From Streptomyces sp. NBC_00539 (lineage in GTDB: Bacteria; Actinomycetota; Actinomycetes; Streptomycetales; Streptomycetaceae), in the NCBI RefSeq assembly GCF_036346105.1, contig NZ_CP107811.1, positions 1,240,001-1,304,000 of the forward strand: a DNA stretch of 64,000 nt, read 5' to 3'. Both the position numbers and the translations under genes were made by a program. The notes beneath the pieces were generated by a model. That model searched no databases. It worked only from the letters and a program-made list of their open reading frames with translations, and was not told the origin of the DNA. Positions 1 to 64,000 of the stretch are shown here, in pieces (positions within the stretch are counted from its first letter, which is position 1; every line of letters begins with the position of its first letter).

Positions 1-597
1 GTCGTGGACAACGGCTCCACCGACGGCTCCGCCGGGATCGCCCGCGGGCTCGGCGCCACCGTGGTGCGCGAGGAACGGCGCGGGTTCGGCGCCGCCTGCC
101 ACGCCGGGCTGCTCGCCGCCGAGGCGGAAGTCGTCTGCTTCTGCGACTGCGACGCCTCCCTGGACCCGGGGCTGCTGACCGGGTTCGTGGCGGCGGTGGC
201 GGCCGGCGAGGCCGATCTGGTGCTGGGCCGGCGCCGTCCGCAGGGCCGGGGCGCCTGGCCCGCGCACGCCCGGGCCGGGAACCTGGCGCTGGCCCGGATG
301 CTGCGCCGCCGGACCGGGCTGGAACTGCGAGACCTGGGCCCGATGCGCGCGGCGCGGCGGACCGGCCTGCTGGGGCTCGACCTGACCGACCGGCGCTCGG
401 GGTACCCGCTGGAGATGGTGGTACGGGCGGCCGACGCGGGGTGGCGGGTCCGGGAGGTGGACGTGCCGTACCTGCCGCGGTCCGGGAAGTCGAAGGTGAC
501 CGGCACCTGGCGGGGCACCTGGCACGCGGTGCGGGACATGAGCCGGGTGCTGACGGAGCCCGCCGCCGGCCGTCCGGTGGCCGGGGGTGCGCGGTGA
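1..597 (+). CDS. Glycosyltransferase family 2 (5' end outside window)
   Basis: The window opens inside a GT-A fold glycosyltransferase. The first residues, VVDNGSTDGS, are the nucleotide-sugar binding loop that normally lies about ten residues after the start, so only a short N-terminus is missing. The metal-binding motif is probably the CDCDASLD stretch. No membrane helices are seen, so a cytoplasmic or peripheral enzyme using a nucleotide-sugar donor is likely, of the dolichol-phosphate-mannose-synthase-like type. The acceptor is unknown. It overlaps the next gene by 4 bp (GTGA), so the two are translationally coupled. Confidence 0.85.
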   Translation, partial: VVDNGSTDGSAGIARGLGATVVREERRGFGAACHAGLLAAEAEVVCFCDCDASLDPGLLTGFVAAVAAGEADLVLGRRRPQGRGAWPAHARAGNLALARMLRRRTGLELRDLGPMRAARRTGLLGLDLTDRRSGYPLEMVVRAADAGWRVREVDVPYLPRSGKSKVTGTWRGTWHAVRDMSRVLTEPAAGRPVAGGAR

Positions 598-1211
598 GCA
601 CGCTGATGGTGATCGCGAAGGAGCCGCTGCCGGGCCGGGTCAAGACCCGGCTGACGCCGCCGTTCACCGCCGCCGGGGCGGCCGAGCTGGCGGAGGCCGC
701 GCTGGCGGACACCCTGGAGGCGGTGGCCCGGACCCCCGCCGAGCGACGGGTGCTGGTACTGGAGGGGCGGCCCGGTCCGTGGCTGCCGCCCGGGTTCGAG
801 GTGGTGCCGCAGGCGGCCGGGGGCCTGGACGAGCGGCTCGCGGCCGCCTTCGCGGGGTGCACGGGGCCGGCCCTGCTGATCGGGATGGACACCCCGCAGG
901 TCACGCCCCAGCTGCTGACGGTCGACTGGTCGCAGTACGACGCGTGGTTCGGGCCGGCCGTGGACGGGGGGTTCTGGGCGCTCGGTCTGGCCGTGCCCGA
1001 TCCCCGGTTGCTGCGGGGCGTGCCGATGTCCGTACCGGTGACGGGCGCCGTCCAGTACGAGCGGCTGCGAGCGGCCGGGCTGCGGATCGGGCGGCTGCCG
1101 GTGCTGCGGGACGTGGACAGCGCCGAGGACGCCCGGCTGGTGGCGGCCGACGCCCCGGCGGGTGCGTTCGCCGCCCGCCTGGCGCGGCTCGTCCCGGCGG
1201 TCCGCCGATGA
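594..1211 (+). CDS. DUF2064 / TIGR04282-type glycosyltransferase-like protein
   Basis: About 205 residues beginning VSTLMVIAKEPLPGRVKTRL, the signature N-terminus of the DUF2064 family, a CofC/MobA-like nucleotidyltransferase fold. The GTG at 594 is chosen because it overlaps the TGA of the upstream GT2 gene; a longer in-frame extension back to 441 would run deep inside that gene. An IGMDTPQV motif follows in the middle. Family members are habitually encoded beside a GT2 enzyme and a methyltransferase, as here, suggesting one pathway whose product is not known. Confidence 0.8.
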   Translation: MSTLMVIAKEPLPGRVKTRLTPPFTAAGAAELAEAALADTLEAVARTPAERRVLVLEGRPGPWLPPGFEVVPQAAGGLDERLAAAFAGCTGPALLIGMDTPQVTPQLLTVDWSQYDAWFGPAVDGGFWALGLAVPDPRLLRGVPMSVPVTGAVQYERLRAAGLRIGRLPVLRDVDSAEDARLVAADAPAGAFAARLARLVPAVRR

Positions 1212-1894
1212 GCGCGCGGGGGGTGGTCGCGGCCGCGGCCTGGACCGCGGACCCGTACACCGTCGCACTGCGCAGCGGTCGCGGGCCGCTGTTCCTGCGG
1301 CGCGGGGACGGCTGGCTGTTGCCGCTGGACGTGGAGCGCTGGTGCGAGGAGCCCGACGGGGCGGACCGGACGGTGCTCGACCGCTGCCGGGGGGCGGTCC
1401 TGGACATCGGCTGCGGTCCGGGCCGGCTGGTGTCGGCGCTGGCCGCCCGGGGGCACCGCGCGCTGGGGATCGACGTCAGCCCGGAGGCGGTGGCCCGTAC
1501 GGCCCGCTCGGGCGGCACGGCACTGCACCGGTCGGTCTTCGACCCCCTTCCCGGCGAGGGGCGTTGGGACACGGCGCTGCTGATCGACGGGAACATCGGC
1601 ATCGGCGGCGACCCGGCGGCGCTGCTGCGGCGGATGGCCGAGGTACTGGCCGGGGCGGGGACGCTGGTCGTCGAGTGCGCGGAGGTGGAGGTGGACGAGC
1701 GCTGCGAGGTCCGCGTCGCGGACGGCCGGGGCGGCCTCGGCTCCCCGTTCTCCTGGGCCCGCGTCGGCACGGCGGCGCTGGCCGCCCACGCGCGGGCCTC
1801 CGGCTGGACCCCGGCCCACCACTGGGCGGCCCGGGACCGGGTGTTCGTGGAACTGACCCGTACCCGCCCGCCGCGTCGGCCGGTCCGCTTCTGA
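1208..1894 (+). CDS. Class I SAM-dependent methyltransferase
   Basis: About 228 residues. Motif I is clear (VLDIGCGPGRLVSALAARG), followed by the acidic motif II end GIDVSPEAV, both binding S-adenosylmethionine in the Rossmann fold. The ATG at 1208 overlaps the previous stop (ATGA), making this the third gene of a coupled operon with the GT2 and DUF2064 genes. Substrate unknown; the setting suggests a sugar or lipid-linked intermediate. The 3' neighbour is on the opposite strand. Confidence 0.85.
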   Translation: MSARGVVAAAAWTADPYTVALRSGRGPLFLRRGDGWLLPLDVERWCEEPDGADRTVLDRCRGAVLDIGCGPGRLVSALAARGHRALGIDVSPEAVARTARSGGTALHRSVFDPLPGEGRWDTALLIDGNIGIGGDPAALLRRMAEVLAGAGTLVVECAEVEVDERCEVRVADGRGGLGSPFSWARVGTAALAAHARASGWTPAHHWAARDRVFVELTRTRPPRRPVRF

Positions 1895-1915
1895 CCCGCT
1901 CGCTCCGGTGCCCGG

Positions 1916-2437
1916 TCAGGCCGTTGCGGTGCCCGGTGACGGCCGCGGCAGCCGGTGGGCGTAGCGGATGGCCGGGCGGCCGTCGACGCGGGTGTCTCCG
2001 GTGGCGGTGAAGCCGTTGCGGGTGAGGACGGTCATGGAGGCCGGGTTGTCGAGGGTGGTGAGCGCGGTGAGTGTGCGGAGCCCGTACGGGCCGGCGGCCA
2101 GTCGTCGGACCGCGCCGACCGCCGCCGTCGCCAGTCCGCGGCCGGCCGCGGCCTCGCCGATCCGGTAGCCGAGTTCGGCGCTCCCGTCCAGGACGTCCAC
2201 GAGGTTGATCCGTCCGACCAGCTCCCCCTCGGCGTCGATCACGACGTGGAAGTGGCAGGCCCCCGCCTCCTGTTCGGCGAGCAGGGCACGGTGGCGGTCG
2301 GCGAAACCGGCGAAGTACGCGTCTCCCCGGTCCGGCACGGTGCGGGCGAAGTAGGCCCTGTTGGCCCGCTCGAAGGCGAACAGGGCGTCCGCGTGGTCGG
2401 CCCTCAGCCGCTCCAGTACCACCATGGCCCGGAGCAT
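1916..2437 (-). CDS. GNAT family N-acetyltransferase (RimJ/RimL type)
   Basis: 173 residues with a typical GNAT order: N-terminal VVLERLRADHADALFAFERAN, central strand ELVGRINLVDV, then the acetyl-CoA binding region RIGEAAAGRGLATAAVGAV and ending GFTATGDTRVDGRPAIRYAHRL. RimJ/RimL-like proteins acetylate N-termini or small amines. An alternative start is the ATG at 2425. No Shine-Dalgarno is visible before either start, so translation may be leaderless. It converges on the methyltransferase gene. Confidence 0.8.
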   Translation of the reverse strand: MLRAMVVLERLRADHADALFAFERANRAYFARTVPDRGDAYFAGFADRHRALLAEQEAGACHFHVVIDAEGELVGRINLVDVLDGSAELGYRIGEAAAGRGLATAAVGAVRRLAAGPYGLRTLTALTTLDNPASMTVLTRNGFTATGDTRVDGRPAIRYAHRLPRPSPGTATA

Positions 2438-2456
2438 ACGTGCGTACGTGCGTACG
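2434..2456. repeat. Alternating purine-pyrimidine tract (Z-DNA-prone)
   Basis: 23 nt of strict purine/pyrimidine alternation covering the GNAT start codon, built from 2.5 copies of the octamer ACGTGCGT. A second tract sharing the core CGCACGTACGCAC lies at 16681-16703. Confidence 0.6.
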
Positions 2457-2467
2457 GCCGGAGCCCG

Positions 2468-2875
2468 TCACGCCTCGCGGCGGTCTCGGAGGCGCGAGCG
2501 CACCGCCGAGACCGCCGCGAGGATCCCGGCCGCCACGGCCACCGCCCCCAGGACCAGCAGCAGGTTCCTCCCGTACGGGAGCGGCAGCGCCGACGGGTTG
2601 GGCGCGCCGCCCGGCCGCACCAGCAGCGGCAGGGTGACCAGCAGCACCGCCCCTGCGGTCACCAGCGCCCCGCGCAGCAGCCCGCGCGCGGGCAGCGCCG
2701 CCGTCAGCAGGCCGGCGCCCAGCACCAGCGGGGCGATGACCGCGTCGTGCAGGACGAGCGCCCCGCCCAGCCAGACGAGTACGTCCAGCGGGTCGGGCAG
2801 TACGGCCACCAGCCGGGCCCCGACGGCGATCAGCAGCAGCCCGAGGAAACCCAGGGTGCGGCGGTAGGTCTTCAC
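2468..2875 (-). CDS. Small integral membrane protein coupled to the molybdopterin oxidoreductase
   Basis: 135 residues, mostly hydrophobic, with about four predicted transmembrane segments. The GTG start at 2875 overlaps the TGA of the upstream oxidoreductase gene (GTGA), so it is translationally coupled to it. Not recognised as a named family. The position suggests a membrane partner of the molybdoenzyme, which is inference. The much longer open frame reaching to 4873 runs antisense through two real genes and was rejected as its start. Confidence 0.6.
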   Translation of the reverse strand: MKTYRRTLGFLGLLLIAVGARLVAVLPDPLDVLVWLGGALVLHDAVIAPLVLGAGLLTAALPARGLLRGALVTAGAVLLVTLPLLVRPGGAPNPSALPLPYGRNLLLVLGAVAVAAGILAAVSAVRSRLRDRREA

Positions 2876-4035
2876 AGCACCTCCAGGCGGGTGACCCACT
2901 TGGTCTGGAGCACTCCCGGCCGGTTGGGGGCGATGATCCGCGCCGGGTAGCCGTGGTCCGGGGAGAGCACCTGTCCGCCGAGTTCCAGCGCGAGCAGGGT
3001 CAGCGGGTCCTCGGCGTAGTCGCGGCCCATCTCCATCACCCGGTAGGCGCCGGACGTCTCCAGCGAGGTGACGCGCAGCCCGGCGCCGGGTGGGGCGCCG
3101 GCCCTGGCGAGCAGGTCCCTGATCCGCACCCCGCTCCACAGGGCGTCCACGCTCCAGCCCTCCACACAGGCGAGGGGCAGCCGGGCGGACGCCCGGGGCA
3201 GTGTCCGTAGCTGATCGAGCGTCAGGCGGAACGGATCCGGGCCGATCACCTCCAGCCGCCAGTCCTCCAGTGCCCCGGCGGTGATCCCGGCGGCCGCGGC
3301 CGTCCTGTTCACCGGCAGTCCCATCGGCCCGGCGCCGGGGTGCCTGGGCGCGAGCAGGTCCAGCCGTGCGAGCGGGGTGAAGGCCTGCCCGGCGGTGGTG
3401 AGCGTGACGACACCGACGGCGGCGCCGACGCCGAGGAGCAGCGCGCGCCGGTCCGGGCCGTCCTGCGCCGGGAGGGCGAGCGTCCCGGGTGAGCGGCGGC
3501 CCCAATGCGCCGTGATGTCGGGGGCCTTGACGGCGATGTGGAGCAGGATCGAGCCGGCCGCGACCCAGGCCAGCGCGAAGTGCGTCTGGATGAACCCGAA
3601 GGGCCACGGGTACCACTCGACGATGTTGAGCAGTCCGCTGAACACCTCCAGGACCGCCGACGCCACCAGCACGGCGACCGACAGCCGCTCCAGCGCGTGC
3701 CGCACCCCGCGCACCGGCGGCCAGACGAACAGGGCCGGGTACACCGTCCACAGCTTGGCCGGCAGCAACACGAGCGCCGCGAGCCCGGTCGCGACGTGCA
3801 GGCCCTGGCTGAGCCGGTAGCCCCAGACCGGCCGGGCGGGCAGCGCGTCCGCCGCCCAGGACGGCGGGTGCTGGAGGTAGTGGCTGATCAGTCCGGTGAC
3901 GAAACAGACGGCGAAGGCCGCGCCGAGCCACCGCCCGACGGCGGTGGCGGTACGGGCGTCGTGCAGCCGGCCGGAGAAGGAGGGCAGCCGGCCGGGCCGG
4001 GGCCGCGGGCGGCTGCGCGGGGCAGGGGAAGTCAT
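2872..4035 (-). CDS. Membrane-bound molybdopterin-dependent oxidoreductase (sulfite-oxidase fold)
   Basis: About 387 residues. The N-terminal half has about five hydrophobic helices with several histidines (for example SQGLHVATGLAAL and IQTHFALAW), resembling a cytochrome b561-type haem domain. The C-terminal half is a sulfite-oxidase-like molybdopterin domain: PLACVEGWSVDALW near residue 290 carries the cysteine expected to ligate molybdenum, and the end DHGYPARIIAPNRPG is typical. Likely a membrane electron-transfer enzyme with an external catalytic domain; substrate unknown. The ATG at 4035 is preferred over 4047. Confidence 0.8.
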   Translation of the reverse strand: MTSPAPRSRPRPRPGRLPSFSGRLHDARTATAVGRWLGAAFAVCFVTGLISHYLQHPPSWAADALPARPVWGYRLSQGLHVATGLAALVLLPAKLWTVYPALFVWPPVRGVRHALERLSVAVLVASAVLEVFSGLLNIVEWYPWPFGFIQTHFALAWVAAGSILLHIAVKAPDITAHWGRRSPGTLALPAQDGPDRRALLLGVGAAVGVVTLTTAGQAFTPLARLDLLAPRHPGAGPMGLPVNRTAAAAGITAGALEDWRLEVIGPDPFRLTLDQLRTLPRASARLPLACVEGWSVDALWSGVRIRDLLARAGAPPGAGLRVTSLETSGAYRVMEMGRDYAEDPLTLLALELGGQVLSPDHGYPARIIAPNRPGVLQTKWVTRLEVL

Positions 4036-4147
4036 GCCCTCCATCACACCGCCGCGGGGACCCGCGCGGGCCGATGGACACCTTACGGAACGCGGACGTC
4101 GGGCAGGTCACGTGCCGGGCGCGGGCCCCCGCTGGGAGGCTGGCGCA

Positions 4148-5587
4148 ATGAACGAGCCCCCTGACCGCCCCCGTGACCGCGCCCATGGCGGCGCCCGCCA
4201 CGGCACTTGGACCGCCGTCACCGCGCTGCTGCTCGCCGCCCTGACCGCCGTCCTCGTGCCCGCCGTCCGCGACGCGGGCCACTACGCCGACCCGGCGGGA
4301 CTCCTGTGGTGGTACGCCGCCGCCTGGGCGCTGTTCGCCGCGGCCGTGTGGTCGCTGCGCCGCGTCCCGCAGCGGCGTGTCGTCCCGCTGGTGCTGGCGG
4401 GTGCGCTGGCCGTGGCGGCAGTGGGGCTGGCCGGGCCTCCGCTGACCAGTACCGATTCCTTCCGGTACGCCTGGGACGGCCGGGTCCAGGCCGCCGGGAT
4501 CTCCCCGTACGACCACGCCCCCGCGGATCCGGCCCTGCGGGGGCTGCGCGACGGCTGGCTCTTCCCGCACGGCCGGGCGGCCTGCGCCGGGCCGGACCGG
4601 GCCGCCGTCGAGCCGGGGGTGTGCACCCGCATCAACCGGCCGGCCGTGCACACCATCTACCCGCCCGTCGCGGAGGGGTATTTCGCCCTCGTGCACGTCC
4701 TGTCGCCGCCCGGGGTGCGCCACAAGGCGCTCCAGGCCGGTGGCGCGCTGACGGCGCTCGGCGTCACGGGGGTCCTGCTGCTGGTCCGGCGGCGCGCGGG
4801 CGCGGATCCCCGTGCGGCGGCGTACTGGGCGTGGTGCCCGGCGGTCGCGGTGGAGGCGGTGAACGACGCGCACGTGGACGCTCTGGCGGTGCTGCTGTCG
4901 GTGGCCGCGCTGGGGGTGGTGGTGCGCCGCCGGGCGGCGGGCGGGGTGCTGTTCGGGCTGGCGGTCGCCGCGAAGCTGCTGCCCGCCGTACTGCTGCCGG
5001 GAGCGCTGGCGGGCGTACGGCGGTGGCGGGACGCGGCCGCCCTGCTGCTCCCGGCGGCCGCGGCGGTGGGGGTGGCCTACCTGCCGTACGTCCTCGTGTC
5101 CCGCTCGTCCGTCTTCGGGTACCTCGGCGGCTATGCCGAGGAGGAGGGGTACCAGGACCCGGGCGCGGGCGGCCGGTACTCGCTGCTGCGGCTGGTGCTC
5201 CCGGTGTCCTGGGCGGTGCCGGCCGTGGTGGTGGGGATGGTGGCGGTGGTGGCGTACGTCTGGTGGCGCGGTGATCCGCTGCGGCCGTGGAGCGGGGCGC
5301 TGACGGTGACCGGTACCGCGTTCCTGCTGACGACCCCGGGGTACTCCTGGTACGCGCTGCTGCTGGTCGCGCTGGTGGCGCTGGACGGTCGCGCGGAGTG
5401 GCTGGGGGTCGCGGTGGCGGGCGCCGTGGCGTACGTCGCCCCGCGCCTGCTGGGCGGTGCGACGGTGCAGGTGGTCTACGGGCTGGCGGCCGCGGTGGTG
5501 CTGGCGGGGTGGGCGGCCCGGGCCGGGAGGGGCGTCCGGTCCGGGTCGCCGCGCACGGCTCAGCCGATGTGGAAGGAGTCCCCGTAG
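4148..5587 (+). CDS. Polytopic GT-C fold mannosyltransferase-like protein
   Basis: About 479 residues with roughly ten or more transmembrane helices. After the second helix comes a conserved loop, DSFRYAWDGRVQAAGISPYDHAP, in which the acidic residues and the NPY-like GISPYDHA are characteristic of GT-C/GT87-type transferases using polyprenyl-phosphate sugars. The ATG at 4148 follows a GGGAGG-like site. Together with the GT2 gene at the window start it suggests polyprenol-linked mannose transfer. Its 3' end overlaps the convergent chitosanase gene by 28 bp. Confidence 0.7.
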   Translation: MNEPPDRPRDRAHGGARHGTWTAVTALLLAALTAVLVPAVRDAGHYADPAGLLWWYAAAWALFAAAVWSLRRVPQRRVVPLVLAGALAVAAVGLAGPPLTSTDSFRYAWDGRVQAAGISPYDHAPADPALRGLRDGWLFPHGRAACAGPDRAAVEPGVCTRINRPAVHTIYPPVAEGYFALVHVLSPPGVRHKALQAGGALTALGVTGVLLLVRRRAGADPRAAAYWAWCPAVAVEAVNDAHVDALAVLLSVAALGVVVRRRAAGGVLFGLAVAAKLLPAVLLPGALAGVRRWRDAAALLLPAAAAVGVAYLPYVLVSRSSVFGYLGGYAEEEGYQDPGAGGRYSLLRLVLPVSWAVPAVVVGMVAVVAYVWWRGDPLRPWSGALTVTGTAFLLTTPGYSWYALLLVALVALDGRAEWLGVAVAGAVAYVAPRLLGGATVQVVYGLAAAVVLAGWAARAGRGVRSGSPRTAQPMWKESP

Positions 5588-6405
5588 ACCTTCCAGTCGA
5601 GCGGGGTGTCGAGGCTGAGGTTGCCCTTCTTGAGGAAGACCCGCTGGGCGGTGTCGACGCGACTGGTGTCGCTGTGCGCCTCCTCCTGCTTCATCGCCCA
5701 GACCCGGGCGTCGAGGAAGGCGTTCAGCCAGGTGGTCTCGTTGCCGCCCTGGGCCGGGGGCTTGGCCTTGCCCAGGGCGCGCCCCCGGATGTTGCGGAAG
5801 CTGGTGGAGTCGGTGCCGTCGCCGTGCATGACGATGGCGTCGTAGTACATGAACTGGCCGAGCGTGCCGACCCCGTCGGACTTGCCCTGCTTGACGGCGG
5901 GGTCGAAGTACACGCGGTCGCGCTCGTGGTCCTGGGCCTTCTTGAACTCGCCGTCCTGGGCGGCCTTCGCCCAGTCCTTGGTGAAGTTCGGGTCCAGGCC
6001 CTTGTGCGAGTCGGTGCCGTCCACCTTGCGCAGGGCCGGGAGGTACTTGGCGAGGACGTTGCCGGGCTTGACCTGCGTGTAGTACTCGACGAGGTCGAGC
6101 ATGTCGCCGGTGCCCGAGCAGAAGCCGATGATGCCGGCCGTGTAGCCGCGTCCGTCGCCTATGTCCTCTATGTACTTGTACTGCGCCTTCCAGTCCAGCG
6201 AGGAGTTCTCGGCGCTGGAGACGATCTGCATGGCGATGTCCTTCTTCGCCGGGTCGTCGAGTCCCGTCGCCTTGGCGGCGGTTGCCGCGGCCGCCGGTGC
6301 GGTGGGGGCCGCGGTGGCGTGCGCGGCGACGGGGACGGCGATCAGGGCGGCGCCCAGGAGGGCTCCGACGGCGACGGTCCTGCTCTTGCGGTGGGGGGTG
6401 AACAC
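5560..6405 (-). CDS. csn: Secreted chitosanase, glycoside hydrolase family 46
   Basis: 281 residues. A signal peptide is clear (basic MFTPHRKSRT, hydrophobic core, then VAAHATA). The mature enzyme shows the GH46 catalytic signature: Glu in IVSSAENSS and Asp in YIEDIGDGRGYTAG, about 18 residues apart as in studied Streptomyces chitosanases. It hydrolyses beta-1,4-linked glucosamine polymers outside the cell. A perfect 7+1+7 palindrome lies upstream at 6443-6457 and is the likely operator. Confidence 0.93.
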   Translation of the reverse strand: MFTPHRKSRTVAVGALLGAALIAVPVAAHATAAPTAPAAAATAAKATGLDDPAKKDIAMQIVSSAENSSLDWKAQYKYIEDIGDGRGYTAGIIGFCSGTGDMLDLVEYYTQVKPGNVLAKYLPALRKVDGTDSHKGLDPNFTKDWAKAAQDGEFKKAQDHERDRVYFDPAVKQGKSDGVGTLGQFMYYDAIVMHGDGTDSTSFRNIRGRALGKAKPPAQGGNETTWLNAFLDARVWAMKQEEAHSDTSRVDTAQRVFLKKGNLSLDTPLDWKVYGDSFHIG

Positions 6406-6442
6406 AAGGCCTCCATGCGGGGGTTGAGGCTTCCGATTCCGT

Positions 6443-6457
6443 TAGGAAACTTTCCTA
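6443..6457. promoter_or_regulatory. Palindromic operator of the chitosanase gene
   Basis: Perfect inverted repeat TAGGAAA-C-TTTCCTA about 40 bp upstream of the chitosanase ATG. Streptomycete chitosanase genes are known to be repressed by the ROK-family regulator CsnR through an upstream palindrome, so this is the best candidate site. No ROK gene is in the window. Confidence 0.7.
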
Positions 6458-6460
6458 CCA

Positions 6461-6491
6461 GACAACGGGGGCGCCGGAAACCCCCGTTGTC
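6461..6491. promoter_or_regulatory. 11-bp hairpin beside the chitosanase operator
   Basis: GACAACGGGGG and CCCCCGTTGTC are perfect inverted arms separated by 9 nt. It sits only 3 bp from the operator palindrome, between the divergent chitosanase and sigma factor genes. It could be a second protein site or a transcription insulator. Confidence 0.5.
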
Positions 6492-6630
6492 ATTTCCGGA
6501 GCAATCCAATCCGCAGGCGCCTTCGGTTCCGAATGCTTGGCGACGACCCGGGCACCGCGCCCCCTCCGGAAGGACGACCCGCCATGACCCGTACGCGAAA
6601 CGGCCTCCCCGGCCACCCAAGGAGGTCCGC

Positions 6631-7221
6631 GTGCGGCAGCAACCGGTGACCTTCGGCGCACCCACGGAACGCTCCGGCCCGGACCTCCCCGCCCTGATGG
6701 GGCGGATCGCCCGCGGCGACCAGGACGCCTTCGCCGAGCTGTACGAAGTGATCGCGGGACCCGTCCACGGGATCGTCGTCAGAGTCCTGCGCGACCGCGC
6801 GCAGTCCGAGGAGGTCACCCAGGAGGTGCTGATCGAGGTCTGGCGCCAGGCGCCGCGCTACCGCCCCGACAAGGGCAGCGTGATGACCTGGGTGATGACC
6901 ATCGCCCACCGCCGGGCGGTGGACCGGGTCCGCTCGGCGCAGGCCGCGACGGCCCGCGAGCAGGACAACGCCGCGCGGGAGCACACGCGCGCCTACGACG
7001 AGGTGAGCGAGCGGGTGGAGATCCGGCTGGAGAGCGAACAGGTGCGCCGCTGCGTGCGCGGGCTCACCGAACTGCAGCGGCAGGCCGTCCATCTGGCCTA
7101 CTACGGCGGGCTCACCTACCGCGAGGTCGCCGAGTCCCTGAGCACCCCGCTCCCCACGGTCAAGACCCGACTGCGCGACGGGCTCATCCGGTTGCGCGAC
7201 TGCATGGGGGTCACCGTATGA
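6631..7221 (+). CDS. ECF RNA polymerase sigma factor (SigK-like)
   Basis: 196 residues. Region 2 is clear (FAELYEVIAGPVHGIVVRVL, then SEEVTQEVLIEVW and the -10 recognition helix MTWVMTIAHRRAVDRVR), and region 4 carries the HTH GLTYREVAESLSTPLPTVKTRL. The GTG at 6631 is preceded by AAGGAGG at 6619-6625, which fixes the start; the frame is open far upstream. The next gene overlaps by ATGA and encodes its probable membrane anti-sigma factor. Confidence 0.9.
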   Translation: MRQQPVTFGAPTERSGPDLPALMGRIARGDQDAFAELYEVIAGPVHGIVVRVLRDRAQSEEVTQEVLIEVWRQAPRYRPDKGSVMTWVMTIAHRRAVDRVRSAQAATAREQDNAAREHTRAYDEVSERVEIRLESEQVRRCVRGLTELQRQAVHLAYYGGLTYREVAESLSTPLPTVKTRLRDGLIRLRDCMGVTV

Positions 7222-7949
7222 GCGGCGGCGCCGACCAGTTGCACGCGCTGTCCGGCGCCTACGCCCTGGACGCGCTGGAACCCGCGGAACGGGAGGCGTT
7301 CGCGCGCCACCTGCCCTCCTGTCCGCTGTGCGCGCAGGAGGTACGGGAGTTCAGCGCCACGGCGGCCCGGCTGGGCTCGGCGGTCGCCCTGGCGCCGCCG
7401 CCCGCGCTGCGCGCCGAGGTGCTGGCCCGCATCGACACGGTGCGCCAGCAGCCCCCGGTCCGGCGGGGCATCGTGGCCCTGCGCAGACGCGCGCTCCCGC
7501 TGGCCCTCGCGGCGTGCCTGGCCGGGGCGCTGGCGCTGGGCGGCACGGCGCTGTGGCAGCGGGAGCAGGCCCGGGAGGCGGCCCGCGCGGTGCACGACCT
7601 GCGGGAGCTGACCGGGGTGCTGACGGCCCCCGACGCCCGTACGGTGACCGGCCGGTCGGTGTCCGGCGCGAGGGCGGCCGTGGTCGTCAGCGCGGCCCGG
7701 GACCGGGCGGCGTTCCTGGGCTCCGGACTGCCGGCCGCGCCGGCGGGCAAGACGTACCAGCTGTGGTTCGCGGACGGCGGGGTGATGCGTCCGGCCGGTC
7801 TCGTCGCGGGCGACGGCGGCACCCTCATGAGCGGCCCGGTGGGCCGTGCCACGGCGGTCGGCCTCACTCTGGAGCCGGCGGGCGGATCGGCGCGGCCGAC
7901 GTCACAGCCGCTGGTGCTGCTGGGCCTGGCCGCCGGCCCGGGCCGGTGA
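7218..7949 (+). CDS. RskA-type transmembrane anti-sigma factor
   Basis: 243 residues. The N-terminal zinc-associated anti-sigma motif is present (histidine in EAFARHLPSCPLCAQEV with a CxxC pair). One transmembrane helix lies near residues 93-113 (LPLALAACLAGALALGGTAL), followed by an extracytoplasmic RskA domain ending in PAGKTYQLWFADG and LTLEPAGGSARPTSQPLVLLGLA. It probably holds the preceding ECF sigma factor until released by proteolysis. Translationally coupled to it. Confidence 0.9.
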   Translation: MSGGADQLHALSGAYALDALEPAEREAFARHLPSCPLCAQEVREFSATAARLGSAVALAPPPALRAEVLARIDTVRQQPPVRRGIVALRRRALPLALAACLAGALALGGTALWQREQAREAARAVHDLRELTGVLTAPDARTVTGRSVSGARAAVVVSAARDRAAFLGSGLPAAPAGKTYQLWFADGGVMRPAGLVAGDGGTLMSGPVGRATAVGLTLEPAGGSARPTSQPLVLLGLAAGPGR

Positions 7950-7952
7950 CCG

Positions 7953-7982
7953 GCGCCCCGGCCGCCCCGGCCGCCGGGGCGC
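7953..7982. terminator. Bidirectional terminator between anti-sigma and corA genes
   Basis: GCGCCCCGG and CCGGGGCGC form a 9-bp stem with a 12-nt GC-rich loop in the 36-bp gap between the convergent genes. Confidence 0.55.
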
Positions 7983-7985
7983 GGC

Positions 7986-9074
7986 TCAGAGCCAGCCGTT
8001 GCGCCGGAAGCCGCGGTGGATGACGTAGCAGGCCAGGGCCATGACGACGAGGACGGCCGGATAGCCGTACGTCCAGTGCAGCTCGGGCATGTGGTCGAAG
8101 TTCATGCCGTAGACGCCGCAGACCATGGTGGGTACGGCGACGATCGCCGCCCAGGCCGTGATCTTGCGCATGTCCTCGTTCTGGGCGACGGTCACCTGCG
8201 CGAGGTGGGCCTGGAGGATCGAGTCGAGCAGGGAGTCGTAGGAGGTGATCTGCTCGGTGGCGCGGGTCAGGTGGTCGGCCACGTCGCGGAAGTAGGCGCG
8301 GATCTCGGGCGGGATGACCGGTATCGGCTGGGTGGCGAGGAGCTGGAGCGGCCGGCCCAGTGGCGCCACCGCCCGGCGCAGTTCGAGCAGTTCGCGCTTG
8401 AGCTGGTAGATCCGGCCCGCGTCGCCGCGGGCGCCGTTCTCGCTGAAGACGGCGGTCTCGACGGCGTCCATGTCGCTCTGCACGGCGTCCGTGACGGCCA
8501 CGTAGTCGTCCACCACGTGGTCGGCTATCGCGTGCAGGACGGCGGCCGGCCCCTTCGCGAGCTGCTCCGGTGCGGCTTCGAGGGCCTCGCGGACGGGCCC
8601 GAGGGTGCCCTGCCCGCCGTGCCGGATGGTGATGACGAAGTCCTGGCCGGTGAAGGCCATCAGCTCACCGGTCTCGACGACCTCGCTGGTCGCGGTCAGC
8701 TCCTCGTGCTCGACGTAGCGGACCGTTTTGAACACGGCGAAGAGGGTGTCGTCGTAGCGCTCCACCTTGGGCCGCTGGTGCGCGTTGACGGCGTCCTCGA
8801 CCGCGAGGGGGTGCAGCCCGAACAGCTCCGCCAGGCCCGCGAGTTCCTCCTGGGACGGCTCGTGCAGGCCGATCCAGACGAAGGCGTCGCCGCTCTTGCG
8901 GACCCGGCGCAGCGCCTCCTCCGCGTCGGCGCACCCGTCCTGCCGGACGCCGTCGCGGTAGACCACGCAGTTGACGACCGCGCTGCCGAGCGGGGAACGG
9001 GCCGGGTGGCTGAGGTCGACGGCCCGGCGGTAGCCGCGGCGCACGACCTGGCGCAGGCTGCTGAACATGGACAA
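7986..9074 (-). CDS. corA: CorA-type magnesium/divalent cation transporter
   Basis: 362 residues, the usual CorA length. A long cytoplasmic domain is followed by two C-terminal transmembrane helices with the hallmark YGMNF motif between them (MVCGVYGMNFDHMPEL). CorA forms a pentameric channel for Mg2+ and related ions. The start may be the third codon, an ATG at 9068. Single-gene unit facing the anti-sigma gene. Confidence 0.92.
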   Translation of the reverse strand: MSMFSSLRQVVRRGYRRAVDLSHPARSPLGSAVVNCVVYRDGVRQDGCADAEEALRRVRKSGDAFVWIGLHEPSQEELAGLAELFGLHPLAVEDAVNAHQRPKVERYDDTLFAVFKTVRYVEHEELTATSEVVETGELMAFTGQDFVITIRHGGQGTLGPVREALEAAPEQLAKGPAAVLHAIADHVVDDYVAVTDAVQSDMDAVETAVFSENGARGDAGRIYQLKRELLELRRAVAPLGRPLQLLATQPIPVIPPEIRAYFRDVADHLTRATEQITSYDSLLDSILQAHLAQVTVAQNEDMRKITAWAAIVAVPTMVCGVYGMNFDHMPELHWTYGYPAVLVVMALACYVIHRGFRRNGWL

Positions 9075-9183
9075 CGGGGTACTTCCCTTCGGCGGATCAG
9101 CGGCCAGTCTGCCACCGCCGCCCCGCGCGCTCCTCGGCGCACACCACGAGGGGCCGCGCCCGCGCCTGCGGCTCCCGGCCGCG

Positions 9184-9576
9184 TCAGGCCCGGTCGACGA
9201 AGACGCTGGTCGACTTGACGCGGGCGACCGCCCGCGCCCCGACCTCCAGGCCGAGCTCCTCCACGGCCTCCCGCGTCAGCAGGGACACCACGCGGTGCGG
9301 CCCGGCCTGGATCTCGACCTGCGCGTCCACCGTGCCGAGCTTCACGGCGGTGACGATCCCCGGGAAGGCGTTGCGCGCCGAGGTGTACGGGGCCCCTTCC
9401 TCCTCCGCCCCCTCCTTCGCCAGCTCCACGCAGAAGGCCGCCAGGTCGGGGCCGTCGACCATCCGCCGCAGCCCGTCGCGCCGGGTCGGGAACCGTTCGG
9501 CGTCCGCCCAGCGGCGCGCCGTGTCGACGCTCACACCGAGCAGCCGGGCCGCCTGGCCGATCGTGTAGGAGTCCAT
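9184..9576 (-). CDS. HTH plus Mop/TOBE domain molybdate-binding regulator
   Basis: 130 residues in two parts. Residues 1-60 resemble an excisionase/MerR-like winged helix (YTIGQAARLLGVSVDTARRWADAERFPTRR). Residues 65-130 are a molbindin (Mop/TOBE) domain (SARNAFPGIVTAVKLGTVDAQVEI, then LTREAVEELGLEVGARAVARVKSTSVFV) that binds molybdate. Such proteins usually sense molybdate. The window also holds two molybdoenzymes (2872-4035 and xdhABC), but a regulatory link is inference. Confidence 0.85.
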   Translation of the reverse strand: MDSYTIGQAARLLGVSVDTARRWADAERFPTRRDGLRRMVDGPDLAAFCVELAKEGAEEEGAPYTSARNAFPGIVTAVKLGTVDAQVEIQAGPHRVVSLLTREAVEELGLEVGARAVARVKSTSVFVDRA

Positions 9577-9593
9577 GGACACACCCTAGGGCG

Positions 9594-10514
9594 TCACGTC
9601 GCGGGCAGGAGCGCCTCCTCCGCCGCCCGGACGATCACCGCCGCGACGGCCGCCAGGGCGGGCGAGTCCAGCTTCCACTGCTGCCAGTACAGCGGCACGT
9701 CCAGCGGCCGTCGGGGGGTCAGCAGCACCAGTTCCCCGGTCGCCAGCAGGGGTTCGGCCTGCGGCTGCGGCACCATCCCCCAGCCGAGTCCCGCGGCCAC
9801 CGCGTCGCGGAAGCCCTCCGAGGTCGGCACGTGGTGCCGCACGGCACCGGCAGGGGGCTCCGCGTCCGCGCCGGCGAGCGACCGTACGAACCTGTCCTGC
9901 AGCTCGTCCCGGCGGTCGAACACGATGGCCGGCGCCCCGCGCAGCCGGTCGGCCAGGGACCGTGGGCCGGCCAGGTACCGGGCCAGGAAGGCGGGGCTCG
10001 CCACGGGCAGGTACCGCGCGAGGCCCAGCGCCCGTACCGTGCAGCCCGCCACCGGGTCCGGCGAGGAGGTCACCGCGGCCATCACCTGCCCTTCCCGCAG
10101 CAGCGCCGTCGTGTGCGCCTCGTCCTCGCGGTGCAGCTCGAAGCAGACCGGCGGGTCCTGCGGCACCCGCGTCAGGGCCGGCAGGAACCAGGTGGCCAGC
10201 GAGTCCGCGTTGACCGCCACCGGCAGCCGCACCGGGCCCCGTCCGTCCGCCATGCCCATGCCGAGCTCGGCCCGGGCGTCGCGCTCCAGCCGGGCCAGCT
10301 GCCGGGCGAAGCGGACCACCACCTGCCCGGACTCCGTGGCCCGTACGGGCTTGGTCCGCATCAGCAGTACCCGGCCCGTGCGCTGCTCCAGCGCCTTGAC
10401 GCGCTGGCTCACCGCGGAGGGCGTCACGTGCAGGGCGGCCGCCGCCGCGTCGAAGGTGCCCTCGTCCACGACCGCCAGCAGGGTCCGTACCTGTTCGAGA
10501 GGTAGCTCGTCCAT
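9594..10514 (-). CDS. lysG: LysR-family regulator, ArgP/LysG type
   Basis: 306 residues: N-terminal winged HTH (VRTLLAVVDEGTFDAAAAALHVTPSAVSQRVKAL) and a periplasmic-binding-protein-like effector domain. ArgP/LysG proteins activate the export of basic amino acids, and a LysE-type exporter gene is divergently transcribed 69 bp away, which supports the assignment. The ATG at 10514 is chosen; the frame continues antisense through the exporter gene. Confidence 0.87.
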   Translation of the reverse strand: MDELPLEQVRTLLAVVDEGTFDAAAAALHVTPSAVSQRVKALEQRTGRVLLMRTKPVRATESGQVVVRFARQLARLERDARAELGMGMADGRGPVRLPVAVNADSLATWFLPALTRVPQDPPVCFELHREDEAHTTALLREGQVMAAVTSSPDPVAGCTVRALGLARYLPVASPAFLARYLAGPRSLADRLRGAPAIVFDRRDELQDRFVRSLAGADAEPPAGAVRHHVPTSEGFRDAVAAGLGWGMVPQPQAEPLLATGELVLLTPRRPLDVPLYWQQWKLDSPALAAVAAVIVRAAEEALLPAT

Positions 10515-10570
10515 CACGAGTGCTAATGCTACGTAAAAATCTTTAGCTGTACTGCACAGACGTCGCCGCC

Positions 10571-10576
10571 TACGGT
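10571..10576 (+). promoter_or_regulatory. -10 element of the lysE-type gene, leaderless start
   Basis: TACGGT followed by 7 nt and the ATG at 10584. This spacing would place transcription initiation at or next to the start codon, as in leaderless actinomycete mRNAs. The AT-rich gap 10525-10560 is the likely LysR-type binding region. Confidence 0.5.
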
Positions 10577-10583
10577 CGGACGC

Positions 10584-11207
10584 ATGACACACGGCATCAC
10601 CACAGCGGCCCTGGCGGGCTTCGGCACCGGCCTTTCCCTCATCGTCGCCATCGGCGCGCAGAACGCGTTCGTCCTGCGCCAGGGGGCGCGCCGGCACGCC
10701 GTCCTTCCGGTCGTCGCCATCTGCGCCGTGTCCGACCTGGTCCTCATCGTCCTCGGCGTCGCGGGCGTCGGCGCCTTCGTCACCGCCTGGCCGGCCGCGC
10801 TGACGGTCGTCGGCCTCGCCGGCGGCGGCTTCCTGATCTGCTACGGGGTCCTCGCGGCCCGCCGGGTGCTGCGGCCCGTCCCGGGCGCCGCCCTCAGCAC
10901 CGACGGCGCCGCGGCCGGTTCCGCCCGCCGGGCCGTGCTGACCTGCCTGGCCATGACCTGGCTCAACCCGCACGTCTACCTGGACACCGTCCTGCTGCTG
11001 GGATCCCTCGCCGCCGACCGCGGCGACCTCCGGTGGGCCTTCGGCATCGGCGCCGCCGCGGCCAGCCTGACGTGGTTCACCACCCTGGGGTACGGCGCCC
11101 GCCTGCTGAGCGGGTTCCTGGCCCGCCCGTCGGCCTGGAGGGTCCTGGACGGGCTCGTCGCGGCGACGATGGTGACGATGGGCGGCATGCTGCTGGCCCG
11201 CGCCTGA
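10584..11207 (+). CDS. lysE: LysE/ArgO-family basic amino acid exporter
   Basis: 207 residues with about six transmembrane helices. The N-terminal FGTGLSLIVAIGAQNAFVLRQG and the central TWLNPHVYLDTVLLLG are LysE family signatures. It exports lysine/arginine in studied members and would be controlled by the divergent LysG-type regulator. Confidence 0.92.
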   Translation: MTHGITTAALAGFGTGLSLIVAIGAQNAFVLRQGARRHAVLPVVAICAVSDLVLIVLGVAGVGAFVTAWPAALTVVGLAGGGFLICYGVLAARRVLRPVPGAALSTDGAAAGSARRAVLTCLAMTWLNPHVYLDTVLLLGSLAADRGDLRWAFGIGAAAASLTWFTTLGYGARLLSGFLARPSAWRVLDGLVAATMVTMGGMLLARA

Positions 11208-11266
11208 CCGCTCCGCGGCGGCGGGGCGACCACAATGGTTGCCGCCCCCAGCATCGAGGAGACCGA

Positions 11267-12364
11267 GTGCCCGACCGCCCTCCTGCCGGCGGGGCGCGCG
11301 CCTATGACGCCGCCGCCCGGCCCGCCCCGCTCGTCGTCGCGACCGGGGTCGTCATGGACACCCGCGGGCGGGTCCTCGTACTGACCACCGCGCACGAGCC
11401 CGCGCTGCCCGGCGGCGCGGTGACGGGCGCGGAGACGCCCGAGCAAGGTCTGGCGCGCCTGTTGCGGGAGGAGCTCGGCCTGGCCGTGCCGGCCGGCCGG
11501 CTGCTCGCCGTCGACGCCCGCCCGCCCGGCGCGCAGGGGTCGTCCCTCGTCGTACACGTCCACTTCGTCGGGCCGCTCGCTCCCGAACGGGTCCCCACGG
11601 TCCCCTCCGCGGGCGGTGCGGTCGCCGGGGCGCACTGGCTGACGCCCGAGGAGGCCTGCGAACGGCTTCCCGCCCCTGCCGCCCACCGGCTGCGCGCCGC
11701 CCTGGCGGCCCTCCACGCCGGTTCCTTCGCGCACTTGGCGGACGGGGTCGCCCAACCCGGCTCGCCCGCCGGGCTCGACCCCGCCCGCCGGGTGGAACTG
11801 GAGCACGCGGGCGCCTTCGACGCCGCCGGTCACCGCGCGTCGCGCCCGAAGGCCGTCACCGCGGCGAGCGTGCTGTTCACCGACCGGGCCGGCCGGGTCC
11901 TGCTGGTGCGCCCGGCCTACGGCAAGCCGGGCCGCTGGATCCTCCCGGGCGGCGGAGTCGACAGCGACCTCGGGGAGACCCCGCGGGCCGCCGCCGCCCG
12001 CGAGGTGCGCGAGGAGACGGGCCTGGACCGCTCCCCCGGGCGCCTGCTCGCCGTGAACTGGGCACACCGGCAGGGGCGTCCGGCCCGGATCCGGTTCCTC
12101 TACGACGGAGGTGTGCTCGGGCCGGCCGAACTCGACGCGATCCGCCTGCCGGCGAGCGAGCTGCTGGACTGGCGCACGGCGGCCCGGCGCGAGTTGCGCG
12201 GCCTCGTCAAACCCCTTCTGCGCCGGCAGATCGAGGCCTGCCTGACGGCACTGGCGGAGGGCACCGGCCCCCTGGAACTGCACGCCGGGCGTCCCTACCA
12301 GGGGAACGTCAGGACCCGTGAAGACGTACGAGGAGACCATGAGGAACCCTTGACCGAAGGTTGA
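11267..12364 (+). CDS. Tandem double-NUDIX hydrolase
   Basis: About 365 residues with two NUDIX folds. The first (residues about 20-150) has a degenerate box: AVTGAETPEQGLARLLREELGL keeps REEL but lacks the normal glycine-rich beginning. The second (about 205-330) has a full box: GGGVDSDLGETPRAAAAREVREETGL. The first domain may therefore bind rather than hydrolyse. The GTG at 11267 has GAGGAGA just upstream. Substrate unknown, probably a nucleoside diphosphate derivative. Confidence 0.85.
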   Translation: MPDRPPAGGARAYDAAARPAPLVVATGVVMDTRGRVLVLTTAHEPALPGGAVTGAETPEQGLARLLREELGLAVPAGRLLAVDARPPGAQGSSLVVHVHFVGPLAPERVPTVPSAGGAVAGAHWLTPEEACERLPAPAAHRLRAALAALHAGSFAHLADGVAQPGSPAGLDPARRVELEHAGAFDAAGHRASRPKAVTAASVLFTDRAGRVLLVRPAYGKPGRWILPGGGVDSDLGETPRAAAAREVREETGLDRSPGRLLAVNWAHRQGRPARIRFLYDGGVLGPAELDAIRLPASELLDWRTAARRELRGLVKPLLRRQIEACLTALAEGTGPLELHAGRPYQGNVRTREDVRGDHEEPLTEG

Positions 12365-12398
12365 CCCCTTCCCTGGTGAGCCCCGTCGGGGCGACAAC

Positions 12399-12404
12399 TA
12401 CGTT
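12399..12404 (+). promoter_or_regulatory. -10 element, leaderless start for the DUF6445-like gene
   Basis: TACGTT lies 7 nt before the ATG at 12412, the spacing of leaderless genes. No Shine-Dalgarno precedes that ATG, which agrees. Confidence 0.45.
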
Positions 12405-12411
12405 CCCCTCC

Positions 12412-13083
12412 ATGCCTCTACGACCCCCACCCCTTCCCGTACTCCCGTACCGCAAGCCGACGCGCGGGCGCGACTACTGGATACTCGACGACGTGCTGCC
12501 GGACCCGGACGCCGTCCGCCGGCGCTGCCTGGCCAGGGACGACTGGACGGAGGGCTACCCCCACAAGCCGGAGAGCTGGCCGGGACTGCGCACCATGCCC
12601 GCGCTGGAACCGGCGGAGCTGGCCCACGTCGAACGCCTGGTGCGCAAGGCGACCGGCGCCCCGAGGATATGGGCGCAACAGCCTTCCGGAGGCGGCACGT
12701 TCAACCACAACTGCGTCCAGGTCGTCGGCGCGGGCGAGTGCGAGCCGCGCCCCCACACGGACTCGCGCACCCTGTGCCGCTACGCGGCCGTGCTCTACCT
12801 CAACCCCCTGGTCCCCAAGGACTGCGGCACGAGCTTCTACCGCCAGCAGCTGGCCGGCGGCAGCCTCGGCGGCAACCAGGTGGCGGCGCCGCACAACAAC
12901 CTCGTGGACGCCCTCGGCACCCGCTTCGTCTCCCCCGACTCCTTCGTCGAGGACGTCCGCGTACCCCACAAGGCCAACCGCCTCCTGCTCTACTCCGCCA
13001 ACCTGATCCACACGGCCACCGGATACTGCGGCACCACCCTGGAGGAGAAGCGCATGACGGCCGTCTTCTTCTGGATGGCCTGA
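12412..13083 (+). CDS. DUF6445-like protein with a 2-oxoglutarate-oxygenase-like His/Asp pattern
   Basis: 223 residues. The central region reads ECEPRPHTDSRTLCRYAAVLYLN (HxD) and a second histidine appears in LLLYSANLIHTATGY, matching the HxD...H iron triad of cupin-fold oxygenases. This resembles the DUF6445 family, whose function is not established. Longer in-frame starts at 12361 (TTG) and 12376 (GTG) exist. The ATG at 12412 is preferred because a -10 element fits a leaderless transcript there. Confidence 0.65.
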   Translation: MPLRPPPLPVLPYRKPTRGRDYWILDDVLPDPDAVRRRCLARDDWTEGYPHKPESWPGLRTMPALEPAELAHVERLVRKATGAPRIWAQQPSGGGTFNHNCVQVVGAGECEPRPHTDSRTLCRYAAVLYLNPLVPKDCGTSFYRQQLAGGSLGGNQVAAPHNNLVDALGTRFVSPDSFVEDVRVPHKANRLLLYSANLIHTATGYCGTTLEEKRMTAVFFWMA

Positions 13084-13162
13084 CGCCGGACGCCCCGACG
13101 GGGATCCCCTGACCCCCCGCCGCGCGCGGCGGCGGTATCGTCGGGCGCGGGAGGTCGGGAGT

Positions 13163-13555
13163 GTGAACGCGAGCCGCAGCGGGCGGGCGGTGGGTGCCTG
13201 GGCGCACCTGCTGCTCGTCGTCGTGCTCGCGCTCGGGGTCTTCGTGATGCACACGGTCGGCCACCCCGACAGCCCGTCCGCGCATCCCCCCGCACACACG
13301 CCGGCCGCGATGGCGCCGGCCGCTCACGGCGGCGGCGCCCAGGCGGCGCCGCACGCTCCGGGCATGCGGATGGACATGGCCTCCCTCTGCGTGGCCGTGC
13401 TGGGCGCCGCGGTCCTCCTCGTGCTGCTGGGCGCTGCCCTGCGCCGGGGTACGGGGCGGGCGGCGCGGCCGGGCACGGGCGCGACGCTCCTTCCGGTCCC
13501 CCGACCGCCGCCACGGGCGCCCGACCTCGCCCTCCTGTCGATCCTGCGCATATAG
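13163..13555 (+). CDS. DUF6153 family membrane protein
   Basis: 130 residues: a first transmembrane helix near residues 12-32, a His/Met-rich extracytoplasmic loop (many HP, HG and GMRMDM segments), then a second helix (SLCVAVLGAAVLLVLLGAAL) and a basic tail. DUF6153 proteins are habitually encoded just upstream of a DUF305 lipoprotein, as here. The His/Met-rich loop hints at metal, possibly copper, handling at the membrane; that is inference. Confidence 0.75.
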   Translation: MNASRSGRAVGAWAHLLLVVVLALGVFVMHTVGHPDSPSAHPPAHTPAAMAPAAHGGGAQAAPHAPGMRMDMASLCVAVLGAAVLLVLLGAALRRGTGRAARPGTGATLLPVPRPPPRAPDLALLSILRI

Positions 13556-13642
13556 GCCGAACGCCGCCGCGGGCCGCTCCACGCTGCCCGCGGGACTCCG
13601 TTCGTCCACCATCCGGCAGATCAGACACCACGAGGTTCCACC

Positions 13643-14269
13643 ATGACCGGCACCACTCTCCGCCGTATCTCCCTCACCGCCACCGCGACCGCCGCCGGGC
13701 TGCTCCTCGCCGCCTGCGGACACGGCGGCGGAGCCGCGACGAGCGGCACGGAACACGGCGCCCCCACCGCCTCCCGGGCGGCGGCGTTCGGCGCGGCGGA
13801 CGTCACGTTCGCACAGCAGATGATCCCCCACCACCAGCAGGCCGTGGAGATGGCCGCGCTGGCCGACGGACGGGCCCAGGACTCCGAGGTCAAGACGCTC
13901 GCCGCCGCGATCCGTACGGCGCAGGACCCCGAGATCCGGACCATGAAGTCGTGGCTCACCGCCTGGGGGCAGCCGGAATCGGGCAGCGCCATGCCGGGGA
14001 TGAACCACGGCTCGGGCGCGCACGACGGATCCGGCATGTCCGGGATGATGTCCGACCAGGACATGAAGGACCTCGACGCCGCCAAGGGCGGAGACTTCGA
14101 CAAGGAGTTCGCCCGCCTGATGATCGCCCACCACGACGGGGCGATCGCCATGGCCCGCGCCGAACAGAAGGACGGCCTGAACCCCTCCGCGAAGAAGCTC
14201 GCCGACGAGGTGGTCAAGGCCCAGTCGGCGGAGGTCGAGCAGCTGAAGAAGATCCTCGCCCGCCTCTGA
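13643..14269 (+). CDS. DUF305 lipoprotein
   Basis: 208 residues. A lipoprotein signal is visible (hydrophobic core, then LLLAACG with the acylated Cys near residue 24). Two DUF305 repeats follow, each with the diagnostic His pair: FAQQMIPHHQQAVEMA and FARLMIAHHDGAIAMA. A Met/His-rich linker (SGSAMPGMNHGSGAHDGSG) joins them. The ferritin-like helical fold and HH motifs suggest metal binding on the outer face of the membrane. Functionally paired with the DUF6153 gene 87 bp upstream. Confidence 0.88.
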   Translation: MTGTTLRRISLTATATAAGLLLAACGHGGGAATSGTEHGAPTASRAAAFGAADVTFAQQMIPHHQQAVEMAALADGRAQDSEVKTLAAAIRTAQDPEIRTMKSWLTAWGQPESGSAMPGMNHGSGAHDGSGMSGMMSDQDMKDLDAAKGGDFDKEFARLMIAHHDGAIAMARAEQKDGLNPSAKKLADEVVKAQSAEVEQLKKILARL

Positions 14270-14299
14270 CCCCTCTGTGACCCCTTTGTGACCGCTCCC

Positions 14300-14333
14300 C
14301 CGTCCGGCCGCCCCACCGGGGCCGGCCGGACGG
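14300..14333 (+). terminator. Hairpin after the DUF305 gene
   Basis: CCGTCCGGCC and GGCCGGACGG pair perfectly around a GC-rich 14-nt loop, 30 bp past the stop. Confidence 0.55.
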
Positions 14334-14398
14334 GCCGGACCCGCCCCAAGGGGCAGCCCTGAGGGGGTGCGTCCGAATCCGGTGAGGTTACGCCGGTC

Positions 14399-15535
14399 GT
14401 GACAGCGTGGCGCGACCTGGGAATGAGGTCTGTGATATGCCATAGGTCTATGCACAGGACGTTCGGTCTGGAACGGTTGCGTGTCATCTCACGCCGGCGG
14501 GCGGCAAAAAAGCCGGCACGTGGTCGTCGTGGGGCCGCCCCGGCCGAGGAAGCAGGTCCGCGTCGGTCCCAGAAGTGGGTGATGGTCGCCTCGACGCTGC
14601 CGGGATTCGCGGCACTGGCCGCGGCCTTGTTCACGTGGCTGCAGGTCGAACAGGCCGGCAAGGAGCTGGGCGTCTCTCAGGAAGGACAGATCACCAGTCG
14701 GTTCAATACCGCGGTCGTTGACTTGGGGTCAACCTCGATGCACGTCCGGATCGGCGGGATCTACGCCCTCGGGCGCATCATGCAGGACTCACAACGAGAT
14801 GATCCCACCGTCACCACAGTGCTGTCCGGTTACGTCCGCGACAAAGCCAAACGGCCCACCGGGAAGCCCTCGCAGTCACCGCACCCGACCGACGACGTCT
14901 ACGCAGCGCTCACCGTCCTGGTCAACCGCCCGATGAATCCACAGCGGCTCGTTCCCAATCTGAAGGAGATCGACCTCGCAGGCTTCTTGGATACTTCTGT
15001 ACCGCTCTTCAAAGACAACGGCTTGACGAGACTCAATTTCCGCTCCGTAAACCTGAGCCGCTCCGACCTGAGCGGCGCGCAATTCTCGAATGCCGACTTC
15101 CGTCACGGGTTCCTGGATGATGCGAACTTGAAAGGTACCGGGCTGTTCTCTTGCGACCTGAGTGAAGCATTCCTGACCGGCGCGAGTTTGGTGAATGTAC
15201 GGGTCTACAAATCCAACCTCAGTCACGCCCACCTTGGATCCACCGACCTGACGGGTGCATTCATTGCGGAGGAGACCAACCTCAGTGACGCCGATCTCTC
15301 GGAGGCAAACCTGACCGGTGCGAACCTGAGCCACCAGACCCTCATCCGGGTCAAACTGACCCGAGCGACCCTCACTCGCAGCAACCTCGCCGGCGCCGAT
15401 TTACGTGACGCCGATCTGCGAGGCGTTGACTTCCGCAGCGCCGATCTCCGCGGTGCCGATTTGCGGGGCGCCGCATTGGACGAGGCCAACCTGGAAGGCG
15501 CAAAGACGGACGAGCGCACACAGGGTGCGCCCTAG
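14399..15535 (+). CDS. Membrane-anchored pentapeptide-repeat protein
   Basis: Up to 378 residues. A basic N-terminus, one hydrophobic helix (TLPGFAALAAALFTWLQV, about residues 67-84) and a linker precede about 25 pentapeptide A(D/N)LxX units from about residue 210 to 372 (for example GADLRDADLRGVDFRSADLR), which fold as a right-handed quadrilateral beta helix. Start uncertain: GTG 14399 or ATG 14423. No helical partner domain or enzyme domain is seen. Codon use is less GC-biased than in the flanking genes, suggesting recent acquisition or lower expression. Confidence 0.75.
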   Translation: MTAWRDLGMRSVICHRSMHRTFGLERLRVISRRRAAKKPARGRRGAAPAEEAGPRRSQKWVMVASTLPGFAALAAALFTWLQVEQAGKELGVSQEGQITSRFNTAVVDLGSTSMHVRIGGIYALGRIMQDSQRDDPTVTTVLSGYVRDKAKRPTGKPSQSPHPTDDVYAALTVLVNRPMNPQRLVPNLKEIDLAGFLDTSVPLFKDNGLTRLNFRSVNLSRSDLSGAQFSNADFRHGFLDDANLKGTGLFSCDLSEAFLTGASLVNVRVYKSNLSHAHLGSTDLTGAFIAEETNLSDADLSEANLTGANLSHQTLIRVKLTRATLTRSNLAGADLRDADLRGVDFRSADLRGADLRGAALDEANLEGAKTDERTQGAP

Positions 15536-15555
15536 CCGGGATTACGGGACGGCCC

Positions 15556-16299
15556 TCAACCCCAGGGGGCCGGGCCGGTGGAGGCGGACCAGGCGTGGAG
15601 CGCCTGGCGGTCGAAGCAGAGGATGCCGCACTGTTCGGCGTACTCGGCGGCCGGGGTCGTGAAGTCGCTCGTGGTCACGACCGCCGCCACGTCCGCCCCG
15701 TGGACGGCGTAACAGGTGCCGCCGAAACGCTGCATGTCCTGGGAGCCGACCTTGTTGGTGGCGCAGTAGCGCTTGCACTGGATGACGACGCGCCGCCCGT
15801 CGGGCGCGAGGGCGACGATGTCGGCGCCCAGGTCCCCCGCGCCCCCGACGACCCGCACGTCCCGGCAGCCGTCGCGTTCGCACAACTCGGCGACCGCCCC
15901 CTCGAACGCGTCGCCGTCGAGCGCGTCGTAGTCCACCCATTCGGCGGCCGTCTCGGGTGCGACGGGCTCCGGCTCCGCCGTAGCGATCTCCGTCGCGGCG
16001 ATCTCCGCCGCCGCGCACTCCAGCGCCCGGGCCGCACGCCGCGCCGTCCGCCGCAGGCGCAGCCGACGTCCGGCGCGGGCGAAGCTCCACGCCGCCGTGG
16101 CGCAGGCCGCCACCACGAGGGCGGCCGCGGCCGGGTGCGCGGCGGCGGCCCCGGCCAGTATCCGTACGGCGAACCCGGCCCCGCACACCAGCAGCGCGAC
16201 GGCGGCGAACCACCACGCGGTCGCGCGCAGACTGAAACGGCGTCTGCCCCCGGCCGCCGCGCGCGTCGGCCCGGGTATCCGCTCGGTCGGCATGGTCAT
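15556..16299 (-). CDS. Membrane-anchored Mrr-like restriction endonuclease
   Basis: 247 residues. Two hydrophobic helices (about residues 27-47 and 55-72) are followed by a basic segment and a PD-(D/E)xK nuclease domain from residue 120 on: DGDAFEGAVAELCERDGC, GDLGADIVA with the catalytic Asp, and VVIQCKRY with the QxK pair, then TSDFTTPAAEYAEQ. These are the Mrr_cat motifs. The membrane anchor is shared by a class of actinobacterial Mrr homologues. No methyltransferase partner is nearby. The start is the ATG at 16299. Confidence 0.82.
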   Translation of the reverse strand: MTMPTERIPGPTRAAAGGRRRFSLRATAWWFAAVALLVCGAGFAVRILAGAAAAHPAAAALVVAACATAAWSFARAGRRLRLRRTARRAARALECAAAEIAATEIATAEPEPVAPETAAEWVDYDALDGDAFEGAVAELCERDGCRDVRVVGGAGDLGADIVALAPDGRRVVIQCKRYCATNKVGSQDMQRFGGTCYAVHGADVAAVVTTSDFTTPAAEYAEQCGILCFDRQALHAWSASTGPAPWG

Positions 16300-16783
16300 C
16301 GGTGAATCGCCCCCCTGTAAGTACAAGATCGTTGCTGCCGTCTGCCCCGCGCGGACGGCGTTGAAGCGGTGGGCACACCCGCGACCCGGGCCCCGGCCGG
16401 CCTCTCCCGGACCCGACCGGACCCGCGGACGCGGCAGGACGAAGATTTTCGCGGGGCGGCGTTTACGCCTGCCGATCGGGGCCATACGCCTTGATGTCGG
16501 TGGGCCGGCGCTTCGAGCGGTGTGGCGGCCCATCGGGATCGGCGCCCGCGCGCGGCACCCCCTCCCCCCGGGTGTCGTGTGCGGGCCCCCATATCGGCAC
16601 GACCCATACCGGCACGATCCGCCGCCGTACCCCTCCGCCCGAAGGGCCGGTACGGCGGTTTCCGTTGCCCGCACCAACCCGCACACGCACGTACGCACGC
16701 ACGAACCGACCGCACGGGGAAGGTTGAGGGATGTGGCACACAGAGGTGAAGTTCCGGCGCCCCGCGGGACGAGGTCCGGGCCG
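16300..16783. other. 484-bp intergenic region, no gene seen
   Basis: Separates the Mrr-like gene (-) from the DUF1206 gene (+). It contains a short imperfect direct repeat of CGGCACGA(C/T)CC near 16596-16622 and the alternating tract 16681-16703. Open frames here are short and have no credible start or family resemblance. A convincing promoter could not be assigned. Confidence 0.5.
16681..16703. repeat. Alternating purine-pyrimidine tract (Z-DNA-prone)
   Basis: 23 nt alternating strictly between purine and pyrimidine, about 80 bp before the DUF1206 start. It shares the core CGCACGTACGCAC with the tract at 2434-2456. Confidence 0.6.
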
Positions 16784-17611
16784 ATGAGCGCCACAGTGGC
16801 GGACGAAGGGGTGCGCGCCGTCTCCCGGGGCGGCACCGCACGCGAATTCGCGGCGCGCAGCGGGCTCTTGGCCCGGGGCGTGCTCTACGTACTGACCGGC
16901 CTGCTGGCCGTACGCGTCGGCCTCGGAACCGGTGGCGGCCGGGAGGCGGACCGGCAGGGCGCGTTGCAGGAGCTGGCCGGGAAGCCGCTGGGCCCCTTCC
17001 TCGTCTGGGCCGTCGGCATCGGCCTGGTCTGCATGCTGCTGTGGCGGCTCTCCGAGGCGGTGTTCGGCGCCGCCGGCCCCAAGGGCGACGCGGGAACGAA
17101 GCGGCTGGCCTCGGCGGCACGGGCCGTGTTCTACGCTGCCGCCGCCTACTCCGTCCTGTCCTTCGCGGCCGGCTCGGGCGGAACCCGCTCCAGCGACGAG
17201 CAGTCCCGGGACGTGACGGCGAAGGTCCTCGGCTGGCCCGGCGGCCAATGGCTGGTCGGCGCGGTCGGCGCGGCCCTGGTCGTCGGCGGTGTCGTCATCG
17301 CCGTACGGGCCGTCCGGCGCGAGTTCCGCAAGCACATGAACCTGGGCGCCCTCTCCCCGCAGTGGCGCCGGGCCGTCGAGCTGCTCGGCGTCGCCGGCGG
17401 CGTGGCCCGCGGCACGGTCTTCGCCGCGGCGGGCGGTTTCGCGGTGCATGCCGCAGTGCGCTACGACCCCGCGAAGGCGAAGGGCGTGGACGACACCCTG
17501 CGCACCTTGACGCAGACCCCGGCCGGGCCCTGGCTGCTGGTGGCGGTGGCCGTCGGGCTGGTGCTGTTCGGGATCTTCTCCTTGGCAATGGCCCGCTGGC
17601 GGGAGGTCTGA
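16784..17611 (+). CDS. DUF1206 integral membrane protein
   Basis: 275 residues containing three repeats of the two-helix DUF1206 unit. Each begins with an aromatic/basic-rich RG(V/T)(L/F)Y helix such as SGLLARGVLYVLTGLLAVRVG, RAVFYAAAAYSVLSFAAG and GGVARGTVFAAAGGFAVHAA. About six transmembrane segments in total. Function of the family is unknown; it is often stress-linked in actinomycetes. The ATG at 16784 follows the GAGG of GACGAGGTCC. Confidence 0.85.
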   Translation: MSATVADEGVRAVSRGGTAREFAARSGLLARGVLYVLTGLLAVRVGLGTGGGREADRQGALQELAGKPLGPFLVWAVGIGLVCMLLWRLSEAVFGAAGPKGDAGTKRLASAARAVFYAAAAYSVLSFAAGSGGTRSSDEQSRDVTAKVLGWPGGQWLVGAVGAALVVGGVVIAVRAVRREFRKHMNLGALSPQWRRAVELLGVAGGVARGTVFAAAGGFAVHAAVRYDPAKAKGVDDTLRTLTQTPAGPWLLVAVAVGLVLFGIFSLAMARWREV

Positions 17612-17636
17612 CCGACCGCAAGGGCTGCTCCGCCAC

Positions 17637-17675
17637 GTCCGCGTCCCCCGGCCGGTTCGGCCGGGGGACGCGGAC
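17637..17675. terminator. Strong bidirectional terminator
   Basis: Perfect 17-bp stem (GTCCGCGTCCCCCGGCC against its complement) with a 5-nt loop, between the convergent DUF1206 and DUF3618 genes. Confidence 0.85.
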
Positions 17676-17715
17676 GTTCGTCCGGGCGCCGGGTACCCGG
17701 CGTCCGATCACGGCA

Positions 17716-18447
17716 TCACGTCATGTAGCCCGGGCTCCCTTCTGCGCCTCGGGCCTCGTCGGTGGTGGCCGTGGCCCCGGCCGAGCCGCCGGTGCCACCG
17801 CTCGTGACCTCCTTGGCCTGGTCGACCGCTTCCCGGCCGGCCCGGCGCAGCCCCTCGGCCGTCTCCTGTCCCGCGTCCTCGGCTTGCTCCTGCGTGGTGG
17901 AAACGGCGTCCTGGGCGGCGGACTTGACGGACTCGACCGCCTCGGCGGCGGGTCCGCGCAGCTCGTCCCTGACGTCCTGGGCCGCTTCCAGGGCCGTCTG
18001 CTTGACGGGCTCCAGCAGTTCCTGGCCGTGCTCGCGCAACTGCCGGCCCGCCCGCTCCTCGGTCTGGGTGGTCGGCAGCAGGCCCCCTGCGAGCAGGCCT
18101 GCTCCGAAGGCGATGAGGCCTGCGGCGAGGGGGCTGCCCTGCGTCTGCCGCCGGGCCTGGGCGGGTGCCTGCTGGAGCGTCTCGGTCACGCCGCCCACCG
18201 CCTCGCGAGCGGTGTCCGCCACGCTCTCCGCGGCCTGGCCCGTGCTGTCGGCGATGCCCTGCGCGGTGTCGTACGCCGTGCCCATCACGCGCTCCCTCGC
18301 ACCGGACAGCCCCCGTCGCACCGAGCGGACCCGCCGCTGCGCCATCCGGCGCGGGGCCATCTTGTCTGCGAGGAGATCGACGTTGCGCGCCAGGTGGGCG
18401 CGCCGGTACTCCACATCGGTTCTCAACTGATCGGGTGTCGCGCCCAT
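17716..18447 (-). CDS. DUF3618 family protein
   Basis: 243 residues. The N-terminal 50 residues (PDQLRTDVEYRRAHLARNVDLLADKM) are the DUF3618 motif. A hydrophobic segment near residues 110-127 (SPLAAGLIAFGAGLLAGGLL) follows, and then a long Ala/Glu/Gln-rich amphipathic helix region that could bind the membrane surface or form a coiled coil. Last gene of the stress operon starting at 19663; it overlaps the holin-like gene by 25 bp. Confidence 0.82.
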   Translation of the reverse strand: MGATPDQLRTDVEYRRAHLARNVDLLADKMAPRRMAQRRVRSVRRGLSGARERVMGTAYDTAQGIADSTGQAAESVADTAREAVGGVTETLQQAPAQARRQTQGSPLAAGLIAFGAGLLAGGLLPTTQTEERAGRQLREHGQELLEPVKQTALEAAQDVRDELRGPAAEAVESVKSAAQDAVSTTQEQAEDAGQETAEGLRRAGREAVDQAKEVTSGGTGGSAGATATTDEARGAEGSPGYMT

Positions 18448-18887
18448 CGGACGTCCTCCTTCACCGTTTGCACGGTCTGTTCCGGTTTGAGGTTGACGGT
18501 GCGCAGCTGTGCGCGTCCGTTGACGTAGAGGACCGCGCAGGCCACCGCCCAGACGGCTGTGACGATCAACGCGGCCCAGGCGATGTCCATGGCGTGGGCC
18601 AGGGCGAAGACGATCGTCAGGCTGCCCAGCAGCAGGGCCAGGTGGCCGGCGTAGCCTGCGCCGCCCAGCATCCCGGCGGCCTTGCCGGCCTTCGCCGACT
18701 CCTGCTTGATCTCGGCCTTCGCCAGTTCGAGCTCGTCGCGGACCAGGTGCGACAGGTCCGTGCCGATCTCGCCGACGAGGTCGCCGATCGACGGTTCGGC
18801 CTGCGGCTCGGTCGAGCGCCGGCCCGCCGTGGTCCACCGGGGTGGCGCCGACGGGACCGGTGGCCGTTCGCGGGCTGAGATGGCCAC
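18423..18887 (-). CDS. Phage-holin-like (Act holin superfamily III) membrane protein
   Basis: 154 residues. An N-terminal amphipathic helix (IGDLVGEIGTDLSHLVRDELELAKAEIKQE) is followed by two adjacent transmembrane helices near residues 78-125. This is the arrangement of the chromosomally encoded actinobacterial holin-III family, usually found beside DUF3618 genes. Its role is probably envelope stress rather than phage lysis. Confidence 0.82.
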   Translation of the reverse strand: MAISARERPPVPSAPPRWTTAGRRSTEPQAEPSIGDLVGEIGTDLSHLVRDELELAKAEIKQESAKAGKAAGMLGGAGYAGHLALLLGSLTIVFALAHAMDIAWAALIVTAVWAVACAVLYVNGRAQLRTVNLKPEQTVQTVKEDVRWARHPIS

Positions 18888-18889
18888 GG

Positions 18890-19663
18890 TCAGCCCCTTT
18901 CCGTCGCAGCGGAACCGTCGGTTCCCGGGAGGGAGCCCGGCGGGTGGACGGGCGGGGCGGGGGCGCCCTGCGGGTCCGGGGTCACGTGCGGGGGCTGCGA
19001 CTGTCCGTAGGTGTCGAGCGGATCGGCGTACACGGCCCGGTCCCCGCCTCGCTCCGGGGCCGGCGTCGTGCCCGTGCCGGCGTTGGGGGGCGAGTCGGCG
19101 GCGTCCCGGTCGGGTCCGGCGGCCGGGACGGCCCGGGTGCCGGTACCGGAGCCGGAAGGCGCCGCGGCGTTGAGCCCGTGCACCACGCGCGCGGCGGCGA
19201 AGCCGGCCAGTGCGGCGCCGGCCAGGAACACGCCGGGACGGCGGCGCGCGAAGTCCTGGAGGTCGGTGACCAGGCCCTCGGGACCACGCTCTTCCATGCG
19301 GTCCGCGACCTGGCGGCCGCCTTCCGCTACGCGGCCGACCAGTCCGGCGGCGGGTGAACCGGCCGGGCCGTTCCCGCTCATCTCGCGCAGTTCGTCCGCG
19401 AACCGGCGCACGTTCTGGGCGAGCCGGCGGGTCTGGGACCCGGCCTGGTCCTGGAGTTGGCCCTTGAATTCGCCGATGAGGTCCTTGGCCTGGCTCGTGG
19501 CTTCGCCGACGACGTCCGCCGCCTGCTCCTTTGCGGTCTGGGCCACGTCGGCTGCCTTGTCGCCGGCCACCGCCGCGCTGTTCCCCAAGGCGTCCTGGGC
19601 CGTTCGCGCTACTGCCGCCGGCGCGCCCTGCGGTCGGCGGCCCGTGTCCTGGATGTCAGTCAA
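18890..19663 (-). CDS. Ala/Gln-rich membrane-associated stress protein
   Basis: About 257 residues. Residues 20-110 are a long amphipathic, coiled-coil-like segment (AQTAKEQAADVVGEATSQAKDLIGEF), residues 140-165 hold a GVFLAGAALAGFAAARVVHG membrane segment, and the tail is Pro/Gly-rich and disordered. The TTG start at 19663 is chosen because GAGGAGG lies just before it and no ATG or GTG is suitably placed. First gene of the three-gene operon; a sigma-B-like promoter lies about 50 bp upstream. Confidence 0.75.
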   Translation of the reverse strand: MTDIQDTGRRPQGAPAAVARTAQDALGNSAAVAGDKAADVAQTAKEQAADVVGEATSQAKDLIGEFKGQLQDQAGSQTRRLAQNVRRFADELREMSGNGPAGSPAAGLVGRVAEGGRQVADRMEERGPEGLVTDLQDFARRRPGVFLAGAALAGFAAARVVHGLNAAAPSGSGTGTRAVPAAGPDRDAADSPPNAGTGTTPAPERGGDRAVYADPLDTYGQSQPPHVTPDPQGAPAPPVHPPGSLPGTDGSAATERG

Positions 19664-19710
19664 GGCTCCTCCTCGTGAGTCGAAGCAATCGATCGGTGCA
19701 TATCCGGCGC

Positions 19711-19734
19711 GTACCCGGCCGATCGCGACAAACC
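19711..19734 (-). promoter_or_regulatory. Sigma-B-type promoter of the stress operon
   Basis: On the minus strand GGTT, 14 nt, then GGGTAC. This fits the Streptomyces sigma-B family consensus (GNNT, 14-16 nt, GGGTAY). The -10 end lies about 48 bp before the TTG start of the first operon gene. Confidence 0.6.
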
Positions 19735-19839
19735 CTAAACGGGAACAAAAAAGACATATTCGACTCAAGGTGGAATCCACGCCGAAACGGGTAGCTACCG
19801 TTCGGCAGTACACGAAGGCGGAGGGGTGCGTGATCGGTG

Positions 19840-20061
19840 ATGGCCGACTGCAAGACCCCCGACTACCGCACGGGCAGGCGCGGGCGCCACTGGACGCACG
19901 CGCTGCGCAGCGCGCAGCGAGCCGGGGCCGTGATCGTCACGGATGACACCGGGGAGTCCGTCTCCTACTCGCACACCGACAGCGGTCCGGGCCGCCTGCG
20001 GCCCTGGGTCGGCGTGGACGGAGTCCGGTACGACAGTTACGAGGTACACCCCGAGTGGTAG
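19840..20061 (+). CDS. Small hypothetical protein
   Basis: About 73 residues, strongly basic at first (YRTGRRGRHWTHALRSAQRAG) and then beta-strand-like (VIVTDDTGESVSYSHTDSG ... VGVDGVRYDSYEVHPEW). GGAGGGG occurs 15-20 bp before the start, and a GTG at 19837 is an alternative start. Coding GC bias supports a real gene. Not recognised. Confidence 0.5.
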   Translation: MADCKTPDYRTGRRGRHWTHALRSAQRAGAVIVTDDTGESVSYSHTDSGPGRLRPWVGVDGVRYDSYEVHPEW

Positions 20062-20101
20062 CCCGCCCGCCGGCCGCCGGCGGAGCGAGGAGGGAACCGA
20101 A

Positions 20102-20129
20102 AGGGCCCGCCCCTGACGGGACGGGCCCT
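20102..20129. terminator. Bidirectional terminator
   Basis: AGGGCCCG and CGGGCCCT form the stem with additional inner CCC/GGG pairing, between convergent small genes. Confidence 0.6.
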
Positions 20130-20152
20130 CGCTCCGGCAGCATGCGCACGCG

Positions 20153-20323
20153 CTACCAGCGGTACCAGCGGCCGCCACCGCCTCCCCGCGGTCGGGCCAC
20201 GAAGCCGATCAGCCAGATCACCAGGACTGCCAGCGCGATCCACCACAGAATCTTGACGGCGAACCCGGCGCCGAAAAGGATCAGCACGAGCAGAAGAACG
20301 AGAAGCAGCGGGACCATGTTCAT
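20153..20323 (-). CDS. Small hydrophobic membrane protein
   Basis: 56 residues: two adjacent hydrophobic helices (VPLLLVLLLVLILFGAGFAV and ILWWIALAVLVIWLIGFVA) and a Gly/Arg/Trp tail. The ATG at 20323 has GGAGGG six bases before it, and a second ATG is two codons later. This short hydrophobic protein type is common in streptomycetes; function unknown. Confidence 0.65.
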   Translation of the reverse strand: MNMVPLLLVLLLVLILFGAGFAVKILWWIALAVLVIWLIGFVARPRGGGGGRWYRW

Positions 20324-20428
20324 CACCCTCCGGCTGGCGCGGTCGGCCAGGGATTCGGCGTCTGCCCGCAGCTGCACCGTCCATGCACGCTCTTATGCAG
20401 TTCTTACGACCGGTGCGCGGCCCGGGCT

Positions 20429-21604
20429 TCAGGCCGTGGACAGAGCGCCGCGGCCGTGCCAGTCGAGGCAGACCACCAGTGCGTCGTCGTCCGCGTCGGA
20501 GTGGCGGTAGTCCCCGAGCGCCCGGAGCACCGCCGCGGGCACGTCCGCGGCGGGCAGCAGACCGGCGGAGGCGATCGCCCGGGCCAGCGCGTGCTCCTCG
20601 TACGGCTCGCCGCCGGGCGAGGAGGCGGCGTAGACGCCGTCGCTGACGAAGACCAGGCGGTCGCCGGGCAGGACGCGGAAGTCCTGGAGCGCGTACTCCG
20701 ACTGGTCGAACATGCCGAGGGGGAACTGGGCCTCGAAGGGGATGCGCTCCACGACCTTGTCCCGCTGGCGCCACAGCTGCGGCGAGCCGGCGTCGACGAC
20801 CTGGACCCTGCCCGTGGCCAGCTCGAAGGAGAGCAGGAGGGTGGAGACGTACGCCTCCCCGCGGTGGGTGGCGTACAGGGCCTGGTCGGCCAGGGCGGCC
20901 TGGTCCGCGATGCCCACCCCCGCGCGCCGGGCGTTGCGCAGCGCGTTGACCGCGAGGTTGGTCAGCAGGGCCGCCTGGATGCCTTCGCCCATGCCGTTGG
21001 TGATGGTGAGGGTGAGGTTCTCGGCCGTACTGGCCCAGTCGAAGTTGTCGCCGTGGATGGCGTACGCGGGCTCCAGCTGGGCGCCGATGGAGTACTCGGC
21101 CCGCGAGCAGGCGCGGGCCGGCAGCAGCTGCCACTGCATCTCCGCGGCCAGCGTGAGCCGGCTGACGCGGCGGGCCTGGAGGTAGATGTCGGTGTCGCGC
21201 TGGGCGACCAGGACCTCGTGCCCGAGCAGGCCGGCGATCTCCGCGAGGTCGTTGCGGGTCTCGGCGGTGGCGAGTTCGCCGGGCAGGGACACCGAGAGGA
21301 TGCCGAACCGGTCCCCGCGGACGCTCACCGGCAGGTGCAGGACGATCATGCGGGGGCCGGCGTCCTCCTGACAGGTCACCTGACTTCCGAAGGCGCGCCC
21401 GGCGACGCTGGTGTGGACGGACAGCCCGGCGGAGGTCCGCGGCACCGCGGTGACCGGGTGCAAGGTGGCGAGGCTGTAGTCGGCCATCAGCAGCTCCACG
21501 GCATGCGCCCCGTAATGGGTGGCGAGGGCGGAGCGTGCCGCCTCGATCAGTGCATGCGGGGCGGCGGCGCGCAGGGCGCGCTCGACAGCCAGGAAGTTCG
21601 TCAT
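20429..21604 (-). CDS. GAF-SpoIIE (PP2C-type) serine phosphatase
   Basis: 391 residues. Residues about 15-145 form a GAF-like sensor domain, then a linker with the typical EMQWQLLPARAC helix. The SpoIIE phosphatase domain runs from about 185 to 385 with GDNFDWASTAENLTLTITNGMGEGI, ATGRVQVVDAGSPQLW and LVFVSDGVYAASSPGGEPYEE. The metal-binding Asp of the usual DGMGHG motif is Asn here (TNGMGEG), a feature of a streptomycete subgroup. Probably acts on a phosphorylated STAS antagonist. Confidence 0.87.
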   Translation of the reverse strand: MTNFLAVERALRAAAPHALIEAARSALATHYGAHAVELLMADYSLATLHPVTAVPRTSAGLSVHTSVAGRAFGSQVTCQEDAGPRMIVLHLPVSVRGDRFGILSVSLPGELATAETRNDLAEIAGLLGHEVLVAQRDTDIYLQARRVSRLTLAAEMQWQLLPARACSRAEYSIGAQLEPAYAIHGDNFDWASTAENLTLTITNGMGEGIQAALLTNLAVNALRNARRAGVGIADQAALADQALYATHRGEAYVSTLLLSFELATGRVQVVDAGSPQLWRQRDKVVERIPFEAQFPLGMFDQSEYALQDFRVLPGDRLVFVSDGVYAASSPGGEPYEEHALARAIASAGLLPAADVPAAVLRALGDYRHSDADDDALVVCLDWHGRGALSTA

Positions 21605-21632
21605 CGTCGGGTCAGGCTCTCTTGGGAATCAC

Positions 21633-21774
21633 AGTGGTGGGAGGCACAGCGGTGGGAAGGCAGACGGGGTCGGGGACACAGCGGGTGAGGCGCACACGGT
21701 TGGAGCACACAGCGGGTGAGGCGTACAGCGGGTGAGACGTTCAGCGGTTGGAGCACACAGCGTTCGAGCAGAGC
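21633..21774. repeat. Nine degenerate tandem repeats of 15-16 bp
   Basis: Units start at 21633, 21648, 21664, 21680, 21696, 21711, 21727, 21743 and 21759. Units 4, 6 and 7 begin AGCGGGTGAG; units 5 and 8 contain CGGTTGGAGCACAC. The array fills the gap between the divergent SpoIIE phosphatase (-) and MarR (+) genes. Confidence 0.85.
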
Positions 21775-21900
21775 TGCGGATGCATGACACAGCGTCGGGG
21801 CGTAGGGCACATCGGGCAACACTGCGCGAGCGGCGGCTCGGGCGACGGCCGGGAGCTGCCGGGATGGCTAGGAGAGGGCGCGGGATGACACAGTAGGCCA

Positions 21901-22407
21901 ATGCCCCCGTCCGGCCCTCCCCCCGACCACCTGGCGACCGCGCACGCCCTGGGCACGGTCTCGCAGCTGCTCGACGTGCTGTGGGCGCGCGGCCAGGAGG
22001 CGGCGGCGTCCGGGTCGGTCCCGCCGTCCCAGCTGCGGGCGCTCTTCGTCATCGAAGCGAACCAAGGCACCAATCTGCGGGCCTTGGGCGAGGTGTTGGG
22101 CTCCCGCCCTTCGGCGGTGAGCCGCCTGTGCGACCGCCTGGAGGCAGTGGGGCTGTTGTGCCGGAAGGCGAGTGCCCACAGCGCGCGCGAGATCGAACTG
22201 CACCTCACTCGGGCCGGGCAGGACACGCTCGATCAAATCCGCGCTTTCCGCCGTCGCGAGGTGACCGACGTGCTGGCCTCCATGTCTCCCGTGCAGCTCG
22301 CCGCGCTCGCCGACGGGCTCGCCGCCTTCGAGCACGCCGCCGGGACCCGCATGGGAGCCCCCCGCCACGATCCCGGATCCCCGACCGCCATCGCGGAAAC
22401 TGCCTGA
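21901..22407 (+). CDS. MarR-family transcriptional regulator
   Basis: 168 residues with the winged-helix core: SQLRALFVIEANQGTNLRALGEVLGSRPSAVSRLCDRLEAVGLLCRKASAHSAREIELHLT, in which the recognition helix (SRPSAVSRLCDRL) and wing with conserved Arg are visible. It is divergent from the SpoIIE phosphatase and 220 bp before a STAS gene, so it may regulate this small signalling group. Disordered tail after residue 150. Confidence 0.87.
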   Translation: MPPSGPPPDHLATAHALGTVSQLLDVLWARGQEAAASGSVPPSQLRALFVIEANQGTNLRALGEVLGSRPSAVSRLCDRLEAVGLLCRKASAHSAREIELHLTRAGQDTLDQIRAFRRREVTDVLASMSPVQLAALADGLAAFEHAAGTRMGAPRHDPGSPTAIAETA

Positions 22408-22474
22408 ACGGGTCCGCGCTGCGCCCCGGCCCCGGAATCGGGGCTCCCGGTACGCACTCCCCCACCAGCGATTG

Positions 22475-22503
22475 TTGCCATGTGGAAACTATATCGCTAG
22501 CTT
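22475..22503 (+). promoter_or_regulatory. Housekeeping-type promoter before the STAS gene
   Basis: TTGCCA, 17 bp, TAGCTT in an AT-rich island (22470-22510), flanked by TTGT and ACAA arms that could bind a regulator. The TSS would give a leader of about 115 nt. Confidence 0.55.
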
Positions 22504-22627
22504 GGACAACCTGGTCGTGCATCAAGGCCGGAACTGCGTCTGTCCCCCGGAGAGGTGGAGCTGCCGCAGAACCCGAAGCGAGTGACGACCCCGAGGCCGG
22601 CCTCGCGCAGCCAATGGGAGGCCTTCT

Positions 22628-23023
22628 GTGCCGACGACTCGCATCCACCACCTGAGCAACGACCTGTTGAGCGTGACCACGGTCCGGACGGAGACCGCGT
22701 GGATCATCGCGGTCAGCGGAGAGGTCGACATCGATACCGTCGAACCCCTGCGTCGCAGTCTGGAAGCCGCGGCTTCCCCCCGGCAGGGCCTGCCGGTCCT
22801 GCTGAACCTGAGGGACGTGCATTTCGGCGGCTCGGCCCTGATCAACACCCTGCTGCGGGCCCGTCTGAGCCTCGGCCCCGGCCGGCTCGGCCTCGTGGAC
22901 CCCTCGCCCCGCGTCGTCCGGCTGCTCCGCCTGACCGGCCTGGACGCCCACTTCGCGATCGGCCCCCGCCCGGCGGCCCGCCCCGAACCCGATCCGGTCC
23001 CGAAGGTCACGCACCGCCCCTGA
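22628..23023 (+). CDS. STAS-domain anti-sigma factor antagonist
   Basis: 131 residues. The fold is recognisable from TAWIIAVSGEVDIDTVEPLRRSLEAA, the strand VLLNLRDVHFGGSALINTLL and the helix VVRLLRLTGLDAHFAIG. The serine in FGGSAL occupies the phosphorylation position of SpoIIAA-like antagonists. Probably a partner of an anti-sigma kinase and of SpoIIE-type phosphatases like those in this window. GTG start. A Pro-rich tail follows residue 115. Confidence 0.85.
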   Translation: MPTTRIHHLSNDLLSVTTVRTETAWIIAVSGEVDIDTVEPLRRSLEAAASPRQGLPVLLNLRDVHFGGSALINTLLRARLSLGPGRLGLVDPSPRVVRLLRLTGLDAHFAIGPRPAARPEPDPVPKVTHRP

Positions 23024-23099
23024 CCCCGGGCGTCCTCCTCTCACAGGAGAGTGGCCGCCACCGGAAATGGTGCGGCGCCGAGCGGGGTAGTCGGACGTT

Positions 23100-23378
23100 A
23101 TGACCGACGTGAACCCGAACGAACAGCAGCCCGACAAGGACGTCGCCGACTGGGTGACCGGTGACGAGCCGGCCACCGGTCCGCAACTGAGCTACCTGCA
23201 CACCCTGGCCCGGGAAGCGGGCGAGGACGTGCCGGAGGACCTCACCAAAGCGGAGGCGTCACGGCTGATCGACCGCCTCCAGCAGGCCTCGCCCCGGACC
23301 GCCGCCCCCCAGGGGACGGTGCCCGCAACCCCCGCCGACGAGGCGGCCACCCGGCCCGGCGGCACCGAGAGCCCCTGA
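23100..23378 (+). CDS. DUF3072 domain protein
   Basis: 92 residues. The centre, DWVTGDEPATGPQLSYLHTLAREAGEDVPEDLTKAEASRLIDRLQ, is the DUF3072 motif, a short helical domain also seen in BRCT-linked proteins. A disordered Pro/Thr-rich tail follows. Function unknown. The next gene starts about 50 bp later on the same strand. Confidence 0.82.
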   Translation: MTDVNPNEQQPDKDVADWVTGDEPATGPQLSYLHTLAREAGEDVPEDLTKAEASRLIDRLQQASPRTAAPQGTVPATPADEAATRPGGTESP

Positions 23379-23429
23379 CCGGGGCCGGTGACCAGGAGCC
23401 CCGACCTGCAAGCCCGACTGGGAGCCGCC

Positions 23430-24035
23430 ATGGGCGCCGTTTCCGAGCTGCGCGCCGCGGAGCACCGTCTCACCCGGCGCATGGCCGGCTGGGACTCGTT
23501 CTGGGCGCGCCGGCTGCTGCCCGCGGTCGAGGACGCGGCCCAGCACACCAAGCTGTGGTGGGGTATTGCCCTGCTCCTGGCCGTCACCGGGGGCCGGCGC
23601 GGCCGCCGGGCCGCGGCGGCGGGCCTGACGGGGATGGCGGTGGCCGAAGTGCTGTCCAACGGTGTCGGGAAACGGCTCGTGCCCCGGGAGCGGCCGCCGA
23701 AGGAATGGTTCCATGCCGACGAGGTGGAGGACCGGCCCGACTCTTCGTCGTTCCCGTCGGGGCACACCGCCGCGGCCGTCGCCTTCACCGCGGGCGTCTC
23801 CGAGAAGTGGCCGGAAGCCGGTGCGCTGTGCCTGGCGGTGGCCGTCGCCGTCGCCGTCGAACGGGTCCACAGCGGGGCCCACTACCCCAGCGACGTGGCG
23901 GCGGGCGCGGTCATCGGGACAGTCTCCCGGGCCCTGCCCCACGCCGCTCCCGCGGCCTTTCGCCGTGTGCGGCGGTTCTTCCCGCCGCCGGCCCCGGCCC
24001 TTCGTCAGTGGCCGGGGCGGCCGTGGCGCTCGTGA
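23430..24035 (+). CDS. PAP2-family membrane phosphatase
   Basis: About 201 residues. All three PAP2 catalytic motifs are present: KRLVPRERPP, SFPSGHTAAA and ERVHSGAHYPSD, with hydrophobic helices between them. Likely dephosphorylates a lipid phosphate such as undecaprenyl pyrophosphate or phosphatidate at the membrane. The ATG at 23430 is preceded by GGGAG; the in-frame GTG at 23388 is an alternative start. Confidence 0.87.
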   Translation: MGAVSELRAAEHRLTRRMAGWDSFWARRLLPAVEDAAQHTKLWWGIALLLAVTGGRRGRRAAAAGLTGMAVAEVLSNGVGKRLVPRERPPKEWFHADEVEDRPDSSSFPSGHTAAAVAFTAGVSEKWPEAGALCLAVAVAVAVERVHSGAHYPSDVAAGAVIGTVSRALPHAAPAAFRRVRRFFPPPAPALRQWPGRPWRS

Positions 24036-24190
24036 CGGCCGTCGGCGCCTTCCTCGTTGAACCAGTAGTCCCCGGCGGCGAGGTAACGCCTACGCGCCTC
24101 CCCCGCCACGGTGACGGCACTTCGGGTGGCGTCGGCCGCGGCGGCCACGGGGCGTTCGGTGCGGTCCTGACGGGGCTGGCGTTCGAACAC
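24005..24190 (-). CDS. Small hypothetical protein, convergent overlap with PAP2
   Basis: 61 residues from the GTG at 24190, with AGGAG placed ideally upstream. The sequence is Arg/Ala-rich and ends AAGDYWFNEEGADGRHERHGRPGH. The open frame continues antisense through the MFS gene, so only this last segment is called. It overlaps the PAP2 3' end by 31 bp. Not recognised. Confidence 0.5.
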   Translation of the reverse strand: MFERQPRQDRTERPVAAAADATRSAVTVAGEARRRYLAAGDYWFNEEGADGRHERHGRPGH

Positions 24191-24405
24191 GACAGGCTCC
24201 TGACGAAGCTGGGGGTGGGATCTCCCCCATGATGGCGCCGCACCCCGCCTCCCGCAGGTCGAGGCGGATCCGCCCGTCGGGGGGAGCCGTCCCGGGATGC
24301 GCGGTGCACTGTTCCGTGGCAGCCTGAACGGCCCCACGGCGCACGGTGCGCCGGGAGCCGTGCGGCGGGCCGGGGGCCGGTTCCCGTTCCCGTTCCCCTT
24401 CCCGC
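24191..24405. other. Intergenic, no further gene seen
   Basis: GC-rich spacer between the small gene and the end of the MFS gene. A 6-bp GGGGGT-type inverted repeat occurs near 24212-24231. Short frames on the minus strand look like degraded coding sequence but no family is recognisable. Confidence 0.35.
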
Positions 24406-25824
24406 TCAGGACGTCTTGCCCGTACGCCCGAGGCCGATCGCGACCAGGACCGCCGCGGCGATCACCATCACCGCGTCGATCAGCAGGACCGTGTGCACCC
24501 CGTCGAAGAGCGAGGCCCGCGTGGTCGCGAGGACACCGAGCAGCGGGATCCCGATGGTGATGCCGACCTGCTGCGTGGTGGTGACGAGGCCGGTCGCCAG
24601 GCCCTGCTCCTCGTCCGGGACACCGCTGGTGACGGTCACGCCGTACGAGATGATCGCGCCGAGGTGGCACATGCTGGCCAGGGACACCGCGACGGTCGCC
24701 AGGACCGCGCCCGACTCCTCTCCCACCCCCAGCAGCGCCGCGGTCAAGGCGCCCTGGCCGAGCAGCGAACCGATCAGGGTGCGCCGGGCCCCGAGCCGGC
24801 CGATCACCTTCGGCGCGTACGAGCCGGCGACGGCGGACGCGACGCCCTGGGCACCGAAGACCAGGCCCGTGCTGAGGGAGGACAGCTGCAGGGTCTCCTG
24901 GAGGTAGAGGGTCAGGACGAACACCACCGTGGACATCATGGAGAAGGTGACCAGGCCTGCGAAGTTGCCCCAGGCCACCGTGCGCCGCCTCAGCATCGGC
25001 AGCGACACCAGCGGGGCGGGCGACTTCGACTCGACCGCGACGAACGCGGTGAGCAGGGCCACCGCGACGACCAGCGTGCCCCACACGTCCGCTCCGCCGA
25101 AGCCGCGCTGGGCCGCCGTCGACAGGGAGTAGATCAGTGCGAGCAGGCCGCCGGTGACCGTGACGGCGCCGGGCACGTCCAGCCGGGGCCGGTGCGGGGT
25201 ACGCGATTCGGGCAGCAGTCCGGGGGCCAGGACGAGCACGATCACCGCGGTGACGGCCAGGAGCCCCATCGTCGAGCGCCAGCCGAGGGTGTCGGTCATG
25301 ACGCCGCCGAGGACCATGCCGATGGTGAAACCGAGGGACAGCAGGGTGCCGGAGATGCCGAGGGCCTTGTCCCGCAGCGGGCCCTCGGGAAACGTGGTGG
25401 TGAGCAGCGACATGCCGGTGGGCACGATGACCGCCGCCCCGAGGCCCTGGAGGGCCCGCCCGGCCAGGAAGGACGCCGGGTCCCAGGCCGTCGAGGCGAG
25501 CAGGGACGCGGCGCCGAAGAGGACGAGGCCGATCAGGAACAGCTTCTTGCGCCCGTAGAGGTCGGCGATGCGGCCGAAGAGGAGGAGGAAGCCGCCGGAG
25601 GGCAGGGCGAAGGCGGTGACCGCCCACTGCAGGGCGGACCGGCCCAGGCCCAGGTCCTCGCCGAGCACCGGCAGGGCCACGTTCAGTACGGAGAAGTCGA
25701 GGGCCACCATGAACTGGGCGGCGCAGAGCACGAAGAGGACGAGCTTGGCGCGGCCGGTCAGCCGGTCCTCGCGAGGAGCCGTCATTTGCGGCCCGGTGGT
25801 CGTCAGTTGGGTATCGATCGCCAT
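24406..25824 (-). CDS. MFS drug exporter, EmrB/QacA type (DHA2)
   Basis: About 472 residues and 14 predicted helices. The first-loop signature is LLFGRIADLYGRKKLFLIG; the helix-1 motif LDFSVLNVALPVL and helix-5 motif GLLSLGFTIGMVLGGVMTD are typical of DHA2 antiporters, which expel drugs with proton influx. ATG 25824 follows AAGGTGG. A divergent XRE regulator begins 90 bp away, with a palindrome between. Confidence 0.9.
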   Translation of the reverse strand: MAIDTQLTTTGPQMTAPREDRLTGRAKLVLFVLCAAQFMVALDFSVLNVALPVLGEDLGLGRSALQWAVTAFALPSGGFLLLFGRIADLYGRKKLFLIGLVLFGAASLLASTAWDPASFLAGRALQGLGAAVIVPTGMSLLTTTFPEGPLRDKALGISGTLLSLGFTIGMVLGGVMTDTLGWRSTMGLLAVTAVIVLVLAPGLLPESRTPHRPRLDVPGAVTVTGGLLALIYSLSTAAQRGFGGADVWGTLVVAVALLTAFVAVESKSPAPLVSLPMLRRRTVAWGNFAGLVTFSMMSTVVFVLTLYLQETLQLSSLSTGLVFGAQGVASAVAGSYAPKVIGRLGARRTLIGSLLGQGALTAALLGVGEESGAVLATVAVSLASMCHLGAIISYGVTVTSGVPDEEQGLATGLVTTTQQVGITIGIPLLGVLATTRASLFDGVHTVLLIDAVMVIAAAVLVAIGLGRTGKTS

Positions 25825-25873
25825 GGCCACCACCTTGGTGGCCCGGGAACGGCCCTGGAGAGTGGGAACTTAT

Positions 25874-25894
25874 CCTGTTGGTGGCACCACCAGG
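25874..25894. promoter_or_regulatory. 21-bp near-palindrome between MFS and XRE genes
   Basis: CCTG(T)TGGTG and CACCA(C)CAGG are inverted arms with one mismatched pair around the centre. It lies midway between the two divergent starts and is the likely operator of the XRE protein. Confidence 0.6.
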
Positions 25895-25913
25895 CAGCCG
25901 ACAGGGGGAGTGA

Positions 25914-26786
25914 GTGGCTACACCGACCGACCAGCACCGCCGTTCCGAGCTGCGGGAGTTCCTGATGAGCAGGCGGGCCAGGGTGAGCCCGACGGACGCC
26001 GGACTGCCGGTCGGCGGGGGCCGCCGGCGGACGCCGGGCCTGCGCCGCGAGGAGGTCGCGGTGCTCGCAGGGGTCGGGGTGTCCTGGTACCAGTGGCTGG
26101 AGCAGGGCCGCGACATCACCGTGTCGCCCCAGGTCCTGGACTCCGTGAGCAGGGTCTTGAAACTGACCAGCGCCGAGCGCCGGCACCTGTACGTGCTCGC
26201 GGGACTGAACCCGCCCGCCCTGGCGGTGGCGCCGGGGGACCAGGACATGTGCGACGGGCTGAAACGGCTGATCGAGGCGTGGATGCCGTTCCCCGCGCAC
26301 ATCATGGACGCGTACTGGAACACGGTGCTGTACAACGACGCGGCGTCGATGGTGCTCGGGATGCGTCCGGAGATCGTGCAGAACTGCCTGGTCGCGTTCT
26401 TCACCGATCCCGTCTACAAGGCGCGGTCCCGGCACTGGGAGGAGAACGCCGGCGCCGTGGTCGCCCAGTTCCGGGCGGCGTGTTCGGAGTTCCCCGATGA
26501 CGACGGCTTCCGCGCGGTCGTCGAGGAGGCCAGGGAGCTGAGCCCGGAGTTCGCCGCACTGTGGGAGCGGCAGGACATCCGGCCCGGTGGTCAGCTGCAG
26601 AAGCAACTGGAGCACCCGGTCGTGGGCACGCTGCACGTCGAGTCGACCCAGCTGCGGGTCCCGGCCCGCCCCGACCTGGCGATCGTGCTGCACACCCCGC
26701 TGCCCGGCACCGGTACGGCGGAGAAGCTGGAGTGGCTGAGCTCGCCGGAGGGCCGGCGGGGCTCGATGTACCCGGTCGCCGGCTGA
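25914..26786 (+). CDS. XRE-family regulator with MmyB-like ligand domain
   Basis: 290 residues. N-terminal HTH (LREFLMSRRARVSPTDAGL, GLRREEVAVLAGVGVSWYQWLEQGRDITVSPQVL) is followed by the MmyB-like PAS/lipid-binding domain (YWNTVLYNDAASMVLG, then WLSSPEG near the end). GTG start with AGGGGGAG upstream. Divergent to the exporter gene, which it probably controls. Confidence 0.87.
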   Translation: MATPTDQHRRSELREFLMSRRARVSPTDAGLPVGGGRRRTPGLRREEVAVLAGVGVSWYQWLEQGRDITVSPQVLDSVSRVLKLTSAERRHLYVLAGLNPPALAVAPGDQDMCDGLKRLIEAWMPFPAHIMDAYWNTVLYNDAASMVLGMRPEIVQNCLVAFFTDPVYKARSRHWEENAGAVVAQFRAACSEFPDDDGFRAVVEEARELSPEFAALWERQDIRPGGQLQKQLEHPVVGTLHVESTQLRVPARPDLAIVLHTPLPGTGTAEKLEWLSSPEGRRGSMYPVAG

Positions 26787-26876
26787 ACCGGCGCCCGCGG
26801 CCCGAACACTCGCCGCCCGCTTCCCGCACGGTCCTGGCGTCCTTCTCGACGCGGGTGGGCGCGCGCCGGGACCGGG

Positions 26877-28676
26877 TCAGACCGTGTCTTCGAGGAAGCC
26901 GCCCGACTGGTGCTGCCACAGCTTCGCGTAGGCGCCGTCCGCGGCGCGCAGTTCGTCGTGCGTGCCCTGCTCGATGATCCGGCCGCGGTCGAGGACGACG
27001 AGCCGGTCCATGGTGGCCACCGTGCTGAGGCGGTGAGCGACCACGAGGGCCGTACGCCCCTCCATGAGCCGCCACAGCGCGTCCTGGACGAGGATTTCGC
27101 TCTCGGAGTCCAGGGCACTGGTCGCCTCGTCGAGCAGCAGGACCGGCGCGTCGCGCAGGATCGCCCGGGCGAGGGCGACCCGCTGGCGCTGCCCGCCGGA
27201 CAGCTTCACACCCCGCTCGCCCACCATGGTGTCGAACCCCTCCGGCAGCGCGTCGGCGAACTCCGTGACGTGCGCCGCCTGCGCCGCGCGGCGGATCTCG
27301 GCGTCGGTGGCGCCCGGCCGGGCGAAGGCGATGTTCTCCCGCAGTGTGCGGTGGAACATCGCCGGGTCCTGCGGCACGTAGGCGATCAGGCTCCGCAGGT
27401 CGGTCTGGCAGAGCCTGCTGATGTCCTGCCCTCCGATGAGGATCCGGCCGGCGTCGATGTCCGTCATGCGCAGCAGCAGCCGGGTGAGCGTGGTCTTGCC
27501 GCCGCCCGACCGGCCCACGAGACCGATCTTCGATCCGCTGGGCACGGTCAGGTCGAGGCCTTCGAAGAGCGGCCGCGCGCCGGCATGGGTGAAGGTCACC
27601 CGTTCGAAGCGCACGTCGGCGCCGGCCCCGGACAGCAGCGGCTCGGGGCGCGGCGGATCGAGCACCGTCGGCCGCACCAACAGCAGTTCGGTGAACTGCG
27701 CGGCCTCCGTCATCGAGCTCTCCAGACGGCGGTAGATCTGGTTGAACTCGAACATGATCCGCGTCGCGTTGGAGTAGTAGGTGAAGGCGACCACGACCGC
27801 CTCCACGCCGTGTCCTCGCCCGGCGAGCGCGACGGCGAGGAACAGGCCGAGCGCGTTGGTCAGTACGGACATCGGCGCGACCAGCGTGTCGATGCGCAGG
27901 TTCCCGTAGTCCCAGGAGCGCAGCATGAGCCGCCGCGATGCGGCGACCCGCGACCGGTGCTCGGCGGCCTCGCGTTCCTCGGCACCGAACGCCCGGATCG
28001 TGTCGATGTTCATCAGGCTGTCCGCGACGTGGCCCGAAACCCGGGCGATGGCCTCCTCCCGCTCCCTGACGAGCGACTGGCGGCGGCGGATCAGGGGCGC
28101 CACACCGAAGGCGGTCAGTGTGATCATCGCCAGGAGGACCACGACGAGCAGGGGTTCGTAGTGCCACAGGACCACCGAGCCGAAGGCCAGCGGCACGAAG
28201 CTGCCCACGACCGAGAAGGTGAGCGTGTCGACGAGTTCCTCGAAGCGGGACGCGAAGCTCAGGACCCGCTTGGTCAGCGAACCGGCGAAGTTGTCGTGGA
28301 AGAACGCCGCGTCCTTGGCGAACAGTTCGTCCATGCCGATCACGTAAAGGCGCTCGATGCCGCGGGCGTCGAGGCGGTTCAGGCAGTGCAGTCCGATCCG
28401 CCAGAGCGCCTCGGCGAGCAGGAGGGTGGCGGCGAAACCGAGGACGTAGGGCAGCACCGAGCGGGTGCCGGTGCCGCCGTCCTCCGCGATGCGGCCGATG
28501 AGCTTCGCGACGACCAGCGGCGCGATGTAGTTGATGCCGATGTTGCCCAGCGCGGGGAGCAGCATCGCGGGTGCGGTCAGCCACTTGAGGCGGGCCAGCT
28601 CCCGCCCGTAGTACCGCAGGGCGAGGAGCGTTGCGCCCGTGTCCGGCGAACCTTCGCGTAATTCGTACGGTTTCAT
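26877..28676 (-). CDS. ABC exporter, fused permease-ATPase
   Basis: About 599 residues. The transmembrane domain (residues about 30-320) has six helices; the ATPase domain has Walker A GLVGRSGGGKTTL, the Q-loop AYVPQDPAMFHRT, signature LSGGQRQRVALARA, Walker B VLLLDEATSALD and H-loop ALVVAHRLSTV. It would act as a homodimer or as half of a heterodimer. The ATG at 28676 is chosen over a longer open frame without a good start. No partner half-transporter is adjacent; substrate unknown. Confidence 0.88.
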   Translation of the reverse strand: MKPYELREGSPDTGATLLALRYYGRELARLKWLTAPAMLLPALGNIGINYIAPLVVAKLIGRIAEDGGTGTRSVLPYVLGFAATLLLAEALWRIGLHCLNRLDARGIERLYVIGMDELFAKDAAFFHDNFAGSLTKRVLSFASRFEELVDTLTFSVVGSFVPLAFGSVVLWHYEPLLVVVLLAMITLTAFGVAPLIRRRQSLVREREEAIARVSGHVADSLMNIDTIRAFGAEEREAAEHRSRVAASRRLMLRSWDYGNLRIDTLVAPMSVLTNALGLFLAVALAGRGHGVEAVVVAFTYYSNATRIMFEFNQIYRRLESSMTEAAQFTELLLVRPTVLDPPRPEPLLSGAGADVRFERVTFTHAGARPLFEGLDLTVPSGSKIGLVGRSGGGKTTLTRLLLRMTDIDAGRILIGGQDISRLCQTDLRSLIAYVPQDPAMFHRTLRENIAFARPGATDAEIRRAAQAAHVTEFADALPEGFDTMVGERGVKLSGGQRQRVALARAILRDAPVLLLDEATSALDSESEILVQDALWRLMEGRTALVVAHRLSTVATMDRLVVLDRGRIIEQGTHDELRAADGAYAKLWQHQSGGFLEDTV

Positions 28677-29293
28677 GTCAAACCCTGCCTTGTGGGACGG
28701 GCGGCCAGGAACCGCAGTGTCCTGCAAGGGCGCCCGGGCAGTCCAAGCCTTTTCCCCGCAGCGCACCCCTGTGCGCCACGGCACGCTCCTGTGCGCCGTG
28801 CGTCACCACCGCGCACTCGCCGGTTCACCCCTCGCCCGGGGTTACCGCCCGACTCCTGCGTCTGTGCAGGTGGAAACGGCTTGCGCCCCCGGGCCACCGA
28901 CACGCCGCACCGGCGGTCCGGTCCGGCGGGACAGCCGGAGCCCGTCTTTCGTGTGTATCTACAAGAGGGGCCAGCTGACCAGCCAACTCCTTTAGGGGTT
29001 CGGTGACTTTTCGCCGGCAGGGCCCGGCGGATGTACTTGCGCTATTCCGCATTAACAGCACGTGAACGAAGCTTCGGAGGGGACAGTGGGGGGCTTTTTT
29101 ATGATCACCCAGAGTTCTCCCGCCCGTGGTGACCAGCCCGGACCCACCGGAGCAGCACGTCGTCGACGCCCAGCCGCGCCGATCTCCCGCGGGTGTCGCG
29201 GACCGAGCTGATTTCGAGGCGGAACCGCCAATCCCCACTTGTTGCCCCGGGTGCACCCGGGGCGCCCCCACAGTCTGCGACAGAGGAGAGACC
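28677..29293. other. 617-bp region between ABC exporter and guanine deaminase
   Basis: Contains a small 6-bp stem with TTTA loop (28985-29000), the octamer GATGTACT at 29030-29037, and a GGGGGGC-TTTTTT tract at 29088-29100. One small open frame with a good ribosome site is listed separately. No purine riboswitch core was recognised. Confidence 0.5.
29086..29211 (+). CDS. Possible leader peptide upstream of guanine deaminase
   Basis: 41 codons from GTG at 29086 with GGAGGGG at 29076-29082. It begins VGGFFMITQSS and has an RRRR stretch in the middle. It ends 82 bp before the deaminase ATG. Coding bias is weak, so this may be chance. Confidence 0.25.
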   Translation: MGGFFMITQSSPARGDQPGPTGAARRRRPAAPISRGCRGPS

Positions 29294-29797
29294 ATGACCG
29301 CGCACACTCAAGAAAAGAGCATCCAGGAGCTCGAGCGCACCTGGATGGACGAGGCCATCGGCCTTGCCACCAACAGCGTGAAGAACGGTGGCGGTCCGTT
29401 CGGCGCACTGATCGCCAAGGACGGCGAAATCGTTGCGATCGGGAACAACAACGTCACCTCGCACCTGGACCCGACGGCCCACGGCGAGGTGACCGCGATC
29501 CGTGCAGCGTGTCAGGCGCTGGGCACCTTCTCGCTCGAAGGCTGCGTCCTGGTCACCTCGTGCGAGCCGTGCCCGATGTGTCTCTCCTCCGCTCTGTGGG
29601 CGCGGGTCGACCGGATCATCTTCGCCGCTGACCGCGATGACGCCGCGGGGGCCGGTTTCGACGACCGCAAGTTCTACGACCTGCTCGAGAAGCGGCCCGC
29701 GGAGCTGTGGCCGATGGAGATCGAGCGAGTGGACATGCCGAACCGTACGGCGCCGTTCGAGGCGTGGCTCGCCAAGGCCGACCGCATCGACTACTGA
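29294..29797 (+). CDS. guaD: Guanine deaminase, cytidine-deaminase fold
   Basis: 167 residues. Zinc-site motifs of the CDA family are complete: PTAHGEVTAIRAA (HxE with the proton-shuttle Glu) and TSCEPCPMCLSSALWARVDRI (PCxxC). The sequence GGGPFGALIAKDGEIV and the C-terminal AFEAWLAKADRIDY match the GuaD subgroup. It converts guanine to xanthine, the substrate of the xanthine dehydrogenase encoded opposite. GAGGAGA precedes the ATG. Confidence 0.88.
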   Translation: MTAHTQEKSIQELERTWMDEAIGLATNSVKNGGGPFGALIAKDGEIVAIGNNNVTSHLDPTAHGEVTAIRAACQALGTFSLEGCVLVTSCEPCPMCLSSALWARVDRIIFAADRDDAAGAGFDDRKFYDLLEKRPAELWPMEIERVDMPNRTAPFEAWLAKADRIDY

Positions 29798-29921
29798 AAC
29801 CCGGTCCACCGCCCTGTCCCGGCCCACGAGTGTGGCCAGGGCAGGGCGATTTCGTTTGTCCCCCCGCTCGTCGGAAAGGATCTCCCCCCGCCCGGCAGAG
29901 CCGGCGGCGGACGCCCAGGCC

Positions 29922-29948
29922 GTGCAGGTCGTGCAGGTCGTGCAGGTA
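29922..29948. repeat. Three tandem copies of a 9-bp unit
   Basis: GTGCAGGTC, GTGCAGGTC, GTGCAGGTA, with a degenerate fourth unit after it. Intergenic, in the 3' region between guaD and xdhC. Confidence 0.8.
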
Positions 29949-29982
29949 GTACAGAACATCCAGGACCTCGGCAGGTAGCCGA

Positions 29983-30034
29983 AAGGGTGCCCCCGCGCGT
30001 GTGCGAACGAACGCAAACGCGCGGGGGCACCCTT
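29983..30034. terminator. Strong bidirectional terminator
   Basis: Perfect 18-bp stem (29983-30000 with 30017-30034) and a 16-nt loop, between convergent guaD and xdhC. Confidence 0.85.
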
Positions 30035-30052
30035 GTCGGTCCGGGTGAGCCG

Positions 30053-30862
30053 TCAGTCGCCCTCTGTTTCGAAGGTGCGCAGCAGATCGGCGGCGACGCT
30101 CACGGCGATCGTCGCGGGTTCCTTGCCGGTGACGTCGGCGAGCCCGATCGGGGTCTTGATCCGGTCGATGGTCGCCTCGTCGTGACCGCCCTCGGTGGCG
30201 AGGCGCTTGCGGAACCTCACCCACTTGGCCGCCGACCCGATCAGCCCGATGGAGCCGAGCTGCGGGGTGCGCAAGGCGGCGTCGCACAGCGCGGCGTCCT
30301 CGGCGTGGTCGTGGGTCATGATCAGGACGTGGGTACCGCGCGGCAGCTCCTCCAGCACCTCCTCGGGCAGCAGGGGCGTGTGGTGCACGTGCACCTGCGC
30401 CACCGAGTCCTCCAGGACGTCGAGCCGCTCCTTGGTGAGCATGTCGGAGCGGGTGTCGATCAGGTGGAGGTCGAGGTCCTGGCGTGCCAGGATGCGCGCC
30501 AGCTCAAGCCCGACGTGACCCACGCCGAACACCGCCACCGCCCTCACCACCGGCAGGGGTTCGAGCAGCACCGAGACCGTGCCGCCGCAGCACTGCACGC
30601 CGTGCTGGTTGGTCACCTTGTCGTTCAGGGCGAAGTCGATCAGTTCCGGCTCGGCCTTCCCCGCGGCGATCATTTCCCTGGACCGGTCGATCGCGACGGC
30701 CTCCACATTGCCACCGCCGATCGACCCCCAGGTCCCACTCTGCCCCACCACCAGTTTCGCGCCGGCGTCGCGCGGGGCATGGCCGCGCACGGTCGCGACG
30801 GTCACCAGCACGCCGCACTCCCGGCGTGCCCGCAACCGCGCGACCGCAGCGACCCACGTCAT
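30053..30862 (-). CDS. xdhC: XdhC molybdenum cofactor maturation factor
   Basis: About 269 residues. The N-terminal XdhC domain has LVTVATVRGHAPRDAGAKLVV and GSIGGGNVEA; the C-terminal Rossmann part has AVFGVGHVGLELARIL and DTRSDML. XdhC binds the molybdenum cofactor, promotes its sulfuration and inserts it into xanthine dehydrogenase. Its ATG begins one base after the xdhB stop (TGACATG), indicating coupling. Last gene of the operon. Confidence 0.9.
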   Translation of the reverse strand: MTWVAAVARLRARRECGVLVTVATVRGHAPRDAGAKLVVGQSGTWGSIGGGNVEAVAIDRSREMIAAGKAEPELIDFALNDKVTNQHGVQCCGGTVSVLLEPLPVVRAVAVFGVGHVGLELARILARQDLDLHLIDTRSDMLTKERLDVLEDSVAQVHVHHTPLLPEEVLEELPRGTHVLIMTHDHAEDAALCDAALRTPQLGSIGLIGSAAKWVRFRKRLATEGGHDEATIDRIKTPIGLADVTGKEPATIAVSVAADLLRTFETEGD

Positions 30863-30863
30863 G

Positions 30864-33319
30864 TCAGGCACCACTCAACGCGGTGGCGTCGGTGCGGACC
30901 CTGCCGCCCGTGGCGTGGCCGTTGCCGGCATGACCGTTGGCAGCGCCGTTGACGACAGATCCCTCGCGCGCGTCACCGCTGCCGGAGGCATCGCCCTGGC
31001 GGGCCGCCTCGATGGCCCAGTACACCGCCTCCGGCGTCGCCGGCGCGGCCAGCTCGACGCTGACCCCGCTCGGGCCGAACGCGGCAGCGGCCTGCCGCAG
31101 CGCTTCGCGCACGCAGAACGCCAGCATCAGGGGAGGCTCGCCCACGGCCTTGGAGCCGAACACGGCGCCCTCTTCGTGGGCGTTCTCCATCAGCGTGACG
31201 TTGAACTCCTCGGGCATCTCCGAGAAGCTCGGCAGCTTGTACGTGCTCGCGGCCTGGGTCAGCAGCCGACCGCGGTTCGGCCCGTCACTGGCGTCCCAGC
31301 GCATGTCCTCCAGCGTCAGCCAGCCCGCGCCCTGCACGAAGCCGCCCTCGACCTGACCGATGTCGATCATCGGGGAGAGGCTGTCGCCGACGTCGTGAAC
31401 GATGTCGACCCGACGGATGCGGTACTTGCCGGTGAAGCCGTCCACCTCGACCTCGGCCGCGGCGGCGCCGTAGGAGAAGTACTTGAACGGCGAGCCCCGG
31501 AAGGTCTTCGCGTCCCAGTGCAGGCCCTCGGTCCGGTAGTAACCGGACGCCGACAGCTGGACCCGCTGGAAGTACGCGGTGCGCACCAGGTCGTCCCAGG
31601 CCAGCTCCTTGTCGCTGCCCAAGGCGCGGGCGACGCCCTCGACGATGCGCACGTCCGAGGCGTTCGAACCCAGCTGGCTGGCGGCCACCTGCAACAGCCG
31701 CGCGCGCAGCTGCTCGCAAGCGTTCTTGACCGCGCCACCGTTGAGGTCCGCCCCGGAACTGGCGGCGGTAGCAGAGGTGTTGGGTACCTTGTCGGTCCGC
31801 GTGGGGGCCAGCCGCACCTTGTGCAGCGGGATGCCCAGCGTGGTCGCGGCCACCTGCAGCATCTTGGTGTGCAGGCCCTGGCCCATCTCGGTGCCGCCGT
31901 GGTTGATCAGGACGGAGCCGTCCTTGTAGATCAGCACGAGCGCGCCGGCCTGGTTGAAGGCCGTGAGGTTGAACGAGATGCCGAACTTGATGCCGGTGAT
32001 CGCGAGCGCCCGCTTGGTGTGCGGGTGCGCGGCGTTGAACGCCGCGATCTCGCGCTTGCGGTCGGCGATGCCGCCGTTGTTCTCGACCTGCTCCCAGACG
32101 GCGGCGATCCGCTCCGCCTGAGGGACCGGCTGGCCGTACGGCGTCGCCTGCCCCAGACCCGGCTGGTAGAAGTTGCGCTTGCGCAGCTCCATCGGGTCCA
32201 GGCCGAGCAGCGGCGCGACCCGGCCCAGGATGTCCTCGATCACCAGCATGCCCTGGGGTCCGCCGAAGCCGCGGAAGGCCGTGTTGGAGACCTTGTTGGT
32301 CTTGGCGATGCGACCGGCGACCCTCGCGTTGGGGATCCAGTACGTGTTGTCGATGTGACACAGCGCACGGGCGCACACCGGCTCGGACAGGTCCAGGCTC
32401 CAGCCGCCGTCCGCGGTCAGCGTGGCGTCCAGCGCCTGGATGCGGCCGTCGGCATCGAAGCCGATCTTCCACTCGGCGTGGAACCCGTGCCGCTTGCCGG
32501 ACATGGTCAGGTCCTGGGTGCGGTTGAGCCGCACGCGGACCGGCCGGCCGGTCAGCTTGGCGCCGAGCGCGGCAATGGCCGCGAAGCCGTGCGGCTGCAT
32601 CTCCTTGCCGCCGAAACCGCCGCCCATCCGCAGGCACTGCACGGTCACCTCGTGGCTGTGCAGACCGAGGACGTGCGCGACGATCTCCTGGGTCTCCGAG
32701 GGGTGCTGGGTGCTGCTCTGGATGAACACCTGCTCGGCCTCGTCGATGTAGGCCAGCGCGGCGTGCGTCTCCAGGTAGAAGTGCTCCTGGTCGGAGAACT
32801 GGAACTCGCCCGTGAACACGTGCGCGGATTCGGCGAACCCGGCGTCGATGTCGCCGGTCTCCATCACGGGCCGGGCACCGTGGAAGCTCTCGGCCGCGAT
32901 CGCTTCCTTCAGCGTGATCAGGGAGGGCAGTTCGTCGAGTTCCACCTCGACGGCGGCCGCACCGAGCCGGGCCGCCTCCAGGGTCTCGCCGAGCACCCAG
33001 GCCACCGCGTGACCGTGGAACATGACCTCGTCGGGGAACAGCGGCTCGTCGTGCTTCATGCCGGCGTCGTTGACGCCGGGCACGTCGGCGACGGTGAGCA
33101 CGCGGACCACGCCGGGCACGGCGAGCGCGGGCTCGGTACGCAGTGCGGTGATCTTGCCCCGGGTCTTCATGACCTGGACCGGGTAGGCGTGCAGCGTGTC
33201 CTTGGTGCGGTACACCAGGTCGTCGGTGTAGAGCGCGGTACCGGTGACGTGCAGGACCGCACTCTCGTGCGGCATGGAGACGCCGACTACGGGCTTCTCG
33301 GGACGCTCGGACAAATGGC

Positions 33320-33323
<4 letters not shown>
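30864..33323 (-). CDS. xdhB: Xanthine dehydrogenase molybdopterin subunit
   Basis: 819 residues, normal for the subunit. Molybdenum-site motifs are visible: QHPSETQEIVAHVLG, MGGGFGGKEMQ, NTAFRGFGGPQGM, EMGQGLHTKM and the catalytic-Glu region SKAVGEPPLML. It oxidises hypoxanthine and xanthine to urate using cofactor inserted by XdhC. The ATG at 33323 overlaps the xdhA stop (ATGA). A Gly/Asn/His-rich tail of about 45 residues is atypical. Confidence 0.92.
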
Positions 33324-34795
<1,472 letters not shown>

Positions 34796-34983
34796 GGCAC
34801 GTCCTCATTTCGGCACGCGATCGATCGGACTATCTTAGTAGCCATTTCTGAGCTTTCTACTTCGGGGCGCAGCTCTAGAACCCGGAGCGCAACAAATCAG
34901 CACGCGACGACGTGCCTAAGCGGTGATGGAGACGCAAAGATGCCCGGGGCCACAGAAAAGGGCACACCGGGAAAGGGGACTGC

Positions 34984-35061
34984 TCAGCAGCCGTGTGCTA
35001 CACGACCCGGAGCCCAGGCGATCTTGTGAGCGAGGCGAAGCAGCTCGGAGATGGTCGACAT
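34984..35061 (-). CDS. 25-residue leader peptide or small protein before xdhA
   Basis: ATG at 35061 with a full AAGGAGG nine bases upstream, stop at 34984. The peptide begins MSTISELLRLAHKIAW and ends RVAHGC. It lies 36 nt after the predicted start of the xdh transcript and 188 nt before xdhA. Not recognised. Its strong ribosome site suggests it is translated, perhaps for attenuation. Confidence 0.5.
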   Translation of the reverse strand: MSTISELLRLAHKIAWAPGRVAHGC

Positions 35062-35103
35062 CCGACTTCGCCTCCTTCAAGTAGCTCACGAGTCGTTGTG
35101 TCG

Positions 35104-35132
35104 AATTTACGTCGCCGCAGTACATCGGTCAA
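35104..35132 (-). promoter_or_regulatory. Housekeeping-type promoter of the xdh transcript
   Basis: On the minus strand TTGACC, 17 bp, TAAATT, a near-consensus HrdB-type promoter in an AT-rich island. The octamer GATGTACT lies in the spacer next to the -35 box. The xdhA start is about 300 nt downstream. Confidence 0.7.
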
Positions 35133-35200
35133 GCCATTGTCGGGCCGATTCCATTAAAGCCGGCCCCTCCCCGCGGCAGGCCCTCGTGCGCGAGAACCGG

Positions 35201-35235
35201 TCGGGCCCGGCACACGTGAGGTGTGCCGGGCCCGA
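35201..35235 (-). terminator. Terminator of the five-gene operon
   Basis: Perfect 15-bp stem (TCGGGCCCGGCACAC and complement) with a 5-nt loop, 12 bp past the histidine phosphatase stop. It separates that operon from xdhABC, which lies downstream on the same strand. Confidence 0.88.
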
Positions 35236-35246
35236 TGGCCTGCGGT

Positions 35247-35873
35247 TCAGTTCAAGTGGTGGGTGTCGTTGAGCGCCCGCACGGTGGCGGTGCCGTCCCC
35301 TTCGTACGTCACCGTCGACAGGGAGGCCGCTGCGACCTCCATGCGGAACAAGGTGTGCGCCGGGGCTCGGAGGGCGAGGCGGACCAAGGTCCTGATGGGG
35401 CCGACGTGGGAGACGACGAGGACCGTGGCTCCGGCGTGGCGGGCCATGAGGCCGTCCCGGACGGCGGCGGCCCTGCGGGCGACCTGTTGCATGGTCTCCC
35501 CCGCGCCCGACGGTGGAACCTCGGGCGAGGCGAGCCATGCGCTCAGGTCGTCCGGGTGGCGTTCGCGGACTTCGGCGAAGGTCAGGCCCTCCCAGGCGCC
35601 GAAGTCCGCTTCCCGCAGATCCCGCTCCACCTGCACGCCCAGGCCCAGGCGCGCGGCCACGGCCCGGGCGGTCTCCCGGCAGCGTCGCATCGGTGACGTG
35701 ACGACCGCCTCGATGCCGCCGCGGTGGGCGAGGGCCTCTGCTACGGCCTGCGCCTGGGCGCGTCCGGCCGGAGAGAGCCCCGGGTCGGACCCTCCGCTGC
35801 CGGAGAGCCGCCGCTGCGGGGTGAGCAGGGTTTCGCCGTGCCGCAGCAGCACGAGCGTCGTCACGTCGCTCAC
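35247..35873 (-). CDS. Histidine phosphatase (phosphoglycerate-mutase fold)
   Basis: 208 residues. The N-terminal LVLLRHGET is the RHG catalytic motif with the phosphorylated His; DFGAWEGLTFAEVRERHP and VLVVSHVGPIRTLVRLAL supply the acid and second His. Members dephosphorylate small metabolites. The GTG start overlaps the TGA of the SRPBCC gene (GTGA). Last gene of the operon; a pathway phosphatase role is inference. Confidence 0.88.
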   Translation of the reverse strand: MSDVTTLVLLRHGETLLTPQRRLSGSGGSDPGLSPAGRAQAQAVAEALAHRGGIEAVVTSPMRRCRETARAVAARLGLGVQVERDLREADFGAWEGLTFAEVRERHPDDLSAWLASPEVPPSGAGETMQQVARRAAAVRDGLMARHAGATVLVVSHVGPIRTLVRLALRAPAHTLFRMEVAAASLSTVTYEGDGTATVRALNDTHHLN

Positions 35874-36349
35874 TTCGCGGTCTTGGCGAAGTGGTCCCGA
35901 ACGGCGTCGGTCTGCTGCTCCATGACGTCGATGATGGCCTCGACCACGTTCAGGTCGGCGTCCTCGGCGATCTCCAGGACCCGCGACCAGTCGAAGAAGC
36001 TGCGGTCCGGCTCGTTGGTGACGGGGAGCACGCGGATGGTGGCCTCGTAGCTGGCGACGCCGCTGGTGGGGGCGATGGCCCGGTAGGACTGGGTCTTGTT
36101 GATCTCGTCCCGGGCGGCGATCTCCTGTTGGACGAGGCGGCCGTTGAGCGTGAGCCGGAAATCGTAGCGGGCCGGGACCGTGTCCACCGAGGCTCCGTCC
36201 ACCCACGTCACGTCCGTGTGGATGTCCAGGTCGCCCGGGGACACGATCTCCAGGATCTGCATGGCGTCGCGGACGGTCGCCCACACGGTGTCCGGGTCGG
36301 CCTCGAGGATGGTGGAGTGGTACATGGTGTGCTTGCGCTGGATCGGCAC
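35870..36349 (-). CDS. SRPBCC (START-like) family protein
   Basis: 159 residues. Opens with MYHSTILEADPDTVWATVRDA, the typical first strand and helix of a polyketide-cyclase/START-like fold, and ends in a long helix (NVVEAIIDVMEQQTDAVRDHF). These proteins bind hydrophobic ligands or catalyse cyclisation and dehydration. Position 4 in the operon, 15 bp after the carbamoyltransferase stop. Confidence 0.75.
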   Translation of the reverse strand: MPIQRKHTMYHSTILEADPDTVWATVRDAMQILEIVSPGDLDIHTDVTWVDGASVDTVPARYDFRLTLNGRLVQQEIAARDEINKTQSYRAIAPTSGVASYEATIRVLPVTNEPDRSFFDWSRVLEIAEDADLNVVEAIIDVMEQQTDAVRDHFAKTAK

Positions 36350-36364
36350 GGGGTGGTCCTTCTT

Positions 36365-38173
36365 CTACTGGTTGACGAGTCCGGTCTTGGTGACGAGGTG
36401 GTTCCCGAGGACCAGGTGGTCGATCTCGGTGCCCATGAAGCAGTTCAGGGCGTCGGTGGGGGTGCACACGATGGGCTCCCCGGCGACGTTGAACGAGGTG
36501 TTGATCAGGCAGGGCGTGTCGGTGAGTTCGATGAACTTCCGCAGCAGGGCCGTGAGCCGTGGGGTTCCCTCGTCCGTCAGCGTCTGGATGCGGGAGGTGC
36601 CGTCCACGTGTACGGCGCCGGGGATGCGGTCCTTGTACTCGTCGCGGACGGGGAAGACGAACGTCATGTACGGGGAGCTGGTCTTGCGCCCCATGTCGAA
36701 GATCTTCGGGGCCTGCTCCTCGAGGACGAGGGGGGCGAACGGGCGGAACGGCTCGCGGTGCTTGACGCGGGTGTTGATGATGTCCTTGATGTCGCCGAAG
36801 CCGGGGTTGGCGATGATGCTGCGGTGCCCCAGCGCGCGCGGCCCGTGCTCGACGCGGCCCTCGAACCAGCCGATGACGACCTTCTCCGTCAGAAGCTTCG
36901 CCACGTGCTCGACGACCTCGTCGTCGTCCAGGCGCGAGACCGTGACCCGGCCGGCGAAGCCCTCGAGGGCCTCCTCGATCGCGGCGTCGTCGTAGGACGG
37001 CCCCAGGTAGGGGGTGATGGGTGCGGCGGCGGCACGGATGTCCGCGGGGTCGGTGCCGGGGTGGTTCAGCCACGCGTGGGCCGCGGCTCCGATGGTGATG
37101 CCGGTGTCGGAGGCACCGAAGCTGACCTGCATGTCCTCGAAGCGGGAACCTTCGAACAGCGGGGTGTTGTTCAGGCAGTTCAGGGCGACGCCGCCTTCGA
37201 ACAACAGCCGGTCGAGATCCGTCCTGTTCTCCAGGTGGCGGACCTGGTGGGCGGTGGCGACGTTCAGCATCTGCTGCGCGGCGGCGGCGACGCGGGCCTT
37301 GTACTCGAGGGTGTCTTCGAAGGGTCCGAAGTACTCCTCGAACAGGGCGTCGTGACTGTGCAGGTCGTCGGTCCGCAGGGGCTTGGTGAAGGTGTAGCGG
37401 CCGTCGTCGTGCAGCGTCAGGAAGTGTTCGAGGAACGGGTTCGGCGTCGGGGGCGCGGTGTACCCGGCCAGGCCCATCACCTTGTACTCGTCGTTGTTGG
37501 GGACGAAGCCGAGGAAGCGGGTGATGCAGGAGAACAAGGTGCCGATGGAGAACTCGGAGCCGGTGACGGAGTCGTCGAAGACGGTGATCCGGCCGTCGCG
37601 GATCTCGCCCGTCAAGGTCGAGAAGCGTTCGGCGCGGCCGTCGCTGACGAGGAACGCGGAGTCCTTCATGCCGGCGAGGTAGTACCCGGTCGTCGCGTGG
37701 GCCAAGTGGTGAGGGACGAAGCGGACCGTGGCCGGGTCGGGGCGGTGCCCGGTGCGGGCCTCGAAGTCGGCGAGGATCGCCTCGTGGCTGACGACCTGGT
37801 CGAACAGGTCGGATATGTTGCCCATGAGTTCGGCCTTCGCGGGCTGGGGCGCCGGCGATCTGCGGATCCCGTCCAGGATCTCGCCCAGTATCTGGCTGGA
37901 CCAGTTCCAGGGGAAGGCGAACAGGTCGACGTCGTCGAACGTGATCCCGGCCTCGTCGAGGCACCAGTCGATCGCACCCTTGGGGAAGTCGGTGGTCTTC
38001 TTCTCCCGGTTGAGGCGTTCTTCCTCCACCGCGGCGACCAGGCGTCCGTCGACCAGGAGTGCGGCGGCGGCGTCGTGGCCCAAGAGGTAGTGCTTGTTGA
38101 TGCCGGTTGCGCCGAGGCGTTCGGAGAAGAACTCCGACACCCGGCTGAAACCATTACATCCCAGAACAATCAC
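36365..38173 (-). CDS. NodU/TobZ-type O-carbamoyltransferase
   Basis: 602 residues, the usual two-domain length. N-terminal Kae1-like ATPase/adenylation half: HDAAAALLVDGRLVAAVEEERLNREK, VRFVPHHLAHATTGYY (metal-binding HH) and GLAGYTAPP. C-terminal half: RVEHGPRALGHRSIIANP, REPFRPFAPLVLEE and CLINTSFNVAGEPIVCTP. Family members make carbamoyl-adenylate from carbamoyl phosphate and transfer the carbamoyl group to a hydroxyl, nearly always in antibiotic or Nod-factor pathways. GTG start with GGAAGGAA upstream. Confidence 0.9.
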   Translation of the reverse strand: MIVLGCNGFSRVSEFFSERLGATGINKHYLLGHDAAAALLVDGRLVAAVEEERLNREKKTTDFPKGAIDWCLDEAGITFDDVDLFAFPWNWSSQILGEILDGIRRSPAPQPAKAELMGNISDLFDQVVSHEAILADFEARTGHRPDPATVRFVPHHLAHATTGYYLAGMKDSAFLVSDGRAERFSTLTGEIRDGRITVFDDSVTGSEFSIGTLFSCITRFLGFVPNNDEYKVMGLAGYTAPPTPNPFLEHFLTLHDDGRYTFTKPLRTDDLHSHDALFEEYFGPFEDTLEYKARVAAAAQQMLNVATAHQVRHLENRTDLDRLLFEGGVALNCLNNTPLFEGSRFEDMQVSFGASDTGITIGAAAHAWLNHPGTDPADIRAAAAPITPYLGPSYDDAAIEEALEGFAGRVTVSRLDDDEVVEHVAKLLTEKVVIGWFEGRVEHGPRALGHRSIIANPGFGDIKDIINTRVKHREPFRPFAPLVLEEQAPKIFDMGRKTSSPYMTFVFPVRDEYKDRIPGAVHVDGTSRIQTLTDEGTPRLTALLRKFIELTDTPCLINTSFNVAGEPIVCTPTDALNCFMGTEIDHLVLGNHLVTKTGLVNQ

Positions 38174-38195
38174 GGCATTCCTTCCCGTTGTGGGG

Positions 38196-39263
38196 CTACT
38201 TGGCGATCAGCAGGTCGCGGAGCTTTTCACCGGCCGCGGGTGCCTGGCACAGGCCCGCACCGGTGAATCCGGCCGCGTACAGGAAGCGGCGGGTGGGGTG
38301 TTGGCCGATGAGGGGGGTGTTGTCGGGGCTGGCGTCGAAGTCGCCGGACCACGCGCGGTGCAGGCCGATGCCGTCCAGGGCGGGGAACAGGCTGCCGAGG
38401 TGGCCTGAGATGCGGCCGAGCCAGTCCTCACGTGCCTCCTCGGCCTTGGGCATGCCCATGGCCAGGAGGATGCGGTCCTTCCACGAGCGGATCCGCAGGC
38501 CGGACGAGGCGTGCATCGTCATGGGCATCTCGCGGTGCGGCGGGGGCGGAACGTCGGTGAACAGCATTTCGATGGCGTGGGGCGTCAGCGGCAGGTCGAC
38601 CGACGCCATGGACGCCACCTCGCCGGACCAGGGGCCGGCCGTGCAGACGATGCTGTCGGCCTTGATCCTGCCCCGCGGGGTGTGGACGGTGTTGTCGTCG
38701 TCGATGCGGGTCACCGGTGTGTGGGTGAACAGGCGGGCGCCGTGATTGCGGGCGCCGGCGGCGTAGCCGCGGACGATGTCGAGGCCGTCCACGTGGTAGG
38801 CCTCGGGGGACCAGGCGGCGGCGAGCACGGCACGTTCGTTGATCAGCGGGTTGAGCTCGGACGCTTCGCGGGCACTGATCAGGCCGACTTGGACGCCCGC
38901 GGCCTGCTGGGCGTGGCGGGTGGCCTCGAAGCCGGCGATCTGCTGTTCGTCGGTGAACAGCACCATGAACCCGAGCCGCTTGAGGGCCAGGGGGGCCGCC
39001 GTGCGGTGGGCGAAGTCGTGGTAGGCGTTCAGGCTGCGCACGGCCATGCGCCCGGTGCCGGGATCGCCCGGGAAATAGGTGCGGACCATGCCCGCGGTGT
39101 GTGCGGACGAGCCGCCGCCGAGGCTTCCGCGTTCCAGCAGTACGGTGTTCACGCCGGCTTCGGCGAGGTGGTGGGCGGCAGAGGTTCCGATCACTCCCCC
39201 GCCGATGACGACGGCGTCGGCGCGGTCGGGAAGGGCGTTCGAGGTCTTCTCGGCTGCGGGCAC
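38196..39263 (-). CDS. FAD-dependent oxidoreductase, DAO/glycine-oxidase family
   Basis: 355 residues. The N-terminal dinucleotide site is ADAVVIGGGVIGTSAAHHLAEAGVNTVLLERGSLGGGSS; the substrate domain includes SPEAYHVDGLDIVRGYAAGA and the C-terminus the FAD-contact DNTPLIGQHPTRRFLYAAGFTGAGLCQAPAAGE. DAO-family flavoenzymes oxidise C-N bonds of primary or secondary amines. The GTG at 39263 starts two bases after the upstream stop, so the gene is coupled to the cucumopine-synthase-like gene. Confidence 0.87.
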   Translation of the reverse strand: MPAAEKTSNALPDRADAVVIGGGVIGTSAAHHLAEAGVNTVLLERGSLGGGSSAHTAGMVRTYFPGDPGTGRMAVRSLNAYHDFAHRTAAPLALKRLGFMVLFTDEQQIAGFEATRHAQQAAGVQVGLISAREASELNPLINERAVLAAAWSPEAYHVDGLDIVRGYAAGARNHGARLFTHTPVTRIDDDNTVHTPRGRIKADSIVCTAGPWSGEVASMASVDLPLTPHAIEMLFTDVPPPPHREMPMTMHASSGLRIRSWKDRILLAMGMPKAEEAREDWLGRISGHLGSLFPALDGIGLHRAWSGDFDASPDNTPLIGQHPTRRFLYAAGFTGAGLCQAPAAGEKLRDLLIAK

Positions 39264-39265
39264 GG

Positions 39266-40225
39266 CTACGCGGCTCCCTCGGCGCCCTGCTGGCGCAGGT
39301 GGTCCCCGGTCTCCCACGGGTACAGCTGCAGGTTCCAGCCGCCGAGGCAGTTGATGTAGAGGGCCATCTGGCTGGTGACGGCGTAGAAGTCGCCGCGGTC
39401 GAGGACGTCGAGGACGTCGAGGAAGCGCTGGGTGAACGCCCACAGCTTCTCCAGGCCGCAGTAGCCCAGGAACTCGGCGGGGACGCCGACCAGGAGGCGG
39501 GTCATGTGGACCAGGGACGCCATGGGCATGTCCTGTACGGCGGCACGGACGAGTCCGCCGTAGGCGGCGTAGCCCAGGGGCCGGGTCTCGCCGTTCACGA
39601 ACAGCAGCGTGGGAAGGACGGTGCCGAAGTTGCCCGCCCGGGAGGGGATGACGCCCTGATGGAGGCCTTCCAGCTCGACCGGGGGCGCGAGCCAGATCTT
39701 CTCGGTCTCGGCGAGGATGTCCGCGATCAGTTGGGCGGCGTCCTCGTTGGCGGCGCGGAGCATCGGGATGCGGTGGCCACCCGGTCCGCCTGCGCGGCGG
39801 ACTTCGGCGACGATCTGCTTCTTGGTGGAGTAGACGGCGTCCCAGATCGCCGCCCCGGCTTCCCGCAGGGCGGGCATGTCTGCTTCACGGATCCGGCCGA
39901 CGGGGGTGGCCGGCATCGGCTCGGTCAGGGTGCCGTACTTGATGCCCAGGTGCTGCAAACCGGAGCAGAACACGGTGCCGTCGGGGGCCTCGCGCCGGTC
40001 GGGGATACGGGTGGCGTGGGGGGTGTGCAGCAGGGTGGGTATCGGCGCCACGTGGTAGAGGTGTTCTCCCGCGATGAGGGCGTGCCCCTGGAGGCTCTGG
40101 TAGGGCAGCGACTCCCACAGGGCGTCGGCGAGCGCCGGGTTGCGGTCGTCGAGATCGGCGGTGACCGTGATGCCCAAGTCGGGCCAGGAGATCGCGATCT
40201 GACGTTCGGACAGCTTCTCGGACAT
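39266..40225 (-). CDS. Cucumopine-synthase-like protein
   Basis: 319 residues. Residues about 8-110 look like the cyclophilin-like DUF3830 fold (AISWPDLGITVTADLDDRNPALADALWESLPYQS ... ALIAGEHLYHVAPIP), and the rest is largely helical, matching the cucumopine synthase C-terminal bundle (YAAYGGLVRAAVQDMPMASL, LGYCGLEKLWAFTQRFLDVLDVLDRGDFYAVTSQMALYINCLGGWNLQLYPW). In Agrobacterium the enzyme joins histidine and 2-oxoglutarate. First gene of the operon, with GGGGAGAA before the ATG. Confidence 0.72.
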   Translation of the reverse strand: MSEKLSERQIAISWPDLGITVTADLDDRNPALADALWESLPYQSLQGHALIAGEHLYHVAPIPTLLHTPHATRIPDRREAPDGTVFCSGLQHLGIKYGTLTEPMPATPVGRIREADMPALREAGAAIWDAVYSTKKQIVAEVRRAGGPGGHRIPMLRAANEDAAQLIADILAETEKIWLAPPVELEGLHQGVIPSRAGNFGTVLPTLLFVNGETRPLGYAAYGGLVRAAVQDMPMASLVHMTRLLVGVPAEFLGYCGLEKLWAFTQRFLDVLDVLDRGDFYAVTSQMALYINCLGGWNLQLYPWETGDHLRQQGAEGAA

Positions 40226-40616
40226 GATTTCTCCCCGTTCGTTGATCCGTCTTGCCCGAGGAGTACATCGTCAACTGGCTTGTTCCAGACAGGCGTTGAA
40301 TACATGAAGCTTGATCATCCCGAGATGTACGTTCCTACGAGAATGACCCCGTCCACATACGAAGCCCCAGCTCAGGCGGCCGTCGGCGCGCGGGCTGCCT
40401 CGGCGCCGTTCGCCAATTCCGCTGCCGGATCAGGCGTGTTGTTCCTTTCGGCCCGCGGCTCGTGGGTGGCGGATAACAACGACCGGATCATCTGGCGGAC
40501 GGCCCTGAGTACGCCGCGTCAGCACGGATCGTCCGGGTGGCTCCATTCGCCCATCGGGTCAGCGCGGGGTCTGCGGCGCGGGCCCTGGAGGCAGCGGCGC
40601 CATCCGAGGGGAGGCG
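40226..40616. other. 391-bp region upstream of the five-gene operon
   Basis: The AT-richer half, 40230-40360, should hold the operon promoter. A plus-strand frame from ATG 40304 (MKLDHPEMYVPTRMTPSTYEA and on) is open past 40700 but has no good ribosome site. The rest may be decayed sequence belonging to the broken phosphatase that follows. Confidence 0.4.
40262..40274 (-). promoter_or_regulatory. TTGAC-GATGTACT motif upstream of the five-gene operon
   Basis: Minus-strand TTGACGATGTACT, 37 bp before the first start. Nearly the same string (TTGACC GATGTACT) forms the -35 region of the xdh promoter, and GATGTACT also lies upstream of guaD. No clear -10 element could be placed. Confidence 0.4.
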
Positions 40617-41289
40617 ATGCTGCCCGCCCCCACGCCGGTCGGGCACCATCGGGCAGCCGTGCGCTACCGGCCTGCCGTGGGCGCGCTGAACGTGTGCGGG
40701 GACTGGTATGACCTGGTCGACCTGCCCGGGGACCGCATCGCGGTCGCCGTCGGCGACGTGGTCGGCCATGGCCTGGGAGCCGCCTGCGTGATGGGGCAGT
40801 TGCGCAGTGCGCTGAGCGCGGCCGCCCGTGTCGCCGACGGCCCGGCCCGGGCCTTGGAAGTCCTGGGGCTGTATGCCCGCCATGTCGAGGGGGCCGAGTC
40901 GACCACGGTGGTGAAGACCTTTGTCGACTGGGACACCCACACGCTCACGTACAGCAGCGCCGGCCATCCGCCGCCTGCTCTGCTACACCCCGACGGCACG
41001 GTGACCTTCCTCGACCAGGCGACCGATCCGCCGCTCGGCGCCCGCCCCGAACACGTCCCGCGGCCGCAGGCCAGTACGGCTTTCGCCGAGGGCGCCACCC
41101 TGGTCATGTACACCGATGGGCTGATCGAGCGCCGCGACGAGGACATCGACGTGAGCCTGGGCCGCCTCGCCGACTCCCTCGTCCGTCATGGGGACACCGG
41201 CCCCGAGGTCCTGGCCGACGCTCCTGTCCGACCTCCTCCCGCCCGGCGGCAGTACCGACGACACCGCGCTGGTCATCATCCGCCTGTGA
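40617..41289 (+). pseudogene. SpoIIE-type phosphatase, truncated and frameshifted
   Basis: The phosphatase core is intact: YRPAVGALNVCGDWYDLVDLPGDRIAVAVGDVVGHG, LTYSSAGHPPPALL and LVMYTDGLIERRDEDID. After about residue 200 (EVLAD) the frame shifts; the expected ending (LLSDLLPPGGSTDDTALVII, stop at 41287-41289) is read in another frame, while the original frame runs on to 41374 as unrelated residues. The N-terminal sensor domain is also missing. Either a true pseudogene or a one-base sequencing error plus an unusually short protein. Confidence 0.7.
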
Positions 41290-41353
41290 CCCGTGCCGTC
41301 GAGAATCACCTCCGTACCGCGGCGGAAGTGCGGGCGGCGGCGGTCTCCACGGT

Positions 41354-41926
41354 TCACGATCCGTCGCTCGGGTGACGGGGCGGATCCTGCTGCCGCCGAC
41401 GGTGCCGGACGGCAGCCACGACGAGCCGGATCCCGAGGCCGAGGACGATCAGGTCGGTGACCATCTGCCCGGTGACAACCAGCCTCGCGGTCTGGGACTT
41501 GGCGGTGATGTCGCCGAAGCCGACGGTGGCGAACACGGTGACGGCGAAGTACAGGCCGTCGGTGTGCGACAGGGGCCCTGCGAAGTTGGCCGGCGACAGC
41601 GCGGCCAGGACGACGTAGGCGGCGGCGAACAGCAGCAGGAAGAAGGGCACGCTGAGGGCCAGGGCCTCGACCGCGCGGACGACCGGGATCGGCGATCGGA
41701 TGATCGTGCGGATCTGGAGGCCGACCAGCACGACGAACGCGACCAGCCCGGCGACCAGGATCGTGACGGCGAACCGTGTGGAGGTGCGGTCCAGGGGAAG
41801 GGCGTAGTAGAGGGCGAGCAGCGCGGCGACCGATGCCATCACCCTCAGCACCATCCACGCGATCCTGCCGGGGGAGAGCCCGGGCACGGACCGGTCGTCG
41901 CGTGCTGTCGTGGCGCGGCCCGTCAT
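41354..41926 (-). CDS. Two-TM potassium-channel-like protein
   Basis: About 190 residues. Hydrophobic helices at residues about 20-40 and 50-70 precede a pore module (VPFFLLLFAAAYVVLAAL, pore loop TDGLYFAVTVFATVGFGDITA, then TGQMVTDLIVLGLGIRLV). The selectivity filter reads TVGFGD, the usual K+ channel filter with Phe for Tyr. The ATG overlaps the upstream gene stop (ATGA). Lacks an RCK domain. Confidence 0.85.
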   Translation of the reverse strand: MTGRATTARDDRSVPGLSPGRIAWMVLRVMASVAALLALYYALPLDRTSTRFAVTILVAGLVAFVVLVGLQIRTIIRSPIPVVRAVEALALSVPFFLLLFAAAYVVLAALSPANFAGPLSHTDGLYFAVTVFATVGFGDITAKSQTARLVVTGQMVTDLIVLGLGIRLVVAAVRHRRRQQDPPRHPSDGS

Positions 41927-42855
41927 GACCTGCGCCGCACCCTGGCGAGGGCGCCCCGGAACGACAGACCGTGCTCCGTCCACACCAGGCCGAGTGCCGC
42001 TCCCAGCACCAGTACCACCCCGATCGCGATGAAGAAGGACATCAACGCGAACACGGTCCCGATCGACCCGTATCGCTCGTTGTAGCTGATGATCACGCCG
42101 GAGAAGATCACCGCGAACACCGCCATCATGCCCACCCAGCAGGCGCCGGTGGCGACGGCGCACGGCAGCAGCCTGCGCCAGGCCATCCTCCCGGCCAGCA
42201 GGAACCACATCGAGAACCAGAAGAAGACGAAGCTCAGCACCGTGTGCGTGACCCAGAACGGCACCCCACCGGTCCCCCGCAGCCCCGGTCCCGCCCCGGA
42301 GACCGCGAACGGCACGCCCACGACCAGTGCCAGCCAGACGAAAGCGCGGAGCGAGTCCGCCGCGCCCCGGGCCCGTACGTCGAACACCCGCTGGTACAAC
42401 TGCTGCACGGCCTTCGCCCCGGCCAGACCGGCCAGGACGAAGAACACCCAGGACAGCCCGTTCACCGCGGCGGAGATGGCGGAGGAAGGGGCGAACAGCT
42501 TTTCGACGTAGGCCGCGGCCTGTTCGTTGAGTCCCATGCGATGCGACAGCGACGACGCCGCCGACTGCCCGGCCAGAGCAGTCACGATCAGGAAGAACGG
42601 CACCGCGCACAGCAGCAGCGTGGAGGCCAGCAACATGGCCTGGCTGAGGAAGTCCACCGCGCCCAGCCGGTGCCACAGGGAATCGGCCCACGATCCGGTG
42701 TACTTCCCCCTCCCCCAGTCGGCCGTCCGCCGCACACGGCCGGCGCCTCCCCGCGCCGCGGACGCACCGTCCGACGCCGGGGGTCCGGCAGCCTCCGACG
42801 ACCGCGCCCCCGGCTCGTCCCCCTCGCTCTTCGGAGTTCTGCTCGAGGCATTCAT
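41923..42855 (-). CDS. YihY/BrkB-family membrane protein
   Basis: 310 residues. After a disordered 45-residue N-terminus come about six transmembrane helices in the YihY pattern: FLSQAMLLASTLLLCAVPFFLIVTALAG, then WVFFVLAGLAGAKAVQQLYQRVFDV and ISYNERYGSIGTVFALMSFFIAIGVVLVLGAAL. The YGSIGTV motif is diagnostic. Function unsettled (inner-membrane integrity or transport). Coupled to the channel gene. Confidence 0.85.
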   Translation of the reverse strand: MNASSRTPKSEGDEPGARSSEAAGPPASDGASAARGGAGRVRRTADWGRGKYTGSWADSLWHRLGAVDFLSQAMLLASTLLLCAVPFFLIVTALAGQSAASSLSHRMGLNEQAAAYVEKLFAPSSAISAAVNGLSWVFFVLAGLAGAKAVQQLYQRVFDVRARGAADSLRAFVWLALVVGVPFAVSGAGPGLRGTGGVPFWVTHTVLSFVFFWFSMWFLLAGRMAWRRLLPCAVATGACWVGMMAVFAVIFSGVIISYNERYGSIGTVFALMSFFIAIGVVLVLGAALGLVWTEHGLSFRGALARVRRRS

Positions 42856-42865
42856 GTTCCTCTCC

Positions 42866-42880
42866 CGGTGATGCGTTCAC
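42866..42880. promoter_or_regulatory. GGTGA-N5-TCACC palindrome in the 42856-43167 gap
   Basis: GGTGA-TGCGT-TCACC, extendable to CCGG...CCGG-like flanks, 11 bp before the BrkB start in a 312-bp gap between divergent genes. A second GGTGA-N5-TCACC lies at 51127-51141. The rest of the gap shows no gene. Confidence 0.4.
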
Positions 42881-43167
42881 CCGGAGGTCGGCGATCGGCT
42901 CGAGCGCGCGGATCCGAGACCCGGCACCCGGCGATCACACCGCCGGCGGCATATGCCCTACCTCCAGCCCTCGGACTCACACCCGACCTTACGGACCCGT
43001 CCGGGCATTCGACATGAACACGTACGCCATTGGTGCGCGACGGGCGAGCCCCGGCCTGCCACGCCCCGGCGGCCCTACTGCTTGCCCCCACTTCGCGCAA
43101 CCGCTTCCAGCGGCTGCCGCGAGGCGGATTTGACTGCCGCGGGGTCTCTGCCAAGGTGGAAAGTGTC

Positions 43168-45864
43168 ATGTCCGAATCCCGCGGCTCGGCCCGCGAAAGC
43201 GTTCCCGGGGGCCTGACGCCGAACGGCGACCCTGTTCTCGCTGCTCGGTTCACGCTTCCTCATGTACCCAAGACGTTCATCCGCAGGGCCCGCTTGGCGC
43301 AGTGCCTCACCCGGGCCCTGACCGGTTCGGACCGTTTGGTGCTGGTCAACGGGCCGGCGGGGGCGGGCAAGACCTTGTTGGCCGCCGACTGGGTCCGTAC
43401 GGCGCTCCTGCCCGGCCCGATGGCGTGGCTGACGGTCGAGTCCGGCGACAACACCCCGGGAATCTTCTGGGCCTACGTCCTGGAGGCCTTGCGTCACCAC
43501 GGAATCCCTCTGCCCGACGACATCGCCGGTCCCGCTCGCCCGAGCGAGGTCGACGACTCGCTGCTGGCCCGGCTCGCCGCACACCTGAACGGCCGGACCG
43601 ACCCGGTGGTCCTCGTCCTCGACGAGTTCGAACGGATCTCCGCGCCGGAAGTTGCCGACGAACTCCAGTTCGTCCTTCACCACGCGGGGGCGGGGCTGCG
43701 CCTGCTCCTCATCAGCCGTACCGAGCCGCTGCTGCCGCTGCACCGGTACCGCGCCGCCGGCGAGCTGACGGAGATCCGCGCCGCCGACCTGGCGTTCCTG
43801 CCCGGGGAGACGGCCGAACTCGCGCGCTTGCACGGCCTGTCCCTGTCGGACGGGGGCACTCACGCGCTGACCGAACGCACCGGTGGATGGGTTGCGGGGC
43901 TGCGCCTGTGCATCCTCGCGGCGCAGCGGGCAGAGGACCCGGAGACCTTTCTGAAGGAATTCGAAACGGGGCAGAGCACCGTTGCGGACTTCCTGCTGGC
44001 CGAGGTGCTGGAAACCCAGTCCGCCGCGAGCCAGGACCTGCTGTTGCGGACCAGCATCTGCGAGCGGATCCACCCCGGCCTGGCGAACGCCCTCACCGGA
44101 CGGGACGATGCCGCTCCCGTCCTCGCGGAACTGCAACGCGCGAACGCGTTCGTCGAGCCGATCAGCCACTCGTGGTACCGGCTGCATCCCCTCTTCGCCG
44201 AGATCCTGCGCGCTCACCTGAACACCAGGCACCCCGGGCTGGAACACGAACTGCACGGCACGGCCGCCCGATGGCTGAGCGACGTCGGCCTGGTTGCGGA
44301 GGCCCTGCCGCACGCCGCCGACGCGGGGGACTGGGCGTTCGCCGCGGACCGGCTCGTTGACGACCTGGCGATCGGACAGCTCTTCACAGGGCTGAACGCG
44401 GACCGGCTCCGCGCGTTGTTCACCAGGATGGCGCCGGACACGCCCGGTCCCGCCGCCGGCCTGGTTCGCGCCGCCTGTGAGCTGGCTCGCTGCGACGTCG
44501 GCCGAGGGCTCGCGGACCTGGGCCGTGCCGAGGCACATCTGCCGCCGGTCGAAGCACAGGACGCGTCGGCCGCCCACCTGAGCTGTGCGTTGCTGCGGGT
44601 GATGGCCGGCCGGCTGCTCGGCTCGGCGGACATGGTCGAGTCCGCCTCCCGGCGGGCCGAGGAGCTCGAGGGACGGGAGGCCCTCGCGGAGCGTCTGGAG
44701 GCGCATCCGGAGATGCGCGTACTCAGGTTCGCCGCTCTGGGATCGGCTCGGCTGTGGGCAGGCCGCTTCGACGCGGCCCGGGCGGCGCTGACCTCTGCGG
44801 TGGAGGCGTCTCACGGGCCCTCCACTGCCCAGACGCAGCACGATGCCCTGGGCCGGCTCGCCCTGATCGACTTTCTCGAAGGGTGGCCGGGCCGGGCCGA
44901 GGAGCAGGCGCGGCTGGCGATCGCGGAGGCGGAGCGGTTCGGCTTGCCGCCCTCGGGTCGCACGTCCCTCGGGCGGCTGGTGCTGGCGGGCATCGACATC
45001 GAGCGCGACGATCTCGTCTCCGCCCGGGCCCATCTCCACCGGGCAACCCCGTCGTCTCCTTGCGCCCGTGACCCGATCACCGCGTGGTGGTGGTCCGTCA
45101 CGAGCTCGCGGCTGCTGGTTGCCGGCGGCGACCCCGTCCAGGCCCTCCAGGTCCTCGACGACATGCGGGAGACGCCGTCAGCCACCTCACCGCCCTTCTG
45201 GGTGGACGGTCAAGTGGCGCTGGCCGCGGCCGCGGCCCATACGGCTCGGGGGCACCCGTGGTCAGCGGTCGAGGCGCTGGCCGAGTGGCAGGACGCAGGG
45301 CTGCACTACGCGATCGCTTCGGCCCACGCCCGGCTGGCGGCCGGTGACCGCGACGCGGCCCGCGCGCTCCTCGACGCGTTGCCCGGCCCCAACGGCCACG
45401 GGCCGGCCGTGACGGTCCGGGCCCTGCTGGTGCGGGCGCAGGTGGCTCGCATGCTGGGTGACGAGGCCACGGCCCGGCATCTCATCGCCCGTGCCCTTAC
45501 CGTCGCCCGGCCCGGGCGTCTGAAGCGGCCGTTCTTGGAGGCCGGCCCCTGGCTCGGGCAACTGCTCGGCAGCGGGTCCCCTCCGGGGCGGGCGCATGAC
45601 TGGCTGTCGATCGGTCCGGTGGCAAAGGCGCAGGCCGCGGATGGCGTTGGGGCCGGCCCTGCTCCCGTGGCCGAGCCGCTCAGTGACCGGGAATGCGAAG
45701 TCCTGGGCCTACTGGCCCAGATGATGTCCACGCAGGAAATCGCCGCAGAGCTGTTCCTGTCCGTCAACACGGTCAAGACCCACTTGAAGAACATCTACCG
45801 CAAGCTCGCCGTGACCCGGCGTGGTGAGGCCGTGCGCCGGGCCCGGGAACTCCATCTGCTGTGA
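43168..45864 (+). CDS. LAL-type (MalT-like) LuxR-family transcriptional regulator
   Basis: 898 residues. The ATPase has Walker A LVNGPAGAGKTLLAADWV and Walker B VVLVLDEFERI near residues 150-160, followed by winged-helix and TPR-like helical repeats to about 800. The C-terminal LuxR HTH is LSDRECEVLGLLAQMMSTQEIAAELFLSVNTVKTHLKNIYRKL. These large regulators are activated by an inducer and ATP. The ATG at 43168 follows AAGGTGG. Targets unknown; the palindromes just downstream are candidates. Confidence 0.9.
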   Translation: MSESRGSARESVPGGLTPNGDPVLAARFTLPHVPKTFIRRARLAQCLTRALTGSDRLVLVNGPAGAGKTLLAADWVRTALLPGPMAWLTVESGDNTPGIFWAYVLEALRHHGIPLPDDIAGPARPSEVDDSLLARLAAHLNGRTDPVVLVLDEFERISAPEVADELQFVLHHAGAGLRLLLISRTEPLLPLHRYRAAGELTEIRAADLAFLPGETAELARLHGLSLSDGGTHALTERTGGWVAGLRLCILAAQRAEDPETFLKEFETGQSTVADFLLAEVLETQSAASQDLLLRTSICERIHPGLANALTGRDDAAPVLAELQRANAFVEPISHSWYRLHPLFAEILRAHLNTRHPGLEHELHGTAARWLSDVGLVAEALPHAADAGDWAFAADRLVDDLAIGQLFTGLNADRLRALFTRMAPDTPGPAAGLVRAACELARCDVGRGLADLGRAEAHLPPVEAQDASAAHLSCALLRVMAGRLLGSADMVESASRRAEELEGREALAERLEAHPEMRVLRFAALGSARLWAGRFDAARAALTSAVEASHGPSTAQTQHDALGRLALIDFLEGWPGRAEEQARLAIAEAERFGLPPSGRTSLGRLVLAGIDIERDDLVSARAHLHRATPSSPCARDPITAWWWSVTSSRLLVAGGDPVQALQVLDDMRETPSATSPPFWVDGQVALAAAAAHTARGHPWSAVEALAEWQDAGLHYAIASAHARLAAGDRDAARALLDALPGPNGHGPAVTVRALLVRAQVARMLGDEATARHLIARALTVARPGRLKRPFLEAGPWLGQLLGSGSPPGRAHDWLSIGPVAKAQAADGVGAGPAPVAEPLSDRECEVLGLLAQMMSTQEIAAELFLSVNTVKTHLKNIYRKLAVTRRGEAVRRARELHLL

Positions 45865-45888
45865 CGCCCCTGCGACGGTCGGCCGAGG

Positions 45889-45905
45889 TCACCCGGCCAG
45901 GGTGA
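45889..45905. promoter_or_regulatory. TCACCC-N5-GGGTGA operator, site 1
   Basis: TCACCC-GGCCA-GGGTGA, 25 bp after the LAL regulator stop and 78 bp before the small gene at 45983. Identical arms occur at 47031-47047 and 47108-47124. Confidence 0.55.
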
Positions 45906-45982
45906 TGCGCCGCTCCGCACGACGGCGCAGCATGGGGCACGCGGGGGCCTGGAGGGACTCCAGCTGCGAGGGATGCGTGTTC

Positions 45983-46180
45983 ATGGAATACGAGTTCCGC
46001 ATCGAGGGGCAGATGTCGAGGACGATGACCGACGCGTTCCCGGAGCTGGAGGGCTGCGTCGTGTCCGGACAGACCTTGCTGTTCGGTCAGGTCATCGACG
46101 AGGCGCATCTCTACGGGCTGCTCGCGCGGTTCCAGTCGCTGGGCCTCCATGTGGTGGAGATGCGCAGGACCGCTCTCTGA
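45983..46180 (+). CDS. Small conserved-looking hypothetical protein
   Basis: 65 residues beginning MEYEFRIEGQMSRTMTDAFPEL and ending LLARFQSLGLHVVEMRRTAL, an alternating strand-helix pattern like a small ferredoxin-type fold. GAGG lies at an acceptable distance before the ATG. Codon bias is good. No function recognised. Confidence 0.6.
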   Translation: MEYEFRIEGQMSRTMTDAFPELEGCVVSGQTLLFGQVIDEAHLYGLLARFQSLGLHVVEMRRTAL

Positions 46181-46224
46181 CGGGACATGACTCATCGGCG
46201 GACGCAACTGCCGTGGCAGCGGGC

Positions 46225-46405
46225 TCATTTGCAACCCCCCTCACACGGGCAGGGCGCGTCGTGCGACCGCTCGGCGTCGGCTTCCGCATACAGGCGCGTG
46301 ATCAGCGCGGGGGTTGTCCCTGACCCAGCAGTCCGGCCATCGTGGGCATCGGCCGGTCGAAGGCGCAGTCCAGGCTGCAGATCGCCCCGGCCGGCTCGGC
46401 CGGCA
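46225..46405 (-). pseudogene. Possible small gene broken in a C-run
   Basis: On the minus strand one frame gives AICSLDCAFDRPMPTMAGLLGQGQPP and then stops, while the next frame continues ALITRLYAEADAERSH and ends APCPCEGGCK. One extra C in the five-C run near 46307-46311 would join them. The upstream limit is unclear. A genuine frameshift, a sequencing error or chance are all possible. Confidence 0.3.
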
Positions 46406-46546
46406 GGCGGCACGTCCTGCCCCGGGCACCACGACTTCGAGCGGTGCTCGGGGGCAGGTCAGTGTGGTGGCGGCGGAGGGCGTTCCGTAGCAGCTTCCGC
46501 TCACCCTCTCACCGCCTCACCGCAGGCGGCCGCTTCGGCATGTCCG

Positions 46547-46951
46547 TCAGGGCTCTCGCCGCACGACGCACAGGCCCCAGATGACGAAGGCGTACAGCGC
46601 GATCAGGATGATCGACCAGAACGGGTAGTACGGGATCGACAGGAAGTTCGCGATGATCAGCAGTCCCGCGATGCAGACGCCGGCGACCCGGGCCCACGTG
46701 GCGCGGGCGAAGAGGCCGGCGCTGACGAGCAGGGCGATCACGCCGAGGATCAGCTGGATCCAGCCCCAGCTGGTCAGGTCGAACTTGAAGAGGTAGTTGG
46801 GGGTGGAGACGTAGACGTCGTCGTCGACGATCGCCATGATGCCGCGGAGGACGTCCAGGACGCCGGCGATGAACAGCAGGATGGCGGCGAACGTCGTCAG
46901 TCCGCCTGCCGCCCCCTCGGCTGTGTCCGAGCGGTTGTGAGTCGTGGTCAT
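46547..46951 (-). CDS. DUF7144-type four-helix membrane protein
   Basis: 134 residues with four transmembrane helices: TTFAAILLFIAGVLDVLRGIMAI, then SWGWIQLILGVIALLVSAGL, WARVAGVCIAGLLIIANFLSI and WSIILIALYAFVIWGLCVV. This pattern is the DUF7144 family of actinomycete membrane proteins, function unknown. ATG start at 46951. Two identical palindromes lie 80-170 bp upstream. Confidence 0.75.
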   Translation of the reverse strand: MTTTHNRSDTAEGAAGGLTTFAAILLFIAGVLDVLRGIMAIVDDDVYVSTPNYLFKFDLTSWGWIQLILGVIALLVSAGLFARATWARVAGVCIAGLLIIANFLSIPYYPFWSIILIALYAFVIWGLCVVRREP

Positions 46952-47030
46952 GGGTCTTCCTCACTTCGTCGGTGCGACGCAGCAGCCAACGCTGCTTCTT
47001 CCAGCATGTGAGGCGGCTCGGCAGGAATGA

Positions 47031-47047
47031 TCACCCGCGGCGGGTGA
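47031..47047. promoter_or_regulatory. TCACCC-N5-GGGTGA operator, site 2
   Basis: Perfect 17-bp palindrome TCACCCG-CGG-CGGGTGA between the DUF7144 gene and the small gene at 47114. Confidence 0.65.
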
Positions 47048-47107
47048 TGTCCGCAGGCCGGATCGCTGGTGCTCTGGCATCCCACGGACGGAGAGGGCCG
47101 GAGCCTG

Positions 47108-47124
47108 TCACCCGTGACGGGTGA
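47108..47124. promoter_or_regulatory. TCACCC-N5-GGGTGA operator, site 3
   Basis: TCACCCG-TGA-CGGGTGA, same arms as site 2 with centres 77 bp apart (about 7 helical turns), so one regulator could occupy both on one DNA face. It overlaps the GTG at 47114, suggesting the real start of that small gene may be elsewhere. Confidence 0.65.
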
Positions 47125-47323
47125 GGCGAGACCGGCTGTTCCCGGTGAGAGTGGTCAGCAGTACATCCACGCGGTGGACGTCTTACGCGACTGCCGAGGA
47201 CCGTTCCCGTTCCCCCGCGGCACGATCGACGGGGTCGTCGTCGATGTGTCCGGCGATCGCTACGTCGACCACGAGGCACAGGTAGTCGACCACGAGGCAC
47301 AGGTATACGTGCTGCTCGACTGA
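47114..47323 (+). CDS. Small hypothetical protein with a duplicated heptapeptide
   Basis: About 69 residues; start uncertain (GTG 47114 or 47069). The core GQQYIHAVDVLRDCRGPFPFPRGTIDG reads as strand-helix-strand. Near the C-terminus VDHEAQV occurs twice in a row because of a 21-bp tandem duplication. Not recognised. Confidence 0.4.
   Translation: MTGEARPAVPGESGQQYIHAVDVLRDCRGPFPFPRGTIDGVVVDVSGDRYVDHEAQVVDHEAQVYVLLD
47264..47305. repeat. Perfect 21-bp tandem duplication
   Basis: 47264-47284 and 47285-47305 are identical; the reading frame is kept, doubling the peptide VDHEAQV. Confidence 0.95.
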
Positions 47324-47374
47324 ACGGGCGCGATGCCCACGGCCAAGGAACGAGCCGGAAGAAGGGAGCCGGAG

Positions 47375-47740
47375 ATGGCCGGGAATGCGGACGGGGCGCA
47401 GGACGTCAACGCCCCTGACGAGTCGGACGCCCCCGTGTTCGACACTCTGGTCCAGATGACGCTCAACGCGTTCGAGCGATCCGGTCTGGACCCCGAGACG
47501 TACCTGCTGACCCGCATCGCGGCGCTGGTGGCCCTGGGGGCCTCCCCCGCCTCGTACCTGCTCAACGTCGGCGCCGCCGACGACATCGGCGTGCCCCCGG
47601 AAAAGGTCCGGGGCACCCTCGTGGCCATCGCCCCCGTGGTCGGCACCGCCCGCGTGGTGGCCGCCGCCGGCGGCATCGGTGAAGCTTTCGGGCTGCGCTT
47701 GTTGCCCGGCGGGGGAGAGGAAGAAGGAGCGGTGAAATGA
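47375..47740 (+). CDS. Carboxymuconolactone-decarboxylase-like (CMD) protein
   Basis: 121 residues from the ATG at 47375, chosen because AAGGGAG precedes it; ATG 47333 is an alternative. The helical core FDTLVQMTLNAFERSGLDPETYLLTRIAALVALGASPASYLLNVGAADDIGVPPEKVRGTLVAIAPVVGTARV matches the CMD fold. The AhpD-type CxxC is absent, so peroxidase activity is unlikely. Overlaps the next gene by ATGA. Confidence 0.7.
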   Translation: MAGNADGAQDVNAPDESDAPVFDTLVQMTLNAFERSGLDPETYLLTRIAALVALGASPASYLLNVGAADDIGVPPEKVRGTLVAIAPVVGTARVVAAAGGIGEAFGLRLLPGGGEEEGAVK

Positions 47741-48138
47741 ATCTGGCCTACGACTACCCGGTCCTCGGAGCGTTCTGGACCGTCATGTGGATCTTCCTCT
47801 GGATCCTGTGGATCGTCCTGCTCTTCCGGATCATCGTCGACATCTTCCGGGACGACACGCTCGGCGGGGGCGGCAAGACCGGATGGCTCATCTTCGTGGT
47901 GCTGCTGCCGTTCCTCGGCGTGTTCGTCTACGTCCTGGCCCGGGGCAAGGGCATGGGCAAGCGCGAGGTGAAGCACGCCCAGGAGCAGAAGCAGGCTTTC
48001 GACGAATACGTCCGGGACGCCGCCTTCAGTGGGGCCGGGAGCGAGGCGGATCAACTCGCCAGGCTCTCCGAGATGCGCGCCAAGGGCGACATCACCGACG
48101 CCGAATTCCAGCAGGCCAAGGCGAAGATCCTCCACTGA
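47737..48138 (+). CDS. PLDc_N plus SHOCT membrane protein
   Basis: 133 residues. Two N-terminal helices (AFWTVMWIFLWILWIVLLFRIIVDIF and TGWLIFVVLLPFLGVFVYVLA) form the cardiolipin-synthase N-terminal type anchor (PLDc_N). The C-terminal ADQLARLSEMRAKGDITDAEFQQAKAKIL is a SHOCT motif, thought to mediate protein or membrane contacts. Coupled to the CMD-like gene. Confidence 0.85.
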   Translation: MNLAYDYPVLGAFWTVMWIFLWILWIVLLFRIIVDIFRDDTLGGGGKTGWLIFVVLLPFLGVFVYVLARGKGMGKREVKHAQEQKQAFDEYVRDAAFSGAGSEADQLARLSEMRAKGDITDAEFQQAKAKILH

Positions 48139-48208
48139 GCGCCGGGAGGTCGCGTCGCACCGGCCGCCGGCGGCAGCCGGTGCGGCGCCCTGTGACGCTT
48201 CCTCGGGA

Positions 48209-49627
48209 TCAGGCGGCCTCGGCCCGCAGCCGCCCGGCCTTGATGGCGTCGACGAGCGCCTGGTGGTCCCGCTCGTTCTGGTCGGCGTACCGCTCTGCGA
48301 ACGTCACCAACGCCCGGTCGAACGAATCGCCGCCGCCCAGATACGCGGCGATGGCGATGCGGTCACCGGACCTGGCGTGCGCGCGGGCCAGCGTCGCCCC
48401 GCACAGAGCGCCGAACGTGCGCATGCCACGCGGCACCATCTCTTCGGCCACCGCCACCCACTTCCAGTCCCGCAACTGCCTCACGTAGAAGTCCCGCCGT
48501 CGCCCGTCGATTCCGTCGACCCGCTCCCAACCCAGGAAGATGTCGCTGGTGGCCTGCATCAGCCGCTGCCCGGAGACGACCCGCTCGCCCTGCGTCGGGT
48601 AGGCGCTGGGCCCGGCGTGGGGCGCCAGCACGGACTCGTCGGCCTCCTTTGCCTGGAGGAACAGCGGGTCCTTGCCGTCCCGGCCCAGCAGGAGCACGAT
48701 CCAGCAGCGCGTGCCCACACTGCCGACGCCCACGACCTTGCGTGCCATGTCGGCCACCCGGTACTGCTCCAGCAGGAACCGCCGGTCCGACTGGAGGGTT
48801 TTGCCGTAACGCTCCATCAGTCGGGTGATCTGCTGCTCCAGCCGCTCGCGCGATGCGTCCGGCAGCAGGTCCTCCAGAGGGGTGATGAGCGGCGGATCGG
48901 GGGTGATCCGCCGCTTGCCGTCGACGATCGTGGTGAGCTTGTCGAAGACCTGAACGGTGTCGTGCGCCCGTGCCTTGGTCACGGCCTGCGCCCAGCGTTC
49001 ACGGCCCCGCGCGGACAGGTCCGCCCCGAACCGGCCCTGTACCCATGCCTCGTCGAACTGGGCGTACCAGACGGCCAGGTTGCCGATACCGGCGAAGGCC
49101 CGCATGCTCTCGCGGTAGGAGCGCACGGTGGCCCGTACGATCTTCGCCCGCTCCTTGGTGCTGAAGCCGTTTTCCCGGCCGGCGATGACGAGGCTGGCGG
49201 CCAGCCGCTTGACGTCCCACTCCCAAGGGCCGGGCAGCGTCTCGTCGAAGTCGTTGATGTCGAACATGAGCCGGCGCTCAGGGGAGGCCAGCAGCCGGAA
49301 GTTCAGCATGTGGGCGTCACCGCACAGTTGGGCGCGGAGCCCCGTCCTCGGTGTGTCCGCGAGGTCCGACGCCATGATGGCGGCGGCCCCGCGGTAGAAC
49401 CGGAACGGCGACTCGGACATCCTTCCGTAGCGGATCGGTACGAGTTCGGGCAGCCGCGTCGCCGACTGCCGCTCGATGATCTCCAACGGATCCGGCCGCT
49501 CGGGCCCCGGCGAGAACTCGACGTGGCTGGAGCGGGGTACGGCGGCCCGCGCCTCCTTGCCCAGCGCGGCCCGCTCCCGTGCAGTGCGGTGCCGCAGGGT
49601 GCGGCCGTCCAGGTGGTTCTCGGCCAT
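48209..49627 (-). CDS. DUF2252 family protein
   Basis: 472 residues, typical length. Motifs of the family, which resembles a protein/aminoglycoside-kinase fold: RMSESPFRFYRGAAAIMASDL, QLCGDAHMLNFRLLASPERRLMFDINDFDETLPGPWEWDVKRLAAS and KVVGVGSVGTRCWIVLLLG. Function unknown, although HxN and DxD-like residues suggest a phosphotransferase. ATG start at 49627. It shares its strand with the membrane protein upstream. Confidence 0.87.
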   Translation of the reverse strand: MAENHLDGRTLRHRTARERAALGKEARAAVPRSSHVEFSPGPERPDPLEIIERQSATRLPELVPIRYGRMSESPFRFYRGAAAIMASDLADTPRTGLRAQLCGDAHMLNFRLLASPERRLMFDINDFDETLPGPWEWDVKRLAASLVIAGRENGFSTKERAKIVRATVRSYRESMRAFAGIGNLAVWYAQFDEAWVQGRFGADLSARGRERWAQAVTKARAHDTVQVFDKLTTIVDGKRRITPDPPLITPLEDLLPDASRERLEQQITRLMERYGKTLQSDRRFLLEQYRVADMARKVVGVGSVGTRCWIVLLLGRDGKDPLFLQAKEADESVLAPHAGPSAYPTQGERVVSGQRLMQATSDIFLGWERVDGIDGRRRDFYVRQLRDWKWVAVAEEMVPRGMRTFGALCGATLARAHARSGDRIAIAAYLGGGDSFDRALVTFAERYADQNERDHQALVDAIKAGRLRAEAA

Positions 49628-49683
49628 GGCAGCGGCTCCAGGGATGGACACGTGACTCGGCAGGGCACTCGGGACGGGCAGGG

Positions 49684-51024
49684 TCAGTGGGCGGCGGTAC
49701 CGGCCCGGGGCGAAGCCGCCGGTGCGGAGCCGCCGTCGTCCAGGAATTCGCGGATCGCAAAGCCCACCAGGACGATCACGGCGGTCCACACCACGACCGC
49801 CGTCGTCGGGTAGCTCCAGGTGAACAGCACGATCGCGGCGATCACCAGGATGGCCACCCCGATCCAGCGCTTGAAGCGGTGGACGAACCGCCCGACCGCA
49901 CCGAGACGAAGCCCCGCCGATGTCGTCACGTCGCGCAGGGCGCCGATGCTCCTGCGGCAACCGGTCCGCGTGAGGACGGCGATCCGGGACGGCCCCGCGA
50001 GGAAGGCGGCGACGGCGGTGAAGAGGGCGACCGCGGCGAGCGCCCGCACACCGGCCCGCAGGAACTTCACCAGTGCGTCGTACACGGTTCCCGCCGCGGC
50101 CTGGGACGCCCCGGGGGGCAGATGGTTGAGATAGACGTCGCGGGCGACGGTGAGGCCGATCCCGAGAACCAGCATGGCGACGAACACGGCCAGCGCGGCC
50201 CCGATGAGCGCGTGCCGGCGGTTGAACGCCACGTACACTCCGGCGGCCGCGAACAGCAACGCGATGACGGGCAGCCAGCCGCCGAGGATCTCCAGCACTC
50301 TCATGTAGGTCTTGATCTTGCCGACGTCTTCCGACGCGAACACCACGAAGTTCGTGTGGACGGCCGGGATCTTCGCTGCCGGTGAGAAGCCCGCGTCGAC
50401 CAGCTGGTCCTTCACCTGGGCGACGATCGGACCGAGGTCGATGACGACCTGGTTGTTCTCGAGCTTGACCGCGCTGTCGGAATGACCCGTCAGCGCCTTG
50501 TCCAGCGCCGTGTGCGCCCTGCGGTTGCCGTTCACCCAGACCTTCTCGAACGCACTGCTGGTGACCACCCGCTCCACCGTGCTGCTGACCACCCGCTTGA
50601 GACCGCTCGAGATCGGTTTGTCCAGACCGCCCAGCAACGTGGCCAGCCGCGGTGGGGCACCTTTCTCCGCGGCCGCGTCCGTCAGCTCCTTGACCAGCGC
50701 GTCCACGTCGATCTGCGCCAGCACGGCGGCGGTGACCCGGTTGGTGACCGCCTCCTGCACGTCGGGATCGCTCGCCAGCGGCCCGACGGTGGCGACGTAG
50801 CGGTCGGTGTCCTGCACGATGCTGTTGGCCCACACCGCCACGACGGACAGCATCGACAGCAGCGCGGCGAGGAGGATCAGCACCGCCGAGCCGAGTGAGC
50901 GAAGCGGGTGGTGCCGTGGCAGACCTGCCGGCCGGGAACCCTCCAGGGCGTTCACCCGCTGCCGCAGATCGGCCAGCTCGCTGCGCTCCGCGGCCGAGAG
51001 CTGCTTGCCACCGTGGTCGCTCAT
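49684..51024 (-). CDS. Large integral membrane protein, function unknown
   Basis: 446 residues. An N-terminal coiled-coil-like segment (SAAERSELADLRQRVNALEG) is followed by a helix at about 38-60 and an extracytoplasmic domain of about 180 residues with repeated VTNRVTAAVLAQIDVDALVKEL-type helices. Four more helices lie between about 245 and 430. The ATG at 51024 is preferred to a longer frame because it begins a natural N-terminus and follows GGGGG. Confidence 0.65.
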   Translation of the reverse strand: MSDHGGKQLSAAERSELADLRQRVNALEGSRPAGLPRHHPLRSLGSAVLILLAALLSMLSVVAVWANSIVQDTDRYVATVGPLASDPDVQEAVTNRVTAAVLAQIDVDALVKELTDAAAEKGAPPRLATLLGGLDKPISSGLKRVVSSTVERVVTSSAFEKVWVNGNRRAHTALDKALTGHSDSAVKLENNQVVIDLGPIVAQVKDQLVDAGFSPAAKIPAVHTNFVVFASEDVGKIKTYMRVLEILGGWLPVIALLFAAAGVYVAFNRRHALIGAALAVFVAMLVLGIGLTVARDVYLNHLPPGASQAAAGTVYDALVKFLRAGVRALAAVALFTAVAAFLAGPSRIAVLTRTGCRRSIGALRDVTTSAGLRLGAVGRFVHRFKRWIGVAILVIAAIVLFTWSYPTTAVVVWTAVIVLVGFAIREFLDDGGSAPAASPRAGTAAH

Positions 51025-51126
51025 GGCCCCCAGCAGATCTGTCCGGCGAACGGCGCGCGACCTGGGCCGAGCCAGTCGGGTGAACGGGTACCGAGGTGCG
51101 ACGGCGGCACCCCGATGATGCAATTG

Positions 51127-51141
51127 GGTGAGGGGGTCACC
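51127..51141. promoter_or_regulatory. GGTGA-N5-TCACC palindrome
   Basis: GGTGA-GGGGG-TCACC, 31 bp before the GTG of the DUF6325 gene. It has the same arms and spacing as the site at 42866-42880. Confidence 0.4.
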
Positions 51142-51172
51142 GGGAGCATGAGCGAACACCAGAGGTGACGTC

Positions 51173-51625
51173 GTGAGCGACGAATTCGAAGACGTGGGCG
51201 AAGTGGGCCCGATCGACTATCTGGTCGTCGAGTTTCCCGGTAACCGGATGACGGGCGAGGGCTTCCCCATCCTCGTCGATCTCGTGGACCGCGGCCTGAT
51301 CCGGATCCTGGACCTGATGTTCGTCAAGAAGGACGACGACGGATCCGTGACCGGCATGGAGATCGCAGACCTCACCGGCGACGGCCGGCTCGACCTGGCC
51401 GTCTTCGAGGGAGCGTCGTCAGGGCTCCTGGGCCAGGATGACCTCGAGGAGGCGGGCGCCGCGCTGGAGCCCGGCAGTTCCGCAGGCATCCTGATCTACG
51501 AGAACCTGTGGGCCGCCCCCTTCGCCGCCGCGCTGCGTCGCGGCGGAGGCCGGATGGTCGCCTCCGGGCGGATCCCGGTGACCGACCTCGTCGACGCCCT
51601 CGAGGCGATCGAGGCCGCTCACTAG
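51173..51625 (+). CDS. DUF6325 family protein
   Basis: 150 residues. VGPIDYLVVEFPGNRMTGEGFPILVDLVDRGLIRILDLMFVKKDDDGSV is the typical DUF6325/DUF1269-like start, and SSAGILIYENLWAAPFAAALRRGGGRMVASGRIP follows. Soluble alpha/beta protein of unknown function, regularly encoded before a SHOCT protein as here. GTG start with GAGG upstream. Confidence 0.82.
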   Translation: MSDEFEDVGEVGPIDYLVVEFPGNRMTGEGFPILVDLVDRGLIRILDLMFVKKDDDGSVTGMEIADLTGDGRLDLAVFEGASSGLLGQDDLEEAGAALEPGSSAGILIYENLWAAPFAAALRRGGGRMVASGRIPVTDLVDALEAIEAAH

Positions 51626-51658
51626 GGCAGAGCTCGACAGGACAGAAGGGACACAGCC

Positions 51659-51940
51659 ATGCCAGGTCTCCTCCGCGGGGTAGCGCGCACCGCCGTCGTC
51701 GCCGGAACGGCGACCGCCGTGTCGAACCGTGTATCACGCCGACAGCAGGGACGATGGGCGGCGCAGCAAGAACCCCAGCCGGCGTCCTACGCCGAACCGC
51801 CGGCGGCTCCGGCGGCTCCGGCGGCTCCCGACATGACGAGCAAGATCGAGCAGCTGAAGCAGCTCGGCGAGCTCAAGAACCAAGGCGTGCTCACAGAGGC
51901 CGAGTTCGAGGAACAGAAGCGCAACATCCTCGCGTCATGA
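51659..51940 (+). CDS. SHOCT domain protein
   Basis: 93 residues: basic, mildly hydrophobic N-terminus (LLRGVARTAVVAGTATAVSNRVSRRQQ), a Pro/Ala linker with repeated PAAPA, and a C-terminal SHOCT motif (IEQLKQLGELKNQGVLTEAEFEEQKRNIL). Second gene of the DUF6325 pair. Confidence 0.87.
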   Translation: MPGLLRGVARTAVVAGTATAVSNRVSRRQQGRWAAQQEPQPASYAEPPAAPAAPAAPDMTSKIEQLKQLGELKNQGVLTEAEFEEQKRNILAS

Positions 51941-52020
51941 GTCGCTGGTCATGGGGCCGGGTGCGCTGACGCGGGCAAGGCGGGTCTGTCCCCGAGTACC
52001 CGAGTGGTCCCCACAAACGA

Positions 52021-52058
52021 TCGAGGGCCGTTACAGATTTCTCTGCAACGGCCCTCGA
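52021..52058. terminator. Terminator downstream of tRNA-Pro
   Basis: Perfect 12-bp outer stem (52021-52032 with 52047-52058) and an inner CAGA/TCTG pairing. It would end the tRNA transcript leftward and the SHOCT transcript rightward. Confidence 0.85.
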
Positions 52059-52075
52059 CCTACGACTCTCTTGAG

Positions 52076-52149
<74 letters not shown>

Positions 52150-52268
52150 AGCGCCGCTGACCTGGGGTTTCCCCCGGCCGAACCGGCAGGGAAACAATAC
52201 CGCACTTCACGGGGTGGCCGCGCGCACATTCACCTTCCGGGTCATCTGACGGACGGGGCCACCGGCGC

Positions 52269-52299
52269 TTGACCTCAAGCAGGCTTGAGGTTGCACGGT
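52269..52299 (+). promoter_or_regulatory. MerR/SoxR-type promoter of the transketolase operon
   Basis: TTGACC (52269-52274), a 19-bp spacer and CACGGT (52294-52299), with a perfect dyad CCTCAAGCAGGCTTGAGG at 52273-52290. The over-long spacer with a centred dyad is the hallmark of MerR-family-activated promoters, and the arms equal the SoxR box. The -10 is 6 nt before the ATG, so the mRNA would be leaderless. Confidence 0.75.
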
Positions 52300-52305
52300 A
52301 GGTGC

Positions 52306-53007
52306 ATGACGCAAACACACGGGGACACGGAGCTCCGCTACGAGGACCTGGGCCGTCTCCTCTCGCTCATGACCGGCGCCGAGAAGCACGGGGCCGCCGC
52401 CACCTCCACGCTCGACGTGCTCTGGGTGCTGTACGACCGGGTGCTGCGGGTCGGACCCGGAACCGCGCAGGACGTGGAGCGCGACCGGTTCCTGCTGTCC
52501 AAGGGGCACGGGCCGATGGCGTACTACGCCGTACTCGCCGCCAAGGGGTTCTTCCCCGTGGAGTGGCTCGGCGGCTTCGGCGGGTTCGACTCCCCGCTCG
52601 GGCACCACCCCGACCGCACCTTGATCCCCGGCGTCGAGATCGGCAGCGGCTCCCTCGGGCACGGGCTGCCGCTGGCCGTCGGCACCGCGCTGGGTCTGCG
52701 CGCGCAGGGGCTGGACGACCCGGCGGTATGGGTGCTGATCGGAGACGCGGAGCTGGACGAGGGGAGCAACCACGAGGCGCTCGCCTACGCCGGTTCGGCC
52801 GGGCTGGAGCGCCTGCACACCGTGGTGATCGACAACGACTCGGCGACCCACGGCTGGCCCGGCGGGATCGCCTCCCGCTTCGAGGCCGCCGGCTGGTCGG
52901 CGACCACCGTGGACGGCCGGGACCACGCCGCACTGCACGCCGCCTTCACGGCGCCGCACCCGGGCCGGCCGCACGCCGTCGTGGCCCGCGTCGAGAAGAA
53001 GTTCTGA
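52306..53007 (+). CDS. Transketolase, N-terminal (TPP-binding) subunit
   Basis: 233 residues. Motifs: HGAAATSTLDVLWVLYDRVL, DRFLLSKGHGPMAYYAVLA (His-rich TPP loop), EIGSGSLGHGLPLAVGTALG, and the TPP diphosphate motif GDAELDEGSNHEALAYAG followed by VVIDNDSATHGWPGG. Split transketolases make a heterodimeric enzyme with the subunit encoded next. Residues are typical but the pair is shorter than full TktA, so the substrate may differ from the classical pentose pathway. Confidence 0.9.
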   Translation: MTQTHGDTELRYEDLGRLLSLMTGAEKHGAAATSTLDVLWVLYDRVLRVGPGTAQDVERDRFLLSKGHGPMAYYAVLAAKGFFPVEWLGGFGGFDSPLGHHPDRTLIPGVEIGSGSLGHGLPLAVGTALGLRAQGLDDPAVWVLIGDAELDEGSNHEALAYAGSAGLERLHTVVIDNDSATHGWPGGIASRFEAAGWSATTVDGRDHAALHAAFTAPHPGRPHAVVARVEKKF

Positions 53008-53035
53008 GACCACGCGCACAAGGGGATGGGGAGAA

Positions 53036-53977
53036 ATGGACACCATGCGGGAGCGGTTCATCACGGTCACGTCGAGGATGCTCGACGAGGACCCCCGGCT
53101 GGCACTCGTACTCGCCGAGATCACCATGGACGGGTTTCGCCCCGCCCTGCGGCGCCACCCCGACCGGGTGATCAACGTGGGCATCCGGGAGCAGCTCCTC
53201 GTCGGAGTGGGCGGCGGACTCGCCCTGACCGGGCTGCGGCCGATCGTGCACACGTTCGCCAGCTTCCTGGTGGAGCGGCCGTTCGAGCAGGTCAAGCTGG
53301 ACTTCGGGCACCAGGACACGGGCGGCGTCCTGGTCAGCGCGAGCGCCAGCTACGACTGGCCTGCCGGCGGGTTCACCCACATGGCACCCGGCGACGTGGC
53401 CCTCCTCGACACCCTCGACGGCTGGACCGTGCACGTGCCGGGCCACCCCGACGAGGCGGAGGCGCTGCTGCGCGACGCGTACGCCGCCGGGGACGACAAG
53501 GTGTACGTCCGCCTCAGCGAGCAGACGAACACCGAGCCGCGTCCCGTCATCGGGCCGGGCCCGCACACCGTGCGGGAGGGGCGGGCGGGGGTGGTGCTGG
53601 CGGTCGGCCCGCTGCTGGACAACGTCCTCGCCGCGACGGAGGGCATGGACGTGACCGTGCTGTACGCGACGACCGTACGGCCCTTCGACGACGCGGCCCT
53701 GCGCGCCGCCGTCGGGCGGGGCACGCCGGCCGATGTGGTCCTGGTCGAGCCGTACCTCGCCGGGACGTCCACGGCTGCGGCGAACGACGCCCTCGGCGAC
53801 GTTCCGCACCGGGTCCTGGGCCTGGGCGTCGGCCGCGCGGAACTCCGGCGCTACGGCACCATCGCCGAACACACCGCCGCCCACGGCCTGGACGCCCGCT
53901 CGCTGAGGGAGCGGATCTCCGCCTTCCTGCGCCCGGAGGGCCCGAACCGCGGGACGAGCCCGGCCCCAAGGCCCTAA
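53036..53977 (+). CDS. Transketolase, C-terminal (pyrimidine-binding) subunit
   Basis: 313 residues. The pyrimidine domain includes VINVGIREQLLVGVGGGLALTG with the catalytic-type Glu, then THMAPGDVALLDTLDGWTVHVPGHPDEAEALLRDAY and a C-terminal transketolase domain. Starts 28 bp after the N-terminal subunit with a GGGGAG-type site (GGGGATGGGGAGAA). The pair is governed by the MerR-type promoter upstream. Confidence 0.9.
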   Translation: MDTMRERFITVTSRMLDEDPRLALVLAEITMDGFRPALRRHPDRVINVGIREQLLVGVGGGLALTGLRPIVHTFASFLVERPFEQVKLDFGHQDTGGVLVSASASYDWPAGGFTHMAPGDVALLDTLDGWTVHVPGHPDEAEALLRDAYAAGDDKVYVRLSEQTNTEPRPVIGPGPHTVREGRAGVVLAVGPLLDNVLAATEGMDVTVLYATTVRPFDDAALRAAVGRGTPADVVLVEPYLAGTSTAAANDALGDVPHRVLGLGVGRAELRRYGTIAEHTAAHGLDARSLRERISAFLRPEGPNRGTSPAPRP

Positions 53978-53996
53978 GGCCCTAAGGCCCTAAGGG
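53968..53996. repeat. AAGGCCCT tandem repeat at the convergent stop codons
   Basis: Three complete octamers and a partial fourth. The first junction gives the TAA of the transketolase subunit and the third gives the TAG of the GAF gene on the other strand. CCCTTAGGG-like pairing could also help termination. Confidence 0.9.
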
Positions 53997-54532
53997 CTGT
54001 CCTCCCGCTCCCGCAGCAGCCCCGCGAGCTCCGCCGCGAGCGCCTTCACCGTCCCCAGCCCCTCGGTCCCCCACCGCCTCGGCGCCACGTCCACCGCGCA
54101 CACCGTCCCGAGGACGGAGCCCCGCCGGTCCGTCAGCGGGGCTCCCGCGTAGGAGCGCACCCCGCTCTCGTCCACGACGGCGTTGCCCGCGAAGCGCGCG
54201 AAGTCCCGTACGTCCTCCAGGACCAGCGCCCGCCTCCGGACCACCACATGGGGGCAGTACCCGCGGTCGCGGGTCAGCACGCGGGCCGGGTAACCGCTCG
54301 GCGGGGCGTCGGGCCGGTGGTGGAGGCCCGCGAAGAACTGCCGTTCCTCACCGATGAAGTTGACCCCCGCGTACGGTACGTCCAGGGTCTGCGCGATCCG
54401 CCGCGCGAAGGCGTCGAGTTCCGCGTCGGGCCGCTCGCCGAGCCCCAGTTCGCGCAGCCGGACCGCGCGGGCGGGTGCCTCCCGGTCCACCGGGGTGAGC
54501 AGCAGATGGCCGGTCGATTCGTAGTACGTCAT
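53990..54532 (-). CDS. GAF-domain protein of the conservon
   Basis: 180 residues. GAF fold with ERPDAELDAFARRIAQTLDVPYAGVNFIGEERQFFAG, GYCPHVVVRRRALVLEDV and SYAGAPLTDRRGSVLGTVCAVDVAPR, which is the ligand-pocket pattern. Follows cvnD by 19 bp on the same strand, an arrangement common in Streptomyces conservons. Probably a sensory or partner component. Confidence 0.8.
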   Translation of the reverse strand: MTYYESTGHLLLTPVDREAPARAVRLRELGLGERPDAELDAFARRIAQTLDVPYAGVNFIGEERQFFAGLHHRPDAPPSGYPARVLTRDRGYCPHVVVRRRALVLEDVRDFARFAGNAVVDESGVRSYAGAPLTDRRGSVLGTVCAVDVAPRRWGTEGLGTVKALAAELAGLLREREDSP

Positions 54533-54551
54533 GACGGTTCCCCCGATCCTC

Positions 54552-55154
54552 CTAGGTGGCCAGGTCCGCCGCGCTCGCGGACCTGGCGTTGAACAGCAGG
54601 TGGTGGACGAGGGCGGCCAGCGCCCCCGTGCCGGAACTGGTCAGCCGGGCGTCACACCGCACGACGGGCACCTCCGGTCCGAGCCCCACCGCCTCCCGGA
54701 CCTCGGCGGGCGTGTAGCGGTGGCAGCCGTCGAACTCGTTGACGGCGACGACGAATGCGATCCCGCGCCGCTCGAAGAAGTCCACGGCCGGGAAGCAGTC
54801 CGCGAGACGGCGCGTGTCCGCGAGGACCACCGCCCCCAGCGCGCCGGCGCACAGCTCCTCCCAGAGGAACCAGAAGCGCTGCTGCCCGGGCGTGCCGAAG
54901 AGGTACAGGACGTGCCCCCCGTCGAGGGTGATCCTTCCGAAGTCCAGCGCGACGGTGGTCGTCGTCTTCGTCTCCACCCCCTCCAGCGGGTCGGCGCCTT
55001 CGCCCAGGTCGCTCAGCCGCTCCTCCGTGCACAGCGGCTCGATCTCGCTCACCGCGCCCACGAAGGTGGTCTTCCCCGCTCCGAACCCGCCCGCGACCAG
55101 GATCTTCAAGGTCGCGGGCAGGCCCCGGCCGTCACAGCCTTCGGCGTAGGCCAT
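54552..55154 (-). CDS. cvnD: Conservon GTPase (CvnD)
   Basis: 200 residues. G1 loop KILVAGGFGAGKTTFVGAVSEI, G3 YLFGTPGQQRFWFLW, and G4-type VVAVNEFDG. Belongs to the MglA-like/CvnD family of small GTPases. The ATG at 55154 is inside the cvnC 3' end (23-bp overlap). With CvnA-C it would form a membrane-associated, G-protein-like signalling complex. Confidence 0.92.
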   Translation of the reverse strand: MAYAEGCDGRGLPATLKILVAGGFGAGKTTFVGAVSEIEPLCTEERLSDLGEGADPLEGVETKTTTTVALDFGRITLDGGHVLYLFGTPGQQRFWFLWEELCAGALGAVVLADTRRLADCFPAVDFFERRGIAFVVAVNEFDGCHRYTPAEVREAVGLGPEVPVVRCDARLTSSGTGALAALVHHLLFNARSASAADLAT

Positions 55155-55554
55155 CGAGCACCGCCCGCAGCAGGTCCAGGTCGTCGGCGGGGAGCGAGTC
55201 ACCGCCCGGGAACCTCGGCGTCCGCGCCTCCACCGCCCCGTGTTCCATCAGGTCGGACAGCAGCACCTTCACCACCCCCGTCGGGAGCCGTAGCTGACCG
55301 GCCACCTCGGCGACCGTCACCGCCGCCGCGCCGGCGCACAAGCGCAGCGCGAGGGTGTGTTCCGCGCCGAGGGGCGCACGCGGGCGTACGCCCGTCGCCG
55401 TCACCACCGAGAGCAGGTCGAGCGCGGCGGCGGGCCGGGTCCGGCCGCCGCTCGCCGTGTACGGCCGCATGACCCGGCCCGCCGTGTCGTCCAGCCAGGG
55501 GGCGGTCTCCCGCCGGGTGCCGGACCCGTAGGCCCCCCGCGCCGCGGCCCTCAT
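55132..55554 (-). CDS. cvnC: Conservon DUF742 protein (CvnC)
   Basis: 140 residues. The DUF742 core RPYTASGGRTRPAAALDLLSVVTATG ... LALRLCAGAAAVTVAEVAGQLRLPTGVVKVLLSDLMEHGAVEAR is winged-helix-like. The start overlaps the cvnB stop by 4 bp (ATGA). A standard third member of the conservon. Confidence 0.92.
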   Translation of the reverse strand: MRAAARGAYGSGTRRETAPWLDDTAGRVMRPYTASGGRTRPAAALDLLSVVTATGVRPRAPLGAEHTLALRLCAGAAAVTVAEVAGQLRLPTGVVKVLLSDLMEHGAVEARTPRFPGGDSLPADDLDLLRAVLDGLRRRL

Positions 55555-55982
55555 CGTTCGCCGTCGGCGACGGGCCGACGCGGCGGGGCCGCCAGGTAGG
55601 GACGTACGCTCTTCACCAGCATCGCCATCTCGTAGCCCAGCACACCCGCGTCGGCCTCCCGGTCCGCCAGCACCGCGAGGCAGGTGCCGGACCCGGCCGC
55701 CGATACGAAGACCAGCGCCGAGTCGAGTTCCACCACCACCTGCCGGACCTCCGCGCCGTCCGCGAACCGGGATCCGGCGCTGCGGCCCAGCGAGTACAGG
55801 CCCGAGGCCAGCGCCGCCAAGTGGTCGGCGCTGTCGGCGTCCAGGCCGTGCACGCAGCTGACCAGGCCGTCCGCCGTGAGCAGCACCGCGCTGCGCGTGT
55901 ACGGCACGCGTTGCACCAGGCCGCCGAGCAGCCAGTCGAGATCCGAGAGCCGGCTTGTCCCGGTCGCCACTTCGCCGCTCAT
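55551..55982 (-). CDS. cvnB: Conservon roadblock/LC7 protein (CvnB)
   Basis: 143 residues. Roadblock fold: LDWLLGGLVQRVPYTRSAVLLTADGLVSC, then LGRSAGSRFADGAEVRQVVVELDSALVFVSAAGSGTCLAVLA. MglB-like roadblock proteins act as GTPase regulators, here for CvnD. The ATG at 55982 follows AGGAG at a somewhat long distance. Confidence 0.92.
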   Translation of the reverse strand: MSGEVATGTSRLSDLDWLLGGLVQRVPYTRSAVLLTADGLVSCVHGLDADSADHLAALASGLYSLGRSAGSRFADGAEVRQVVVELDSALVFVSAAGSGTCLAVLADREADAGVLGYEMAMLVKSVRPYLAAPPRRPVADGER

Positions 55983-56056
55983 GAGGGTGCGCTCCTTGCT
56001 GGGGTGGGGGTGGGGGTGGGGAAGGGAGGCGGCCGGGGGCCGGTCGCCGGACGGCG

Positions 56057-57889
56057 TCATGCCGGGGGCTCCGACCCGGCCCTGTCGAAGCCGCGCCGGA
56101 AGGCCGCCATCAGGCCGGGATCGTGTACGGGCGGCTCGGCTTCCGGGGCCCGGCGCGGGGCGGGGGCCTCGCGCAACTCGGGCACGAGGTGCTCCTGGGC
56201 GCGGCGCCGGGGCAGCGTCGGCCGGTCGGGATCCCTCCGCGCGGCGGGCACGGTGACTGCCGCGGGCACCAGGCCTCCGGCGGCGGCGCCGGGGCCCGCG
56301 TGGCATGCGGCCCCCGCTCCGGCGCCGGGGCCCGCGTCCAAGGCGGGGCCGGCATCCAAGGCGGGGCCCGCATCCAAGGCGGGGCCCGCATCCAAGCCCG
56401 GGCCGGCTTCGAAACCTGGCCCGCGCCCCCCGTCGGACACGGCGTACGGGGCCGGCCCGGCCACCGGCTCCGCGAGCGGCTCCGTACGCGGCCACGGCAC
56501 CGGCTCCACCCGCACCGGCACCGGCTCCGGCTCCGCCCACGTCGGCACCGACGGGGCCGCGGCCGCCGGTTCGGCCCGGTGCGGCGCGGGCGGCACGCGT
56601 ACCGGCTCCAGCACAGGCACCGCCGCCCCCACCCCGGTCCCCCACGACGTGGCCGTCGAACCGCCCTGCGCGTCGGCGGCGCCCGGCGCCTGCGCGCCCA
56701 GCAGCTCGTGCGGCAGTACGAGCACGGCACGCACCCCGCCGTAGATGTTGGACTTGAGCTCGACGGCGACCCCGTGCCTGCGCGCGAGCGCCGACACCAC
56801 GAACAGGCCGATCCGGCCGTCCGCCAGCAGGTGCCGCACGTTGACCTGATCGGGGTCGCCCAGCAGGGCGTTCATCCGGTGCTGCTCCTCGGCCGGCATG
56901 CCCAGCCCCCGGTCCTCCACCTCGACCGCGATCCCTGCGGTGACGCGTTCGGCGCGCACCACCACGTCGGTGTCGGGGGCGGAGAAGACGGTGGCGTTCT
57001 CGATGAGCTCGGCCAGCAGGTGGACGACGTCGGCGACGGCGTGTCCGCGCACGGTGCCGCCCGCCGGGGGCACCACCTTGACCCGGGTGTACTGCTCGAC
57101 CTCCGCTACGGAGGACCGCAGCACCTCGCTCAGGTCGATGGGCCGGGTCCACTGCCGTCGGGAGGCGGCGCCGCCGAGCACGGCGAGGTTCTCGGCGTGG
57201 CGCCGGATCCGGGTGGCCAAGTGGTCGACGTGGAAGAGCTCTTTGAGCAGGTCCGGGTCCTCGACCGTGTCTTCGAGGTCGTCCAGCAGGGAGATCTCGC
57301 GGTGCACGAGGGACTGGAGCCGGCGCGCCAGGTTGACGAAGACCTCGACCTTGCGGTCGCTGTCGGACGGGGCGGCGGCCTGTCCGGCCAGCCGTACGAG
57401 GACTTGGTGCGCCTGCTCACGGGCGCCGCGCAGCTCCTGCGCGAGCAGCCAGAACTCGTCCACGCCCGCGGGGTCGGTGCCCGGCGGGATCCCGCCCGGA
57501 CCGCCGGGCACCGGACGGGGCGGGGCCTCGCCCCGCTCCAGCCGGTCTGCGGCCGCCCGCAGTTCCTGGCGGCCGCGGAGGCTGGAGCGGCGCAGCGCCT
57601 CGCACCGTTCGCGTACGGCCTTCGCCGCGCGCCGGCCCCCGAGCAGGGCTGCGGCGAGCGCACCGACGACGAGCAGCCCGCAGCCGGTGAGTGCCGGCCA
57701 CAGCCGGGGGTCGCGGGTGCCCGCACCGCCACCGAGCTGCAGGGTGAAGATCACGGCGGCGGCGCCGCTGAGCCCGGCGGCGAGCGTGGGCAGGACGGCG
57801 GCCCGGACCAGCTGGGGGCGTAACTGCCGGCCGGGGCCAATGGCGGCGAGTCTCGACGGAGCGTGGCGGGCGGCGCGGTATCCGGACAT
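56057..57889 (-). CDS. cvnA: Conservon sensor histidine-kinase-like protein (CvnA)
   Basis: 610 residues. Two N-terminal membrane helices (about residues 29-51 and 64-83), a coiled linker, a DHp-like segment (LVHREISLLDDLEDTVEDPDLLKELFHVDHLATRIRRHAENL) and a GHKL ATPase (LLAELIENATVFSAP, VEDRGLGMPAEE, GLFVVSALARRHGVAVELKSNIYGGVRAVLVLP). A Pro/Ala-rich tail from about 400 contains PALDAG repeats. No response regulator is adjacent, as usual in conservons. Confidence 0.92.
   Translation of the reverse strand: MSGYRAARHAPSRLAAIGPGRQLRPQLVRAAVLPTLAAGLSGAAAVIFTLQLGGGAGTRDPRLWPALTGCGLLVVGALAAALLGGRRAAKAVRERCEALRRSSLRGRQELRAAADRLERGEAPPRPVPGGPGGIPPGTDPAGVDEFWLLAQELRGAREQAHQVLVRLAGQAAAPSDSDRKVEVFVNLARRLQSLVHREISLLDDLEDTVEDPDLLKELFHVDHLATRIRRHAENLAVLGGAASRRQWTRPIDLSEVLRSSVAEVEQYTRVKVVPPAGGTVRGHAVADVVHLLAELIENATVFSAPDTDVVVRAERVTAGIAVEVEDRGLGMPAEEQHRMNALLGDPDQVNVRHLLADGRIGLFVVSALARRHGVAVELKSNIYGGVRAVLVLPHELLGAQAPGAADAQGGSTATSWGTGVGAAVPVLEPVRVPPAPHRAEPAAAAPSVPTWAEPEPVPVRVEPVPWPRTEPLAEPVAGPAPYAVSDGGRGPGFEAGPGLDAGPALDAGPALDAGPALDAGPGAGAGAACHAGPGAAAGGLVPAAVTVPAARRDPDRPTLPRRRAQEHLVPELREAPAPRRAPEAEPPVHDPGLMAAFRRGFDRAGSEPPA
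56334..56423. repeat. 18-bp in-frame tandem repeats in the cvnA tail
   Basis: Five consecutive 18-bp units, two of them identical, one differing by two bases and two degenerate, encoding repeated GPALDA hexapeptides in the disordered C-terminal tail. Such arrays vary in copy number by slippage. Confidence 0.9.
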
Positions 57890-58098
57890 CGGGGTCCTCG
57901 GTACGTGGGGCTTCCGGGCCCCCGGCACTGCCAAGGCCCGGTGTTGATCACCGGATACCCACGCTAGACCGCACGGTCCCACCCCGGGCCGCCAGTTGGG
58001 CAACTTCACCGGGGTCTTACCGCCTGGGAAGGAGCGCTCGTACGGCCGCCCGAATCCGCCGTCGGCGCCGTGCGGTCACCGACGGCGGCGCGTGGCCG

Positions 58099-59298
58099 TT
58101 ACGAGCCCACCGACTCCGGCTCCTCGTGCGGCAGCGCGGGCTTCGACCTGGCGGCGGCCGGACGGGCGGCGGGTGCCGTCACCGGGGCGGCGTTCGCGAC
58201 GAAGGGGCGCCACCACGGCTCGGCAGGCGCGTCGGCGGCTCCCGGCTCGAAGGGCTGGCCGGGTACCGGCAGGGCGATCGCCGCACCGGCCGCCTCCGCC
58301 GCGGCGAAGGTGCCCTCGCCGGGCTCGTCCCACGGGTGCGGGGCCAGGTTGAAGGTGCCCCAGTGGATCGGCAGCATCGTGCCGTGCGGGGTGCCGCCCT
58401 GGAGGTCGAGGTGGGCGCGCATGCCCTCCTCGGGGGTCATGTGGATGTCGGGCCAGTACTCGGAGTACGCCCCGATCTGGATCATGGTGGCGTCGAACGG
58501 CCCGTGCGCGGCGCCGATCTCCTGGAAGCCGGGGAAGTAGCCCGTGTCACCGCTGTGGTAGATCCGGTGCGCGTCGCCCTGGACGACCCAGGACGCCCAC
58601 AGGGTGAACTGCTGGTTGCGCAGGCCGCGTCCGCAGAAGTGCCGGGCGGGGGTGGCGGTGAGGGAGAGCCCGGCGACCTTGGTGCTCTCGTTCCAGTCCA
58701 GCTCGCGCAGCCGTTCCGCGGGGACGCCCCAGCGCTCCAAGTGGGCGCCGACGCCGAGCGGGACGGCGAAGACCGTGTCCGTACCGGCGAGCGCCTTGAT
58801 CGTCGGGAGGTCGAGGTGGTCGTAGTGGTCGTGCGAGATCACCACGACGTCGACCTCCCCGAGCGAGGCCAGCGGTACCGGCACCGGGTGCAGCCGCTTG
58901 GGCCCGGCGAAGGGGAAGGGGGAACACCGCTCGCCCCAGACCGGGTCGAACAGCACGCGGCGGCCGTCGATCTCGGCGAGGACGCTGGAGTGCCCCATCC
59001 AGGTCAGCCGCAGTCTGCTCGCCGGCGGCTTGGCGAGCTCGGCCAGGGTCGTCGGGTACACCGGGACGGGTGCACCCGGGCTGCGCCGCAGGCGCTGCTC
59101 CTTGTGGAAGTAGATCTTGGCGAACTCCGCCATGGAACCGGAAGGCCTGGTCCGGGCCCCCACCGGGTTCTGGAAGACTCCATCGGCGAAGTTCGGCGAG
59201 CGCAGGATCCGCTCCAGCCGGGCACCGGACGGGTCCGCGCCGAAGGCTTCGGGCCGCAGGGCGCGCAGCCGGGGACGCAGGGGACGGGAGTCGGACAA
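58099..59298 (-). CDS. MBL-fold metallo-hydrolase (RomA / NAPE-PLD-like)
   Basis: About 399 residues. RLTWMGHSSVLAEIDGRRVLFDPVW leads to the metal motif VVISHDHYDHLDLPT; later metal ligands are ARHFCGRG and YHSGDTGYFPGF, and PIHWGTFNLAPHPWDEP closes the site. The NAPE-PLD/RomA group hydrolyses phosphodiesters or lactone-like substrates. The TTG at 59298 with AGGAGG is preferred; ATG 59349 is possible. The C-terminal 50 residues are low complexity. Confidence 0.85.
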   Translation of the reverse strand: MSDSRPLRPRLRALRPEAFGADPSGARLERILRSPNFADGVFQNPVGARTRPSGSMAEFAKIYFHKEQRLRRSPGAPVPVYPTTLAELAKPPASRLRLTWMGHSSVLAEIDGRRVLFDPVWGERCSPFPFAGPKRLHPVPVPLASLGEVDVVVISHDHYDHLDLPTIKALAGTDTVFAVPLGVGAHLERWGVPAERLRELDWNESTKVAGLSLTATPARHFCGRGLRNQQFTLWASWVVQGDAHRIYHSGDTGYFPGFQEIGAAHGPFDATMIQIGAYSEYWPDIHMTPEEGMRAHLDLQGGTPHGTMLPIHWGTFNLAPHPWDEPGEGTFAAAEAAGAAIALPVPGQPFEPGAADAPAEPWWRPFVANAAPVTAPAARPAAARSKPALPHEEPESVGS

Positions 59299-59466
59299 GG
59301 CGCCTCCTGGGAGGATGGGGGCTGGACGGTCGTAGATGTCTACGACCATCCCAACGCACACCGGCCCCCGGGGATTCCGCTTGCGTCCCCCGGCGTGTCG
59401 CGCCCGACCCCCGCCGACCCCGCCGACCACGCCCTGCGACGCGGCAGGTCCGCCCCGCCCCGCCCC

Positions 59467-60252
59467 CTACAACGGCAGCAGGTCCGGCCGCTTCGCCGCG
59501 ACGTGGTCCCCGGAGGACTCGCCGCGCAGCCGCCGCCCGATCCAGGGAACCAGGTGCTCGCGCGCCCACTGGATGTTGTCCCGCGTCACGTCCACCGAAC
59601 CGCGCGGCCGCTCCGGCGGCCACGGCTGGTCGGGGTCGGCGGGTACGTCGAGGCCGAGCACCTGGGCGGCGCGCAGCGCGACCCGGGTGTGTCCTTCGGG
59701 TGACAGGTGCAGCCGGTCGGTGTCCCAGGCCCGCCGGTCCTGTACGGACTTGAGCGACCAGAGGTCGAGTACCGGGCAGTCGTACCGGTCGGCGATGGCG
59801 CGCACATGTGCGCTGTACGTCGCCACCTTGCCGCGCAGGTGCTTGAGGACCGGCACCCCCCGGGTGTCGAACCCGGTCGTGATCATGACCTGGCCGACGG
59901 AGCCGGTGAGGTCGGCCACGGCCGCCTCGAAGCGCTCGGCCACGTCGTCCGGGTCGGTCCCCGGACGGATGATGTCGTTGCCCCCCGCGCAGAAGGTGAC
60001 CAGGTCGGGCGCGAGGGCCTTGGCCCTCGGCACCTGGTCGGCCACGATCTGGTCGAGCACCTTCCCCCGGACGGCCAGGTTCGCGTACCGGAAATCGTGT
60101 TCTTCCCGCTGATCGGCCAGGAGCACGGCGAGCCGGTCCGCCCAGCCGAGATACGAATCCCCGGGTCCCGGGTCCCCTACTCCCTCGGTGAAGCTGTCCC
60201 CGATCGCCGCGTACGAACCGATGGTCTTGAGTGTCGTCTTCGTCGCTGCCAC
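59467..60252 (-). CDS. SGNH/GDSL hydrolase
   Basis: 261 residues. Block I YAAIGDSFTEGVGDPG (nucleophile Ser), block II NLAVRGK, block III FCAGGNDII and block V DRLHLSPEGHTRVALRAAQ (Asp and His) are all present. No signal peptide, so a cytoplasmic esterase or lipase is likely. Single-gene unit, with the M23 terminator upstream. Confidence 0.9.
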   Translation of the reverse strand: MAATKTTLKTIGSYAAIGDSFTEGVGDPGPGDSYLGWADRLAVLLADQREEHDFRYANLAVRGKVLDQIVADQVPRAKALAPDLVTFCAGGNDIIRPGTDPDDVAERFEAAVADLTGSVGQVMITTGFDTRGVPVLKHLRGKVATYSAHVRAIADRYDCPVLDLWSLKSVQDRRAWDTDRLHLSPEGHTRVALRAAQVLGLDVPADPDQPWPPERPRGSVDVTRDNIQWAREHLVPWIGRRLRGESSGDHVAAKRPDLLPL

Positions 60253-60350
60253 AGCACCACATCCTTCACCCCCGCGGGCGACCTACGCCAACGTAATGAG
60301 GGTTTGACGGACCGTGATCTACGCCACGATGCACATGAGGAATAAGAAAC

Positions 60351-60390
60351 GCGTGAGGCCGGGACCCCTTTCGGGGTTCCGGCCTCACGC
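60351..60390 (-). terminator. Terminator of the M23 peptidase gene
   Basis: 18-bp stem with one G-T pair (60351-60368 with 60373-60390) and a TTTC tetraloop, 28 bp past the stop. Confidence 0.85.
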
Positions 60391-60417
60391 GTCCGGGCGT
60401 CCCCGTCCCGCGGTGCG

Positions 60418-61389
60418 TCAGATGCTGACGCCCTTCGAGCGCAGGTAGGCGAGCGGGTCGATGTCCGAGCCGTAGGACGGACCGGTGCGGATCTCGAAGT
60501 GGAGGTGCGGGCCGGTCACGTTGCCGGTGGCGCCGGAGAGCCCGATCTGCTGTCCGGCGGTGACGCTCTGGCCGACCGAGACGGACAGCTGGGAGAGGTG
60601 GCCGTACTGGGAGTACTTGCCGTCGGCGTGCCGGATCACGACCTCGTTCCCGTACGCACCGCCCCAGCCAGCCGTGACCACGGTGCCGGCGCCGACCGCC
60701 TTGACGCTGGTGCCGGTGCTCGCGATGAAGTCGACACCGGTGTGGTAACCGGAGGACCACATGCTGCCCGCCTGCTTGTACGGGGTGGAGGTCCCGCCGC
60801 TGACCGGGGCGACGAATCCGGACGCCGTCACGGCGCCGGTGGAGGAGCCGGAGTCCTGCGTGGACGGGGCGTCGGGCTGCTCGGCCGCGGAACCGCTGCC
60901 GGAGCCGGCCTCGGAGGACGCATGGGCCCCGGCGGAGGACCGCTCGGAGGTGTCCGGAGCCGGGGCAGTGCCCGCGACACGGGAAGCCGGCTTGGCGGGG
61001 GTGCGGTCACCGTGCCCGCCGAGCGTCAGCCGCAGCCCCGGGTGGATGAGGGAGGGATCCGCGCCGACGGCCTCGCGGTTGTCGGCGTACAGCCGCTGCC
61101 AGCCGCCGGACACGTGGCGCTCGGCGGCGATCTTCGACAGGTAGTCGCCGGGGACGACGGTGTAGACGCCGGGGGCGGCGGCCGGAGCGGCGGCGGGCGC
61201 GGCCTGCACGGACACCGGGAGCTGCGGGGCCTGGACGGGCAGCGCGGTGTGGGCGGCTGCGGGGACGGCGTGGGCGCCGGCGGCACCCATCAGCGGCAGC
61301 GCGAGCGCTGCGCCGCCGGTACCGGCTGCGGCCAGTCCGCGGGGGATGGCACGGGACTTCGGTCGGCGGTGCTTGCCTTTTGCGGGCAT
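60418..61389 (-). CDS. Secreted LysM-M23 peptidoglycan endopeptidase
   Basis: 323 residues. A signal peptide (basic KGKHRRPKSR, then a hydrophobic AAAGTGGAALALPLMGAAGAHA), a LysM domain at about 80-125 (YTVVPGDYLSKIAAERHVSGGWQRLYADNREAVG), a Ser/Gly linker and an M23 domain from about 200: GYHTGVDFIASTGTSVKAVGAGTVV (HxxxD), ending THLHFEIRTG-like GPHLHFEIRTG. It cuts cell-wall cross-links outside the cell. A c-di-AMP riboswitch precedes it. Confidence 0.93.
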   Translation of the reverse strand: MPAKGKHRRPKSRAIPRGLAAAGTGGAALALPLMGAAGAHAVPAAAHTALPVQAPQLPVSVQAAPAAAPAAAPGVYTVVPGDYLSKIAAERHVSGGWQRLYADNREAVGADPSLIHPGLRLTLGGHGDRTPAKPASRVAGTAPAPDTSERSSAGAHASSEAGSGSGSAAEQPDAPSTQDSGSSTGAVTASGFVAPVSGGTSTPYKQAGSMWSSGYHTGVDFIASTGTSVKAVGAGTVVTAGWGGAYGNEVVIRHADGKYSQYGHLSQLSVSVGQSVTAGQQIGLSGATGNVTGPHLHFEIRTGPSYGSDIDPLAYLRSKGVSI

Positions 61390-61403
61390 GACGAATTCCT
61401 CTC

Positions 61404-61552
61404 CGTCGCCTGCGAGGTGAGCTGTCGGGTTCGGACTGGAGATGTCCGGTCGTACGCACAGCGGCGACGTACGACTTCACCCCGAGCCGTTCCGGCGGGA
61501 AGATCCGGAACAGCGGCTTACCTGGTTCCCCCGCTCCTGCCGCGCGCGTGAA
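61404..61552 (-). promoter_or_regulatory. c-di-AMP (ydaO/yuaA) riboswitch
   Basis: On the minus strand the leader shows the conserved ydaO blocks in order: GCGGGGGAACCAGGTAAGCC, then GGGGTGAAGTCG, and CCGACAGCTCACCTCGCAGG close to the start codon. In Streptomyces this riboswitch controls cell-wall hydrolase genes, and the gene downstream here is a LysM-M23 endopeptidase. Binding of c-di-AMP is expected to lower expression. Confidence 0.88.
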
Positions 61553-61927
61553 TAGTCGGGTGCGGTTCCCGGGCGGCGGCAGGATTCGGCGGTCCACCCG
61601 GATCGATCGCGAAGGTAATCCAGCGGGGCAGTGCACAACAAGCCATGAATTCCCTGACGGAATAGCAGATATGAGGAGCCGGCTGAATTCCCGTCACCCT
61701 GCGTCCATTCCGCTCCCCCAACGGCCGCGGCGACAAGGGAATTCGCGTTCCGCGATCAGGCACGCTCGGTCACCGTATGATCTGGCTCACGGCATCCGGC
61801 GCGATCTCGCCCCCGGATATGGCAAGTTGGCCCCAACCCGCCCAATTCGGACAGCGCGACACGACCCGGCAGCCCACGGCCACCACCCCGGCCGCGACGG
61901 CCCACGACGATGCGGAGGATCCGTTCC
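61553..61927. other. Intergenic region with divergent promoters
   Basis: About 375 bp between the riboswitch and the tyrosine phosphatase gene. The part 61600-61830 is less GC-rich than average and likely contains the divergent promoters. No gene or clear repeat is visible. Confidence 0.45.
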
Positions 61928-62734
61928 GTGACCCAGCAGATAGCCGCCAACCCGCCCACGGGGCCCGAACTGTCCGGAGTGCGCAATTTCCGCGATGTGG
62001 GTGGCCTGCCGACCACCGACGGACGGAGGGTCAGGTCGGGACTTCTCTTCCGAAGCGGACATCTGGCACATGCCACCGAAAACGATGTGGAATTCCTGAC
62101 CTCACTCGGTCTGCACACCGTTTTCGACTTCCGCAACGGTGCCGATCACGCGCTGGAAGGGCCGGACGTCGATCTGCCCGGCGTGCGGAACGTGAACATT
62201 CCCCTGACGGACCCGGCGGACGGCCGGGAGTTCTGGAAAATGGTCCGCGACGGCGATCTGGGGCAGCTCCGGGGTCTCCTGGGCGAGGGAAGGGCCGCCG
62301 CACGGATGCAGAACTCGTACCGGACGATCATCAGGGACCGGACGGCCGAGCACAGCCGGGTCGTCCACGCGCTCGCCGAGGACAGCGTCCCGGCCCTGAT
62401 GCACTGCGCGGCCGGCAAGGACCGGGCCGGTCTGTCGATAGCCGTCACCCTGCTCGCCCTCGGGGTCGAGCGCGAGGCGATCGTGGCGGACTACCTGGAG
62501 TCGAACGCCCCGCACAACCGCTATCGGGTGCGCCGCACCGACGACTCCCCCGACGCCCGCTCCCCCGAGGTGATGGAGCTGCTGGCCCCGCTCTTCGACG
62601 CCCGCGCCGAGTTCCTGACCACGGCGTTCGAGACGATCGACGCGACGTGGGGCGGGGTGGGGCCCTACCTGGCCGAGGGGCTCGGGCTCACGCCCGCGAC
62701 CCTCGGCCGGCTGAGGGACCGGCTCCTCGACTGA
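61928..62734 (+). CDS. Tyrosine/serine phosphatase, MptpB/DSP type
   Basis: 268 residues. ELSGVRNFRDVGGLPTTDGRRVRSGLLFRSGHL is the family N-terminus and MHCAAGKDRAGLSIAVTLL is the P-loop (HCxxGKDRxG), whose lysine-aspartate is characteristic of MptpB-like phosphatases active on phosphotyrosine and phosphoinositides. GTG 61928 with GGAGG is preferred over ATG 61910. Family members are often exported without a classical signal peptide; none is visible here. Confidence 0.9.
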   Translation: MTQQIAANPPTGPELSGVRNFRDVGGLPTTDGRRVRSGLLFRSGHLAHATENDVEFLTSLGLHTVFDFRNGADHALEGPDVDLPGVRNVNIPLTDPADGREFWKMVRDGDLGQLRGLLGEGRAAARMQNSYRTIIRDRTAEHSRVVHALAEDSVPALMHCAAGKDRAGLSIAVTLLALGVEREAIVADYLESNAPHNRYRVRRTDDSPDARSPEVMELLAPLFDARAEFLTTAFETIDATWGGVGPYLAEGLGLTPATLGRLRDRLLD

Positions 62735-62814
62735 CCGGCGGCTCGACCCACCGGCTGCTCGGGCGGCCGGCCGCTCCCCTGGCCTGGACCGGCCAAGACG
62801 ACCGGGGCAGGCCG

Positions 62815-64000
62815 TCAGCGGTTGCCGACGGCCTGCTTCACCAGCGTCCTGCCGAAGTCCCACATCAGGGCGCCCCCGCCGTGCGCCTCGTCCATGACCT
62901 CGCGGAAGGCGGTGACGAACCGGTCCACATCCGCCTCGTCCACGATCAGCGGCGGGATCAGCTTGATGACCTCCAGGTGGTCTCCGGAGACCTGCGTGAG
63001 GATCCGGTGCTTCTGGAGCAGCGGGACCACGACCATCTGCGCGAAGAGCCCCTTGCGGGCCGCCTGGAGCATCGTCCAACGGCTGCGCAGACCCAGGGAG
63101 GACGGCCGGCCGAACTCGATGCCGATCATCAGTCCGCGCCCGCGCACCTCGTGGAGCAGCTCGTACTCGTCCACCAGCGCCGCGAGCCGTCCGCGCAGCA
63201 GGTCGCCCGTCGCGCGGGCGTGGGCCACGATCCCCTCGTCCTCCATGGCGGTGAGCACCGCCAGCCCGGCCGCCATCGCCTGCGCGTTGGAGCCGAAGCT
63301 GGCGGAGTGCACCAGCACCCGGTCCATGGAGGAGTAGACCTTCTTGAAGATCCAGTCCCTGCCGAGGGTCGCCCCGACCGGGACGTAGCCCCCGGAAAGG
63401 GCCTTGGCCACGCACACCAGGTCCGGTTCCAGGCCCGGCTCGTGCTGGTACGCGTAGAACTCCCCGGTTCGCCCGAGGCCGGTCTGCACCTCGTCGGCGA
63501 TCAGCAGCGCCTTGTGGCGGCGCAGCAGGTCCTGTGCGGCGAGCAGGAACCCGGGCGGGGGCGCGAGGACCCCCTTGCCCTGGATGGGCTCCACGACGAA
63601 GGCGGCCACGTCGCCCGCTTTCAGCTCCCGCTCCAGCGCGGCCAGGTCGCCGAGCGGGATCCGGGTGTCGGGCAGCAGCGGGGCGAAGCCGTCGCGGAAG
63701 CCACCCTCGCCGTTGACCGAGAGGGAGCCGGCGGTCAGGCCGTGGAAAGCGTGGTCGCAGTAGAGGACCCTGGGGCGTCCGGTGGCGTACCGGGCGAACT
63801 TGAGGGCGGTCTCCACCGCTTCGGTGCCGCTGTTGCCGAAGAAGACCCGGTCCAGGTGGGGGCTGTAGGAAAGGAGCTTTTCGGCCAGCAGCCCGGGCAG
63901 GGGCTGGCAGTCGAAGCGGGTGAGGTCGGCGAGCTGGGCGTCCAGGACGTCGTGCAGCGCCCGGCGGACGACCGGGTGGTGGCGGCCGAGGCCCATCACG
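62815..64000 (-). CDS. Class III aminotransferase (5' end outside window)
   Basis: At least 394 residues; the start lies beyond the window. PLP-site motifs: NSGTEAVETALKFARYATGR, FHGLTAGSLSVNG, ALLIADEVQTGLGRTGEFYA and VCVAKALSGGYVPVGA with the PLP lysine. Acetylornithine/ornithine-type class III enzymes use 2-oxoglutarate as amino acceptor. A hopanoid-pathway (HpnO-like) role is possible but cannot be tested here. Converges with the phosphatase gene. Confidence 0.88.
   Translation of the reverse strand, partial: VMGLGRHHPVVRRALHDVLDAQLADLTRFDCQPLPGLLAEKLLSYSPHLDRVFFGNSGTEAVETALKFARYATGRPRVLYCDHAFHGLTAGSLSVNGEGGFRDGFAPLLPDTRIPLGDLAALERELKAGDVAAFVVEPIQGKGVLAPPPGFLLAAQDLLRRHKALLIADEVQTGLGRTGEFYAYQHEPGLEPDLVCVAKALSGGYVPVGATLGRDWIFKKVYSSMDRVLVHSASFGSNAQAMAAGLAVLTAMEDEGIVAHARATGDLLRGRLAALVDEYELLHEVRGRGLMIGIEFGRPSSLGLRSRWTMLQAARKGLFAQMVVVPLLQKHRILTQVSGDHLEVIKLIPPLIVDEADVDRFVTAFREVMDEAHGGGALMWDFGRTLVKQAVGNR

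Follow-up and report, generated by a model that had tools for sequence, protein, structure and literature searches.

A Streptomyces Pictet-Spenglerase and carbamoyltransferase operon: a probable beta-carboline pathway linked to a guanine deaminase gene

The operon and its surroundings

The window (the whole stretch of 64,000 nucleotides analysed here) carries five minus-strand genes at 35247-40225, in the order Pictet-Spenglerase, DAO flavoenzyme, carbamoyltransferase, SRPBCC protein and histidine phosphatase, with intergenic spacing of 2, 22, 15 and -4 bp. Genes for xanthine dehydrogenase adjoin them, and a guanine deaminase gene sits beyond xdhABC as seen from the operon.

40323..40341, minus strand: operator-like site before the Pictet-Spenglerase gene, weakly palindromic in the window (PWM score 23.6; the site belongs to the PWM training set)
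39266..40225, minus strand: Pictet-Spenglerase of the McbB/StnK2/pyridindolol type, 319 aa (Pfam Cucumopine_C; PDB 3x27; AF2/Foldseek)
38196..39263, minus strand: DAO-family FAD amine oxidase, 355 aa (Pfam DAO; PDB relatives)
36365..38173, minus strand: predicted NodU/TobZ-type O-carbamoyltransferase, 602 aa (Pfam Carbam_trans_N and _C; PDB 7xb6)
35870..36349, minus strand: SRPBCC (Bet v 1-like) protein, 159 aa (Pfam Polyketide_cyc2; Foldseek)
35247..35873, minus strand: histidine phosphatase, 208 aa (Pfam His_Phos_1; PDB; orthologs)
35201..35235, no strand assigned: 15-bp inverted repeat without mismatches, loop of 5 bases, terminator-like (sequence)
33320..34795, minus strand: XdhA, xanthine dehydrogenase small subunit (NCBIfam xanthine_xdhA 442.8 bits, below the cut-off of 467)
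30864..33323, minus strand: xanthine dehydrogenase large subunit, start uncertain (Pfam MoCoBD_2 9.6e-98, MoCoBD_1 9.6e-91, Ald_Xan_dh_C 5e-18)
30053..30874, minus strand: XdhC, xanthine dehydrogenase accessory protein (Pfam XdhC_C 3.5e-32, XdhC_CoxI 2.8e-17)
29294..29797, plus strand: predicted guanine deaminase, GuaD-type CDA fold (Pfam dCMP_cyt_deam_1 3.9e-23; PDB 1wkq 2.5e-44)
28947..28965, minus strand: operator-like site of the same type before the guanine deaminase gene (PWM score 26.6)

A previous reading made from the sequence only had placed a five-gene operon at 35201..40274. Its genes and spacing hold, but its upstream end does not: the Pictet-Spenglerase gene starts with the ATG at 40225, and 40274 is an upstream TTG. 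The 15-bp terminator proposed at the other end is indeed a perfect inverted repeat; a consensus scan for a stem plus T-run did not include it among its calls, so the terminator label derives from the repeat itself. The grouping of the genes is not due to chance, because the complete set was found clustered in 36 of the 80 named loci that were retained, in Streptomyces, Streptacidiphilus and Nocardia, which bears out the expectation that the set recurs in other genomes. Locus L082 of S. cirratus JCM 4738 has the genes in the same order, with proteins 85-97% identical to those of the window.

A McbB-type Pictet-Spenglerase and its partner enzymes

The 39266-40225 product matches Pfam Cucumopine_C (2.8e-47), as its earlier placement in the cucumopine family required, and its best PDB match is 3x27, McbB with tryptophan (8.5e-86, phmmer). 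The AF2 model (pLDDT 89) reaches a TM of 0.92 to McbB with tryptophan (Foldseek), and a cyclophilin-like domain precedes the Cucumopine_C helical bundle, which is the McbB-type order. Residues R77, H92 and E102 align with R93, H108 and E118 of the McbB chain and are invariant in 32 aligned sequences; they fit R72/H87/E97, which we take to be the catalytic residues of McbB. Judged by the model, the product is a McbB-type Pictet-Spenglerase, and by analogy it would condense L-tryptophan with a carbonyl compound.

The sequence-only reading had instead drawn an analogy with opines, in which histidine and a keto acid would yield an imidazole-fused heterocycle that is then oxidised and carbamoylated. 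The name of the matched Pfam family speaks for this proposal. However, the window enzyme is 46-47% identical to McbB, as against 27-29% to the DUF3830 proteins of Agrobacterium/Rhizobium plasmids, which share its domain family and which we take to be of the cucumopine-synthase type, in an opine context. Furthermore, the solved structures of McbB and KslB both contain tryptophan, and in sister clusters the enzyme is accompanied either by a cassette of the beta-methyltryptophan type or by the gene list of pyridindolol. Since the enzyme is McbB-type by model and identity, and far from the plasmid relatives, histidine is unlikely to be its substrate; we rejected the opine analogy, which we consider very improbable.

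Known systems resemble the window operon in part. McbB of the marinacarboline pathway shares the fold, the domain order and the aligned catalytic residues, but according to PMC7024544 it uses oxaloacetaldehyde and belongs to a pathway of three genes. KslB (PDB 9ns6, 9nst and others) has the same two domains, but in permuted order, and is 26-30% identical to the window enzyme. The streptonigrin cluster, as outlined in PMC4742848, likewise contains a homologous Pictet-Spenglerase (stnK2; 47-50% identity, group C) followed by a DAO, but differs in its beta-methyltryptophan cassette stnQ1-stnK3-stnR and in its 48 genes. No carbamoyltransferase match was found in six group C (StnK2-like) loci.

The flavoenzyme carries a DAO domain (Pfam, 1.8e-61); among solved chains it lies closest to sarcosine oxidase, dimethylglycine dehydrogenase and glycine oxidase, and it is 34-39% identical to the DAOs adjoining StnK2-like enzymes. 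The carbamoyltransferase has both NodU/TobZ domains, Carbam_trans_C (2e-66) and Carbam_trans_N (4.5e-36), and best matches PDB 7xb6 ('Carbamoyltransferase', 4.2e-202), followed by the novobiocin, GdmN and TobZ enzymes; its predicted function is O-carbamoylation dependent on carbamoyl phosphate and ATP. The SRPBCC protein (Polyketide_cyc2, 2.3e-8; AF2 pLDDT 76.6) retrieves Bet v 1-like proteins, PYL receptors, norcoclaurine synthase and ZhuI in the top Foldseek rows, at 11-22% identity. The last protein is a histidine phosphatase (His_Phos_1, 5.5e-58) related to PDB phosphoserine phosphatase 1 (5.1e-22). The earlier claim of a small-molecule pathway, in which a ring-closing enzyme of the cucumopine family works with a DAO oxidase and a carbamoyltransferase of the NodU/TobZ type, is supported.

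The pyridindolol branch and the predicted product

That reading was right on the type of pathway and overlooked its closest relative, the candidate cluster for the beta-carboline pyridindolol in Streptomyces sp. ID38640 / S. alboverticillatus (PMC7955054). As described there, the cluster was assigned by correlation in two producers and not by a knockout. The cluster shares with the window a Pictet-Spenglerase, a DAO-type oxidase and a histidine phosphatase; it adds an AMP-ligase, an ALDH and an F420 LLM enzyme, and it gave no antiSMASH hit. By this analogy it is plausible that standard cluster-finding rules miss the window operon, as had been proposed; the pathway is a compact one, occurs in three or more genera of actinomycetes, and would probably escape rules based on core enzymes.

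Loci with the same genes as the published candidate cluster are here called B1, matched by gene list and not by published sequences. The window Pictet-Spenglerase is 73-77% identical to the B1 enzymes, and an ortholog of its histidine phosphatase (64-69% identity) is present in 9 of 9 such loci. The AMP-ligase and ALDH genes for 3-carboxylate reduction are absent from the window operon; three loci of the carbamoyltransferase type (CT type), L104, L109 and L113, have them as well. The window's genome gave no match to a pyridindolol-type ALDH at a threshold of E<=1e-40. A close reductive ALDH is lacking in 19 CT-type genomes, of which 13 have none and 6 have a match of 38-59% identity, so the product must differ from pyridindolol.

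B1 forms a single clade (99/98) nested inside the CT type (p-AU 0.027, in a clade test chosen after a first tree had been viewed), and a remnant of the SRPBCC gene is kept in 6 of 9 B1 loci. Thus the pyridindolol branch is apparently a stripped descendant of the CT-type operon, which gives the published cluster a likely evolutionary origin. The nine named B1 loci showed no carbamoyltransferase, intact SRPBCC gene, guaD, xdh or operator. Two further loci (L051, L128) pair the A-type DAO, carbamoyltransferase, SRPBCC protein and histidine phosphatase with a B2-type Pictet-Spenglerase, which suggests that the enzymes are interchangeable.

We put at about 0.6 the probability that the operon makes a carbamoylated pyridindolol-like beta-carboline and stands in one regulon with the guanine deaminase gene. 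From gene content, fold, homology, co-occurrence, nesting, remnants and the shared type of site we infer the substrates, the order of steps, the position of the carbamoyl group and the product. The McbB-type enzyme would join L-tryptophan to a C3 aldehyde, with glyceraldehyde 3-phosphate the likeliest candidate, and so give a tetrahydro-beta-carboline, whose newly made C-N ring the DAO flavoenzyme would oxidise. Dephosphorylation by the histidine phosphatase would free the side-chain hydroxyl, the NodU/TobZ enzyme would O-carbamoylate an alcohol, and the SRPBCC protein may bind or reshape an intermediate. Since the window's genome has no close copy of the reductive ALDH, the 3-carboxylate is probably retained, for a predicted product C15H13N3O5 with [M+H]+ 316.0928 (hand calculation). 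Strains that have the ALDH module would instead be expected to give C15H15N3O4, at 302.1135, and either compound should lose 43.006 (HNCO).

Another arylethylamine or aldehyde could be used and the carbamoyl group placed elsewhere, giving a product that is not a pyridindolol-like beta-carboline. Carbonyl partners do vary in the family (oxaloacetaldehyde for McbB, PMC7024544; 2-oxoglutarate for KslB, PDB entry titles), but the high identity to pyridindolol-type enzymes, themselves nested within the window's clade, and the DAO and phosphatase common to pyridindolol-type loci make this unlikely. In the open-licence PMC literature we found no description of a pathway joining a Pictet-Spenglerase and a carbamoyltransferase, and no related title for carbamoyltransferase plus carboline.

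The guanine deaminase gene and the operator-like sites

The earlier reading also overlooked a link to guanine deaminase. Window GuaD matches 1wkq, a guanine deaminase, over its full length, and its sequence predicts guanine deamination. The CDA zinc motifs HxE and PCxxC and the C-terminal Tyr typical of the B. subtilis enzyme are retained in 61 of 61 copies. The gene is present in 22/22 genus-mates that have the operon or a remnant of it, and in 12/12 Nocardia genomes with the Pictet-Spenglerase, and no CT-type operon without GuaD was found in these two genera. Gene order is shuffled, yet the distance to the operon stays within about 10 kb in 20/22 and 11/12, respectively.

This strict co-occurrence could mean that the GuaD-like protein, with XDH, tailors the alkaloid, for example by taking the exocyclic amino group off a ring in whose formation the carbamoyl group took part. 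GuaD even lies inside the operon in L047, L049, L050 and L127, in some of these with a second XDH-type large subunit. However, the conserved motifs, and operon-free copies up to 88-89% identical to window GuaD, make such tailoring quite improbable and leave a neofunctionalised GuaD unsupported. Exclusivity of GuaD to the operon was overturned on widening the sample from 43 to 393 genomes, 27 of which have GuaD without a Pictet-Spenglerase match. XDH is likewise no strict partner: XdhA occurs in 18/20 CT-type genomes (in 11/20 no more than 20 kb from the operon) and also in 3/17 operon-less, 1/4 B1-type and 1/2 C-type genomes. Window XdhA is the sole XdhA match in its genome at E<=1e-60.

A similar operator-like site precedes both transcription units in the window, in Nocardia and in many relatives. 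The score of 26.6 for the window's guaD site comes from a PWM trained on Pictet-Spenglerase-upstream sites alone. Before A-type Pictet-Spenglerase genes the site reaches a score of 22 in 17 of 21, and its position is conserved in A-type leaders; at A-type loci the copy before guaD is frequently weak (15-17) or absent. Window xdhA has no such site upstream (PWM 2.7), and the DNA upstream of the window's Pictet-Spenglerase, xdhA and guaD genes has no exact word of at least 12 bases in common. We rejected a riboswitch in the conserved leader: 40100-40620 gave no Rfam match at E<=5, and in a consensus fold of 18 sequences the covariation term was 0.07 and compensation was seen in 1 of 10 pairs. 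The leader is therefore treated as a DNA element. The operator-like sites would be read by a regulator; no gene for one was found.

The genes for guanine deaminase and xanthine dehydrogenase could also be mere travelling companions of an otherwise identical alkaloid pathway, with no biochemical or regulatory link. Consistent with this, 27 of the 393 genomes have GuaD without the operon, 12 of 20 guaD loci that lack an intact operon adjoin xdhABC, operon-linked GuaD copies do not separate in the tree from those without an operon, and an unambiguous strong site before guaD is absent in 9 of these 20 loci (none in 5, at operon debris in 4; at least 22 before guaD in 11). Against it stand the unbroken presence of GuaD with the CT-type operon in both genera sampled, the distance kept despite shuffling, the similar operator before both units, and exact pattern matches in 11 genomes, of which 8/8 fall at operon/guaD loci; we find an absence of any link rather doubtful. 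We favour one regulon, in which the operon and the guanine deaminase gene would be joined through the similar operator, with xanthine dehydrogenase often adjoining. Such a tie between guanine catabolism and an operon of secondary metabolism, seen in their co-occurrence and in DNA sites of a similar type, is new.

Tentatively, it is possible that the alkaloid signals or responds to purine status, or acts on guanine metabolism, that in both Streptomyces and Nocardia one regulator couples its production to the catabolism of guanine to urate, and that pyridindolol is a stripped, unlinked descendant. For Streptomyces, a review argues that purines and antibiotics are linked through XdhR and (p)ppGpp (PMC6627660); the purine link of the operon would here be written in cis-regulatory DNA.

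The operon and its McbB-type Pictet-Spenglerase

The sequence-only reading had described a five-gene minus-strand operon in the window, and all five genes stand at the positions claimed for them, each assigned by Pfam. Intergenic spacing from the first gene to the last is 2, 22, 15 and -4 bp.

Features of the operon region
39266-40225, minus strand: Pictet-Spenglerase (PS)
38196-39263, minus strand: DAO flavoenzyme oxidase
36365-38173, minus strand: NodU/TobZ-type carbamoyltransferase (CT)
35870-36349, minus strand: SRPBCC (Bet v 1-like) protein
35247-35873, minus strand: histidine phosphatase (HP)
35201-35235: perfect 15-bp inverted repeat after HP
33320-34795: adjoining xdhA, the sole XdhA match of the window's 7.5-Mb genome at E<=1e-60

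At the same threshold an XdhA match was absent from 14 of 17 operon-less genomes sampled.

Sequence and structural model identify the key enzyme of the operon as a Pictet-Spenglerase of the McbB type. PS residues 8-311 match PDB 3x27 (phmmer, 8.5e-86); the next chains match as two domains in permuted order. An AlphaFold2 model built from 32 sequences (pLDDT 89, pTM 0.88) fits 3x27, entitled McbB in complex with tryptophan, with TM 0.91-0.92 and 46-47% identity, followed by KslB chains at 26-30% identity. Identity is 27-29% for Agrobacterium/Rhizobium plasmid homologues with query coverage of 84% or more. R77, H92 and E102, invariant across 32 aligned sequences, align with R93, H108 and E118 of the McbB chain (phmmer alignment). 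A constant offset brings them into register with McbB R72, H87 and E97.

The operon's enzymes come from families already described, and its scaffold is probably familiar chemistry. PS would join Trp and glyceraldehyde 3-phosphate to a tetrahydro-beta-carboline, which the DAO enzyme would oxidise; HP, common to the pyridindolol type, would dephosphorylate, CT would O-carbamoylate, and SRPBCC may bind or cyclise. The SRPBCC model (pLDDT 76.6) matched Bet v 1-like folds only in a general way. In the open-licence literature we found no prior report of the carbamoylated branch, its breadth, the pyridindolol-type origin or the guaD regulon proposed below.

Cluster types and the likely origin of the pyridindolol type

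A PS match (E<=1e-5) occurred in 33 of 393 genomes drawn from the genus, which we sorted by gene neighbourhood into group A (88-92% PS identity; 12 genomes, counting the window's), group B2 (73-75%, CT present; 7), decayed operon remnants (3; G040, G006 and G157), the pyridindolol-type group B1 (75-77%, without CT; 4) and the streptonigrin-like group C (48-50%; 6). G302 shows a pair of weak matches (36 and 26%) whose order is permuted, and in G326, a B2 genome, the match is split in two pieces (69 and 76%). The complete five-gene set is present in 18 of these genus genomes (A 12, B2 6). A class-level sample gave a PS match at E<=1e-20 in 7 of 394 genomes.

From named genomes we analysed the best 80 of 114 PS relatives. 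Among these 80 loci, 36 carry the complete set (21 A, 8 B2, 7 Nocardia), 9 are B1 and 33 are group D (Nonomuraea, Actinomadura, Nocardia brevicatena), in which PS and DAO are present and CT, SRPBCC and HP are all absent. In one group D locus, L134, ALDH and AMP-ligase relatives (50-55% identity) are present as well. L121 carries PS and DAO; L117 has PS alone, with DAO, CT, SRPBCC and HP not found at the locus. At L051 and L128 a B2-type PS gene lies beside A-type DAO, CT, SRPBCC and HP, as if it had been swapped by recombination.

The 33 group D loci (L129-L161, nearly all Nonomuraea/Actinomadura; PS identity 60-67%) share one gene family in 27 cases, one representative being a P450, and L129 and L130 have an AMP-ligase family member. 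These PS and DAO loci are a candidate source of nonocarbolines, whose gene cluster goes unnamed in the available text of PMC7148486.

Besides PS and DAO, B1 loci encode one AMP-binding and one ALDH-like enzyme, a histidine phosphatase and an F420 LLM enzyme. At the level of gene lists this matches the candidate pyridindolol cluster of PMC7955054, whose authors propose condensation of tryptophan with glyceraldehyde(phosphate), aromatisation and carboxyl reduction, and report that antiSMASH gave no hit for it.

In a PS tree of 46 rows, thinned from 96 distinct ones (most A and D rows, L053, L055, L117 and L121 were dropped), B1 formed a single clade (99/98) nested within the CT type, and a post hoc test rejected the grouping of the 27 CT-type rows as one clade (p-AU 0.027). 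The 3' part of SRPBCC was matched just upstream of PS in six of nine B1 loci (blastn, E 2.8e-4 to 9e-17), with no remnant in L107, L110 or L116 and no minus-strand matches; tblastn picked it up in L105 only. Three loci (L104, L109, L113) hold the reductive pair, AMP-ligase and ALDH, together with CT/SRPBCC. Given this nesting, the SRPBCC remnants and the mixed loci, the pyridindolol type most likely arose by loss from a CT-type cluster. Its ALDH was not found in the window's genome at E<=1e-40; a relative (38-59%) is present in 6 of 19 CT-type genomes searched.

Group C loci combine PS with one or two DAOs, methyltransferase and aminotransferase families (6/6) and a cupin family (4/6), resembling stnQ1-stnK3-stnR of streptonigrin as far as the available text of PMC4742848 describes them. 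These streptonigrin-like sets (L052-L056 and L058; 6/393 genomes) comprise PS, DAO, methyltransferase, (cupin), aminotransferase, and a class-II DAHP synthase family gene lies near three of them.

A guanine deaminase companion and a putative shared operator

The window's GuaD-type guanine deaminase matches PDB 1wkq (2.5e-44). Among 43 genomes first sampled, GuaD of at least 66% identity was found in 20/20 CT-type genomes (decayed G040 among them); the best identity in the remaining 23 was 48%. At E<=1e-45, GuaD occurred in 49 of the 393 genus genomes: every one of the 22 that have a CT-type operon or remnant, 0 of 11 with other PS types, and 27 without a PS match (hypergeometric 9e-23, relatedness ignored). 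Likewise, among 148 Nocardia genomes GuaD was found in 18 and PS in 12 (broken in G793), and all 12 have both (1e-13, relatedness ignored); seven of the 12 were already known as cluster carriers and five were new. The two lie less than about 10 kb apart in 20 of 22 genus genomes (exceptions: the intact operon of G038, and G078) and 11 of 12 Nocardia genomes (exception G880), in several gene arrangements.

Twenty guaD loci lacking an intact operon were compared: 18 from the 27 genomes that have no PS match, and those of G006 and G157. Neighbours were the xanthine dehydrogenase genes xdhABC at 12, another XDH-type large subunit (MoCoBD domains) at 3 and neither at 5; operon debris was present at five, one weakly. 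In a 61-row GuaD tree, operon-bearing and operon-free copies were intermixed (15 CT-label changes versus 18.6 shuffled), suggesting that the operon was lost repeatedly. Decayed remnants lie beside a stop-free guaD reading frame at L059, L061, L066, L067, L072 (weak), L075 and L076.

DNA upstream of PS is conserved among A-type loci despite differing genes further out. It holds a candidate operator, in the window at 40323-40341, whose palindrome is clear in B2 loci (CTTGTAG-RAR-YCTACGAAG) and weaker in A. Between it and PS lies a conserved leader block (40226-40322; relatives read TTCATG..TTCAACGCCTG..GTTGGCGATG.ACTCCT), perhaps a promoter or second site, which had no RNA-structure support.

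With a 19-bp matrix from 16 A and B2 PS-upstream sites, none from Nocardia or guaD, we scanned the window and loci L031 onward. Random 400-bp pieces of the 20 guaD loci, real sites still included, gave a median of -1.0 and a 95th percentile of 9.7, with 22 of 1000 at or above 22. Sites of at least 22 precede PS in 17/21 named A loci and 8/8 complete B2 loci, many of them training sites; the Nocardia operons score 21.0-28.7 (7/7). No site was found upstream of PS in B1 (0/9, maximum 8.5) or group D (0/33, maximum 14.0); L129 and L149 each have one slightly above 22, distant from PS.

The window's guaD has a candidate site at 28947-28965 (score 26.6), 335 bp before the matched start. Nocardia guaD sites reach at least 18 in 5/7, and A-type ones often score 15-17 or are absent. 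Among the 20 loci without an intact operon, 7 have a site of at least 22 within 400 bp of guaD, and 11 (L068-L071, L073, L074, L077-L081) have one within about 600 bp with nothing intervening; the scan found none in L062-L066. In L067, L072, L075 and L076 the site is found at, or ahead of, operon debris and may have belonged to the lost operon itself.

Across 11 whole genomes (about 93 Mb), a 17-base pattern taken from the operator sites had 8 exact matches, all at the PS/guaD cluster; 3 of 6 one-mismatch matches lay there, and up to two mismatches gave 62 matches versus 37 for a reversed control. The pattern misses both sites of the window, which are too degenerate for it. Regulation, protection or a precursor relationship could each underlie the link between the operon and guanine breakdown; we favour regulation. 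The window's xdhA has no operator-type site (score 2.7), and certain other xdhA genes have one scoring 17-21 near -375.
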